From: Polytrichum commune
Lineage: Eukaryota > Streptophyta > Polytrichopsida > Polytrichales > Polytrichaceae
NCBI GenBank assembly: GCA_950295325.1
Contig: OX485803.1
Coordinates: 2,854,001-2,918,000, forward strand
Length of the DNA stretch: 64,000 nucleotides
Direction of reading: 5' to 3'
Positions 1 to 64,000 of the stretch are shown piece by piece. Both the position numbers and the translations under genes were made by a program. The notes under the pieces were generated by a model, which saw only the letters and a list, made by a program, of their open reading frames with translations, ran no database searches and was not told the origin of the DNA. The stretch's first letter is position 1, and each line of letters opens with the position of its first letter.

Positions 1-1454
1 AGATTACATTATTTTCCAAGTAATGACACGGTAAAAATTTCTCCTTGGAAATTACTAATGAATTGAACATACTCCGCAAGTTTCAGGCATTAATTTATTA
101 TGAATGGAAATATGTTGAATTATTTTAATAAGTAAGTTTATTTTTTATTAACATCACTTTGAACGATTTTGGTGTATTTTTAATATATTATTAAATTATT
201 TTATTCGATTTATATTATTTTGTAGAAATTTTCAAAATTCTCTTTGTGATTTTGGTAGAATTATCACTAATTGTGGAGAGGAGGTCAACATTTAATTTTA
301 AGAACATATTCAAAGATAAAAATATGTCGAGTCCTAAAATTATAGACGCAATCTGGGGAATTGTTATGCAGTTAGGACATAAATTTTTGAAAATCTAAAG
401 GTTATTCTTTTTAAATATCATTTTTAAATATGGCGATTGATTCGCGATTTGACATATATACTTATGGGCATGTTATTATATAAATTACGTCTCAAAGGTA
501 TATGTCAAATCCTAATTAGTTAAATAACACGTTTTATGTATATGTACCTATGGCTATGGGTAGACCTACATGTTTGGCCAAAGTTGTGACTATATTTTAA
601 AATTATGAAATAAATGTAAAAATTATGTTAATATGATATAAATGTAAATGATATTATTAAAAAAATTAATGTGTTTTAGAAATTGTGGTATTTATGAAAT
701 TTTTAGTATGGGTACTATAAAAATATATAATGCACATTTGCTAATTAGTGAAAATAATCATTAGATATTTATAAATTTAGTATATTATTATATTAGAAAG
801 TACCATAAATTATCGTTATATTAAATTTTTATGAACATAGCTATACAATTGGTGGGCTAATCAGAGGTTGTCAATTTACAACCCAATAAATATGGGTGGA
901 AAACTAGTGTGAAATAGTTAACATGATTCATTTTAATTTTCTACAAAAGGTTGAATTAACGTGGGTCCAATATCCCAAGTCTTTGTGAAGATTTTCGACC
1001 AACTTATTAGAATATTATTTTTTAAACAAAATTAGCACAATATAAAATAGTCACCCACATTGATATCTCAAAAATATAATTATCGTGGCCCACGTTAAGT
1101 TTCTACTAGAAATCTAACATGGTTTGAGAAATTTAATGTGACCCACATTAATTCTTATTATGAGGATCAGGGTGGACTCCAGAAAATTACTATGCCCCAC
1201 AACAATAGAACTATTTAGTATAACTTTCCAATAAGATAAGATTTGCTTCGTTTGAACCTCCTATTTAAATATGTTTAGTTGATTAGAATAGGCACAAACC
1301 GTCATTTGGAAATAGGAATCAATAGCATACGCGATTCTTCACCATATGATAAGAAACTTGGTAATGAATGTGCATGTTGAAGTTAAGTTTTCAAGTGTGT
1401 AAGGATAAATACATATCAAACTTGGCTTTAGATAGACCAGGGTGCTTTGTGAAG
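1..1454. other. AT-rich intergenic DNA, no gene seen
   Basis: This stretch is strongly AT-rich and dense in stop codons on both strands. I found no protein similarity, no RNA gene and no clear terminal repeat in it. It ends where base composition jumps to GC-rich at the start of the Harbinger element. Confidence 0.6.
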
Positions 1455-2734
1455 TAAGAGCATCCTCAGTCCTGAGACCCCGGCTCACGGCAACGGTCAC
1501 TGGCGGGCGCGGGAGCCCGCGGCCCGGGCCAACGCCCTCGCTACCCCTCCCACTATTTTGCAGGTCCCGTCAAAACCCCTCCCGCTCTCGGAACTTTCCC
1601 CTTGTTTGCCATGAGGAACTATCCTCCCGGTAGCAGTACTGGCAGAGGCCACCATGGCACACGTTCCGGCGGGAAAGACACGCAAGAGCAAAAATTTCAG
1701 TGTTGAGGAGGAGAGAAGCTTGTGTAGAAGTTTTATTGCTGTTTTGCAGGACCCAATTTGTGGCAATGGTCAACGCAATTCTGCGTTCTAGGATCGTATC
1801 ACTGCTCATTTCAATCATAGCAAACCACGCTCAAATCCTATGCGCCCAGCTAGGTCGCTAGAGACAAAATGGGGTCACATTAAGCACGACGTGGGCAAAT
1901 TCTGTGGGGCGTACAAGCAAGTGTTTGATTGTAGAGAGTCCGGCACATCCCTTGATGATGTAGTTGAAAAAACGCTCCAGTTTTATCGAGGTAGGCATCC
2001 CAAACAACAACCTTTTGTGTACTTGCATTGTTGGCAGGTTCTGAAGGATGTACCGAGGTGGTGGGACTTGCCCGTGGACGTGCAACGGCGATCAGCTGCC
2101 GTGGAGAGTGGCCCCAGAGGTCTAGGCATGGGGAAACGCAAGTCACCTCCGACAATTGCCCCGGATGTGGCCATGGAAGGTCCAGGTTCTGGTAGCGCTT
2201 CGGATGAGGAGGTCGTTGTCATCAGTCCCAGAGGGTTTCCCCCGAGACCCACCAGGCCGCAAGGCTCGAAGGCAGCAAATGCGGATGTCGTGGCGCAGAA
2301 GAAGCGGGAGAAGATTCTGCAGTCCCAAGCGCACGCTACAGAGACTAGGCGGAAGCAAGCCTCCGCAAGGCAAATGCCATTCAGGACCAATGCGCCATGT
2401 CGCTCTTCACCATGCCGTTGGAAGAGGGCATGAGCGAGGAGGCAAAAAAATATTTCACACTCTGTTGCCAAGAGGAGATTCAACGTCTGGAGCGACGCAT
2501 GCAAGTGGAGCGGCGTCGAGCGGAGCTGGATGAGCTTGAGCACGCCAAGCTGTTGAAGGACCGCAACCTGGAGTCGCCCCGCGCGAGGAACCGCGCCGTT
2601 GCACCACCCGTTGCTCCCGTGGTTACGCCTGCACCACCGGATCCACCCTTGGCGACCATCCCAGATTCTGCATCTGCAGGTCCGGGAGAGATTCCCCGAG
2701 AATTGCCCGTCTTCGCAGGTTCAAGCTTTAACCT

Positions 2735-3705
2735 GAATGTTGGGTTTAATGCTGGATTGAATGCCAAGTTGAGGGCTGGGGTGGGGTGGGTGGGTGGATT
2801 GCTGGGGTTTTTTTTTTTTGTTTAGGGTGAATGCTGGATTGAATGCCGAGTAGAGGGCTGGGGTGGGGTGGGTGGGTGGATTGCTGGGGGTTTTTTTTTT
2901 TGTTTAGGGTGAATGCTGGATTCAGTGCCGAGTTGAGGGCTGGGGTGGAGTGGAGTGGGTGGATTGATGGGTATTTTTTGTTTTAGGGTGAATGTTGATT
3001 GAATGCCGAGTAGAGGGCTGGGGTGGGGTGGGTGGGTGGATTGCTGGGTTTTTTTTGTTTTTGTTTTAGGGTGAATGTTGGATTCAGTGCTGAGTTGAGG
3101 GTTGGGGTGGAGTGGAGTGGGTGGATTGATGGGGTTTTTTTTTTTTTTTTTTTTTTGTTTTAGGGTGAATGCTGGATTGAATGCCGAGTAGAGGGTTGGG
3201 GTGTAGTGGAGTGGGTGGATTGATGGGGGTTTTTTTTTTTGTTTTAGGGTGAATGCTGGATTGAATGCCAAGTAGAGGGCTGGGCTGGGGTGGGTGGGTG
3301 GATTGCTGGGTTTTTTTTTTGTTTAGGGTGAATGCTGGATTGAATGCCGAGTACAGGGTTGGGGTGGGGTGGGTGGGTGGATTGCTGTGGTTTTTTTTTT
3401 GTTTAGAGTGAATGCTGGATTCAGTGCCGAGTTGAGGGCTGGGGTGGAGTGGGTGGATTGATGGGTTTTTTTTTGTTTTAGGGTGAATGCTGGATTGAAT
3501 GCCGAGTTGAGGGGTGGGGTGGGATGGGTGGGTGGATTGCTGGGTTTTTTTTGTTTAGGGTGAATGCTGAATTGAATGCCGAGTAAAGGGCTGGGCTGGG
3601 GTGGGTGGGTGGATTGCTGGGGTTTTTTTGTTTTGTTTAGGGTGAATGTTGGATTCAGTGCCGAGTTGAGGGCTGGGGTGGGGTGGGTGGGTGGATTGCT
3701 GGGTT
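2735..3705 (+). repeat. G-rich minisatellite, about 12 units of 75-95 bp
   Basis: Each unit runs GGTGAATGCTGGATTGAATG, then CCGAGT(A/T)GAGGGCTGG, then a G-tract block, then GGATTGCTGGG and a poly-T tract of 6-22 bases. Unit starts fall near 2741, 2826, 2906, 2987, 3069, 3164, 3247, 3327, 3404, 3480, 3557 and 3639. Length differences come mostly from the poly-T tract. About eight units carry a GGGGTGGGGTGGGTGGG-like block and the others a GGAGTGGAGTGGG variant, with the two types partly alternating. Confidence 0.95.
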
Positions 3706-4060
3706 GAATGGTGAGTTGAAGGCTGGGTTGAGTGTTGCGTTCGGTGTTGGGTTGAGGGTTTGGGTTGAATGGTACTTGAGGGCTGGGTTGAAGGTTGGGT
3801 TGGATGATTGGGTTGAAGGTTGGGTTTAAGACTGGGTAGAAGGTTGGGGTGAGTGCATGGTTGAATGGTGGGTTGAGGGCTTGGGTTTAGTGCTAGGTTG
3901 AGGGTTTGGGTTGAATGCAGGTTGAGGGGTGGGTTTAGTGTTGGGTTGAGGGTGTGGGTTGAAGGCTGGGTTGAAGGGCACGTTTAAGGGTGGGTTGAAT
4001 GCTTGGGATGGTTGGTGGGTTGAAGGATTGGGTTGGGTGCTTTTTTTTCCGGAAGCGGGT
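3706..4060 (+). repeat. Degenerate short GGGTTGA-type repeat
   Basis: After the last long unit the sequence breaks into short irregular repeats such as GGGTTGAATGGT, GGGTTGAGGGCT and GGGTTGAAGG, each roughly 10-20 bp, running up to the intron acceptor. They share the GGGTTGA core with the larger unit and look like a decayed or ancestral version of it. They resemble telomere-like G-rich repeats only superficially. Confidence 0.85.
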
Positions 4061-4454
4061 GTTTATTGGTGGTCCTGCTTGTGTGTGCAGGTGACCAAGA
4101 CGACTCGAGCTGGGAAGGCACAGAGTGCATCCCGGACACCCCAGCGAATGCCGGAGAATCACAAGCTGATCAAAGCTTCGAAGGCAGCCAAGACACAAGA
4201 CTTGTAGGTCCAAGCCATGGTAGAATTTTTAGACCAGGTTTAAGTGTAGAAATGCCGCATCCTGATTATGTGTGCTCTACGCCTAGTGCATTTGGACACA
4301 CAAATGTTATGTATGGAGTGCATAGTGCAGGGGTAAGTCCAAATCAAGGTGCATTTACTAAAAATCAAATGCTGGGTTATAGAAATGGGGGCCCTGGTCT
4401 TAACATGAATGCCCAATTCTATTGGCAATAAAGAGCGTCTCCTATTTTGTCAAC

Positions 4455-5609
4455 CTAGAACTGCAACCCTCCTTTCACCCTCCACAAGTGCTCCATGAGA
4501 TCATTGCGCAAAGCAAAGTGTGCTTCAACATTCTCAAGGTCCTTGGTGCCTGACTGCAACTCTCTAAATGATAGAGGATGCCTCACCCGCTCAACCGGAA
4601 GTCCCCAATCAGCAAACGACTCTAGTGACAATCCCTGCTCGTCCTCTATGATCATGTTGTGCAAGATTATACAGGCCATCATGATGTCTTCAATTGTGTC
4701 AAGATCCCATTGGCGGGCAGGGTTTTTCAGAATCTCAAACCTCGCCTGCAATACTCCAAATGCACGCTCGACATCCTTGCGGGCACCTTCTTGGCATTTA
4801 GTGTAGTGCTCTTTCATTTCCCCAATTGGCTCGTGGATCGGTTGCACGAAGCATGCCCAAGGCGGGTAAATACCATCTGCAAGAAGGTAGAATCGAGGAT
4901 AGACATGTCCATTTACATGGAAGCTGAGATCACGGCCTTCTCCTCGCAACATGTTGGAAACAAGAGGCGATCTATCCAGAACGTTGATATCGTTATTTCC
5001 CCCGGGTAGTCCAAAAAATGCATGCCATATCCACAAACTTTGATCACCTATGGCCTCGAGGATAATAGAGCGGTTTTTGTCCTTGTCTTGGAATTGCCCT
5101 TGCCACGCAACCAGGCAATTCTTCCAAATCCAATGCATACAGTCAAGACTACCAAACATCCCGGGGAAGCCTCGGGCCTCATTGATGGCCATTTGGCGCT
5201 CAAAATCTTGACGTGTGGGCTGCCTCAAGTAGGTTGGCTCAAAACATCCTCTCACTGCCTTTACAAACCGTTTCATGCATTCAGAGGCAGTAGACTCGCC
5301 CAATCTACAATACTCATCGCACGCATCTACATGCAATCCATACGCAAGCATCCTGATTGCTGCAGTGCATTTCTGCAATGTGCTCAAACCCAATCTACCA
5401 ACCGCATCAACACCTTGGACAAACCATGGATCAAATGTCGCCACTGCATCCATAATGCACACGAACAATTCCCATCTCATTCTAAATCGCCTACGAAACT
5501 TAACATGACCATAGGTAGGATTGTCCGCAAAGTAATCCTGATACAAGAGGTGATGGTATGCTTCCCTGTCACGAAAAATGTTTTGCCTCCCAATTGTACC
5601 AATTCCTCT
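4455..5609 (-). CDS. PIF/Harbinger DDE transposase, catalytic residues intact, start missing
   Basis: This DDE endonuclease would cut out and reinsert the element in the nucleus. Counting from the TTG codon at 5546, an HTH-like stretch lies at about residues 54-97, GSLDCMHW (first Asp, 135), GGNNDINVLDRS (second Asp, 186/191), LADGIYP at 222-228, and KDVERAFGVLQARF (Glu, 260). Family-like sequence extends upstream of 5546 (RDREAYHHLLYQDYF) to an in-frame TAA at 5610-5612 with no ATG. The first in-frame ATG is at about 5480, inside the RRRFRMRWELF motif. Either a short upstream exon supplies the start or the N-terminus has decayed. The reading frame is otherwise open over about 380 codons and ends at TAG 4455-4457, just past the ORF1 stop on the other strand. 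Confidence 0.88.
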   Translation of the reverse strand, partial: RGIGTIGRQNIFRDREAYHHLLYQDYFADNPTYGHVKFRRRFRMRWELFVCIMDAVATFDPWFVQGVDAVGRLGLSTLQKCTAAIRMLAYGLHVDACDEYCRLGESTASECMKRFVKAVRGCFEPTYLRQPTRQDFERQMAINEARGFPGMFGSLDCMHWIWKNCLVAWQGQFQDKDKNRSIILEAIGDQSLWIWHAFFGLPGGNNDINVLDRSPLVSNMLRGEGRDLSFHVNGHVYPRFYLLADGIYPPWACFVQPIHEPIGEMKEHYTKCQEGARKDVERAFGVLQARFEILKNPARQWDLDTIEDIMMACIILHNMIIEDEQGLSLESFADWGLPVERVRHPLSFRELQSGTKDLENVEAHFALRNDLMEHLWRVKGGLQF

Positions 5610-5787
5610 TTAATTTGGGCGTGCCAACTTTGCTAGGCCATACTTATTGCGATTTAGTTGCAAATTTAATGAGATTCTGGAAATAGTAGATGTTGAAATC
5701 AGCTTTCTGCGGAGATCTCGTACACCTAAATCTAAGCTTGTTTGTAGATGTGACACTGAATTTAGTGAACATGGGTAAATTCTCTGT

Positions 5788-5813
5788 TATATATATATAT
5801 ATATATATATATT
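5788..5813. repeat. (AT)n microsatellite
   Basis: About a dozen perfect TA dinucleotides lie just outside the probable right end of the Harbinger element. Confidence 0.95.
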
Positions 5814-6045
5814 TCTGGCTTCTAATTGCTAGTATATCAAATCATTCATCTAGTGTATGGTTTTACATGTTTCATCCCGAGACTACAACTCTTTTGATTT
5901 ACATTCATTCTTATCTTGGATGGATGAATAAAAGCAATTGATTGATTAAAATGTGTAATTGGATGAAAACTTATAACATACATAACACCTATACCTAACA
6001 TTGATTCTATATATTGAAAACCCTAAATCTAGCCCCAAACCTAAC

Positions 6046-7180
6046 GGCGGACATTAAGTTCCCCCATACGAACTATGGGGCGTGTCACATCCAGGCGGGG
6101 GCAGCCTCCAATGAAATTTTTGAACCCGACCGAAAACTGCTACCCGCCCCCCCCCCCCCCCCCCCCAACTTCGAAAAAAATATTGCCCTTGCATTTTTGA
6201 AGGCCGCTTGACTACAAATCCCATATTGAGTGCACTTCACCTTCAAGGTCTAAAATCCAATATATATGTGCACTTCCAACAAGTAAATAAGCAATTCATT
6301 GGGATTTCATTCCGGAAGTGAAACCATCAATGAAGCACATAATTAACTTGGAGGTCAAATAAAATTATAAAATTATAGAATTATTAACATTGAGGTTATA
6401 ATTTTTATGACTTACCATTTGAAATTGTCTTTGTCATTCTAAAATGACACTTAAATTTAGTGTGCTAATTTAGTATGTATATTTTATAATATTTTAGTAA
6501 TGCCGTCTATTTTCACAAGTATTCATGCACATTTAATTCATTCATTCATTTAATTAATGGAATTAATTAGATTTAATTCCAGTAATTACATTTTATAATT
6601 AAATAGTCTTACTTAATTTGGTAAGCATACTTTCTGATTTATTTGGGCTTAATTAGGATTAATCAGAATTAATTAGACTTAATAACATCAAATCACACTT
6701 AATTGGTTTGAATGTGTATGAATACTTGTGACAGTAGGCGGCGTTACTAAAATATTATAAAATATACATAATAAATCAGCACACTAAATTTAAGTGTCAT
6801 TTTAGAATGACAAAGTCAATTTCAAATGGTAAGTCATAAAAATTATAACCTCAATGTTAATAATTCTATAATTTTATTTGACCTCCAAATTAATTACGTG
6901 CTTCATTGATGGTTTCACTTCTGGAATGAAATCCCCATGAATTGCTTATTTACTTGTTGGAAGTGCACATATATATATTGGATTTTAGACCTTGAAGGTG
7001 AAGTGCACTCAATATGGGATTTGTAGTCAAGCGGCCTTCAAGAATGCAAGGGTAATATTTTTTTCGAAGTTGGGCGGGGCGGGCAGCAGTTTTCGGTCGG
7101 GTTCAGAGATTTCACTGGAGGCTGCCCCCGCCCGGATCTGACATGCCCCATAGTTCGTATGGGGGAACTTAATGTCCGCC
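6046..7180. mobile_element. Fold-back Mutator-like MITE with ~480-bp inverted arms and 9-bp TSD
   Basis: The first bases GGCGGACATTAAGTTCCCCC are the reverse complement of the last bases. The two arms pair imperfectly for roughly 480 bp (about 6046-6530 and 6712-7180) around an AT-rich spacer of about 180 bp. The 9-bp direct repeat AAACCTAAC flanks it exactly at 6037-6045 and 7181-7189. A 9-bp duplication and very long terminal inverted repeats point to the Mutator superfamily. There is no coding capacity. The left arm carries a 20-C run at 6147-6166 that the right arm lacks. Confidence 0.92.
6147..6166. repeat. Poly-C run of 20
   Basis: The run sits in the left arm of the fold-back element. 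The matching place in the right arm reads GGGCGGGGCGGGC, so the run expanded after the arms were formed, or the assembly is unreliable here. Confidence 0.9.
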
Positions 7181-7189
7181 AAACCTAAC

Positions 7190-8382
7190 CTTGTTTTGGT
7201 ACCTTAACTTAGCTCAAAGCCTCACCAAATGGCAAGCACACAATTGGGAGGGTCTTCTTAGGAGAAAAGATGATTTTCTTTTGTCGAGAGTTAATTGCAA
7301 TGTTCGATGTTGTTGTTGTTGTTTTTATTTTTATTTTTAAAAAATAAATGGAAAGAAATGAGAGTGAGGCCCGGAGTGTGGACAATTGGATTCAAACTAA
7401 TAGAGATATATGATTTTTGCTTTACAATTGGCGGATTTTGTTTATGGAGAAGAGTGTGTGTTTGTGCCCCCCAAATCAAGTGGAAGTACACCAAGACAAG
7501 TGCAAGTTACTTTTTACAAAGATTGTTTACAAACATGACATTCTATTTCATTCATTTATTGAGCGTTGTGTGTTTGGAGTAGTAAGATTATTAACTACAT
7601 TTCATTGTTTTGTGGTAGTTATAATTTTGCATATGAGCCGGAAGATGACAAGAACCATAAAGAGACTCATCAGAATCACAAATGTGAAAATAAGCGAGAT
7701 GAATCAACAATAAGCATCATTGAACATGTTTCAACGATGGACAGTATTTGAGCGGCTAATTCAACAAGAAGGATCCAAAGTCACATCATGCACACACTCC
7801 CTCGTCGGTTTGAGATTTAGATGGAAACTTCTCAACTTCATATATCAAACTCCCAAAAATTGCTAACGCGGTCTACACAATCAGGTTGCCTTCACAAGTA
7901 GGTTACCTTGTTACGCATAAAAATCATCTTGAGTCAAAACCATATCACAAATATAACAACGGAATAATAAACATTCGTTATATTTTGGTACAATGATAGA
8001 TTTAAAATAAAAATAGTAAAAATGTCATTAAATTAGTGTGGGGACATCCTAATTGCATATATGAGTGTAGTTTGAGCTCTCAACCCAAACCCTAAGTTGA
8101 GTCCAAAGCTTGAGGGCTTTGTTCTTGAACCAAGGGACCAAGAAATTCAACAATGGGGTGGTGAAGTCAAATGGAGAACCGAATTCAAGGGATGAGTCGA
8201 TGTCGCCAAGCTTCACTCGAATTGAAAATTGAGTCAAGTGGGACCATGAATATCGAAAGGCTCACTCCACCAAGTTGCACAAGTGGACCAATTAACCAAC
8301 TAACGAAGCTTGACTTTGGCGTGTGCCCAAGAACGCTAAAGTTTTTTTATAAGTTAAGCTTATCGGATGGTCAAGACACTCA
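7190..8382. other. Intergenic, one old repeat copy
   Basis: No gene is recognised. About 7880-8075 is shared with about 44225-44455 (same strand) and 24975-25255 (opposite strand). Common blocks are AGGTTGCCTTCACAA and AAATTAGTGTGGGG followed by CCTAATTGCA. This looks like a decayed dispersed element of about 200-280 bp. Short open frames at 7295-7751 show no family features. Confidence 0.6.
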
Positions 8383-8881
8383 GGGCCACTACACACACAA
8401 GCCAAGAGCCGTGACCATGAAATTGTGAGGGCCCAAATGAAAGTGTCCAAAGGCCGTCCCGACACACCTCCAACATCATGTAGTGTGGTCACGGACCCTC
8501 AAGTGTAGGGTGAAGTCCTATGTGATCGGGCCCTCAACCAAATGCCATTTCAATGAATTTCTATTCACGTGGGTCCTCACATGTGATAGAATAGAATAAA
8601 TTAACAGTTGTGAGCATTTGGAGTGCCATGGTCTCTCGGTTTTGTGTCAAGCCTACCTCCAAGAGGTGGTTTTTGAAAATAATCCAAGTGACCATCAAGC
8701 ATGATCCATTCAATGCCATGTAGGAATTCATGTAGACTTTACATCCATCTTGCATTCACATACTTCGTTGGTCCCTCAAGCACAGTGTAAAGCGAACTTG
8801 GACCGGCTCTACTTTTTCCACCAATGAGAGTGCTTGAAGTGTAATGGTCACATGATCTCAATCTCGTGTGTGAAGTGGCCC
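8383..8881. mobile_element. Harbinger/Tourist-like MITE, copy 1
   Basis: The ends are GGGCCACTACACACA on the left and TGTGTGAAGTGGCCC on the right. They are inverted repeats and are flanked by TCA (8380-8382 and 8882-8884). The interior shares GAGCCGTGACCATG, CCAAAGGCCGT and CATGTAGACTTTACATCCAT with the copies at 17.7, 25.3, 38.3 and 47.4 kb. There is no coding capacity. Confidence 0.8.
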
Positions 8882-8884
8882 TCA

Positions 8885-11884
8885 ATATGATTGTACCAAG
8901 GTGTTTAAGGTCACTTATATCTATTCTAAGGCAAACACATCGAAGGTGGTTCCACCGAAAACTAATCCACTTTCACGGGGGGTGATTTAGAAAAAAATTG
9001 AAAATTAAAAAAATTGTTGGAATGGTGCAACCAAAGATATGGTGTGTTTTATTTTTTTACCTAAATTATTTAATATTTTAAGAGGTAATGTATGATGAAT
9101 AAAATATGCCATATTGGATTATACTAATAAAAAGTCCTATATAACATATCCAAATTTTTTTCATAGTTATTATATGTGGGACAAATTATCTTCATGTTGG
9201 TAATGGTAGCATTTTTGTGTTGTTTGTTCCATTGAGTGTGTCATGGGAGCAATTTTGAAACCCAAGTTATTGAAATTTAGAATTTTTGGTCGTCAATACT
9301 AAAGCAATTGACATTTGGAACTCAATATTTCTTGGTGCCATTCCTTGATAACTCAACCTTAGTTTTGGCACTCAAACTGTTTGAAATATCTCTCTCTTTA
9401 GTCTTCGGAATTCAATTAATTCAATTTTCTCATTTACTTCAATTTGTTGTAATAAATTAAGGGGCTAAAAAAACCCATGATTGCAATTTGTAAGTAATTA
9501 TATGGATTCTCGTTAAAGCATCATGAATTAGATGATTTGATAATTAAATGATCCATTTAATTAGTCCACACCATCAAAACCTGCTACAATAATACCCCTT
9601 GGTTGCACATGATATTGAACCCTCCCCAAGGAATTACCCCCCCCCCCTCCCTCACCCATGTCCACTTTTTAATTGCATATATATATATATATATATATTT
9701 GAGCTCTTATAATTGACATAGATTCAAAAATATATTACATATATCTTGTCACCTTTGTTAGATATGATTGAATGTTCACTTGGTCTTTGGGATAGGTTGA
9801 GTTAAGTAAACGTTTGATCTCGTAGACTAGATAAGCTTTGACTTCAATACTTGTCAGGAGCTCATATATACTATTGCCTATGCCAATATAGAATGTACAT
9901 ACATTTATGCCTTTAAGGACTTGGGGTTTGTGGGCGCCTATCCATTGTGGGTAAAGAGGCTCTAGTAAAACTACAATTCTTATAAGTCAAAGGGAATTTC
10001 ATTTTAGCTTGTCCACATTAAATAGATTCAAAATAAATGTGATGTATTCTCTAGAGTCAATATTTGTCTTAAAATCAATACTTGGGGGCAAGCATGTTAA
10101 AGTGCTCTAGTATACTTAAATCATTTTTGGGTCAAACGCCTAAAAATAGTAGCAAACTATTATTTAAATTGGATTTTTCTATGTGACCTTTATTGTTGTC
10201 TTAAGTACTCAAATATAAAATATTAAGATGAGATACTCAAATTTTATCCTTAAAAGTAATGCTCAATAGAAAATTGCTATTTTTGGTTGGAGGCAAAATT
10301 TCATAACCTTAAATATTTTGAATTTTAATTATTTTTCTATTCCTTATATTCATTATAATTTTGAGAGCACGATCTTCTTTCTTTCTTTTTTTGTAGAAAA
10401 CCATGTAACTTTATCACTGACGATTCTTAAAAAAATTAACATTTATTTGTTCAATATCACCTACTTGCACACCACTTACAATGTCTTCTAAAACATGTAG
10501 ACTTCTCTCGAAATTTATTTTGTCAACATCAATTATTTGACTTTGTAAGTCAACCCTCTTTTTAAATGTTTATGAATTTTTTTTCTGCATAAAATCCAAA
10601 GTTAATAAATAGTTTGAATCACTTCTACTTAAACCTATGCAGGGGTCAGCAACTGTCCATTTTACAGTGCTTGCATCTACTTCTAAAACTTAAATATGTA
10701 AGAATAATTTGTTGCATTTTCACCTTCTTAATGGACAAGTTTACATAAACATCACAAATCCTTGAAGGGTTAAATGCTTGATTTATCATTTGATTAGTGT
10801 GGTCATCACCATCATCGTGTGATATCACCTTTGTGCAACTTTCCAATTCAAGATTTTGCTCACACGCAACATGAGCTTGCTCGGACTTTTCTTCTATCTT
10901 CATGACAATTGCATGCTTCTTGGATGCTCCTGCCCGAACTTAGTCAAGCCACGAATTTTCTATTGCACGCGGTGATAGCTAGGTGGACCCATGTCTCCTA
11001 AGGACTTGAAGCTTGACAAAATTCACACAAACAAGTTAAGGAAGAACGGGTTCCCATTCACGTCGGTGTCACAAACACACACCGATGTTATTTTTGTTTT
11101 ATTTTATTGTATACATCTCCTAAGGTAGTCTTGCAACCTGTTCCCAACACTTCGGCAAGTTCAGGTTCGTTTTGAGTGATTCGGTTTACATTCCAAGGGT
11201 CTTGTTAGATTAGCCTTTCAAAGCAGATTCGAAAGTCGTACGACTAGATCTAATTGGGCTTTGAATCATATGTCAATGTTTTACGTGATTTTTGAGTCGG
11301 TTTATCTAAACTCTCATTGCCATCATAGGTCATTTGTTTGTGCTATCCATCTAGGTTATGCATGGATAGCAGTGCGTGTTGAATAACTTGGGCTAATATG
11401 GTCTTCTCTAACAACTGAAGAGTGTGAAAAAGTGGGACCATAACTGACATGCCACATTTACATATAATGCCTCACATATAATTCACTAAAGTGTAAAACA
11501 AGCAAATCCATGGCCATGTCTATGTTGGAGCCTCCACTCACTTGTTTTTATTATAGATTGCTACGCACTATACATTTTTTGTTTACAATACATATGGACC
11601 CCCTCCTATGCCTTTTCTTTATTCTTTCTTCTTTTTGAAACCATGTAACAAGTGTTTTGTGTCATCATACCCCTTGATAAAAATCCATAATTAAATTGAA
11701 TCTACCTTGAGTTCATTATCCATCCTTAACACAGTTGGGGAGGGCCTACGTGACCACTTAAATAGAAAGAGTGTATTTTTTTTTATCTCAATCTCTTGTA
11801 AGGCATGCATGTGTCATCTTGTTCTCCATCTTTTATTTAGGTCTTTCAAATTTTGTCATGTTGCATTAGCAAATCTATGGCACA
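8885..11884. other. AT-rich intergenic DNA, no gene seen
   Basis: I see no coding signal on either strand. A short (AT)n run lies at about 9679-9700 and a short C-run at about 9638. Nothing else stands out. Confidence 0.6.
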
Positions 11885-12155
11885 TCAACAATACCATATT
11901 GAAAAATGGGACCTTCCCGAAATTAGTTATGCTTATCAAAAGTGCATGTTTGTCGATCCCCTAACCGAGTACATAAGGTCCTCCCAATTGTGTTCATTAT
12001 TAGGTGTGAACTACTTAAAGACATAATCCAATCTCTTTAAACATGTGTCTTCACACTGTTTGTTCTTTGAATCTCTTCACCTAACCACACACTAAATCAA
12101 ACATGGGTGTGTCCGACTCACAAAAACTAACCGAATAACACTCACATACCTTAAC
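11885..12155. repeat. Dispersed repeat shared with 33565-33835
   Basis: Both places share AGGTCCTCCCAATTGTGT, TTTGTCGATC/TTTGTTGATT, a TGTCTTyA...TGTTTG block and an AACAACATCCACATAC-like 3' part in the same order over about 270 bp. No terminal inverted repeat was recognised, so the class is unknown. Confidence 0.7.
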
Positions 12156-12387
12156 ATTTTCCTCGTAACTCTGATCCTGAAACTCGACATGACACCAATC
12201 TCCGAGATTCATCATCATACTTGCCAACCGAATGAGACGATTCCCGATCCGATCCATCATCCAAATTGTGTGACATGAACTTGGAACTGCTCATAATAGG
12301 GCCACAAACCTCTCCACATGTCCTTCAAATTAGCTCAATACAACTCAACAGGCAAATGATAACCACATAACATACTTCAGCTAGCTA

Positions 12388-12705
12388 CGACAACGAGATC
12401 GATCCCGGAAATGCCAAAGCTTTCTATCTAAATCTAAGTTCAACAGAGAAATATCAACGACGGCTATCCATATGACTCTGTAGAGCATAAAAGTCGTACC
12501 CAATATTAGAAAAGAGAACATGATTGAGCCCACCTCTCAGTAATGTACTGATGTTAAGCCCCGGAATAAAACAACGAGATTCGTAATAGGCCAGAGCTTT
12601 CCGTCTGAATCTAAGTTCAACGTGGCTAGAAATATCAACGATGGCCGGAGGTCGTACCCAATACTCAAAAAGAGAAACATGACCCCACCTCTCAGTAATT
12701 GTTTT
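12388..12705. repeat. Direct duplication of ~180 bp
   Basis: CAACGAGAT..., AAGCTTTC/GAGCTTTC, TGAATCTAAGTTCAACG, AATATCAACGAyGGC, GTCGTACCCAATA and CCACCTCTCAGTAAT occur in the same order twice, about 175-190 bp apart. The function is unknown. Confidence 0.75.
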
Positions 12706-12728
12706 GCACTTGAAGATGCAGCAGGCCC

Positions 12729-12790
12729 AAAGGAAGGAAGGAAAGAAGGAAGGGAAGGAAGGAAAGAAGGAAGGGAAGGAAGGAAGCAAG
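12729..12790. repeat. (GGAAG)n-like purine microsatellite
   Basis: A 60-bp tract of GGAA/GGAAA/GGGAA repeats about 420 bp upstream of the TAXIMIN-like ATG. It generates the spurious open frames on both strands there. Confidence 0.9.
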
Positions 12791-13074
12791 CAAGGAGGCT
12801 CGAGTACGTTAGAACAAATTTCCTCCGGGGACCCACATTTGAACACTTTGGGAATTGAACCGATGCACCGTATTTTGTGTACCTGTTTCCTGGTAATGCG
12901 TCCTGGCAACAGGGAGAGTTCGAAAATGACTCGGACTTTCTTTGTGGGCTTTGTGATCAAACACTGTCTGTGTGAGGTGGGATTCGGAAGATCGTCTCAA
13001 CCGCCTCAGCTTGCAGCAGCTAAGTGCTTGTGAAACCGTGTGAAGACGTTCCAATTCGCGCCGGTTTGGGCATG

Positions 13075-13121
13075 TGGGGAGGGAGGGAGGGAGAGAGGGT
13101 GGGTGTGTGTGTGCGCGCGCA
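13075..13121 (+). promoter_or_regulatory. G-quadruplex motif followed by Z-DNA-prone (TG)n(CG)n tract
   Basis: GGGGAGGGAGGGAGGG is immediately followed by GAGAGAGGGTGGG and then by alternating TGTGTGTGTGCGCGCGC. It ends about 83 bases before the TAXIMIN-like ATG, so it lies in the 5' UTR or proximal promoter. The sequence is a textbook candidate for a four-stranded fold and for left-handed DNA. A regulatory role is inference. Confidence 0.6.
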
Positions 13122-13203
13122 TGAAGCAGTGCAAGTTGTTGTGGTAGCAGCGCTGTTTTCAGGGTTGGAGGATCGGTGTTTTGAGGCGAAGTGAGGAGGC
13201 AAG

Positions 13204-15336
13204 ATGTGCTACGAGAATTGCAGGCCGCTGGGGTTCCTGATCGGGCTGCCGTTCGCGCTCGTCTCCTTCATTCTGTCGGCCATTGGTGTCTTGATATGGG
13301 TCATCACGTGAGTTGTCTTCAAACAGGATGCATTTGAGCTTCTGAGTGTGTGGTATACTGCCTATTACTTCAATGCTAAAACTATGCTTTAGCTGCAACA
13401 CAAAGATCTTCCATGGGGAGTTGTTCGACTCCCCATGCACAAATCATCTTTGGGTTAATTCGATGCTTGATCCAGCTTGTGCACACATCAATTTCGGGTT
13501 GTCTAGCTTTTTGCATAATTGACTCCAGTCGCCATTTGCTCACATGTTAAGTACAACAAAATATGGTTAGTCATCATTCATCATCAAATAACCAACCAAT
13601 GAAGTAAATCAGGATACCACAATCACGTTTGGATGTAGATAACACTAATCCTTCACACCGTGGAGGAACGATTTGGTTGTTTAATTGTTCATCACTAGTA
13701 GAACCCTCCCTTCATATTCTCTAAAACCCCATCTTACATTGGGTCTTCCTATGTCTATGGTAATTCATTACAACGTTCAGAAGGAAAGAAAAGGAAAAAG
13801 AAAAACTCATGAAGCTGTGAATCTAGGGGCATTTTTGGATAGTTTGGTAGTGAGAGTGATCAGCTGAAATTTGATGATTCAAAAAGAAAGGTAGCCACTG
13901 AAAGAGCGAGGATCTTTTATATATATGCACAGGACCACGTTGCATTTCTCAAGCATTTAAGTGTTGCAATGACTAACCTTTTTGAAAATGATTTTTCCTA
14001 CTCGCTATAAACAACTATCCACATGTCGGTTGAAGATAACCTGCAAGTCATGTTCCCTCCTAATTGTGGCTCACGTGGTTGAATGAAACCGGTGGTCAAG
14101 TGGTCCCCCAAATTGAGAAAACCCCATCCAACATTGGGACCCAATGTTAAGGTCCGTCTACCTCAAGCTCAAGGGAAACAAACATGCTCATGTGTACCAG
14201 TGTCCAGGGTCAAGATCCTAGTGTTGTTTCCCAGTCCAACTGGTTACATGTTGTGATCTTTCGGTTTTGCTCTCTGAATTTGAGGTACAGTCCACATATT
14301 CCTCTAAAATGAACAGAGATTTTCGTGAAGTGTCTTGAACTTCAACCGGTCATTTCTCAATCTCAACCGATTTCATCTGTAACTAGTGGTCGGTTCTCCC
14401 TGTTTGTTGATGTGGACACCACTCATACAGGGGCAGAAATATACTTAGAACTTAGCACTCTAGCCAGTGAATTTAATTCTTGTTTCCTGTCATAATCTAT
14501 GACATGTCGTTGTTAGAACAGTTTTTCAGGCCTTTCTTGTACGTTGAATTGACGAGAGTACAATGTTTAGAGATTGGAGTGAATAAGGGTCCCAATGTGC
14601 ACTAGGGGTGTTTTTTTAACGAGGCCACTAAAAGCGGGAGAAAAACCATTTACTGCATTCAACCATGTGATTCACCTCGGTGAGGAAGGACCACTTGCAA
14701 GTGAACTTGAACTAACACTATATAGTTACCCATACATAGCAAGTAGGAGAAATGACTTCCAAGTGGGATGGTCACCGCAACACTTAGATGCTTGAGGAAT
14801 GGAAGGCAAGTTCATGCACACATATAAGAGAGAAACCTTCTTCAAGAGGCACTATTTTTCATGTGCATTTGTGTAATCACAACCCAACTAAGACAAGTTT
14901 GTGCTTGAGTCGTGTGGCTAGCTAGGGAATACTTTGCTTTTGCCATGACGCGCATCCCTTGTTTTCTTTCCCTCTTATTTGATTTTTTTGGCATGAAAGA
15001 GCAAATACTAATGCTAATGAATCATACCAAAAGAGACCACCTCTGACACGAGTAAGTAACACTTGTCCCATCACCATGTTCCGTAAATCTCTCTTTCTCA
15101 TTGAAAATTTTATGAGACCAACGCAGAGGACAAAGAGCAACATTCGGACTGCAGCCCATGTGGGATTCTGTATTATATTCTCCTAAATGTAGTGTCATAT
15201 TTGACATGGCAGGGTGCCCCTGATGTTTTGCTGCCCCTGTATCATCTGCCTCACACTTGTGGTAGAGCTGGCTATCAGCCTCATCAAAGCTCCTTTCCGA
15301 GTTATGACATGGTTCACGGACCAAATCCCCTGCTAA
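13204..15336 (+). CDS. TAX: TAXIMIN-like cysteine-rich membrane/signalling peptide
   Basis: The gene has two exons, 13204-13307 and 15213-15336. The donor is GTGAGT at 13308 and the acceptor is TTGACATGGCAG, and splicing in phase 2 gives 75 residues. The product starts [18 protein letters not shown], has a hydrophobic segment to about residue 35, then a FCCPCIIC cluster, a second hydrophobic stretch ([10 protein letters not shown]) and the C-terminus WFTDQIPC. Length, the N-terminal C..C+PLGF-GLPFA block, the CCPC cluster and the QIPC end match the TAXIMIN family. That family is known from Taxus and Arabidopsis as small membrane-associated or secreted peptides that affect specialised metabolism and lateral organ separation. 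Exon 1 alone looks like a meaningless short frame, and the 1905-bp intron hides the gene from ORF scans. A G-quadruplex/Z-DNA tract lies just upstream. Confidence 0.88.
14205..14405 (+). repeat. Dispersed repeat family E, copy 1 (in TAXIMIN intron)
   Basis: The order is ATCCTAGTG, then CAGTCCAACTGGTTACATG, then GATCTTTCGGTTTTGCTC, then TGAATTTGAGGT, TTCCTCTAAAATGA, AACCGGTCATTTCTCAA and ATCTGTAACTAGTGGTCGGTT. The same blocks recur at 21440-21632 and 50712-50862 on this strand, and at 19118-19330 and 31212-31645 in the opposite orientation. The class is unresolved: no convincing terminal repeats and no poly-A tail. Confidence 0.75.
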
Positions 15337-15639
15337 TTATCTTAAGCCATGCCATCCTGAATCCTGAATTAAGGTTAGCTCTTAGGATCAGCTATGTTGC
15401 CTGTTGTAATTAGACTTGGTGAATTCTTAGGTTCTCGTGTCATCTGCTGGCTTACAACTGCACGAATGATGTATAGTATTCCTATCTATCTCTCAGTAAG
15501 TACTTGTAAGTAAACTCTTCTGAATCTCTTCACCTAGTTCTTTTAAATTCTTCTAAAATACTCTAGTGTAACCTAGCACTAAGAGCTATTAGGAAGAGTT
15601 TATTGCAACCTGGGCCTGTAAAAGAGCTTCTTCGGCATA

Positions 15640-16135
15640 CTACACAAAATGGATTACACGACCTATGACACGGGTTACATAAGTAGCGAGAGGAGAATGG
15701 ATGACGGCGAGCTGCTGGGTGCTTGAAGCTGCAATAGCAACAAGAGAACCACCTAAGGTGTTTATGGGGCATAACCAGTCTATTCATGTACAAAAACCGG
15801 AGGTTATGGACTTTATAAATGCGCAAGAGAAGAGTGGACGATGAGCTGCGATAACAGTGAAACATCCATCTACTCAAGTTGTTTATGTGGTCCTAACTGG
15901 TCTTCTCATGGATGGAATCTGGACAGAAACTGGAGGTTATGGATGGAATGTTGTTTGTATATATGGATAGAAAAAGCACAAGGGTTCCGGAGTTGTTGGA
16001 ATCGCTCTCCACTCGGATTAGCGACCAGTTAAATGACCTTGAATCAAACTTGTTGGCGCCAACACCGCACTCTGCAGCTTCATGGATACAAGCGGAAATG
16101 TGCATCTTGCCATGTATAGTGCACCAACTCTAATT
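15640..16135 (+). other. Tandem duplication with short open frames, gene status unclear
   Basis: Two diverged copies of about 180 bp follow each other. Each contains GAGAATGGATGA/GAGTGGACGATGA, AGCTGC-ATA, AAG(G/T)TGTTTATG, a CTATTCATG/CTTCTCATG motif and ACCGGAGGTTATGGA/ACTGGAGGTTATGGA. Open frames of 63-73 codons start at 15841 and 15912, but neither has a recognised domain and stops interrupt the shared frame. It could be a decayed gene fragment downstream of the TAXIMIN-like gene. I do not call a CDS. Confidence 0.4.
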
Positions 16136-17735
16136 CAAAGTGTGTTTGTGTATAAATTTATGTAAAGTGTGCTTCAATAACCAGACAGAATTATATACTC
16201 CACTCTATTTTCTTGAGCCTCTGATGATGCAGCCTTGTATCCATTAGTGTAGGTACTATTATTGCAAATTAGTTTCATTTCAAGTTTCTAGCTGAGGACC
16301 AGTATGGGCCAATGAACTTCTCTTTCCTTGCCTCGCTTCGGGCTCAGTCCTCTGTAAGTTCTAATTTGATGGCTTCCCAGTGAGTCTATTGAGGGGGGCT
16401 CTACTCCTCACCTAATATATATATACCTCATAGAATATAATTGTTCAGAACATTTATTCGGATTTGTTGTGGAGATCACTTTCGAAATAGAGAAGCGTGG
16501 TTGTCAGTCTGGAAACCAGTGATTCACGTTTGAACTTGAATATTTTGGTCTCTCTGGCAGATCTTTATGGAATCATGCTATCACAATTGTCAAAATTATT
16601 CTCAGGGCCCATTAATTCAAACCCACAGAAGGCCTAATAATGTAATGGTTGAGTTATGGTGCAAGTCAGAAAGAATGTTAAAATCGATGTTGCTATGCTC
16701 CGGTCATATCTAGATCATGAACAGCACAACGAGATCTGTGCCTAGTATTTATCACATGCATCCAATACAGTGATAGCCAACCTATGGCTCATGTCACACT
16801 TGTAATATTGTATGTCATCTCACCATTTTGATGAGTTCAAAAGAGAGTACAGATGTGGTCACTGCTCAATATCTTCATTTCTTCGAGTTTGATGTGCCCA
16901 AATGTCCAATCCACTTTAACATATTTCTTCAAGTTCAGTCATTGATCTAATATCATGTGAGAACATGATCACCAGAAGTTCAAGTGTTTTAAGAGCTCAG
17001 GCACTACCATATATTCATGTCAAGATACACTTCCAGGATTATTGCAAGCCATAGTACTGCAACTCTCACGGCAGACACTATTAATCAGCCTACACATGAG
17101 AACAAAATCCTTGAAGAACCCCAACAACTGTTTTCTATTTTTATAACATTAATTAATATTGAAGACAAATGAAACATGTTATCCCTACAACCATTTCCCT
17201 TCAGATAACCACACACAAATAAGATATAAGTTAAATCAACCAACTGTCAAGCGCACCTTGCGGTTGGGGTTGACACACTGGGTTGATAGACCATTTTCCA
17301 ATTGAAAAGCTTTAGGTGAAATAAAAGTCTAAGTCATTTGGAGAGAAAAAGAAAAAGAAAAAGACATCAGATTTATTTATCCATGTTCACAACAAATGGT
17401 CTGTCAGACAGGTTTGCAACTGAGTGTGACAGATTGGCTTGCAAACCTACTCATTTGTAGATTTTCTATTACCGTAGCATCATGGCACCCTAAGTGATTC
17501 GTTGATGAAATGAAGGTGTTGCTTGTCACCTAAGTACTAATTAAAACCCATGACAAAGTTGATGTAGCACTTAAATAATAAAAATTTGGCATTCAAAATG
17601 TTGGAATCTAGGCAGCAGTACTACAAGAATATGTCACTTTGTTGTCAATCTACAAATCAAGCATGTATATTGTAGCCGATTTTTTGATTGCTCTCGCCAA
17701 CGTGGCAAACTTTTGTTACATAGCAAAGAGCAATC
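16136..17735. other. Intergenic, nothing recognised
   Basis: No coding similarity, RNA gene or terminal repeat was recognised. There is a short GAAAAA repeat near 17342-17362. Confidence 0.6.
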
Positions 17736-17738
17736 TTA

Positions 17739-19010
17739 GGGCAATTTACACATGAACCAAGAGCCGTGATTATGAAAATCTTAGGACCGTTGAAAGTCTC
17801 CAAAGGCCGTACCGTGGGAAATAGATATCCAATTTTGTAATTGATGGACCCTCAAGCTTTAGCGTAAAGTGAAAGTGAATCATGTTGCGGGATCGCAAGA
17901 TATTTCATGGACAATCCAAAACACACTCTAAATTTTATAATACCAACCTCGTTAATGTCAATCCTTCTTTCATATCCCGAAACCCTAGGGAACGGATGTT
18001 CTTAGTTAAAATCTCACTCCTTGTTATCATGTTTCCCTCCCATTTATCACGGCTTTTGACATTAAACCAAACCACCAAAGCATTCAAACCACACGCTCAC
18101 ACGCATCCTGTTGTCATCATTGTGATTTTTGTCATTATTGCAATGTTGATTTTGTGTTATTCCATAATGTCACATGCTACATTGATTCTCTTTTATCACA
18201 CACCCATGTTAACACTACATTATTCCTTAATATCACATGCACTTTGGTTGCCACAAGCATGAAATTACAAAGTTTAGAGTGTAGTAGGTAGTCCAAGGCC
18301 CCACCATGGCAACATACTAAAATTTCTAGGAGCCGATGACAATTTAGTTGCTTACCACAACCCCTAATTTTGCATGAGATCCACCTCTTTCCAATGGGCC
18401 CAATGCAATATTTGGTAGACCATGAAACATTATCCACTTGGTACCATGTAGGACGCCATGTAATTTTTTCATCCATCCGAACTTCATTGATCCCTCACGC
18501 CCTCAAGGTCTAGTGTAAATTTAACTTGGACCGTCTCCAGCAGTGTTCAAGACTGAAGTCTTCAATACCCTTCAAACACAATTTGGTCCTTCAAAATATA
18601 ACTCTCTCAAAGCAACCCTTCAAAACACAACCCCAAATTGAAAACGAAAATGTCACTTGAAGTCCTCAATATAATATGCCTGCCACAAGAACCACAAATC
18701 GTAGGGCATTATCACTACAAGAAATGGAGTTAGATGGTCAATTCTTAATTCTTCACATTGTATTAAGAACTTGTACCATATACTTCATGCACAAGTTTAA
18801 TATGAGTATTGTATTTCATTTCTATATTCTTAGATTGACGTCTTGGATTTGAACCAACCCTTCAACTGAAAGACTAAAATTTAAGAGCCCTTCAAGATGA
18901 AACTCATATGAGGGCTTCCATCTTGAACATTGGTCTTTGGCTTCTCGACCCAATCACATAATTTGTATATTAGAGGTCAAAGGCCCTCAAGCTCTAGTGT
19001 AAAGTGACCC
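17739..19010. mobile_element. Harbinger-like element, copy 2 (1.27 kb)
   Basis: The left end GGGCAATTTACACATG is preceded by TTA (17736-17738). The right end TGTAAAGTGACCC is followed by TTA (19011-19013). The interior shares GAGCCGTGA, CCAAAGGCCGTACCGTGGGAAAT, ACCATGAAACATTA and CATGTAGGACGCCATGTA-like blocks with the other copies. It is longer than its relatives, so the middle may hold a further insertion (about 18540-18950). No transposase is recognisable. Confidence 0.68.
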
Positions 19011-19117
19011 TTAGTGTATATATCCACCACCCTATCCACACCTTTCTTTCGTATGTTGTAGGGAAGTATACAAATCATATTCAACATCATTGTAAGACGA
19101 TTTTGTCACTCGAGCAA

Positions 19118-19330
19118 TGAACGGGCATGCAGATCCGATCACTAGTTACAGATAACTGGTTGAGCTTTAAAAAAATTCCGGTTCAAATTCAAGGAATCGG
19201 GAAAATCACCGGTCCATTTAGAAGGACGCACAGAATCTTCCTCAATTCAATAAAGAGAAACCAAAAGATGTCAACATGTACATGGTTGGTGTTGGAAACA
19301 CTAGGATCTCAATTGATGATACCCAAAAAT
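19118..19330 (-). repeat. Dispersed repeat family E, copy 2
   Basis: The copy is in reverse orientation. GATCACTAGTTACAGAT comes first and ACCAAAAGATGTCAACATGTAC with GGAAACACTAGGATCTCAA comes last, mirroring the 14.2-kb copy. Confidence 0.7.
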
Positions 19331-19404
19331 CTCCCCAGAGACAGGCCTCAAGCAGTTCTATCATCTACTGTTTCTTGACAGAATTTACTGCAATTTGACT
19401 TGTA

Positions 19405-19870
19405 CAGTAATCTCCTGCTTAATTAAGTACGCACCCGTTTAAGTATGCATCCTGGTTAAGTGTGCAATTTTTTTTGGAAAAAATCAGTACGCTTGACATT
19501 AAGTACGCTTGACATTCAATGTCACTTTGTTAATGTTTTGCTGAATGTCTCAAACGATCGTCGTAATTCATCATACATTTGCCCAGCTTCCGTTTGAACA
19601 CCGGAGCAAAGCAATTGGTCGTCGATGTCAAGGACAATGTTGTGTACGTAGAGCTTCAAGACCTTTGAAGTCGGTGGCACTTTTAGATTCATCAAATGTC
19701 TCGATAAGCTGGACTTCGGTCAAGCGGGTTGCCTCAGGTTTCAGCCGTTTCCCGTTGCAATTCATCAAATCAGAGGGTCTAGAAAGCAATATGAGTAAAG
19801 TACGCACCTACCAACTAAGTGCGCACCGACAACTCCGGTTCAAAGTGCGTACTTAAGCGGGAGATTACTG
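19405..19870. mobile_element. Pogo-like Tc1/mariner element, non-autonomous
   Basis: The left end is CAGTAATCTCCTGCTTAA and the right end is the inverted TTAAGCGGGAGATTACTG, followed inside by GTACGCAC copies. TA flanks both sides (19403-19404 and 19871-19872). CAGTA-type termini with TA duplication are typical of pogo/Tigger-like elements. Subterminal GTACGCAC/GTACGCTT motifs are repeated and may be transposase binding sites. The interior (about 19530-19800, read on the minus strand) has short peptide stretches but several stops, and I cannot assign it to a transposase domain with confidence. Confidence 0.82.
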
Positions 19871-21116
19871 TAATTCTACCGAGGGTATAAGTTAGCAGGT
19901 TTCATCACAACAAAACCCTAACGTAGTCCATGGCGATTGTCGAGTGGGAATGTACATGAAATGTTGGCAAATAGACTTAACATGAGTTCATCGTTGAGTA
20001 CACTGTACTTCAGAGGTGTAGCCCTAAAGTGGTTGGTAACCTTCAATGGTTTCTAACCAACAACTACATCCCCGTGTTTGACATGTACATATCCGAAAGA
20101 AATTCATGAAGAAACTTTATGAGCATGGTTTCATGAGTTCATAAGATATTCCTCTTGATTTCATGATAACTATCTCAACTATCGTGTTCCTCATTTGAAT
20201 TTTACTAATGTGTTTATGTAGAATTTAGGATTTCTTAAATGATAAACCCAAGGCTACAAATGTTGAAATGTTGGAAGTGTTCACTAGTAGGCACACATAC
20301 TTTGCCATACTTTTGCACTAGACGTTGAGGCACATGCAATATCCAAACCAACGACCGCGCCTATGGTAATGAATAAAAGCACTCTCTTGAATATTTCGCA
20401 AAAATTGTAATTCACCCAAATTTTTGTGTTCCTTCCTACCAATATTTCAAGGGACAGAAGGGGGTTAATACTCACTTCTAGGAGTTGATAGAATTTTGTC
20501 ACTAAGAAGTGAAGTTTAATGACACCTATCATGGAGGGGGATGAAATGGCATCAAAACACTATACAAGTCAGTTACTTCTATTTCCATTCCAATTGACTT
20601 CTCAGTAACTTCATTATCTCGTATTATTTTTATTATTTTTTATTATTATACGCGCCACATGCAAGGAAACTTGCACGTGTGGTTCTGGCCGGGGGGTAAG
20701 AATCCTATCACCATCTAACAACCATCTTATTGGTGGCCTCTAACACACCTTTCGTTATATCAATTTGAAAACACAGGAAATGCATGACTAGCTGACTAGT
20801 CTTTCCGTCAAGTAGAAAGAAGATTTCACGACCGGGAATCAAACCACAGCCCGTACAACAATGCGGCAACCTCAGAGACGTCGGAACCCCGTTTCCCACA
20901 TGTCGTTTCGCTCATTACTCCTCACTCCACAACCGGCCACCGCTTTTGGTCGCTCTCCCAATGCGAATGCACGGCAACGGCATGGCCGTTGGAGGGCTTC
21001 AAGGACAGGCCCACTCCTCCTTCACGGGCATTCGCCGTTCGATGGTTGAGAGGAGGAGAACAAGGACCGGTTGCAGCGAGATCATGACATTCGAGCCGGT
21101 GTCCTCTCCCTCTCTC

Positions 21117-21180
21117 ATCATCATCACCACCACCACCATCCTCATCGTCATCGTCGTCATCATCATCATCATCATCGACG
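21117..21180. repeat. (CAT)n/(CAC)n/(GTC)n trinucleotide repeat
   Basis: About 20 trinucleotides, read as poly-Asp on the minus strand and poly-Ile/Val on the plus strand. This explains the unusual composition of the local open frames. Confidence 0.9.
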
Positions 21181-21439
21181 TCGACGAAGCTGGAATTGGA
21201 AAGTATCGTGACGACTGTGCGAATTGGAGATGGATGTATGTGCATTCTAATGCGGCAGCGGCAGCGAGAGGGGAGTTATTGCATCCAAATGCAATCTCTC
21301 AATCATCCAACAACACGCACCAAAATCGTGTGCATTCTGAAGGTTGTTTTTCTTGAGCGCCTTTGGCGTTGAAATCGATCAGCAGTGTCCGGGAAGAATT
21401 TCAAGAATATTAATTAGCTTCGTCGTCGAAACCCTAGGG

Positions 21440-21632
21440 TTTCGAAGTCCAACTGGTTACATGCATGTTGTGTGTGATCTTCCGGTTTTGCTTGTATGAA
21501 TTTGAGGTATATTCTGTAGATTCCTCGAAAACGATCAGTGATTCATCCTCAAGTCTTGGACGTCAAATGAAAGGTGCATTTCTCCAACTCAACCAGCCCC
21601 GTCTGTAACTAGCGGTCGGTTGTCCTCATTCG
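21440..21632 (+). repeat. Dispersed repeat family E, copy 3
   Basis: AGTCCAACTGGTTACATG, GATCTTCCGGTTTTGCT, GAATTTGAGGTATATTC and GTCTGTAACTAGCGGTCGGTT occur in the same order as in copy 1. Confidence 0.75.
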
Positions 21633-23310
21633 TTCGTTCATCGATGGGGGCGTGCTTTTTTAAACGTCATGACATTCGAGCTGGTGTCTTCGTCCTCTCT
21701 CATCATGATCGGGATTGGAAATTGTCGCTCTCAAATCCTCGGCGTCGATTCCTTCATCCAACTAGAGGAGAGGGTTTGCATTGCAATGAGCGAGTGGGAA
21801 TGAAGGTATGCGGGTGTTATTCGGTTACTTTTCTCTCGATCGGACCCCTTGATTGGTGTGTGGTTAGGTGGAGATCAAAGAACTAACACCATAAAGGCAC
21901 ATGTTTAGGAGAGACTGGACTATCTTTTCAAAGAAATTTCCACGCTCGATCAGTGAACATGATTGGGAGGACATATGTATTCAGTGATGGAATCCACAAG
22001 CGTGGATTAAATCAGAGTTGGTCCGATTTTCAAACCAATTTTTATCCTCATAAATGTGTCAATGTGACACAAGTTTCGTTGTGTGAAACTCTTCGGTAGA
22101 GTTTGAGGAACATGAAAAATTAATTGAATAAGACCCACACACCTTAGTAATGAGCAAGAGGGAATGATTGCATTTCGAACGTACCAGTGTTGGTTTGGTA
22201 TGAAGGTGAATGTTGGTGTCAAAGAACCTACCCTAAGGGTACCCAAAAAGTTTACCAATTGATTATTGATATTTGGTGGAGATATCAAAGTAAAAGAATC
22301 TTTTTGTACCCGAGTTTTTATTAAGGCCGACACCATTCTTAACCATGTTGATATTAGGACAATTTTGCCTAGGTATGAAGATATTATCTAAAAAAATTCG
22401 GATATCTATGATGATATTGTTTCTTTTTAAGACCACTTGACACCGACATCAGCTTCAAAGACTCCAAACTAGTCTACCCCGACGCATTTAACATGACTCA
22501 TTTACAAATCTATAGGGGATAGGTCTTCATCCTCGATGGATGAAAGATATATTTGTATGCAACAATGTGCAAGGGGTGATTATGGCATAAGCCAAGGCAC
22601 TCATCTCTCATCATCCACCACAAACTCCTTGAAACTAGTTGATTTGACACTAGAGCCATATGTAAAAAATCCAAATTAGTCTATTGAGGCACATTGGGAA
22701 TGAATAAAGCCACAAACCTAGAAAGGCCATGTTTTCAACATCATGACATTCAAGTTGATGTCCTCTCCTCTTTCACCACCATAGATATTGGAAAATCGTC
22801 ACTCTCAAACCCACCACACCGGTGCCTTCATCTATTGGAGGTGATGCGTGTCGTATCAAAGAGAGAATTATAACGTTGCATAAAAAGGTACTTGCCTCTC
22901 ATTCATTATTCTTCATCAAAGAAATGGGAAGTTTGTCACTCTCAAGTCGGCCCCATCGATATCTACATCCAATGGCAGATGAATGTGCATTGTAATGTGG
23001 TCGGAGGGAATTATTGCACACCTCTCATTCATCCACCAAAATGCCTTGAAATAGCACACAATAACATCGAGGTTGGGTTGTCAAGCTTATTGGATGGCAT
23101 TGAAGTAAATTCCAAAGACCTTGAATTATTCTAGCACATAAATTGAGACGAATTTACCGCAAGTCCGTTCATCACAACATTGGAGCCAATGTCCCCCCTC
23201 TCTCATCATCATAGGAATTGAAAAGTGTCACCGTCAAATTGGCTACATCAATCTCTTCATCCAAGTGGAGGTGTGCATTGTAATGGGCGAGAGGGAAATA
23301 AGGAAAGAAA

Positions 23311-24180
23311 ATGAAATTTTAAAAATATATTAAAAAAAAGTAAAATAGAAAAAGGTTCGTCGATATTCATGCGTCAATGTGAATATGAACCTATTTTACT
23401 TGAGTTCATCATGATGTTCAATGGTGCATGTTAAGGCATATAGCCTTCCTTTCAAAAGGTGGGTTCTATGTATGTGGGAAAGGGGGGGGGGGGGATAGAT
23501 GTGATTCCTAATTAGGAAACTGGTTTCCTACAAGAGGAATATTGTATAAATCCAATTGGTGTTGATTGATATTGGAATGATGATGTGGTGAGCACGTTGT
23601 GTTCTTCAAAAACACCAAGGGGTGTACAAAGGTTGTCTTCCACTAGTTGTACATGGGCAGGAATGATAAGACATGGCCAAGGATTTGTGGTGTGGATATA
23701 ACTGTACGGAGTCAAAATTGCTTCAAAGAAATAGAAATGTTCAGATGAAATTTCAGCCGTCCGCATATCCAACATCAAAACATTCTCATGTAAACGTGTA
23801 TGTTGGTATTGTATAACGTATTAGATGTCTTTCGTTTAGCAATTGAAAGGGGATTCCAATGTACCAAGTAAGGTACGTGGGTCTTAAACGGGTTTTTTTC
23901 TTGGTCGCACATTTAGGTTCAGCGGAATGACTGTAGAGAATGTTGTAGTTGATCATACGTGAAATCATAATTGAATTCCAGGAGTCCTCATTAATCCTAC
24001 GATTCTCGAAGTCAAGAATGCATGAGCCAAAAAAATGACTCATAGCATTTTAAAAATATATATGAGCCTTGGCATTTTAGAAGTTAAGCGTTTTGAAGTG
24101 TATCTATTATTATTTAGATGAATAAAGTGTTGATGTTTCTCATTAGCACCTGAAAGGGAGATTCCAGTCTAATAAGATAC
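23311..24180. other. Intergenic, nothing recognised
   Basis: AT-rich, with a 12-base poly-G near 23482. No coding features were seen on either strand. Confidence 0.55.
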
Positions 24181-24189
24181 ATGGCTAAA

Positions 24190-24830
24190 ATTCTCTCAAA
24201 GTTTTCGAGGTGGAAAGAGGAGGTCCCAAAACTTTCACCCAACTCTCAAAACAAGCTCTTATACACAACGAACCAAGGTAGAAATACCATAACCCGTGAA
24301 AATAAGGTGATTCGCATTGAAGATCTAGTCTGACAATCATGAGATAATTTTCCAAGATAGACGAAAAGGATTCATGAAGAATGCAAGTTGTTTCATATTT
24401 TCTGCCCTATACCAAAAAATGTTACAATTTTTCAAAGTGGAAAGTTGTCCAACCCCCTACCTGTTCACTAGATTCTCCCTACACCGAACACGGTAATCCG
24501 CATTTCCATACAGAACATCGCCTAAATCGGTTACCTCATGAGTACGCTAACACTTGACTCCCACTGGCTACACTAAGTGTACACGCAATGAAGTTGCCAC
24601 CGAACCATGATCCGTTTTAGAAATGGCACTTCACCATTATGACAGCGGTCTAGTACACGGCTAGAGAGTGGTTAACGGGTTATGGTATTTCTACCTTAGC
24701 GAGCTCTTGGTAGAAAGTTCTTTCAAAGAAGGCTCAAACCCAAGGTTTTGTCTCTCTTTCAGGGACTTTATGGATAACTCTGGTGTGATCTAGAAATTGG
24801 TGGTGGGAGGCACACAAATGTAGTGTGGGT
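24190..24830 (+). repeat. Dispersed repeat family I, copy 1, split by a MITE
   Basis: CTCTCAAAGTTTTCGAGG...GAGGAGGTCC before the inserted element, and GAAAGTTCTTTCAAAGAAGG...CCAAGGTTTTGTC...GGGACTTTATGG after it, match the uninterrupted order at 44545-44720. The MITE at 24276-24696 therefore landed inside an older repeat. Confidence 0.65.
24276..24696. mobile_element. AGGTAG-type MITE, copy 1 (TA target)
   Basis: Near-perfect terminal inverted repeats of 22 bases begin AGGTAGAAATACC. The right flank is TA and the left flank CA, read as a mutated TA duplication. The interior of about 375 bp has no coding capacity. It is a relative of the elements at 30768, 35398 and 46009, whose ends also begin AGGTAG. 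Confidence 0.75.
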
Positions 24831-24974
24831 GACAAATCAAGAATTAGTGTGGGTTGGCAGTAGGCATATCCAAAAACCCGAGCGGCATGAAGTACTTACC
24901 ATGCACATATTAAATGACGCATACCAGTCACCAGCTTTACATGGATCATGTAAGTTGCTTTCATGAGTCAAGAG

Positions 24975-25255
24975 GGCATGTGCTCTCCACACTCCCTCTC
25001 AACTACACTCATTTGTGCAATTAGGTTGCCCCACGCTCATTTATTGGCATTCCACACTATTTTAATCATTTGTTACCACATTGAGAATATATAATTGTTT
25101 TTTTTACTATGGTTGCTATACAGAAGAATTAAAATTTATAATTTTATGTGATCTGATTTTGATCCAAGGTAATTTGCATGGGTAGAGAAGTAACCTATTT
25201 GTGAAGGCAACATGACTACACATGTTAGTGTACAGTATGCCACCCATATGGCCCA
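24975..25255 (-). repeat. Dispersed repeat shared with 7.9 and 44.3 kb
   Basis: In reverse orientation it carries TGCAATTAGGTTGCCCCACGC at one end, and GTAATTTGCATGGGTAGAGA with GTGAAGGCAACATGACTACA at the other. The same blocks occur in the other two copies. Confidence 0.65.
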
Positions 25256-25294
25256 CCTTTTGAGGTTAATATGAGGGGATGGAAGCTACACTAA

Positions 25295-26016
25295 GGGCCA
25301 TTTTACACACGTGACCACTGACTACAAGAAAGAACACTGTATGATCGATTGTGGTCATGGTCGAGAGTCCAAAGACCATCACCAAGAGAAATCCACATCA
25401 CCTTCTAAAAGCCTTGAACACCATATTCGAAATTTTGGGAAAATTCCATGATTTTGGGAAAATACAGTTTAGGTTGAGTCGACCTAAAATGTACCCACTG
25501 GGTACATTTTAGGTCGACTCCACCTAAACTGTCATCAAATTGGGAGACTGGAAATCTCCCAAAATTTCGAATATGGTGTTCTTGGTTACATGTCATAGTG
25601 TAGAGCAAACTTAGACCGGGGCATAGTGTTTTTGATGGAAATCATGTATATATATATAATATTAAAATTAAAATGTATCATATATTAAACATGGATATAT
25701 ATATATATATAATTTTAATTTTCTTTAAATAGAAATGTCCTCTAACATGGCAACCCTTATTTTCCGTTAGCATAGCCTATTTGGTTCTCATCGCAAAATT
25801 TGAGTGAGCACCAAACATTATCCCATTCTAGACATGTATGAATTTATGTCATTTTCATGTCACTTTCTCATCCACTTTTTGACTTGCTCACCCATGATCA
25901 TTTTTATTTTAGGTGACCAAGTTTAGAACAAAGTGGGATGGCCATTCATTTCTCTATCAAAAAGAGATTCTAGAAAGTAGTGGTCATGATCACTGCTTAC
26001 TAGTGTAAGTTGGCCC
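25295..26016. mobile_element. Harbinger/Tourist-like MITE, copy 3, with nested hairpin
   Basis: The left end GGGCCATTTTACACACG follows TAA (25292-25294). The right end GTGTAAGTTGGCCC precedes TAA (26017-26019). A clean TAA duplication and GGGCCA termini are the best support in the window for assigning this family to PIF/Harbinger. A 166-bp hairpin element sits inside at 25416-25581, and an AT-rich palindrome lies at about 25645-25715. Confidence 0.85.
25416..25581. mobile_element. 166-bp palindromic hairpin MITE
   Basis: The ends GAACACCATATTCGAAATTT are perfectly inverted. The centre is a second palindrome (GTCGACCTAAAATGTACCCA against its complement), so almost the whole element folds into one stem. 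A clear target duplication is not visible. Confidence 0.85.
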
Positions 26017-26019
26017 TAA

Positions 26020-29000
26020 ATATTTGTAGTATCAAAGGTCTTTAATCCAACCCTTTGGTTCATATAGCCTATTTTAAACTTCCATTTGGATTACTAGTAT
26101 GCATGATTGACTCAACAAATCAGTTTAGACATGGTACAAATAGAAATAAAATAAATTTCTCATCGTATGAATATACTACAAATTTTTGAAGTTGCCTACC
26201 ACTTGCTACTTTAATCCCTCCCTAGACCCACATTCTTTCCACTACAAATGGTTCCCCAAATTCATTCCAACACTTGCCCAAAACGTCCTTGTTTTTTGCC
26301 CAAAAACCAACCATGTTTTCTCCCAAAACCATCATCCCCACCTTTCGCCCAAACCATCCTTGCACTAAAACTAACACTCGATCTAATAAAAACATTGAGC
26401 CTTTAGAACTTTTGCCATAATATTACTCAATACTAAAGTGTTGCACCCCTACTGTGGGACATTTCATAAGGATCATTCCCCCTTTAGTTGGGCCACCTTT
26501 GCACAATGATAGTACACATGTTGAGTACTATTCATTATGCAAAGGTGAACAAACAAGTGGGTAATGCTTGGCTTTGGTCACTAAAGCATAGCCATGTACT
26601 TAGATTTAAATATGATTAACTTTATGTAAGTCAGTATGCCAACATGCCACATGGGCCCCAACACATGCATAGCCAATCACATCAGACGTTTTTGTCAGCT
26701 TTCATGACGACGCAAAGAACCAAGTTAACTAGATTTACAGTCTACAACTAGAGGGCAACTAGGTAACCACTCATAGAAAACGGAAGTTACTACGCCTAAG
26801 TAATGTTATGGCATATGGTAACACCCCTAGCTACGTCGCTGCACTTGGCCAAATCCAATCCCACTTTCGTCCAAAACCAACCCCCCAATCATGTTGTTTT
26901 TCACCAAATTTGCCTTTAATTTACATTGGAGACATTTGGACAATTTAGGTCGTGCTCCAATATTGGGATTAGGAGGCATGCATAGGGAGCATTTTTAGGA
27001 GGGGGTTGGAAGTAGCACCCTCTACCTTATTTGTGTCGATTGAAATTAGGGGTAATGTTTAGACAACCTATTGATCAGCCATAGGGAAAACCGGAGGAAG
27101 GGGAGAGTGAAAACGATGACACCTATGGGTTGGTAAATCTTGGGCACCCACAACATTATTAGCAAAAACTTAAGAGTAGAAATAAGCTCAATATTGTGGC
27201 TTGCAATCTTTAATTTAATTTCAAATATTAAATAATAAAATAGACTAAGTGATTCCAAAATGAAAAGTAAATGGATTTGTATGATATGATAAAATAAATA
27301 ATAAAATAAAATAAATTTTAACCAAATGTTGAGAATCCTTCATTTTGAAAAGCTAGTAATGTTTTTTAGAACCCACAAGGCCCACAACCTTTGCATGCGG
27401 GGTTGATATTTGGCAAAAGTGGAATTGGGTGTGAGCAAGCATTGGAATGATGCTAAGGATGGTTTATTTATATGTAATTATTGAGATCCCACGTGCAAAA
27501 GTTACAAGAGCTCAATTTTATTTTATTTTTGGATGGAATATTTGTTCAATGTGGGGGCAATTTGGGCAAAGGTGAGGGCGTTTTAGGGAGAAAACAATGT
27601 TGATTTTGGATAAAGAAACGGGAGAGGTTTCAGACGAGTGTGGAATAGTTTGGAGAGCCATGGGGAATGCTCCCATGTGAACGGTGAGTAGTGAGTGATG
27701 AGCAGTGAGCGGTGAATGGTGACATGTGAGTAGTGAGAGGAATAAACAACATCGACATAGGGGCACTTGGATCCTATAACCATGGAATTGCGAGACATTT
27801 TGGCCCAAATCCTCAGTACTAGGAGGGTTTTAGAATGGGGAATGCTATAACAAGAGTGATGAGTGATACCATATGAGTTGTGAGGAAGGTAAAGTATATG
27901 GAAATACACCCACTAGTATCCTATATCCATGGCATCTTGGGATAAAGAATACCTAGTTTGTTCAATAATATGCAAACAAAGAGTAATTAGCCTAATGAAA
28001 TGTCTTACGCTACTTTGAATATTGACAAACACGAGTTGGACTTGATGTTTGTGGATAAGAATAACGTATAAGAAATATCAATGATTCGCCAAAGCTTTCC
28101 CAATAGAGTTTTTTTCTCATTGAAAAAAAAAAAGGATTGCACCTTGGATTGGAAACTACCCTCTCATTGACAAGATACATGTTTACAACAAAAGAAGTTC
28201 CAATTTCCAATAATCAATAGAAGCCCTAATAAGGTACTATTTCCAAAGAATTTTGAAAAACAAAATTAGTAAAATTTGGAACCAACGTCAATGTGTCCAA
28301 ACTATTGGAAAACACCCTCTCGGCAGTAGGTGTTTTTTAAAATTTTGAGCATTTTGCGGAAGTCCTAAGAAGGCCTTGAGAAGCATTGGGAGCGTTATTT
28401 CTAAAGAATCATTGTAGCCATAGAGGATCATGAATGGTTTTTTTTTCTCTAGGTTATTGCCAACGTCATCAAGAGCACCAAAAAACGTATAATTGTTGCT
28501 ACAATTTCGACACAAAAACCTTGTAAGAATTAGATGTACACAATACAATGGAGAATGTTGAAACATAATACCATGTCACTCTATGTTGGTATTTGTATTC
28601 TAGTACATCCACAAAGGAATGCTTCCATAACTTTTCAAAACATTTGAGATTGTGACCGATCTATTACAAACAATGAATTGGTCACATGCTCTTGGTAGGT
28701 TTTTACTAAGGACAACTAATATGTGTTGTGGTATACATATGTGTTAAGAAGGGTTTTATTTGGGGGTTTATATGTGCATGATCTTGATTTGAATGCACCC
28801 AAGTTTTGTACTTAATACCTATTTTGGTCAATTATATTGATCCCATAGTTACTTAGATTGTATAGGAGACGGTAATTTATAGCTCGCTCTAGTTATTGCA
28901 ATTTGACTAATAACTATTGTTGTTCTGGAACATATGTGCTTGCATTCAACAACCCAATATAACATACAAAGTACATACATTACAATCGAGTAGCTATTAA

Positions 29001-30695
29001 GGCTTCTATTGAAATTTGACCTACAAAGTTTACATATGGAAGGGGTATTATTTCGTCTAGTTTTATACAAATCAATAGGGTGCTATACATTTTTTGGGAG
29101 AGGGTAAGTATGCTCTTTGGAAACCACAAATCAAATAATAGGAGTCTCTAGAAAGGGAATTTTTAGAGGCATTGATGTACATAAAAGATGTAAGGGCAAA
29201 AATTGTTCTATAATTTGTTGTTGTCTACAAATATAATGGCTTTTGAGTATTTGAAAATAGAGATAGATGTACAAATGAAAATCATAAAGTTTAGAGAAAA
29301 ATTTGATAATATTTGTGCTTACCGTATGACTTAAACACATGTGTATCATGTTTTCATATATCTATGCAAGGTTGATTACATGATGTTGAACATCTTCATG
29401 TATGTGGCCATATTTTTAAACTACAACAAGTTCATGTGCATCATACTCGCATCATGGGGTTGCAACTATTATAGAGCTCTAATAATATACCATCAAAATG
29501 TGGTCTTAGTATTGTTGATATAGATTTTACGAACTTTCAAAATATGTAGGTAATTGCAGCTATTTTTGAGGCCCACGGTTTACTAACATTCAAGCTACAC
29601 TAATGTATTAAGGCTTATTTCTAAATATACAAATGCCAAGTTGATTACATGATAATAGATCCCTTGACAAGATGTAGAGCATGAATTCCATAATTTTAGG
29701 GTCCATTTCTCAAATGTCAAATGTTCCCTTGCATTTCATTTATAGCCAAACTATTAAAATTTCATAGAAGCTATTATTAAAATAGAAACTTATATCTCAT
29801 GTTATTGCTCATTGCTCACATGTTAGCTTCCTTAAGGGAGCTCTTTGCATTGGGAAAAATGGGGGGCCACAAATTTAGGGTATGTGACTTTTAGTTATTT
29901 TAGTATATTCATACATATATATATGTAATTATTATTATTATTTTCTACATGATCTAAGCCAGTTCACTAAGTCAACCATGAAACCACTAATCCAATTGGA
30001 TCCAAAAATATGCTAAATGGCTTAAACTCTTGAAAGCATGTGCCTATTTCCAAAAAGTCAAAGCACTGCATATGAGTAATATTTGTGCAAATTCTAAACT
30101 AAAATTCTATATAAGTAGGCAAATGTATAGTGAAGGTATTATCAAAATTTCAAGATGATTGGTTCATATTTCAATTAGTTATGAAATTTTGTGTGTACAA
30201 AGGATAAAATTGAAAATAAATGTAATGTATGCATAAAACTTCATCAAAATTCTCATTTATGGTAGAAATCATATGTATTCATTACTAGGTTAATAGAAAA
30301 CTCAAAGACCAAAGTTACAAGATGCACATGATTGAAGCACCCCTAGGATTCAATTTGCATTTTGAACACTCAAATCTCAATTAGGTCATTCGCTCAATCC
30401 CAATGGTCAAAAGAGTATCTCTAAAAAATGTTTGCAAATTGTTGATCTAGCATTTTGACATAAAATTGACCACTTTGTGGTTGCCCAGATGTGTAAGGGT
30501 TAGAGTGTTGGTTTAAGCTCCCTCTACCTTAGTGATTGCAAGAAAAATTATATGGGTCGATGATGAATAGTGGGGGCCACACTAAAATAGAATCTTAGTG
30601 TAGTATTGCCCACATCAAACGAGACTAAACCAATGTAGGCAGGATTGCCAACAATCCAAGTTATTAGCATTCACCCACAAGATATCATGGGAGTT
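26020..30695. other. Long gene-free stretch
   Basis: About 4.7 kb with no recognised coding sequence. Near 27000-27027 there is a lone AGCACCCTCTACCTTA end of the AGGTAG family. At about 27675-27740 there is a low-complexity GTGAGTAGTGA/GTGAGCGGTGA tract. Around 30507-30525 there is another lone right end (CTCCCTCTACCTTA). Confidence 0.55.
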
Positions 30696-30767
30696 ATATG
30701 CCAAACGAAATACTTGTACTACTCCCCCCCACACCCCCTACCTACCTATATTACCTACAGAAAGGCA

Positions 30768-31802
30768 AGGTAGGCAATAAACCCTACTTTGTACGAAGGG
30801 GACTCTTGAACAAAGCATGGCTAACATGCTCAAATTCACGTCGGCATTTCTACCAATGTTTGTTGTTCTTTTTCCTTTCCTTTCTTTCATTTTCTTTTCT
30901 TTCCTTGGACTTTCTAGATGAGGATTCTCAAATGAAGGCGTGCCCTTCATTTGGAGTGGTTAATGTTTCGGAGTCAGTCAGTGTTGTGTTGACCTACCTT
31001 ACCTCTTAAAATGAAAGTGAGAAGGCCAACTTGACAGTTTCCAATTGCCATTCCATAAGTACTTGCTCCAATCAATACTCATTATTTTGAATGCGAATGG
31101 CCACTAAGAAGTTGTATATGAAGACCCAATTATCTCCTGGCATTTGAAAGGTGCACTCGCAACAAATGATCCACATTGAAGAGACTCATAAGATTGTGAT
31201 GGTGGACCTCACCAATGAACATGGAGAACCGACCGCTAGTTATAGATGAGCCGGTTGAGTTTGAGAAATAACCGGTCAAAGGTCACTTTATTTGTTAATT
31301 GGAGACTTTTTCATCATTTGGAGACTAATCAAGGATTTCAAGTCTGATATCATGTTTAGTGCATGTTTTGATTATGATATAGATACTTATTATATTTAGA
31401 AATATATATACTCCTCATGTATGAATATGTAGAAAGTTCGTTACCAGTGTTCCCCACGTTCACAATATTGCATCCCAAACTATGAGCAAAGTTGATTTTG
31501 AGACTTTCCAAAGTCTCCAATTAACGAATATAGTGATTAATATACCGATCATCGTAGAGGAGTTTAGAGAATATACCACAATTTAGTTTTAAAAAAACCG
31601 AAAGATGTCAACATGTACCCAGTTGGACTTGGAAACACTAGGATCTCGTTTCATTGTGTCCAAAACTCTCCCTGGATATTGGACTTCACTTCACTTCAAG
31701 AAAAGGAAAACCAACATCGGGCAATTCAACGTGGATTTGAGCCCGTTGGCACTACTGCGCTTAAGAGTCCCCTTGGTGTTTGGTGGGGTTTACTGCCTAC
31801 TT
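30768..31802. mobile_element. AGGTAG-type inverted-repeat element, copy 2
   Basis: Arms at about 30768-30915 and 31690-31802 are inverted copies sharing AGGCARTAAACCC, GGGGACTCTTGA/TTAAGAGTCCCC, TCAAATTCACGT/ACGTGGATTTGA and GCATTTCTACCAATGTT-like blocks. The right side is followed by TA. The space between contains family E copy 4 (31212-31645) and a TTTCC-rich tract in the left arm. No open frame in it resembles a transposase. Confidence 0.65.
31212..31645 (-). repeat. Dispersed repeat family E, copy 4
   Basis: It begins GAACCGACCGCTAGTTATAGAT and GAGAAATAACCGGTCAAAGG and ends ACCGAAAGATGTCAACATGTA and GGAAACACTAGGATCTC. It is longer than the others because a GGAGACTTT...AAAGTCTCCAATTAACGAATA inverted segment (31303-31530) lies inside, probably another insertion. 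Confidence 0.7.
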
Positions 31803-31867
31803 TACATTAGGTGGGCTTTTGTTTGTGAAAGTTATGTTAATTCAACAATTGTTTGGCACTTTTTTTT

Positions 31868-31887
31868 CGGGGGGGGGGGGGGGGGGG
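31868..31887. repeat. Poly-G run
   Basis: An uninterrupted run of about 19 G, preceded by T8. The length may be unreliable in the assembly. Confidence 0.85.
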
Positions 31888-32425
31888 AATATGGGTTCAT
31901 TGAGTGTTGTCTTATTAAGTACAAGGTATGTGAGATATTCGATGGCTATTTGATGGATAGTTTTCATTGTTCTTTTGATAGATGATGTGGGGATAAGTAG
32001 GTTTTCGAGGAGTTTTATGCTTCTTGTGTGCAGGGCTCCCCTCACTCTTGCAGTGATAGCTACGAGGGGTCTGACTTTCCACCCTTGTGCTATTTTTATG
32101 TTTATTAATGAGTCGTGTTTGTTGAGGAATCTATCATGTGTGAAGGTGAATTCAATGGTTTGGATGATCAAACCTTGTGTGTTTGTTATCATTGCATTTT
32201 GCTTGTATGTGGCGTCTTGTATGTATGACTTAATACCCAATCTTAGTGTTGCGAGGGGTTCACATCGAGTAGCGTTGCATGTGCAACTTAATATCCATGA
32301 TGGGATGGTGTTGTCTTGTGGTTGTCATGTTGGTTACCGTCATTAATGAGTGTGAGATGGCTAGTGTGTGAACTTGGTCTTAGTAGGTTGGCAAGTTGGT
32401 GGGCAATTGCATTGTGTTTAGTGAT

Positions 32426-32428
<3 letters not shown>

Positions 32429-32474
<46 letters not shown>

Positions 32475-32516
32475 GGCATAATGTGCGATTGGGGTTGGTG
32501 TGTGTGTGTGTGTGTG
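32429..32516. repeat. (GA)n and (TG)n microsatellites
   Basis: There are about 21 GA units at 32429-32470 and about 9 TG units at 32498-32516. They create the poly-Arg/Glu and poly-Ser/Leu open frames seen here, which are not genes. Confidence 0.93.
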
Positions 32517-32619
32517 GCCAAAACAGGTTTTTCTATGGTTGCCCATGTATTGGGCAAATCGGAACTTAAGGATTTATTTGATTTGTGCATTTGTGGGGTT
32601 TTTTTTGGAAGTGTTTAGA

Positions 32620-33560
32620 AAGTTTGTGGTGGATTTCCTTGTTTGGGAGCCATTTTTTTGCATGTGAGGTATGTGGGTTTTATTCAGTTTGTGTTCTCCA
32701 ACTTCTACAAATTAGATTTACATTATGACCTTGTGTTGCATGAGCAAATCTCTAGTGAAGCATTGACACGGATGGGGTACTTGGTGTATTTTATAAATGA
32801 CGTGCGGCATAATGTAGGGAGGATTATATTCATTTGAAATAAAAATCATAAAGGAATGCCAAATAATGAAGGGTCCATCAAAAGTAGATAATCCCATTAT
32901 AAGTAAGTAGATGGGTTTAAAATGTGGGCCATTACTTTTTGGTAGAACTAATATAAGTGTTGAAATTTAGGATGCCAGGGTTTATGTTCAATATGATCTA
33001 GGAATTGAGAGCTAGAAGATTTTGAGGTTGTCAATTTATTGTGTACCCATATAGGATTTTGTGTGTGCTCGTGCATAGATTCCTACATAACGGGTATTGT
33101 ATTTTTTAGCAGACAATCATATTTTGGGGTCAATACACCAACACTTTTTCTAATGCATATGGTGTATGATACTTTAATTGTTGACATGGTTGTGTGTGAC
33201 ATGCAAGTGTAATGTGGCTATGTTTTCTCTGAAGTCCCCTTGGAGTTCATGATTTTAGGAACCGTGTTTGTAATAGTATGTATCGACATGGTTTTTGTAT
33301 GTATGCAATGGTATGTATGGACATATGTTACTTTTTATTTCCTAAAAAGGAATACACACTACAATAAATTGCATTGGCATGGGAAATAGAACTTATGGTA
33401 GGGTGCAAACAAATAAGTCATTTTAGAGGATTAAGTAATTATACGGAACCTTTAACTCATGCCTTGGAAGTAAATAACCCCTAAACAAATACCCCTCTAC
33501 CGCATGTGGTGCACAAAAATCTTTAGAGTGACCCACCCATGAGTATTAAAAAGAATTGGA
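32620..33560. other. Intergenic, nothing recognised
   Basis: No gene, RNA or clear repeat was seen on either strand. Confidence 0.55.
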
Positions 33561-33564
33561 TTGA

Positions 33565-33835
33565 AAATCATACCTCCTTTCATTTAGTTATAGTTATCAA
33601 AATTTCATGTTTGTTGATTTCTAAATTGAATACATAGGTCCTCCCAATTGTGTCCACTATTGAGTGTGGAGTAGTAAATAAATCGTGAAGATGCAATCCA
33701 ACTTGTTTTAATGACGTGTCTTTATGGTATTTGTTTTACGGTCCTCACCAAATCACACAACAAACAAAGTATAGGGGTCCCATTAAAAAAGCAATTGAAC
33801 AACATCCACATACTTTATGTGAATGATCTGTCGAA
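33565..33835. repeat. Dispersed repeat shared with 11885-12155
   Basis: It carries the matching blocks ATAGGTCCTCCCAATTGTGT, GTGTGGAGTAGTAAATAAA and ACAACATCCACATACTTTA in the same order as the 11.9-kb copy. Confidence 0.7.
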
Positions 33836-33839
33836 TTGT

Positions 33840-35089
33840 GGCTAAGTGAGCTTTTGTCTTTGTTTGCTCGATGCAATTGTTGTTTGACAACTTTCACATT
33901 GGGAAGTGAAAGTGGATTTTATAAGTAATACATGGTTATTTAATTCAAGATTTTTATTTTGTATGTGTAGGGAGGGTGTTAATACATTATATTGAAAGCT
34001 TAGTATATATAAATGATCCATTTTCAAGCATGCGGTTAGGACGTATCTTGGGAGGTGGACTTTTCATTGGAAACCTAAATGACGTGTGATGGTCACTATG
34101 AAATGAAACCCCCTTATACACAAGAAATTTACAGAGGACAACAAATGTGTACCTAATGACGGCATGCTAGAAAATGGACTTGTGTATTTATACTAACATT
34201 TTCAATTTAATGTGATAAATGCCTCCACCACATATACAAAACATAGATCATGAATTAAACATGCTTTTATTGCATATAGAATTGACTGTCATTTTCAATG
34301 AGAAAGTCATTGAAAATTATTTTCATCCATAGCATGTAACTCAACAATCACATCAAACAAACAAAGACAAGAGCACAATAGCTACAATCTAGAGAGCAAA
34401 ACACAAGGGGACCCATGAGAGCTCCAAGAGCCTCTAGTTTGTAAAAGTCTAGAACCCAAATGCAAACCCCAACAATAATGAATATAGTAGTCATTGAGGA
34501 CGATTACTATATGACAGTAATGGATGAAGATGTGAATTGGATGAAACTAGCACATGTATTGTCAATCTTTTCTCTACACCTTTATGCCCCCTATTGTACA
34601 TCTACCTTTACTTCAACATCATTAGTAGCCTTTTTAAGTGTACTCACTAGAGAAAATAATGCCTCTCCCTTATGTATACTATGTACACTAATGCCTCAAA
34701 TAATAACCTTTCTTACACTCGCGTTAGTTGTACGTTGTGTGAAAATTCTACCCTCCAAGGTACGCATACATTTTTCTCTCTCTCTATAAACTCTTCGTAC
34801 TAGGGGGTTTTATTTATAATGACCCACGCATGTCATTTAGGATTCCAATGAACAATCCACCCCCCAGGGTTGGCACCTCCGTAAATTACAGGGAATACAC
34901 CAAATATTTGATTTAGTGTATTCCACACTATTCATCATCAACCCATATTAATTGTCTTGCAATCACCGGGTGGCAACTACAGAGGATGTGGTATGACACT
35001 TGGTGTTTCATGAAGTCATGAAGACCATGCTAATGAATACGACACACCAATTTTAATGCCGCACTAAACTAGATGTTTAAGTTAGGGTT
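33840..35089. other. Intergenic, nothing recognised
   Basis: A 109-codon open frame at 34460-34789 has no recognisable domain, and its composition matches AT-rich intergenic DNA. Part of 34915-35010 (CACACTATTCATCATCAACCC, TTGTCTTGCAATCAC) is an inverted match to blocks at about 30530-30580 and 43870-43915, hinting at one more dispersed family. Confidence 0.5.
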
Positions 35090-35093
35090 GGGT

Positions 35094-35380
35094 TGGACTA
35101 TGAAGAAGTGCACCGGTCAAGAATTCTAGCAATACGAATGGCTACAAGATGGGTTCTTCACCGGCCAAGGTTTACACTACGGCCAAGACCTCTCTGGTGG
35201 AGCGCTTCAAGCATGAATGGAAAAAAAATGACATGGTTGCCAACATGGCAACACTTTCTTGCTAGGGGAGTCCGTTTAATTGTTTTTCCTGTCTTGTCCG
35301 GCATATCAACCATTGCCACAAATAACCTTGTCTTGGGCTGAAATTCTTGACCGACCGGTGCACTTCTTCACCATAGTCTA
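35094..35380. mobile_element. ~290-bp MITE with AAGAAGTGCACCGGTC inverted ends
   Basis: The left terminus reads GGACTATGAAGAAGTGCACC and the right terminus is its inverse with two small insertions (GACCGACCGGTGCACTTCTTCACCATAGTC). The inner stem extends through AAGAATT. No clear target duplication can be read from the flanks, so the superfamily is open. Confidence 0.75.
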
Positions 35381-35397
35381 GAGTGGCCTTTCATGTA

Positions 35398-36116
35398 AGG
35401 TAGAGGGTGCTAAAACCAACACCCCATCCAAAACCAACACCTATAAACGCCTCCCAATTGCCAACACTCTACAACCTTGAACCGTACTCGGCGGTGTAGA
35501 AGTGTCTAGGCCCACGGAGTGACGGTTTTAGGTGCCATTAGTGGTGCCACCTCATAGCGGCCTCCACTACCCCCATGTAGGCTAGGTAACATGCTCCATT
35601 TTATCTCGGGTTGGTTCAAGGTGGGATTAAGGTGGCTTGTCAATGCCTATTCTAGCCATTCTATTTACAACGCCAAGGAGGTAGGCTCGTAAAGCACAAA
35701 AGGATCATTTCCCGGGATGTAAGGGGGTTGGTTCCCAGGATGCACGGTGATGGTTTTGCAAGCGAACTGGGTGGGATCGTGGAGGTAGCCGTGTGGCTTT
35801 GCATACCATTACTACTTGGGCTTTGATGTAGTTTGGGTCTAGTACCCAACTATGTTGTGTTGGTTCTAGGCAATGAAGATGGGGGTCCTCATCATATGTG
35901 AGGTTACCATACACGGGGCCTATGGATTGGTTTAAGGAAGCTAGTAGTTTTGACTTTGAATATTCATCGAATATTCAATTGAAACTAAAAATATTTTTTC
36001 TTTCTTGGTACCTATGTTTAGCCCAAAGGCTAATATGAATATCTATTTTATATATCAACCATATAGCCATATGTATGTGCAATAGCTCAAAGTGTTGGTT
36101 TAAGCACCCTCTACCT
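35398..36116. mobile_element. AGGTAG-type MITE, copy 3 (TA target)
   Basis: The left end AGGTAGAGGGTGCTAAAACC and right end GGTTTAAGCACCCTCTACCT are inverted repeats of about 25 bp flanked by TA on both sides (35396-35397, 36117-36118). The interior of about 670 bp is GC-richer than its surroundings and has no transposase frame. Confidence 0.82.
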
Positions 36117-36118
36117 TA

Positions 36119-38270
36119 AGGTTAGGTGTGATTTTTGCATGGGCGTGAAGATGGCTCCCACATGGCAGTTGCTAATTTCAATGGCCCACTTGATAGATGG
36201 CTACCGCCACATGCAAGGTGTAAATAGTGACGGAGAATCTATTTACCCAACACCCTGACAATGCAGTTGAACAACAGTGCTGCATGAGTGAGCGCTCATA
36301 AAAAATGGCTCTGAAAAGAAACTTCCGACTCCAAGGATGATGTTTTGTACGAAGCACCTACCCGTGGTTTCCGGCCCCCGTGGGGGGGGGGGTCGTGATG
36401 TCTATGTAAACTCATATTTTAGGTAGGTGAAAACACATGGAACTCTTTTATTGTCAAAAAAAATTGTTTTTTTAAAGATTATTTGACTATGAAAATAGCA
36501 TCAGAGATTTCAAATTAGTCTAGTGAACGTCATGTAAAATAATACGACTCTCAGCCTTGTACATGATGTTTTTTTCTTTTACTGGAGCCCCCTTCATCCA
36601 CGGTGGATGAGTTTAGACATACACCACAAACTCCTCGCCAAGGGGGGAGGGTGAGAATCAATGTTGGTATGGTATGTATATATTAGGTGAATGCGTGGTT
36701 TTAATGATCAACATCGATAATGGTATCAAAGAAAATACCTATGGGTTTTGAAGCTGTAATACTGCTCACATATTGCTATTAGATGGGTATGTCAAGGTGA
36801 GAGACTGTTTGTTTACCTGAGTTGTGATTTGGTTTAGTGCCACTCTAAACCAAATTGGTACTAAGGCGATATTGTCTAGGTTTCAAAGTTTACAATACCC
36901 GTGACAATGGATTTTGAATGTGTAGTCTAATCTATTTTGAACACATACATCTTTTCGGTGTCTGTTCTTACATCCACACCTAACTACACACCACTCACAC
37001 ATGGATGACCAATTAGAAAAAGAATAACCATTTGCGTGAAAGGCCCACTCATGGTAGTGCGGGAGAGACATGTGCTTCTCTCTCTCTCTCTCTCATGGGC
37101 CTTGAGCGATGGACTTTGATGTTTTTGTGTTGTTGACCAATAAATTTGGTATACGGGTCTCTCTCTCTTTATTATATATATACCCACTTTGTTCTTTGCT
37201 CTTACTTTGTCATAAATGAATCGATATGGTAATAAAATATAAACCCAAAGGACTAATTACTTTAGGGTTACGTAAGTTTTACCTAACAAATTTCTACCAT
37301 AGATCCAATTCTATCCATCTACGGACAAGAATTGTTACCTAATCATGTATTAAGTGAAAAGAGACATAAGAGCCTCCTTTCAAAGGTTAAGTCGCAGTGG
37401 CAGTTTACCCTAAGTAACTTTTGGGATTAGTGTGAGTAGTGCGGACTTGTCGGAGGTGTATGCAACCTGCCTTTATTTTCGGTCACACAAGGCTCAAATG
37501 GCTAAGGAATATGTAGAATACTTAGTGGTAGTTCGGGTATTCAAGGATACAAAATGTATGATTATGCCGTACTTGATTGTGTGACATAGATAACAATTGG
37601 GTTATATTGTTATTCACCTCATGTACGTTACTAACCCTCTATTTAAATTTGGTCGGTGGCATGGGCACAAGCCTTCACAACTTTGACAACATTCTTAGGT
37701 TTTGTATATCATCTTCTTTCAAAAATATTGTGTGTACAATGCTTAGGTATTCTACAAAATGATGAGGAATACAAAGCATTGTTGAGTTGTGATTGAACCT
37801 TGAATTACATTTTATACATGTCATAAATATTCTTTTGAATTTGACTTTGTACATATTGGATATGGAATGCAACACATTGTTTAAGGATACAAATGTTACA
37901 ACCTTAGTAGTTTGATGCTCAGAGGTTCAACTTTCTAGATACATACCAAGACGAGTTAGTGACAAAAGTACAGAGATAGCTACGCAATGGTATGGCCATG
38001 AGGGATGGTCCCATCCACCCTCCCAGGTTTTGAAAGGCACATAGATATGTAGAAGAATGGTTTGACCTCTAAACAAGAGGATGTATTAGGAAAGGACTAT
38101 GCTTGAATGTAAGCATAGATCTACTCAAGAAATGCCCAACTCTCTCTCATGTGGGCCTTGAATGATGGACTTTGGCGATTATGTGTTGGTGATCAATAAC
38201 TTGGCATGCGCACGCGTGAATGCGTGTTTTTTCCCTCTCTCTCTCCCTCCTTGAGCAATGGACTTTGTTA
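36119..38270. other. Intergenic with a short three-copy repeat
   Basis: GGGCCTTGAGCGATGGACTTTG followed by TTGTGTTG and TGA(T/C)CAATAA occurs near 37098, 38150 and 38250 next to CTCTCT tracts. This looks like an old dispersed unit. No gene was recognised in the rest. Confidence 0.5.
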
Positions 38271-38291
38271 ATGTTGTGTTGATGACTGATA

Positions 38292-38572
38292 GGACCACTT
38301 CTCACACGAGCCAAGGACCGTGACCATGTAATTGCGAGGGCCCTTCACTCTCATCCAAAGGCCGTACCAACTGTCTAAGACCCTTGACTCTAACACGGTC
38401 TCCCATAGAGAAATCCATGTAGACTTTTCACCCATAATGATTTTCCTAGGCCCGTAGGCCTTCACCTTCTAGTGCATGTGAAGTGAACGCGGACGGTCTC
38501 GGCCTTTTCGACCAACGAGAGATCTTAGAATGCAATGGTCATGGGCCTTCAGTGTTGTGTGTGAAGTGGCCC
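38292..38572. mobile_element. Harbinger/Tourist-like MITE, copy 4
   Basis: The left end GGACCACTTCTCACACGAGCC and right end GTGTGTGAAGTGGCCC are inverted. The interior has GACCGTGACCATG, CCAAAGGCCGTACC and CATGTAGACTTTTCACCCAT. TAA follows the right end, while the left flank ATA is not an exact duplicate. It landed in the third copy of the CTTGAGCAATGGACTTTG repeat. Confidence 0.75.
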
Positions 38573-38611
38573 TAAGACTTAGGAATGAGTAGCTCATAAT
38601 TATGTAACACA

Positions 38612-38830
38612 TGTGAAGGAGTAGCAACGTCAGCAGTCCGGTGGTCCCAGCTTTCCACTGCTACGTAAAGACGGCCGCTTCCTTAAAACTTAGCTGCCAC
38701 ATGAGTACTAGCTACCTCCTGCTGCCTGCAGTCACCGAAATTGCTGCCGAATGCACTTGGCAACAAGGATCAAGCTCCTCTAGACTAGCTTGAACCTTGA
38801 TCATCATTGGTATCAGAGCTAGCTGGGTAC
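38612..38830 (+). mobile_element. Possible LTR end with tRNA-iMet primer-binding site
   Basis: TGGTATCAGAGC at 38810-38821 equals the start of the plant initiator-tRNA-Met primer-binding site. It directly follows ...GATCATCAT, so a small LTR ending in CA could finish at about 38808. I did not find a second LTR copy, a polypurine tract or gag/pol, so it would be a miniature or truncated retroelement. A chance match cannot be excluded. Confidence 0.4.
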
Positions 38831-38837
38831 CCGAGAT

Positions 38838-40530
38838 CCCACCTTCGTCAGCAGCAGTTATGAACTTCATAACACAGACAGAGAGACAGAGAGACAGAGA
38901 GACAGACAGATCCATCCGCCGCACCACCTGCATGCAATATTGCAGTTTTCTCTCAAACGAAATCCTCCCTGCATGTACTCAGTGAGTTTTGTGCAGTTGA
39001 TCGCAATGCTGGCTGCATAGGCTAACTTTACATACTTACCCTTCATTTTCTATCATCCTCCCGCGGGTTGTTTCATCAACACGAGTGGGTTGAGTATTAT
39101 TTACCTGCACGGATTCATCCAAGGTACAAAACTGCTCATGGGTCTGATTGCAGCTCAGACCATAGGTAATTTGTTTGTCAGTTGTTGAACATGCCTGCCT
39201 AATAGGTTGCATCTGCTTGCTCCTGGAAGCGCTTCTTTTGACTCCAGCTATGGACATATATACATACTCACATCATTTATTATGTTTCTGAGACACACTG
39301 ATTCATCCCGCACATTCCATCAGCTGCACTACCATGTGCGTTGCAGTGTTTTTTTTCTCACCATGCAAAAGCTTCCTGCACTCATTGCATCTTCAGTTCA
39401 TTGTCAGCGACTTGCAATGCTGGGCAGGATAGGATAACTTAGCTTAACTTACTTACCATTCATTCTCTTTTAACCTCCCGCAGCTTATCTGGCTAGGTTG
39501 TTTCATCAACATGCGTCAGTTAAGTGTTGCCTACACAGATTCATCTTGCATGGTACGAACGTGCTGGAGCTGATATGTTGTTTAGAGCATAGGCTCAATA
39601 ATTGTCAGGTGTTGCATAAGCCTGCCTTGTAGGTTGCATCTGCTTGCTTGTGACATGACCCCAGCTATGGCCATACATACTTGTACGATGTAAACCCATT
39701 AGATCCGACCTCAGTCATCGTCGCAAATATTATTATGTTTATAAGACACACAGATCCATTTATCACATTTTATCAGCTGCATCACCACCTGCATTGCAAT
39801 TTTTGTCACCATAATACAGCTTCCTGCCCTCAGTGCCTCTTCACCTCTGTGACTCGCAATGCTGACTGCATAGGCTAACTAACTACCATTTTCTTTCAAC
39901 CTTCCGCTTCTTATCCTGCTCGGTTGTGTCAATATGGGTGGGTTAAGTAGTACCTGCTGCGAAGTCTCATCCAAGGTACAAAGCTGCTGACCAGGTGAAT
40001 GTTCAGAGAATAGGCTTGTTGTCAGTTAATATTGCTGCCTGCCTTATAGATTCACTTGCTTGCTTCTGCGCTTCTTTTAACCCCAGCTATGGCCATACAC
40101 TTTTACATCTTGTACACCTATTTTGCGTAGATCCCAACTTCTTCATCGGAGCAGTTATTATGTTTCCGAGACACATAGATCCATCCCTCACATTCCATCA
40201 GCTGCAGTACCAGTTGCATTGCAGTTTTTTTCCACCATAAGGCAGCGTCCTGCACGCATTGCACCTTCAGCTCAATGACTTGCAATGCTGGCAGCATAGG
40301 CTGACTAACCACCATTCTCTTTCAAACCTCCCGCTCCTTATCTTTCTCGGTTGTGTCAATACGGGTGAGTTACGTAGTACCTGCTGCATAGATTCATCCA
40401 AGGTACACAGCTGCTACTGCTGATTGCAGCTCAGAACATAGCCTTTTGTGGTCAGTTGCATGCCCTGCCTGCCATATAGGTTCACCCTGCTTGAAGCTTC
40501 TGCACTTCTTGTGACCTCTGGCTTGCTCAT
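38838..40530 (+). repeat. Tandem repeat, ~4 units of ~430 bp
   Basis: The unit contains GATCCCACCTTCGTCAGC, TTATTATGTTTCTGAGACACA, ATCCATCCCTCACATTCCATCAGCTGCA, CTTGCAATGCTGGCAGCATA, GGTTGTTTCATCAACACG and GATTCATCCAAGGTACA. The core GCAATGCTG recurs at about 39003, 39415, 39857 and 40283, giving a period of 412-442 bp. Units are clearly diverged, so the array is old. It starts just after the primer-binding motif and ends about 700 bp before the peroxidase ATG. Confidence 0.85.
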
Positions 40531-41234
40531 ACAGTTTTTTCCACCTCTTTGCAGGACCTCAGCCAGCATCTCAGAAACTCACTTACACTCTGATCAAGGC
40601 AGGTCTGAAAATGAACCTCACTGCCTCTTCTTGTTTGCAATGTGTGAGGAAAGTCCAACACTGACGGAAAGCAGCAACTACAACTTTACAAGACACCGCG
40701 AAACCCACTCACCGAGAAGTTGTGATCCAAGACCTTACACTCTCTTGGGTGATCAAATCATTATACGTGTATCGGTGTGGAGCTCACTAGAGCATTTGAG
40801 GACATTTTTCAAGTGTTACCCTAAGAGTTTTCTGCAGAGTTCGTTTTCTGCAGGTCTCTGTACGATTCTGTATGTGTTTGTTTATGTGTTTCTGTATGTC
40901 TTTTGCTATGATCTGTAGCTAGTTCCAGATCAGCTACCACTCTCCTTTTCCCAGGTTCGGGTGCACAACCAAATAATTTTAGCTTTCATGTCTGATCCCT
41001 TGTCCAATCTACCAAGTTACATAATCACGTACACAGACGCTTGAATATACTTACAGTTACCTCCGCATGAAAGCTGTACGGTTTCCAAGAACCTGGAGCT
41101 AAAAGTAGTGGCAGCGATCATTTCCTACCCGAGTTTGTTAGAGTGAGGGAGTTTCCAAGCAGACGAAGAAGCAAGGAGCTGGACACATTGATCGACATAC
41201 TTACAAGACGTGAGTGATTTAACTCCCGCCAACC

Positions 41235-44200
41235 ATGTCGAGGATTGGGTTAACCCGGCTTATAGCAACAAGTCTGCTGCTTCAGTGTCTTTTGGCATTG
41301 AATGGGTTATGTGGGAGACTGGCTATGGTGCAAAGTGCTATGACACATGGGTACTATGACTCCACTTCCTGCTCGAATGTGGAGGCCAGGGCGCGGCAGT
41401 ACTACAATCTGGAGAGTGTGATGCACCCAACTCTGTCCGGGGCTTTGTTGCGATTGGTGTTCCATGACTGTGCCGTTGGGGTAAGGAATCATGTTCAGAC
41501 TCTCTATTCCTTTTCTCTCAATTCTACAAGTACATTATCTTTTTGCAGCTTGCTTGGGTTTTGGCATAAGCAAGCTTGAGTCAAATATTCCTGTGCTCAC
41601 TGGAATAATCTGTACAAGTTCGCATAAAGAAGTGTCCATTGCGGAATGTTGGATTGTGCTGAGCTGATTCCAGTTCAGCCAGCAGAGATTGTTTCACAAA
41701 CTTTTAGTAGCTTTGAAATTGAACATGCAGATTATTGACAAGAATGGAATTCAACTACTACTCTGAGCGTGGGTTGCATTTTGTTTTTTGAGGCCAAGCT
41801 TGGGCAATCTGAGGATTACCAATCTAACGCAATTTCGGTACTGGAAGTTTTGAATTAACCTAGTTGAGTGGCAAGCTTCTCTTCTTTAGCAAGGGCCAGT
41901 GGTGGGATATCCTGACATACGAAGATGTACTGTTTACAGCAATGTGAGTAAGTAGCCATTAACTGAGTGACAACACGGACATCTGTAGGAATCTTAGTCC
42001 TCATACCGTACGTTGCCTATGGAAGAGACAAGAGGTAATGCCTTGTCACATTTGTGAGTCAGCGCATTTTGAAGAAACCATCGTGACGTTTATTGAGGAC
42101 TAGTTACTTTCATTGCTTTGTGACTGCAGGGTTGTGATGCATCCATCTTGCTGGATACAGACCCTGCTCATGGCATTCAAAGCGAACGAGATTCCCGAAT
42201 GAATTTTGGCATCAAGTTCACCGAAGTGATAGATAGCATCAAATCCGAGTTTGAAAGCTCATGCCCTGGGGTGGTGTCATGTGCGGACATTGTGGCCATG
42301 GCGGCCCGGGATGCCGTTACTCAGGTAAGGGGTTTTGGCACTTCTCATTCCCAAAAAATGCATCGTAGACCTGTAATTCATTGTATTGTTGATTATTTGA
42401 AATACTTCTGGATGATTTTTCTTACACCCAGTAGACTGTAATTGCCAACTACATCAATCAATATGCAAACTCGTGAAGGGCGCAAGCCTAGAGGGTGAAG
42501 TGTCTGCTGATATAAGTATTTGCATCCCTTCATGAAGTGGATGTTTAGGATTTTTATGCCTTGACAGTCAAGGTCAAGGTTAAGAGATGTGTAATCATCC
42601 TGGTACTCCAGTGCAAGTAGTTTCCTGCAGAAAAACTTCTGAATTGTTTATGGTTATGTTTGCCAACACTATAATAGCCAACCCCCACATTCAATATGTA
42701 AACTCATGGCGATGTACATAACCATATCCCTTTATAAAGTGGGTGTTGGGATGTTTATGCACCGACATCCAAAGTTAAAGTTGAAGATATCATGTGTAAT
42801 CAGCCTGGTGATTAATCCAGTGCAATCAATTTTTTGCAAAAAACCAAACACCTCTGAGACCCCTCCATACTCACATACTATTGATTACATTTATAAATCT
42901 CTCTGTGTGTAGGCCGGAGGTCCAGACATACCCATCCTAACTGGTCGGAAAGACTCGAGGCAAGCAAGAACCCAGGTTGCTGATGCCTTCCTCCTGCCTG
43001 CAAATGCTAACATGGACCAAGTGCTGGCCTCCTTTGCCAGCATGGGTCTCTCAGTGATGGAGAGTGTTGCTATTCAAGGTACATTATTCTCAAGCTCATG
43101 TTACGCCATTTGGATTTGTTGTTGACCCATGATTCTTAGTTTTGAAATAGATTTCTTTCATAACTGGTCTTGTGCTTTTCTATTCATGCATGAGAGAAAC
43201 ATGTCATCCATAACCTTCAGTTTATGTCCATGGACAACCTTTTATGTCCCATAAACGGCTTGAGTAGATGGATGGCTCGTTGCTATCTTAGCTCGTCATC
43301 CTCTGGCCAGTTTTGTAGTTTGTGATTGATTTTTTGTTCATTTCTGTGGTCACAGCTCATTCCCGTTGAGCTAACATGTGGGGCGCTTAGATGGGGGTCC
43401 ACGGTCCAAGAACATAGGGATCAATTTGAAGAGATTTGAGGCAAATTGAAGCCTTGAACCGGACCCTCCCTTGGACCCAAAACATGAGCTCTCCTTTGAG
43501 ATTCATTTCTTGGTTCGGACCATTAACGTTACCCCTCACTTTGCCTCTTCTTGGTCTTGGACCCTCATCTAATGGCCTTCACTCCAATTTACACCTCTCA
43601 ATCAACAAGATTGCTCCATTTTGTTGGAACCCTCCCCTTGGACCCCATGTAGAGTGTGCCTAAGTATCCGGGTTAATATAATCCTTATAAGGTGCTTGAT
43701 CTACCCCTCATACTGCCACTCGGGACCATAGTCTGATAATAAATAGTTCTCAAATACACTACTTTACATCTGGTTTAAAATTAATGTGCCGTGTTAAGTA
43801 CAATGGTCTTCCTTACTTGTCATATAGCACCAAGTGTGATATGACACCCTCTCCACTTGCCACTCAATTGTTACAAGACAATTTATAGTGTGGATCGATG
43901 ATGAATAGTGTGGGCCACATTCAGAAATTAGAAGTTTCGTGTGCTGACAACATGTAAGCTGTGGAGAAAGTAGAGTGAGTGACTATCAGTGCAGAAGACA
44001 CCCAACAACAAGAAACTTCATTAAAGGAACAACACATGACTTAGTGGCAGGTGTAGGAGTACTGATATACTTATTCTTGAAGTCTTGGGATCAAACTCTG
44101 GGTGAGGTTGTGAGTTATACATAAAATCGCAATTTTTTGTTAAGGCTTATATTAAGATGCTCACAGAGTGGTGATTATTCGGGGCTATTTAAAATTAACC

Positions 44201-46640
44201 TTTCTACTGTGATATGTGAAATTACATTTGCCTTTGCAAAATTTAAAGTCGCCTCTTTACCCATGCAAATTACCTTGGGTTTAAGCCAAATCACATAAAT
44301 TTGTAGATTTGTTTATTCATCCATATAGCAGCTATAGGGGGAAATATTTGATGTATTATGTAACTATGGTAAAAACATATCAAAATAGTGTGGATTGTTA
44401 TTAAATTAGTGTGGGGCAACCTAATTGCACATATCAGAGTAGCTTGCCATACTAGAGATATGTGAGTCAAGCTAATCTTCCATAGATTGATTCAGGATAT
44501 AGGCTGGCAATCCCGTAGGTAAACCCTGTTTTGGGTTCTAAAGTACTCTCAAAGTTTTTGGGATTGCAAGAGGAGATCCAAGAAGGTCTACCCAGTTTTC
44601 AAAACTAGGCCACCACATACAACTAGCTAAAAAGCTCTTAATGAAAGTTTCTCTAAAAGGTGGACCAAAATCCAAGTTTTGGTCCCTTTGTGAGGGACTG
44701 CACAGACAACTTCAGTATGGCAACACAATAGGAGTAATATATTCTCGGACCCCACAACATTCAAATCTTGTACAATTTAAATTTTTAGGTTGGTGGGAAC
44801 CAAGGGTTCTTCCACAAATTAGGAGACTCAAATCCTCATGCTCAATAGAGTCATCTGTAAAGTCCCTTGAAGACTTGGATGAAATCATGGTTTTGATCCT
44901 TCATTGAGAAAACTTTCTATTAAGATCTTGTTAGCTCATCGTGTAGTGGAGGCTATTTTGAAAGTTTGGTGAGATTTTTGGTACATCATGTCTCACAAAC
45001 TTTGAGAGAAGTGTAGGATCTAAAAGAGGGTACGTGCATGGGACCCATTGTCCTAAATCCCAAAGTGGCCTATGCAAGGTTAGCTTGGCCCATTCATCCT
45101 AGAAGGGCAAGCTAGAAAATTGATTTTTAATAGCCTGACACCACTCTTTGTGTATAGTAATTTAAGGATCAAGAAAACTTGGGCGACTTTGTGTCAATTC
45201 TCATAAACTCAAGGTTTGAGACTAAACCCATGATTTCATGTCCTTGACTTTATAAATAAGTCTATTGAGCATGAGGATTTGAGTCTTCGCCCTGCACAAC
45301 TCAAATGTTTAGATTAATTGGAATGAAGGGATCTTTGTGAAGTTTGAATTAGGTTGATTAACCTAAATAATGTTTTTAAGAGTTTGGTCACCCCTATGTG
45401 CAGCATGGCCCTTATTAGAAAGTCTTTGAGAAGTTACAGGTTATGGGACCTGGCAGTTGATAGATAAATATATAGGTTTTACACCAGACATTCAACTGGG
45501 AGTGTGTTAATTTTTGGTCCTTGTGGTGCACATTTGCAGGGGGTCATACTCTAGGTGTTGGGCACTGTCAAAACTTTGCAGACCGAGTATGGCCACAGCG
45601 TGATCCGTCCATGTCCTTGGCATTTTCACTGGTCCTTAGGACAACTTGCCCAGCTCCGTTTAGCAATTTCAATTCGCTCACGACAATGCCCATAGACTCC
45701 TCGAATTTTAATTTTGACAACAACTACTTCAATGACATCAAGGTAAGTACCCAAGTCAAACTGCTTTTTATTGATGGTTTATGTTGCACAGGGTAAAACT
45801 AGGATTGCATTCGTGGTGTATTAACATGTTTCTATGTTGCAATATTAATTGTGAACAGAGGTAATCTCGTGAAGCTGGGTAGTTCACAAATGAATATCCT
45901 CACTACACTAAACATCTGGAGCAAGTTTACCAGCCTCTTTTTTAAGCACTTTGGATTATTTCCATATTTCTTTTGTTGGTTTGGTTTCTAGTAGTTTGTT
46001 GATAGTTAAGGTAGATGTGCCTAATTCAGCGACTTATCTTGATTAGACACCTATATTTGAGAAGTATGTGGTGTAATGTGGCTTCAAGATCGGATACTAA
46101 AAAGGCATGTGTTTAAAAGAGATTGGACTAAACTCAAAATATGATAACCATTCTAGGGTCAATAGTCAACATTAGTTGGGGGGGGTGTATGACCATTTAA
46201 TGAGCATAGCAATCTTCACTTTGATAATGAATAAGATATTCATATAAGCTTTCAAAATAATGAGGAAAGTGGCTTAGATGGCCTCAATTTGGATTTGTGG
46301 ACCATCTGGCACTGATCAAGTGTTTCGTATCCTAGGAGAAGGGGCTAGTTGGAAAAAGTAGCCATTTTAAGACCCATCTACCTTATGTATGCCTAAGGTA
46401 ACATAGGGAGCTGATGAAAAGTATGTTATATTTTTGCTGCAGCAAGGGAGAGGTTTGTTCACTGTGGATGCAGAACTGGCAAGAGATCCGAGGACTGCCT
46501 CGTACGTGGACATGTTTTCCCAGAACGAGTCACTCTTTTTTGAGGTTTTCTCTTCAGCATTCATGAAGCTTACCCAGCACAACATACTCACGGACACCGA
46601 TGGAGGAGAAGTGCGAAGGAACTGTCACCATGTCAATTGA
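41235..46640 (+). CDS. Secreted class III (heme) peroxidase
   Basis: The enzyme oxidises phenolics with H2O2, typically in the wall or vacuole. Five exons: 41235-41480, 42130-42324, 42913-43078, 45540-45742 and 46443-46640, all GT-AG, giving 335 residues, normal for the family. Residues 1 to about 35 form a hydrophobic signal-peptide-like start. The distal site is LLRLVFHDC (Arg73, His77), followed by GCDASILLD, VVSCADIVAMAARD, a GGPDIPILTGRKDS substrate-side loop, the proximal heme ligand in QGGHTLG (His205), and FDNNYFNDI then QGRGLFTVDAEL. All eight conserved cysteines are present (46, 79, 84, 127, 133, 212, 239, 331). Introns 1, 2 and 4 fall at the three canonical positions. Intron 3, just before GHTLG, is extra. 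FHDCAV replaces the usual FHDCFV. AATAAA lies at 46768. Confidence 0.95.
42437..42850 (+). repeat. Two-copy tandem repeat in peroxidase intron 2
   Basis: GCCAACTACATCAATCAATATG/GCCAACCCCCACATTCAATATG, AACTCGTG/AACTCATGG, CATCCCTTCATGAAGTGG/TATCCCTTTATAAAGTGG, GATGTTTATGC and ATGTGTAATCA..CCTGGT recur about 230 bp apart and fill most of the 588-bp intron. Confidence 0.8.
43390..43569. mobile_element. 180-bp MITE in peroxidase intron 3
   Basis: The left end GATGGGGGTCCACGGTCCAAG and right end CTTGGTCTTGGACCCTCATC are imperfect inverted repeats, flanked by TA on both sides (43388-43389, 43570-43571). The centre is AT/GC mixed with no coding capacity. Confidence 0.65.
44225..44455 (+). repeat. 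Dispersed repeat copy in peroxidase intron 3
   Basis: CTTTACCCATGCAAATTACC, AATCACATAAATTTGTA, TTAAATTAGTGTGGGGCAACC and TAATTGCACATAT match the copies at 7.9 and 25.0 kb. Confidence 0.65.
44540..44900 (+). repeat. Dispersed repeat family I, copy 2
   Basis: This is the uninterrupted version of the repeat at 24.2 kb: CTCTCAAAGTTTTTGGG, GAGGAGATCCAAGAAGG, AGCTCTTAATGAAAGTTTCT, CCAAGTTTTGGTCCC and GAGGGACTGCACAG. The short open frame 44641-44907 lies inside it and is not a gene. Confidence 0.65.
46009..46383. mobile_element. AGGTAG-type MITE, copy 4 (in peroxidase intron 4)
   Basis: The ends AGGTAGATGTGCCTAA and TTAAGACCCATCTACCT are inverted and flanked by TA on both sides (46007-46008, 46384-46385). 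It makes up more than half of the 700-bp intron 4 and its right end is only about 60 bases from the exon 5 acceptor. Confidence 0.8.
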
Positions 46641-46767
46641 TGCTGCCTTCGCAACGTGCCCACTGACAAACACATGCAAAGATCATTCTGCAACTTTTTA
46701 ATTTATTGCCAACTATTCTTTGGGTGGTTTTGTGGTCTGTAGTTTGTGTTTATACACATTCTGAGGT

Positions 46768-46773
46768 AATAAA
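46768..46773 (+). terminator. Candidate polyadenylation signal of the peroxidase gene
   Basis: AATAAA lies 128 bases after the TGA stop of the last exon. Confidence 0.5.
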
Positions 46774-47345
46774 CCCTGTGACATATGTTGAATCCTATAT
46801 TTATGACACAAGTGTCTGTCAGCTACCAATAGTTTCTGTACAGAGGAGGGAATATGAAACAATTCGTTCCATTTCAAAATACTATAAAGAAGAGTCTTCA
46901 TTCTGTGATCAATTCTTGACAACTGACTCAGTACAATAGCTTTACTGTTTAAGATTTGGATATGTGTCATCAGTGGCTGGCGGAAAGGGAAGGTTGGTCA
47001 GCTTAGTCGTACAAATTAAGGACAATTCCTCAAGGACTACGGGCCGGTTCACAGGGGTCCCAAGTCCTAAGTCCCAAGTATGACATGGATGCCTACATGA
47101 CAACACTTTTTGTAGGTGAGGTTTGGGACTTGTGTTGCGAGTTGGGTCGAGCAAAAAGCCAGACTCAACTCTCAACACAAGTCCTGCAAATATATTTGCA
47201 TTAAAATAATTTAGAGCTGATTTTAATGATAATTAGTCATATTTCAATGGTTTTTTGAAGATCAAAAGGTGGGACTTTGCCTCCATGTTGGGATTTGCCT
47301 CCATGAGTGGGACTTGGGACTTGGGACCCCATGTGAACCGTCCTT

Positions 47346-47670
47346 AAGCGTTGGTTTACACATACACCAAGAGTCATGACCATGAAAATATAAGGGCTCT
47401 TCAAATCATCCAAAGGCTGTACCATGGGAAATGGAATTCTAATTTTGCAGTTGATGGGCCCTCAAGCTTAGTGTAAATGGAAGTGGACCATGTTGACAGA
47501 CCGCAATATATGCTTGGGTTCAAGCTCGCCATGACAATAATTTTTTAAGAGCCAATGAGAATTTCCTTGGTTGTCATGGCCTTAAGTTTTGCATTAGACC
47601 CATCTCTTTTGCCTTGCCTAATGCAATATCCAGTAAACCATGAAACATTACCTATTTGGTTTTATGTTGC
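47346..47670. mobile_element. Harbinger-like MITE, copy 5 (left part)
   Basis: It carries GGTTTACACATACACC, GAGTCATGACCATGAAAATA, CCAAAGGCTGTACCATGGGAAAT, GATGGGCCCTCAAGC and ACCATGAAACATTACC in the order seen at 17.7-18.4 kb. It breaks off near 47670, where gypsy sequence begins. I did not recognise the right part downstream. Confidence 0.65.
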
Positions 47671-47679
47671 TTATATAGT

Positions 47680-49200
47680 TTCTAACCAAGAAGTTGCTAC
47701 CGATCCTAATAAAATTGCAACTATTGTTTTTTTTTTTTACCTATTCCCCCTAGTCATTGAATATTTAGGACACATTGGATATTATTGTAGATTTATTTTT
47801 AGGCACTCTATCATTGCTTTACCATTGACAAAATTATTGAGGAATACAAATACCCCTTTGGTGTGGACCAGTGCATGTACTGAATCCTTTAATATCCTTA
47901 AAAGGAAATTAGTGATTGCACCCATTTTAGTCACCCCTAATTGGGAGAAGGATTTTGAAGTTTATGTAGACGCTTCTAGTGTAGCGATTGGTGCAATTTT
48001 GAGTCAAAAGGATGACCAAGGACATGAAAATCCTATTTATTTCACTAGTCGATAGCTAGTCCAAGCACGGGGAGGTCACATGCAAAAATCGTAGAAATAA
48101 TGTGCGATAAAATATAGGGTCTAATATATTCATTATAGGTAAATTTTGCAAAAAACATACATATAATATAGGGGGTTTTTAACATAGTGAAACTCGTTTA
48201 CATGTAAAAACTATCACATATAATGGCCTCTTTTATCTAGTCAGCACATATAAAGTAGCGTGGAAACAATTACTAGGGGTAGCAAGTTTAGGGTAGGGTT
48301 TGTGCTAGTGGATAAAAAAAAATGCAATTTTCTGTTGAAAATGCTTGGATGGATGACTTCACATGTTGGCTTGCTTGAATGATATTGAACCAACGGTTCC
48401 AATGTGGAGTTAATGGTCTCTACCCACGTGCCGGGAGGGAAATCTTTGGCGCTTGGTTTGACTTTGGTCACAGACCTTAGGTTTATTGTTTTGATTTCGT
48501 TCAAGTGAGTTTAGCATTGTGGTTGAACTTCACAATTCATGGTTGTAAGAAGAGAAATGTCCTTCATGAAAAAAAATGTTGCTTACAGAACCAAAGAAAA
48601 ATGGGGTGTACGAAATAAAATGTGGTTTAAGAAAAAAATGAACAATAGTCGGGCTCTGAGAAAAAAAATTGGGGTAAAGTAAAAAAAATTGGTTACTTGG
48701 GGTATAAGAAAAAAAATTAAATATAAATAAAATAGGGTATTTCTAAATGATTCCCCAAAAAAATTAGAATGACTGATAGGGTGTATTAAAATACAAGCAT
48801 TTACCTTTATTTTGAGAAATACCATACCTTATAATCTTTTATGCAAGGTAAGTAGCCCCCCGATAAATAGGTCATGAGCGCACATGTATGCATTAATTCA
48901 AGAGGGAGTGACCTCCCCGTGAGTCCAAGCTAAGCATAATTATACAATCACCAAGAGAGAAGCTCTGAGAATGATATTTTCAATCCAAAAAGTTTCGCCA
49001 TCACTTATTGAGATATAAGTTTAATTTTTATATAGATCATGATGCGTTTAAATACATATCAATAAACCCCACTTAAGTGGGCAAATAGCACGTTGGACAT
49101 TATTACTACAAGAGTTCAATTTTTCTATTCAAATTCATCATGGTATAAGGTTGGCTAACACAAACCATCTTTCTTGATTAAGCAAGGAACTTGGTACAAA
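47680..49200 (+). pseudogene. Ty3/gypsy reverse transcriptase C-terminus / RNase H fragment
   Basis: VATDPNKIATI, LGHIGYYCRFI, PLTKLLRN, FNILKRKLVIAPIL and YVDASSVAIGAILSQ are the RT thumb to RNase H junction of plant gypsy elements, running from about 47680 to 48057. The RNase H continuation (KREAL, then the KPHLSG..ARW..LLQEF motif) is found at 48930-49200. The two halves are separated by the hAT-like element at 48066-48921. Stops occur in both halves (for example TAG after FTSR at about 48052). No LTR, integrase or gag is visible nearby, so this is a fragment. Confidence 0.85.
48066..48921. mobile_element. hAT-like non-autonomous element (856 bp, 8-bp TSD)
   Basis: The terminal inverted repeats CACGGGGAGGTCAC are perfect over 14 bases, and the 8-bp direct repeat AGTCCAAG flanks the element at 48058-48065 and 48922-48929. 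An 8-bp duplication with CA-starting termini fits the hAT superfamily. The interior is AT-rich with poly-A runs and has no transposase frame. Confidence 0.88.
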
Positions 49201-50711
49201 CCTCATACAATGGTGCAATTGCACAATCTTTCCCTTACATGCAACCATAGTCTAGTAGTCATGATTCACTATACCATGGATTTTAATGTAGGAGTCACAA
49301 CTCATCAATAACATTTTTGAGTAACCAGTAACCACATGTAACCAGAGCCAAGGGCACCCAATGAGAGCAATAGTCTCTCATTAATTATTTGATAATTTAA
49401 TAAGTCGTGAATTTTTGTAGTAACAACCTTGCGGGTTACGGCATTCATTGATTTATTTGAGTTTTAATTAGGCAGTGTATACATTGTCCTTACTTGGTTC
49501 GACTAAAGGACTTCATCTTGTAAGTTTTAGTACCATAGGCCATGCCACGTTAAAAAATAGTCGGGACCATAGTCTTCAACATACAACTTGGTGGGTTTGT
49601 TGGGGTCCTTTAGGCATAAAGGGAAATAACATTAAGGACAAGAAAATCACAACATAGAAACCTCATAAACGAATATAGCTCTCACCCTTATCAAACCCGT
49701 AAGGCCGAGGCCTTGATACAAGAAGTCATAACTCTAATCTATCACTTAAATCCATCCTATGTCAACTAACACTATCCTAAGCACTTCAAGAAGGTGTCGG
49801 ACCCTTCACGAGAGCCCTTGTATACTATGAAATAGGAAGTTACCCAAGAAATAACCTAAATCTACTTACTCGTAGATTCGGCTCATAAATCTATCATAAT
49901 CTAGATATAACTAATATAGAAAGTCTTACCTCATAAACTTGATGAGGTGTAGGCCTTGTCACTGTTCTATCAACTTCGACATGGACAAGTAATGACCAAT
50001 TGATCCATATCTTCTAGAACTTACCGCAAAGTCTTAACACTTTACCTACTTTCTAATCCTAAGTAAATATCTATAATGCTAGTGAATACACAATTTTACC
50101 CCCAACATGTTGTTTTCAATGTGCAATTTAATCGAAGGTGCATCTCCCTTATAATTTTAATGATGTAATGGTTACCTTCATTAATTAATTCATATCCTCC
50201 TAGAAGTTTCATAGCTTAAGTTCATTGGTTCGTAAAGTAATTAATTAATATTGGGTTCATCTCACTAATTGAGAAATGCAAAGGACTATGGTGAGTCCTT
50301 ATCCAGAGATCGCCATCCACAACTCCATGTTACCAAGGTAACATTCATGTTCACTTTGAGTTATCTCTTTGCAAGTGCATGTGTCGTGACTTTCACTTGT
50401 CCATGATCTCGCCACACATCTTGGTTATTGCCCTTTAGACTTCCAAAGATTGTAGGCCATGGCACATGGAGCCAGGGTCAGGTGTTGGTTGTGCCCGCAG
50501 CTGTGGTAGGCCCAACCACCCCTTGTGTTTTGGGGATGGTCCCCGCCCAAGCTATGCGGCATGATTTAGGGCACATGATCACACTTCAATGTCGGGGCGG
50601 CATGCACATGGTATAATGCCCTTTTAAGGCATATTCAATTTTACTCTAGGCCTGGATATTATGACCCAATGGCCCCAATATGGATCGAAGGATAGTCCAC
50701 CCAGATCTTAG
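49201..50711. other. Intergenic, nothing recognised
   Basis: No gene was recognised. A small GC-richer patch at about 50430-50620 has a 62-codon open frame without family features. Confidence 0.5.
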
Positions 50712-50862
50712 TCATTCTAAATATAATTGGTTTTGCTTTATTTATTTGAGGTATATTATATAATTCCTCTAAAATGATAGGTAATTCTTCTATCGTCTCA
50801 AACTTCAACCAATTATTTTTCAAACTCAACCGGTTCATCTATAACTGTTGGTTCTCTTCAAG
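50712..50862 (+). repeat. Dispersed repeat family E, copy 5
   Basis: Blocks in copy-1 order: TAATTGGTTTTGCTTTATTT, TTGAGGTATATT, TTCCTCTAAAATGA, CTTCAACCAATTATTTTTCAA and CAACCGGTTCATCTATAACT. Confidence 0.65.
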
Positions 50863-51519
50863 CTTTGGTGTGGTAATTGGGGGTTTAGGTTTAAATTTGA
50901 GTGTTCTTGGTTAATACGATTATTTATGAATTTTTTGTAATGGTGGTTCAGTAAATGGGTTTACGGTGTAGGGTTAAAAAAATTGGTTAGCGGAGGGGTA
51001 AAGGGTGTATATCTTGATGTAGTAATTTGGTGTTTAAGGGTTATGGTTATATGAAGATATTTTTTAGAATGACGTTGAAATTAAAAACAATTGACAAGGA
51101 TTAATTGTGCGGCATTATCTTCTTCTAGTGCCTAGATTGTCCAACTACAACTTGAGTAAACTCTACTTATGAGAATGACTCAAACTATACTCGAACTACC
51201 ACTATATCTTAATTAACCACACTTCTTGTAACCAAAGCTATTTACATCCTATTGTGAGATTGCTTATTGTCTAACATCTAAAAATTGTTATAAATTACTA
51301 CTATGGTTACAATACTAACCTCATAGACTTGGGATTACGATACGTATTTTGTATACATTTCATTCGGGTTTACAGGAATTTAAACCCAAATTTGTCACAT
51401 TGAAACAATAGTGTCTACTGCCATATCTATGATATTAATTTTTCTGTACATGTTTCAATAATTTGAGCCCAAACGCATATGCTATTCCAAAAGGTCTAGA
51501 ATAGCGAGGGAGGTCCCTG

Positions 51520-52600
51520 TGGTTGAAGACTTGTTAAAGCTCACGCGTTCAATGCCTATAATATTTGCAATGATGGCGCATTTGGCCACCAATCCTGGAC
51601 ACAATTGGTGGAAAGACCCAAGGCAATACACGCATTACGATGTCATTGAAAGTTATCTTTAGTTTTATGATCATGCATTTAGAGACAAAAAAATACAGAG
51701 ACGCTTATCAAATGAATTATATTTCATTCTAATTTTTGGTTTCAGAAATAGAAGCATGAATTACTTCTAATGCTTTAATGTTTGTGATCGAGGCCCTCCC
51801 TATACATAAGGTTGTAGGTTTGGTTCTTTATAGGCTAGTACATGGGTACACTGCAACCTTTATGGCACACCGATTTTGTGTAGGCGATTCTACAATTCGT
51901 AAATATATGAATATCATCATAGATGTTTTACATGATGAGTAAAAATAATTCACTTGGTATGATTCTATACTGCAAGGAGATATGTTACAACATATAATTA
52001 ACCGTTTTCAATTTATATGTAATTTGTCAAATGTTGTTGGCGTAATTGATGGCTCTCACATTTTATTGGTTGAAAAACCAAGTCTTCGTGACACAGTTGT
52101 GCTTACCGAATTCTATTGTGCTCGAAAGGGTTCAACTCAGTGGTCCTTCAAGATGTTTGTGATGTAAACAAACTTTTATGGAACATTTGTTATAATATGC
52201 TTGGTGGTACAGCTCAAGGTGGAGCATTCCAATTTTCTTCATTGCATGATATGCTTTGTGCATGTGAAATCCTAAAAGAACTGGTTGTTCGCATACAAGG
52301 ATTGGATGTGTGTCCTTATTTGCTTGCTGATTCAGGATATCCTCTTCGAGAATATATGTTCAAAATTTTTTAAACCCCCCAATAGTAATGCTGATAAGAT
52401 TAGATTTGATACTCATATGAATGTTGAGCACATTATAATTTAAAATATATTTGGTTATTTAAAGGTAGATGGCGTATTCTAAAATTTGCAAGAACATTTG
52501 CTCATAAATTACCCAAAATTGTGTATGTTTGTTGCGTTCTACACTATTTTTATTAGCTTATGGGTGAAGCACCTACAGGATGAAGACCAAATGTAAATGT
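51520..52600 (+). pseudogene. Dead PIF/Harbinger (HARBI1-type) transposase
   Basis: NVVGVIDGSHI (first catalytic Asp at about 52048), then in other frames the LADSGYPLREYM block (about 52325), the FGYLKGRWRIL region (about 52450) and CCVLHY (about 52535) follow the Harbinger order. The frame changes near 52140 and near 52460. The second catalytic Asp appears replaced by Gly in a GGTAQGGAF stretch, and the place of the catalytic Glu is a TAA stop at 52441-52443. It is clearly inactive. Sequence upstream to about 51520 gives weaker N-terminal similarity with several stops. Confidence 0.85.
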
Positions 52601-54447
52601 TAATCCCCATGTGGGCTTGATTAGACAAAGACATATGCGCAGAGAAAAGACGTAGGGCTGCCCTAGCAAGAGAGACATTGAGAATTGCATTATTTGCGGA
52701 TTCTCTTCAAATTGAATGATAGTCTATGATTGATGACAATGTTATTATTGAGAGACATTCATTTTTTATATGTAATAGAAATTTGTATGTATTTGAAGCA
52801 TATATTTTAATAAAATGTTACATTTTTTATATATGATAAGATAAATACACTATGAATAATTTTACTTACATTTGTAGATATATGCTTTGTTACCATCTAT
52901 ATACAAACTAAATATATTTATATGATTGTATCTTACTATATTGAAGTTTTTATTTTTAAACAAAATTTATTTAAGGGCCATATCATAAATTTGCGATTGT
53001 TATTTTTTCATCACAATTTTTTATAAATATAAAAATATTTATTTACAATTTAAATTGACATAATATAAGATAACAACTATGATTATAAAATTGCTAAAAA
53101 TTAATACACATATTTCAAAATACAAATACTAGATAATATAAAAGTATAGCTATATCATTATAAAATAATATGTTGATTTATACAATGTATGCAAAAAAAT
53201 TATATATATATATTTTTTAAATACAAAAAATTGATATAAACCACACTAGCTATTCCTAAAACAACTAAAAACTTTACTATAAAAATAAGATTATCTAATC
53301 CTCATGACTATCTTGTGTGTCTATAAAATACCAATATTTTTAAAATGAAAGTCCAGTAGGTTTATTAGTCTGAGTTGTCAATTGATGCTCCACTCTAGTT
53401 TTTAATCACTTCTTGTTCGTAAAAACAAACCCAATGTATGATTTTCTATTGGATTGTCTCTTGTGTAAAACTGCATAGTCCCATGCACATATTTTTCACT
53501 TTTTACAAACAAACTAGGTTCATTGTTTGTTTGGAACTTGTGAAAATATTGATGAAGAATAAATTGACCTTTTAAAAGAGAACCTAATGTAAATCATATA
53601 ATTATAGATGATTTCATATCTAAAGAATCAACATGAGGCTTAATAAAAGAATTATTACTAAAGTGCAATTAACAAATATTTGTGGGAATATGATAATTAT
53701 CTAGACCAATATATATATAATTGTTGCTTGTTGATGGAAATGATGGTCAATCTTCTTATCGAATGTAAATGTTGCACTTTTTCATATATTACTTGTAATT
53801 TCGTCGTTGATGTCCTTAACCGTTTTCTCTTTATAAAGTAATATTTTCGACGAGTGGTATGAAACAATATTGCCACTAGCAATCTCCGCATTGAAAAAGT
53901 AATCATGACTAATAATATTATAAAATTCATGTTGTGAATTTTGAGTTTTTTTTAAAAAAAAAATTCATAAAGATGAACACTTTCATAATATATATTAGCC
54001 AATTTTGAAGTAGATCAATCTGTTCCTTCATCCAATATATTCAAAATACATAATAAAATAACATGTCTAATACCAAAGTTTTGGTATTAAGAGTTATTTT
54101 CACACCATCAAATATAACAAGAGGTGATGATATGATAGACACCAAATGATCATTTTCAAATACATATTTCTATTTATAATCTTCATTATTATATTACTCC
54201 AAATTCCAATAGGGTGTTAAATTAGTAATGATCTTATGTTGATGTTGATTGGAATAAACCATGGGCATTGTTATTCCCGTTGGTAGTTTGAAAGCCTCGA
54301 AAGTGGACTTGTATTACGTAGAAGTGTGTTTGACCTCACATCGTATAATTAACCTTAATAAAGAATTGTCTTCCTTACTTTCGATAAATTTCTTGTAGTC
54401 TTCAACAATTGCATTATAATCCGAAAGACTTTGAATTATGAAATCTC
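52601..54447. other. Very AT-rich interior of the second Harbinger element
   Basis: No coding signal. It lies between the transposase and ORF1 remnants, so it is probably old element interior plus later insertions. Confidence 0.5.
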
Positions 54448-54452
54448 GATAG

Positions 54453-55425
54453 TGTCGCAACCCTTGCTAGGTCCCTTAACAATCTTGCCAATTTTCGTTT
54501 CTAGCAAAGGTTACGAGCGCTAACCATTCGCATTCCGCCATGCTAATGGATAGCTCCTCTTACCCCGGACCAATAGTTCATAGGAGGGAACCAACCCTCC
54601 TACTTTGCTTTCGGGACTCACCCCTTAATCGGTAACCCATATCCCCAATGTGGACTTCCATCCATGGAAGTACAATCCTATGTTGATCATCGCGTTGCCG
54701 GAGCAACACTACAACAACCCGAAGCATACTAGGCAACTATGGCCTCACAATAGGCCAAAGCCCATGGAGGCCTTGCCGTTCGGCCTCGGGTGGGTGAGGC
54801 CACACCACCTCACCCATATAAGCCTCTAGGACTCTACACGGAGCCCCTACCCCACCGCCAACCAACCTCTTGTCTCTCTACCAAGAGTTGGGGCCAAGTG
54901 GACATTTTCCCTTAGCTGCTGGGCCTAGAACCCCCCCAGCAGCTTCAGACCATCATAACTTCCTTGTATGATGTCTGATCATAAAAACCAACCACTCCAT
55001 CCTCATCTACGCTTCACGTAGATGCCGATGGACTCCTCGCTTGCCCCATTCGGGCAAGTCTTGAGGAAGTTATGCCTGTTTGAACCTTGGCAGTCCCGGG
55101 AATCACTCCCAGGCACTGCTGTACCAGGTCGCTGTCCCGGGACAGCGCCCCACTCAAATGGCCATAACTCCTAGCTCACACCTCCGATTGAGGTGTTCTT
55201 GAGCATTCTAGAATCACCACGCCATGAGCTACGCATAGCTCATGGCCTTACCCTTGTGCCTCCTAGTCTCCGTGGGTGGGAGGCGTTCCCAACGCCCGGG
55301 GCCCTCACCCACACTAGGATCACTTGGGCCCTCTCACCAACGGCGCCACAAGTCCCGGGTGTCACTCCGGGGTCCCCCTTGTGCCCATGGTGTTTCGGGC
55401 ACTCCTCATGGAGAGGTGCGCGACA
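54453..55425. mobile_element. Solo LTR, 973 bp, GC-rich
   Basis: It begins TGTCGCAACCC and ends GTGCGCGACA, the short inverted TG...CA termini of an LTR. It is flanked by GATAG (54448-54452) and GACAG (55426-55430), a 5-bp target duplication with one mismatch. CCATATAAGCC at about 54816 is a plausible TATA box. GC content is far above the AT-rich DNA on both sides. No primer-binding site or internal region adjoins it, so the element probably recombined out and left one LTR. Open frames at 55193-55454 fall inside it and are not genes. Confidence 0.78.
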
Positions 55426-56214
55426 GACAGTTTCATAAATTCAATATAGGCTAACAATGCAATTTGTAATCCACGTTTTAAACGTTTGGACATAATATAC
55501 ATCTTCTCGTTTCTTTTTCTGAACTTTTGAAAATAATCGTTACATACTCTATGACAATGTTAAATAATTGTACATTTGGGGAGGTTTGCAATTTCACCGT
55601 TAAACAACTTTTAAAAAATCTTATTTGTCAATGTATATTCATAAGGAATAACATACTTTATTGAATGACGTTGTCGCTTACGATGAACAAAATATGAGCT
55701 ACCAACATACTCATTTTTTTTTAATATTAGCTCATATAGGTTGTCATTATCCAAAAATTTGTGACTCACTAATTTGGCATACTTGCGTAGTTTATGACTT
55801 GATGAAGATGCTATTCCGTACAAAAGTTCATAAATGCTATCAAAATAGAGAATATCTTTTTTGACAATAAAGAGTGTAAAAATGATTTAAAATTTATAAT
55901 ATAATTATAATATTAAAGTAAAATATAAATATATATTAAGGATAAAAATCAAAGTACAAGAGGAACAAATAAAACTAAAAGCTATACACATACATATTAA
56001 GTATAAAATAAATGAAAGTTTGCTATTTTACATTATAAATAAATTTAAAAACTAATATAAAAATGTATTTGATTAATCTCTTTGTTAAAAAAATTCCAAT
56101 ACATTTTTGACATTTATATGTTTTTTTTAAAATATTCCTAAACCCACATTTTGTTAGATATTATAGCATTGAATTACCTATATAAAATCCTAAGCCTTCA
56201 AAACAAATTTTGAT

Positions 56215-56890
56215 TTTTTGCATAAATTTTAGAAGAATATATAAATTTATGTAATATTAAATATATTATGACTAATGTGACCAATGTCTTGGCTATATAT
56301 TAGTCACATTAGTCTCAATAATCTAAATTTTACAAAACTCTCACACACTAAGGCATGATATCCTAAAGACTTTGACATACATGCTAAACTATATAAATAT
56401 CAATTATACCAGTTTCTTAATGCATTAGAGCCTTACATAAAATTTTCAATTTTTTACATTAATGAAATAAAAAACAACAAAAATAAATGTTTGAATAATT
56501 TCCAATTACCTAAGGTAGTATGTATTTTTGGTCCTGTGTTAATTAAAAAAATGTTATGCATAAATTTTAGAAGCAATATATAGGTTTATAAAATATTCAG
56601 TATATTGTTAATGCCCCATCTTGGACATTAGTCACATTAGTCATAACATACTATATATTGTTGAATTTTTTCATAAAATGCCAATTTTTTGTATAGTATT
56701 GTATATTTTTGGTATCATGTTTATTATAGAAATGATATGCATAAAATTTAGGGTATAATATAATAAGATTTTATAAGATTTTATAATTTGTGGCTAATGT
56801 GAGTAACATCCAAACAGAGTATTAGTCACATTAGCCACAACATCCTAAATACAACATAACTCTCACAAGAGTGGCACAAGTTTCTAGATA
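56215..56890. repeat. Three-copy AT-rich repeat with CTAATGTGA/TCACATTAG hairpins
   Basis: CATAAATTTTAGAAG..AATATA, ACTAATGTGA..., a TTGG or CCAA spacer, TATTAGTCACATTAGTC and a CTCTCACA end recur at about 56220-56350, 56570-56670 and 56740-56880. Two of the three copies have matching CTAATGTGA and TCACATTAG arms that would form a stem-loop. Confidence 0.75.
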
Positions 56891-57224
56891 TTTATATATA
56901 GCTACACTTTATCAATTCAAGATTTAGAGCTAGTAAATGTTGTTGAACATAGTTAAAATTACATACAATAATTAAAAAAACTAAGCCAACTAAAAATTCA
57001 AATAGCAAGGTGCACAATTTTCGATATCATTATCAAAATGTCTCACATTGTTCCAATGCAAGATAACCGCAAATTTTAATTCAAAATAGAGCACATAAAT
57101 ATATGAGAATAATAAAACCTATGCGCTTTAATTTTTCACATATAATTCAAACTTCTCTAATCACAATCCAAACTCTAACAAAAAAATATTGATATGCTTA
57201 AATATAAACTAAGATGGAATAACG

Positions 57225-58190
57225 TTCTTAGCCAAAATAGCAGCAAACATTGCAACAATACGCTTTTGTGAAATAATTGCCTCACGTCAAGCCTCCAGTT
57301 CAAGCTTAAACAAAACATCATTGTTACCTTTGTTAATTGTTTCGTTAAAAACAATTAACAATGTTGTCATCTTCATGAAAGTTGTTACATTGTGCTCTTC
57401 AACAGAAGTAGATCCTTCTGCAAAGTTTACGATAGCATTTGCAAGATATACAATGTATGTTAAGGATATTTTCCGTGCATTGGGCTTGCTTGAAACTCCA
57501 AGTTTTTTGCAAGAAATAGTATGAGGAGAGTCGTCAACAAATATTGAACCCTCTCCAACAACAATCTTTTGGGAATCTAAAGCAGTTGCAGGCGACGGAG
57601 TTTCGTACTTTTAATTACCCACATTACAATCATCCTTGTCCAATGATATTGGTAGTAAGTTCGAAAGGTGGTTTGACTGCGCCTCCAACATCCGATCATT
57701 GACGTCTGTCTCCCAAGTTCATCGACCATGATCGAGATTACCTTCTAATTCATCTCATTTTGCAGAACCACCCATAATACTCTACATACGATCAAACCAT
57801 GGCCACGTGTAACCACTACCGCATGTCTACTCTTCTGGCAAAGTTTTTTGCCTCCGGTATTCGGCCACAACTTCTCGATTTTATCGGCCTCCAACCTCTT
57901 AAGTTTGTTAGCCATCTGTCGCTTGTGCTCCTCATGAATATGAGTCCAATGTTTCCTCGTCAAAGAACCTTTATTGGAACGATGTCATTCCCCTTTTTAT
58001 AAGTCAATAATATTGGCGATGGTTGCATTTGACCATTTGCCCCCAACTGGTACATATATAGGTGTTAGAGCAACCCTCTTCTTTCTCTTCGATTTTGGAG
58101 CCACAACCGGTTGAGAAGTAACTGATGGCGGGGCTCCAAAAATGACCATTGGGAAGGATGTACCTCCAACGGAGATTGGACTCACATTTG
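57225..58190 (-). pseudogene. Dead Harbinger ORF1 (Myb/SANT-like)
   Basis: Read on the minus strand from about 58185: a Pro/Ser-rich leader with the basic KSKRKKR, then GGKWSNATIANIIDL and, after two in-frame stops near 57984-57999, GSLTRKHWTHIHEEHKRQM. The spaced Trp residues are the Myb/SANT-like domain of Harbinger ORF1. Further on (57530-57225) the segment SKPNARKISLTYIVYLANAIVNF and a hydrophilic tail look like the C-terminal part. It is convergent with the transposase remnant at 51.5-52.6 kb, the same arrangement as the 1.5-5.6-kb element. Confidence 0.65.
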
Positions 58191-58194
58191 CAAA

Positions 58195-60050
58195 ATTATT
58201 ACATCCTTCATGTGACCCAGGCTAAACGCTGAAAGGCTCTATCACTCATTGTGGCCACCTATCCTACAAATCCAACGCACTTTCCTACACAAAAATCTAA
58301 CTAATTGTCGCCAAGAATTAGTAAAATTGCTAAAACCCTAAAACCTCTAAATTGCGATGTTGATGGGTAGCAACAGTGCATTGGTCGCACTCCGTGTCTT
58401 CTGCCCTGTCTATACACGGCAGTAAGAACTTTAAAAAGTGGTAAAAACCTGGTGGTATTTCCGACGCTATAAGTCCAAGTTACCCTAGGCCTTGCTGTAG
58501 CGGCAACAATGCAGGCTACTGCCCCATGCCCCGCAACCGTGGGCTCGGCGGCATGCACAACTCCACGTAGCCCCTACCTCTGTGGCGGGGCCTAATTTAT
58601 GGACCATGTGCCAAGGCCTTATAGGCATGTATCAGCTATGGTTTTCCCCTTCCTCAGACAAACTCTTCAACTATGGCCTTTCGAGAGCTCATAACTATTT
58701 GTGAAACTCTTGACTACAATTTTTCATAACTTTCAACATAGTGGGTACACTACATACCATAGATCTCTCATTTGACAATGATACCCAACATGAATTATCA
58801 CACCTCAAGTTCAAAGACCTTTGTGTTAACACTCGATTTTTTAAAGATGGAGGTGCTCCCTTCCAAAGAATCATGAGTTCAATTAAGCCAATTTTGTTCA
58901 AGAGAAATTATCTTACAAAGTCACCACTCCGAAGTTGCTCTCTTTCAAAATATGGATTTCCCACCCTATAATTTCACCTAGACTATGATCGTGAACAAAT
59001 GTTTGACATAAGTTGCCCACTCTCTTCTCGAGAGTCAATCAGATGGATAGATAATTACATAAGGGCAAACAAATCATTGTATGTAATCCACACAAAAGAC
59101 TATTTGTTATATTCAATTCCAATTCGAGACTCCTTATCACTCAAGGGTTTCTCACCCTAGAATTTGTCTCAAACACTGGTAATAATTCAACTTCCAATAT
59201 AGTTTATCGAAGCCTCTCTTGAGCGTCAAATAGATGTGTAGACCTTCTCCTTAAGCAAATTATCACAATCATCTACTAATGAAAGAAGATTATCTCACAA
59301 ATAACATGGGCTTCATACTAGACAATGGCCACAATATTCAGATAAAACATTTGTCCATTCATAGTCCTAATTCACACATACCATTAGCATCTCACAACTT
59401 CATAGGCTATATACTCCTTTGATTTACTTAGGAATTTCATACTATGAAATTCCCAGAGACAATGATACTAATTAAGCTCCCAATCAACGTAGTCAACTAC
59501 CTTCCCCAAGAGTCAAGGCAATTGTCTCCCACAAATGTTCTAGGAAAATTGTCACAATCATCCACAACTTAGAAAATCCTTCTTTCACACAACAAGGGCT
59601 TTACACCTTGCAGATTTACTCTAGACTATTGAATTGTTCAAATTTACCACATGTATAAAACATCCACTCTTTTCCTGAATGGGATTTAAATAAATAAATA
59701 ACTCAAAGTCTATCCCCTGATTTTGTTGACTATCGCCTACTCAATTTATATCTCTAGCCTGAGAAGCAAAAGTGTTGTTCTCAAAAGTCAACCTCGTCCA
59801 TGGCGAGATTCTAATTTGTCTCTTTCAATTTCTCACATCGCAATTTGATTTTTCACTAATGTTATGCCAATGGTCAGTATTTCAACTTATAATATTCATT
59901 AATGCTTTTATTACTTAGTAACTAATAATGGTATCATTTTCTCACGAAAATGCAAAGTCTAGTTGAAATTTGAAGTAAATAATCATATTGGAATGGAAAA
60001 AACACTATTGCAACCCGGAAAATTGAATCACAAAGGAAAAAATGGAGAGA
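58195..60050. other. Intergenic, nothing recognised
   Basis: It includes a small GC-rich patch at about 58500-58610 that may be the outer end of the second Harbinger element. An 85-codon minus frame (58301-58558) has no family features. The remainder is AT-rich without genes. Confidence 0.5.
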
Positions 60051-60119
60051 AAACTCACAAGAGAGAAGAAACGCTAACTTTATTGGGGTCAACATGATTG
60101 AAATGGGAGAACGCTATTT

Positions 60120-60480
60120 CCCATGTAGCGGAGGATAAGGGCGGGAGTTCCGGCCATTGGTGGCCCCCGTCGGACGACGTGGCTGTCCACGTTGGACCCG
60201 CGGTTTCACCCGTCGCGCGGCCCTCGCGGTAACTCCGCCCGACCGTAACTCTGCCTCCCTGTAACACTGCACGCGAACGCGTTCACTCTGAGACACTGTG
60301 CGGACACTAAACACTGGGTGCCTGTGACACTGACTGTGCCCGAGAAATTTTTTTTTGGTGACGTCATTTATTGCCATTCCTGTGTAGCCATTGTCGTATC
60401 GTTAGGGTTCCAGTGTTTTGCGTGTGTGTGTGTGCAATGGAGTGCCGTGGTCGGAATTTGGGAGCTAGGAGTTTTCCGAA
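60120..60480 (+). promoter_or_regulatory. GC/CpG-rich block upstream of the unknown zinc-finger-like gene
   Basis: Composition switches sharply from AT-rich to GC-rich with many CG dinucleotides (for example CCCGTCGGACGACG, CCCGTCGCGCGGCC). It precedes a run of open frames and then the spliced gene. It is a plausible promoter region, but I see no TATA box or defined start. Confidence 0.35.
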
Positions 60481-60609
60481 GAGGGTTTCTGGTCGGGTAA
60501 TGATTCGGTGGGATTGCAAATCGCGTTTCGATTCGTTTGTAGAGCACACTGCTGGATCGCCAGCCAACCTAATCGGGTAGATGTTAGAGGTTTAGGCCAT
60601 GAGGGCGCA

Positions 60610-63600
60610 ATGATTACCTCTTCCGACGGAGATGTCATGCCCTGGCATTGGAGAGGTGGCGACGCCTTCATTACCGGCGTTGGACGTCCACACGAGAGCC
60701 GCAAGAATGCATGTAATACTCCACTTGAAAGCCACTATTTGTTGTTGTTTAGGGTTGTATGTACAGCTTCTGTAGCGATGAAGTTTAGCTTGGTTGGGGT
60801 CAGAAAATTGCGTCTTACTAGGTTTTCTGATATTCAAACGCCGAGGAAGACGCAGTTCGGGTTCTGGAGGATTCCTTGGTTTGCGACCCCTCCAACCCTT
60901 CCACCTATTGCTAACGTTCGAGTTATTGGAAGTTCTTCTATACAGTTCATAGATTAGGGTTTAGGCGGCGATTGAATTGCGAAATTGGGGACATCACATC
61001 GTGACGGTGGGGTTTAGGGTTTCGGGTTGAGGAGAAATGCGATATTGGCTCAAAGTGTAGTAGGTATTCATGCGCAATTTTAATGTCCACTCTCTTCCTC
61101 TAATACGAGGCTGGCTTTTGTTCTACATGTTGTTCTCCTTCATTGATTATCCTCTCTCAATCCTCCTACGTGCTGTTCTTGCAGAGACGGTGTCCTCTAC
61201 GAAGAGGAACACAGGATTTATAGGACGGTTTATTGTCAACCTGGATGTGGGTGTGTGATAGGGTTGAAAAGCAGTTTTCCCGGCATATCATATGTCGAGG
61301 GGGCTTGTCCAAACTGCGGAGCCAGGTCACACGCTTTTAGGCCGGAGAAGATGGCACCCGAGCCCGTGACACTGAAGGTGACAATGTATGGAATTCCCTA
61401 CAATGTCACCTACCCTAGTGAGCAGAGAGTCTCCGACCTGAGGGCAGAGTTTGCGACGATGTGTAAGGGTGCACTTAAACCTTGCGGGAAGCGACGGTTT
61501 TTTGTCTGCATATACTGTGGGCAGAACGATTTCAGCAATAAAATGATGCTCAATCGGCATCGTTTTATTGATGGCTGCCCCGAGGCTACATATCCCGACG
61601 GCAAGAGGGCGTTAATACTACCTTACCCCGATTTCAAACCCGGGGAAGGTAAGCGGGTGGAGGTTTTAGGCAAGAAAAATGGAGGGGGTCCGCCGGTAGA
61701 CGGGAAGACGTCAGGGCTTACAAGTACAGAGTCAGCTCTGGACGGATAAAGTCAGGACACGGGGGGGGGGAAGGTGCAGGAGACGAAGAAGAAGACGGCG
61801 AGGTTTCCGGGAAGGGTGCACACGACGTAGAACATAACCTTCATAGAATTGCTGATGAAACAAGCCTCAAGAAGCTGCTGCCTCCACGAGATCTCTTTTG
61901 TGATGTACTTGCCGATGGAGGGCTACCAAGAACCCTAAAGAATCCGCCTAACAAAGGAAAACAAGGCTCGGGGCCGTCACAGGTAAAGAACGGCGTCCAT
62001 CCGCCACCGCAGGACACTGATCCACATTTTGTAGAGGGGGAAGTGAGACTGAAGAGGCAGGTGGGGGTTGTTGTTGGCAAACAGTCTGTTCCAGACATTC
62101 TCTTAAACGGAAAACGTAGCAAACGAAAGGTTGGGACCTGCTTAGAAGAAGTGCCCGCTCTAGGAGCGAGGGTCAAGCGGCAGGCTCACTCGAGTATGCG
62201 GAAGTCCGGTCATAGGGGTTCAGATGTTGCCCATGACGTTGACAACGTGTCTGGAGTTGCGATGAAGACTGCTGCGAAGAAGACGGCAGCCAAAGTCACA
62301 TGGCGTGACACTGAAATTGGGGCGCAGGCAGGCGGAGACGCGGCTGCAGGTGGAAGAGAACCGGATGTACGTAGGGTTCATGTAGCGAAGAGGAAAATGG
62401 ATCAGCGCGATGACGCAGACGGGTTTCACATGTCAGTCTGGGATGGACCAAGTAACAAACAACCTAGGATTGAAGAAGGTGTCAACCGTGGCAATGAAGA
62501 CGTGAGCACCATGCTAAATCACCTTGAACTCATTAAGGAGAGGGCCATTTCCACACTTCGGGAAAGATTTTACTTAAGACGTACATGTATTTGTCGTAGG
62601 GCATCTATTCAGAGTAGACTCCCTCTGTTTCTTTTAAGTACGGAGAATGGACCTCACACATGTGTCAAGCAGGTGGTTTGTGACAGGGTTTGCCCTTCTC
62701 CGATGGATGATGCTCTGCGGGTGGATGCCGATAGAGGTGGCACTACTCCGGAAATACAGTGTCACGACACAGACGGCAATTTTAGTGACTATGATATGCC
62801 TCCCTGTGAGCTAAACCAATACCCGCCTCCATCTCCGACGCTCACGGAGGGTGCAGTGGCGTCCATGTATGTGTGGACGGACGCATCCGTCTTTATTGCC
62901 GAGATGAGGGAATATTGGGCAGAAGGTAAGGGTGCGATCAGGCCTTTCTGTTTTGGCAGTGCAATCGAGGGGAGGTTGAGAGCTAGAGCAAAAGCGTTGG
63001 AGACGTTGGAGGATGCGTACGTCGAAAAACACTGCAAAGCACAAGAGGATTTATGGATGGATACCATCGAGCCTACATGTCCCTCAAAGCCTCCGATGCC
63101 CGCATTGTATCACCTTAAGGAGTATGAAAATTCCGTCGCTCTCCCGTGGACATGGGACTGTCAGAGCGGGGACGACTTCGTTAGGAACTGGGAGAATACG
63201 GTACAAACGGACGAGTTCAAAGACAAACTCATGCGCTGTGCGTACTGGTGGATACGGCGAAAGGTTTGTGTCACTATTCCCGAAACATTCTACAGGTTGT
63301 TTTCTTTTAATTGCGGAGACATGTCATAGAAGTACAGTAGAAATTTAGGGTTGTGACACTGTGACACTGAATTCGCCTATGTTTAACTGGATGCGTTCCT
63401 CTCCCACAGGGTGATAAGAAGGCGCCCCTGCCTGCAGACCTCGTCGAGAGTGTCACGAACACTATCGATAACCTTGTGCAATGCGTCGAGAACGGGGTTC
63501 CGTATGAGGACCTACAAACCCTAAAGGCGTACATTCAGTGGACCACTGACCATGCAGCCTTCGAGGCCGAGCTCCGTAGTTACCGAGATAGAGTGCAGGT

Positions 63601-64000
63601 TGCACACGAGGAGGAGGTGCGGAAGGCACGTGCTGACTTCAAACAGAGGAATGGTCTGCTCACCGAGCAAGTGTTGTGGGATTGGTGCCCCGTTTTCCGT
63701 GTTCTAAGGACGTTCGAAGAAATTTTGCATGGACTCCCTCCATTTCCTTGGCGTCACAACAGTGAGAGTGCTAACCATGCTCCTGGCATTTAGAAATTGC
63801 ATAGCATTATCCGTGTTTATTTCCCGTATCCACATTTATTTTTTCATTGCTGATATTGGAAACTGTGTGTGACTCGTTTTCAGTGGCAGAGGCAAAGGAT
63901 GTCCGCAACGTGCTTCGCGAGACTCGTGTATCGCGGAACCCGCCCCCGCCACTTGCGTACGTGTTTCGGGTCCTGTTTCGTACCACGTACGGATTGTTCA
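60610..64000 (+). CDS. Multi-exon gene of unknown function with cysteine clusters and C2HC-like finger (partial)
   Basis: Not recognised. Supported exons are ~61185-61648, 61756-63263, 63410-63761 and 63884 to the window end. The donors are GTAAGC, GTTTGT and GTGAGA, the acceptors GTCAG, CCCACAG and TTTTCAG, and the phases agree. Intron 61649-61755 removes an in-frame TAA. A possible first exon is 60610-60712 (MITSSDGDVMPWHW). Exon 2 has Cys at 61234, 61246 and 61252 (C-x3-C-x-C), ACPNCG at 61306-61315, and CIYCGQNDF...H...C at 61507-61576, a C-x2-C-x13-H-x5-C pattern that could bind zinc. Exon 3 starts acidic (GDEEEDGE), then is long, basic and low-complexity (KRSKRK, AAKKTAAK), with NLS-like runs. 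It ends in a Trp-rich folded-looking part (VWTDASVFIAEMREYW, CAYWWIRRK). Exon 4 is helical and charged. A nuclear, nucleic-acid-binding role is inference. A pyrimidine tract near 62630 could mark another intron. Confidence 0.6.

Follow-up and report, generated by a model that had tools for sequence, protein, structure and literature searches.

An accessory gene with a C2HC finger and a ULP1-like domain in Mutator-like elements of Polytrichum commune

Only a few of the systems by which transposons counter silencing, including VANC, have been described in detail. In VANDAL21, the protein VANC21 recognises a 9-base motif that is dense in the non-coding DNA of the element and causes loss of methylation there, and the published motifs are YAGTATTAY for VANC21 and AGTTGTCC/AC for VANC6 (PMC5735166, PMC10398659). 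The capture of ULP1 in the VANDAL/KI lineage was placed near the monocot-eudicot split, and the precise function of ULP1 in Mutator-like elements (MULEs) was called unknown in a 2026 review (PMC13317346). These statements, like the others drawn from the literature below, refer to the parts of the cited articles that were covered. MULEs with ULP1-domain genes (KI-MULE/Kaonashi) have already been published, which makes the word "undescribed", used for the gene studied here in an earlier note based on the sequence alone, too strong. The C2HC/helical protein itself was not found in the literature covered (titles and abstract starts, among the matches listed, of open-licence PMC articles on mudrB, moss MULEs, ULP1/Kaonashi, VANDAL and bryophyte anti-silencing), and the table of MULE groups in PMC6446971, as far as that source was covered, has neither a ULP1 entry nor a bryophyte host.

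The element at the end of the window and its two genes

The window, by which we mean the whole stretch of DNA analysed (64,000 nucleotides; C1:2854001-2918000 of a 408-Mb assembly of 64 contigs), ends within a multi-exon gene at 61185-64000 that the earlier note had left unrecognised. Extension into the next 10 kb (L009) yielded the rest of this gene and, just past the window on the opposite strand, the frames of a MULE transposase gene that is convergent with it. The gene is enclosed by a Mutator-like DNA transposon of 11,315 bp (11.3 kb), whose ends are 258-bp terminal inverted repeats (TIRs; 238 of 259 positions identical, 92%, inverted) and which is flanked on both sides by the perfect 9-bp target-site duplication (TSD) ATTGAAATG. 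We are nearly certain that the gene at 61185-64000 is the accessory gene of this MULE. The features read at the locus are:

60097..60105, no strand: left TSD ATTGAAATG, read directly on both flanks
60106..60363, forward strand: left TIR, 258 bp; related ends at C1:41940290 / C1:41951107 and C1:72870222 / C1:72881039
60324..60331, reverse strand: AGTGTCAC motif in the left TIR
61366, 62305, 62758, 63353, 63361, 63449: further AGTGTCAC motifs in the part of the element within the window
61186..61749, forward strand: N-terminal coding part of the accessory gene (ORF 61147-61749), putative 5' limit
61507..61578, forward strand: C2HC finger C-x2-C-x13-H-x5-C; C, C, H and C kept in all 7 sequences of the alignment; Pfam zf-C2H2_11 weak
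61756..63263, forward strand: basic low-complexity linker, then Trp-rich part (ORF 61653-63329), with relatives in the genome
63264..63409, forward strand: GT-AG intron containing two AGTGTCAC motifs; same break in L010 and L011
63410..63761, forward strand: core-region exon (exon 3); its three-paralog profile matches L017, L015 and L016
63762..63883, forward strand: GT-AG intron; same break in L010 and L011, absent in L015
63884..64000, forward strand: beginning of the last long accessory exon, open up to L009 1882
L009 7665-7920, strand opposite to the left TIR: right TIR, by inverted alignment
L009 7921-7929, 7.4 kb beyond the window end: right TSD ATTGAAATG, read directly

Terminal repeats had been proposed as a check, and besides the TIRs of the window element, related ends were found at two further copies. 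Copy 2 (C1:41940290-41951107) is 97-98% alike in the main aligned pieces and has the perfect 9-bp TSD GCAAATAGC on both sides; the more divergent copy 3 (C1:72870222-72881039) is likewise flanked by a perfect 9-bp TSD, TTGGACATG, and each bears the same two convergent genes as the window element. Perfect 9-bp duplications in three elements agree with the 8-11 bp expected of MULEs, and the long TIRs of the window element (258 bp at 92%) are usual, though not universal, in this group. A distant element at C2:8724660-8736653 has TIRs of 66 bp at 88%, and its TSD lies within a G-run and is not decisive.

In the transposase of the window element, the MULE domain PF10551 was matched below the cut-off (E 2.8e-4, 21.7 bits), as in copy 3, L015 and L016, and it was matched above the cut-off of 27.6 bits in the relative L020 (E 6.6e-7, 30.1 bits), whose locus the transposase exons of the window element match at 44-50%. 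A SWIM-like CNC...CKHH was read by eye in the L009 transposase frames, and the Pfam SWIM match in the relative L021 was just under the cut-off. The transposase frame of the window element contains an in-frame stop.

The suggestion of a lineage-specific host gene was not borne out, since the gene lies beside its transposase within a complete MULE bounded by TIRs and TSDs and this copy is damaged. The other suggestion, a host gene derived from a mobile element, held in so far as the gene comes from an element and has a basic linker behind a zinc-binding front; a domesticated host gene at the window locus was ruled out by the position inside the TIRs and the broken frame. A KDZ transposon with a Cys cluster, our first guess, was dropped after the TIRs, the 9-bp TSD and the MULE transposase had been found. 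The GC-rich composition of this end of the window was as described (0.51 for 60106-64000 versus 0.39 for 1-60105). Near the other end, large G/T-rich tandem arrays at 2748-4035, with about 12 copies of an 82-bp unit followed by TGGGTTGAA-type repeats, coincide with high GC skew at 3-4 kb.

The Cys clusters and the finger pointed out in the accessory gene are present (CQPGCGC at 61234-61254, CPNCG at 61306-61320, and C-x2-C-x13-H-x5-C at 61507-61578), as are the long basic middle, the Trp-rich part (62871-63263) and the part running beyond 64000. Unlike the finger, which is kept in 7 of 7 sequences, C-x3-C-x-C is not retained in L011 (C5:17551001-17561000). The N-terminal part had two weak Pfam matches, to zf-C2H2_11 (E 0.0089) and to spectrin (0.076), neither of which reached the cut-off, and structure prediction from the single sequence of the N-terminal 105 residues gave an unusable model (mean pLDDT 40.7). 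In the genome search, the N-terminal part matched C5:17553120 (8.9e-71) and C1:72879606 (2.3e-62); copies elsewhere in the genome, at 98% and 67% for the N-terminal exon on C1, at 62% on C5 and at greater distances, indicate that the accessory gene is not a chance reading. The proposed junctions 63263/63410 and 63761/63884 fit GT-AG, and L010 and L011 break at identical places; the L015 frame continues through the second of these sites. The junction 61648/61756 also fits GT-AG and is in frame in the window copy, but it was rejected as an ancestral intron because L011 reads through in one 461-aa frame (2169-3551, continuous with the linker) and the conserved GEGK(K/R)VEV spans the donor. Around this region, the frames of the window copy, copy 2 and copy 3 are interrupted.

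The ULP1 domain and the gene pair across the genome

The accessory proteins carry the C2HC finger at the N-terminus, followed by a basic linker and a Trp-rich/helical core; those of the relatives end in a ULP1/C48 (SUMO-protease-like) domain. Peptidase_C48 was matched above the Pfam cut-off at the C-terminal end of the gene in L015, L016 and L017; in the closer family, the match was below the cut-off in L011 (0.019) and there was none in copy 3. Residues H139, D154, Q199 and C205 are nevertheless invariant in 5 of 5 aligned ULP1 domains, including those of L011 and copy 3, and the joint ULP1 profile matched an Ulp1-like SUMO protease (6dg4, E 1.5e-6) and SENP8 (2.9e-5) in the PDB. A strong match to a known family, which the earlier note had named as a refutation, was obtained for the element as a whole (MULE) and, in relatives, for the C-terminal domain (C48), and not for the N-terminal half of the protein.

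The relatives combine the C48 match with His-Asp-Gln-Cys, whereas the window copy is without the His/Asp part. Its ULP1-like domain is broken within the last accessory exon (L009 1867-2157 and 2223-2336), and the same 84 residues, His and Asp included, are deleted in copy 2. TTTAGGG-like repeats fill the deletion with 65 bp in the window copy and 79 bp in copy 2. Both fillers (L009 2158-2222, L012 5802-5880) also hold a short duplicated stretch and look like a repair scar with telomere-type filler. The shared junction suggests that both copies inherited the loss from one source; if so, at least one of the two, which differ in their TSDs, moved after the loss, so that at least one transposition did without a protease in cis. 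With its accessory frame broken, the His/Asp part of ULP1 deleted and an in-frame stop in the transposase, the window copy is probably inactive.

Comparison of seven N-terminal sequences, drawn from three transposase classes, revealed a common C-x2-C-x(12-13)-H-x(4-5)-C followed by YP. Against the PDB, the C2HC alignment gave weak matches only, mainly to generic zinc fingers (best E 0.0048). The exon-3 profile, built from three paralogs, matched L017 (E 1.1e-11), L015 (1.2e-11) and L016 (4.8e-9), with the best reversed decoy at 0.74, and the exon-4 profile matched L020 alone, at E 1.1e-4 and 0.0049 against 0.44 for the best decoy. The ULP1 domains of L011 and L015 matched across classes at E 6e-6. 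The exon-2 profile gave nothing above decoys in L015-L017, L020 and L021, so that homology across classes is carried by the C2HC region, exon 3 (L015-L017), exon 4 (L020 only) and ULP1.

Synonymous sites are least saturated between L015 and L017; for this pair, dN/dS was 0.08 in the C2HC region, 0.15 in the core, 0.20 in ULP1 and 0.06 in the transposase. They are saturated in the window family, where dN was 0.17-0.18 in the C2HC exon, 0.30 in ULP1, 0.35-0.47 in exon 3 and 0.35-0.46 at the start of exon 4, with 0.09 in the transposase. The near-identical L016, L018 and L019 gave dN/dS of 0.18-1.21, with too few changes to judge selection. The accessory gene is under purifying selection between families, and its protein is constrained yet changes faster than the transposase; VANC is likewise less conserved than VANA in the part of PMC5735166 covered.

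At least 65 of 137 transposase loci had a match to the accessory gene or to ULP1 no more than 15 kb away, versus a mean of 1.5 and a maximum of 5 in 200 random shifts, for which the lengths of C4, C6 and C7 were rounded. The counts are lower bounds, taken from the best 124 of 371 and the best 106 of 468 transposase matches, the best 124 of 200 accessory matches and the best 150 of 205 ULP1 matches, with the ULP1 list being the first 110 among the matches listed, of 152 reported; three transposase entries duplicating the window element, copy 2 and copy 3 were excluded. Pairing was most frequent at less than 43% identity to the window transposase (at least 59 of 71 loci, all with a convergent partner); at 54% or more it was found for at least 5 of 18 (four convergent, one divergent), and in the 43-53% class a partner was detected for at least 1 of 48. 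This last figure is at least partly a matter of under-detection, since L020, the only locus of the class fetched, has a convergent C2HC gene. Against strict pairing, L021 (63% transposase) has no accessory match within its 10 kb, and two loci with accessory matches, L026 (C5:2839501-2849500) and L027 (C3:48767501-48777500), have no transposase match in theirs; these two could be decayed, solo, non-autonomous or domesticated accessory copies. The two genes form an old pair that recurs widely across this genome.

Several further copies were seen. The C5 accessory gene in L011 lies about 26 kb from its likely transposase (C5:17583250-17585666, 75% to that of the window), and between them stands a 497-aa frame of no assigned family (L011 8479-9969, reverse strand), perhaps with nested insertions. 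The 322-aa accessory exon of the L016 type has six further copies at 93-98% identity, with the frame open in 6 of 7; elements of this type are L016, L018 and L019 and those at C6:12935921, C1:51259667, C2:368674 and C2:58821911. DNA identity is 99.3% between L016 and L018 and 96.6% between L016 and L019, and this family seems to have been active recently. L018, which lies on C2, appears to be inserted within a run of G.

Repeated motifs and the possible role of the accessory protein

The commonest 8-mer of the window family is AGTGTCAC, with 15 copies in the window element, 17 in copy 2, 19 in copy 3 and 9 in L011, and with two in positions 1-60000 of the window, outside the element. This motif is absent from L015-L017 and L020. 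There, other 8-mers lead: GTCCTTCA is found 17 times in L015, 13 in L016 and 12 in L017, and it or the overlapping GAAGGACA leads in L015-L019, while CATGTTAC leads in L020 (15). L021 is mixed, with AATCCGGA leading (12) beside 4 AGTGTCAC and 5 AGTGTTAC. The divergent accessory copy L026 has 8 AGTGTTAC and 4 AGTGTCAC, and its commonest 8-mer is the overlapping TGTTACAA (10, versus a simulated maximum of 8). In 60 simulated sequences per element, the top 8-mer count was 5-9; five of six control segments of the window stayed within the simulation, and the sixth had 14 TCAACCCA, mostly in one tandem array. In L027, the top 8-mer is one tandem array and no dispersed motif was found. Four family groups each have their own over-represented 8-bp motif.

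The motifs are spread along the elements, in 7-13 clusters more than 300 bp apart (window element, L010, L015-L017, L020). With coding limits set by hand, a bias towards non-coding DNA was significant in two of six elements, L015 (14 of 17) and L016 (10 of 13), and not in L010, L017, L020 and the window element (8 of 15 non-coding versus 5.2 expected, p 0.11). The idea that motif orientation tracks the gene strand was dropped (12 of 17 in L015, 11 of 13 in L016, 9 of 12 in L017, 7 of 15 in L020, 4 of 18 in L010 and 7 of 15 in the window element).

By analogy with VANC, we propose, with about an even chance of being right, that the accessory protein serves the element that encodes it as an anti-silencing or activating factor. 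The N-terminal half is predicted to bind the repeated motif of its own family; at the motif sites, the ULP1 domain would strip SUMO from silencing proteins or chromatin, which would reopen the element so that the transposase could be made and act. Against the anti-silencing reading, motifs also occur within coding DNA, L021 has a motif with no accessory match in its 10 kb and L027 shows the converse, and the same ULP1 deletion is found in the window copy and copy 2 despite their different TSDs. The low numbers of detected partners in the two closer transposase classes, the DUF1985 searches without a match and the poor Pfam scores of ULP1 in the close family also count against it. The motifs could equally be transposase sites. 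More tentatively, and with the odds against it, the fusion of a C2HC finger with a SUMO protease may constitute a sequence-specific anti-silencing system of a large and diverse TIR-MULE clade in this plant, with a per-family address (AGTGTCAC, AGTGTTAC, CATGTTAC, GTCCTTCA and others). Such a system would have arisen separately from VANC or else, as its relative, go back far beyond the date given for the ULP1 capture.

The strongest competitor, possible though less probable than an anti-silencing or activating factor, is a second transposition protein that binds terminal and internal repeats and helps synapsis or integration, with ULP1 being secondary. Parallels would be mudrB of maize MuDR and TnpA of CACTA elements. 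The window element carries motif copies within both TIRs (60324 and 71213), and long TIRs enclose its two genes, an arrangement shared with MuDR, which requires mudrB for integration (PMC8224964, PMC6446971). The motifs are, however, spread across the whole element rather than confined to its ends, and a conserved protease domain would be unexpected in a factor acting purely on DNA ends. Capture of a host ULP1 gene and another gene in the manner of a pack-MULE, as passengers with no role in the element, is improbable: ULP1 domains do occur in MULEs and CACTA elements of other plants (PMC2528002), and a broken protease did not keep the window copy and copy 2 from moving or persisting, but the gene has been kept through saturating synonymous divergence with low dN/dS where measurable, is always convergent when paired (in the class below 43%) and is found in three transposase classes. 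A domesticated host gene with a transposon as its neighbour or origin is very unlikely. In its favour, some accessory relatives, such as C5:2840413 and C3:48768213, have no transposase among the best candidates or in the 10 kb fetched. Against it, the window copy has a broken frame and sits next to its transposase, enclosed by intact TIRs and a TSD, and L026 and L027 are candidate genes only.

One genome here offers many related families, some with near-identical copies, each with an accessory protein that changes faster than the transposase and several with a motif of their own. If the pairing of protein and motif is real, this would be a natural series for protein-DNA co-evolution and would make the role of ULP1 testable.

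Comparison with described systems

Maize MuDR (mudrA/mudrB) resembles the present elements in having two genes between long TIRs, and its genes are convergent. The accessory gene here is likewise convergent with the transposase between TIRs, a layout of the mudrB type. To our knowledge, mudrB carries no ULP1 domain. A 9-10 bp TSD and a SWIM-type transposase are further likenesses (group MUDR, table 1 of PMC6446971), whereas mudrB, compared by description only, is a novel protein of unknown function in the parts of PMC8224964 and PMC6446971 covered. The ULP-bearing MULEs of melon, rice and grapevine share the location of ULP1 inside MULEs, and those of melon also include TIR-MULEs with either orientation; they differ in that the ULP1 domain alone, with no C2HC/helical partner or motif, is described in the part of PMC2528002 covered. 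The domain itself resembles the ULP1/SENP SUMO proteases (peptidase family C48) in the His-Asp-Gln-Cys signature and the PDB profile matches of the relatives, and differs in being very divergent, with profile positions 1-113 of 216 outside the best PDB match.

In the VANC/Kaonashi systems (KIU; Arabidopsis VANDAL, KI-MULE), as here, the accessory gene of a MULE includes a ULP1/C48 domain. In KI-MULEs, too, the ULP1 gene is in reverse orientation to mudrA (PMC2528002). VANDAL elements likewise repeat short motifs that are specific to each family, and their accessory protein is less well conserved than their transposase (PMC5735166). The likeness of the VANC motifs to CAGTGTCAC may be due to chance. 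On the other side, an N-terminal C2HC finger is present here, and DUF1985/DUF287 were not detected: for DUF1985, which is present in VANC, hmmscan gave no match in the accessory ORFs scanned, and a genome search gave none in a run whose control matched nothing either. VANDAL and KI elements are called non-TIR (PMC13317346, PMC2528002) and the window element has 258-bp TIRs; since TIRs of 46-174 bp are given for the VANDAL group in table 1 of PMC6446971, the non-TIR criterion is not strict. Of the traits of VANC/KIU elements, the family-specific repeated motif is thus found here and the non-TIR structure is not. Layout, ULP1 and motif pattern match, but on account of the long TIRs, the C2HC finger and the lack of a detected DUF1985, we do not class these elements as VANC, although they may work like it.
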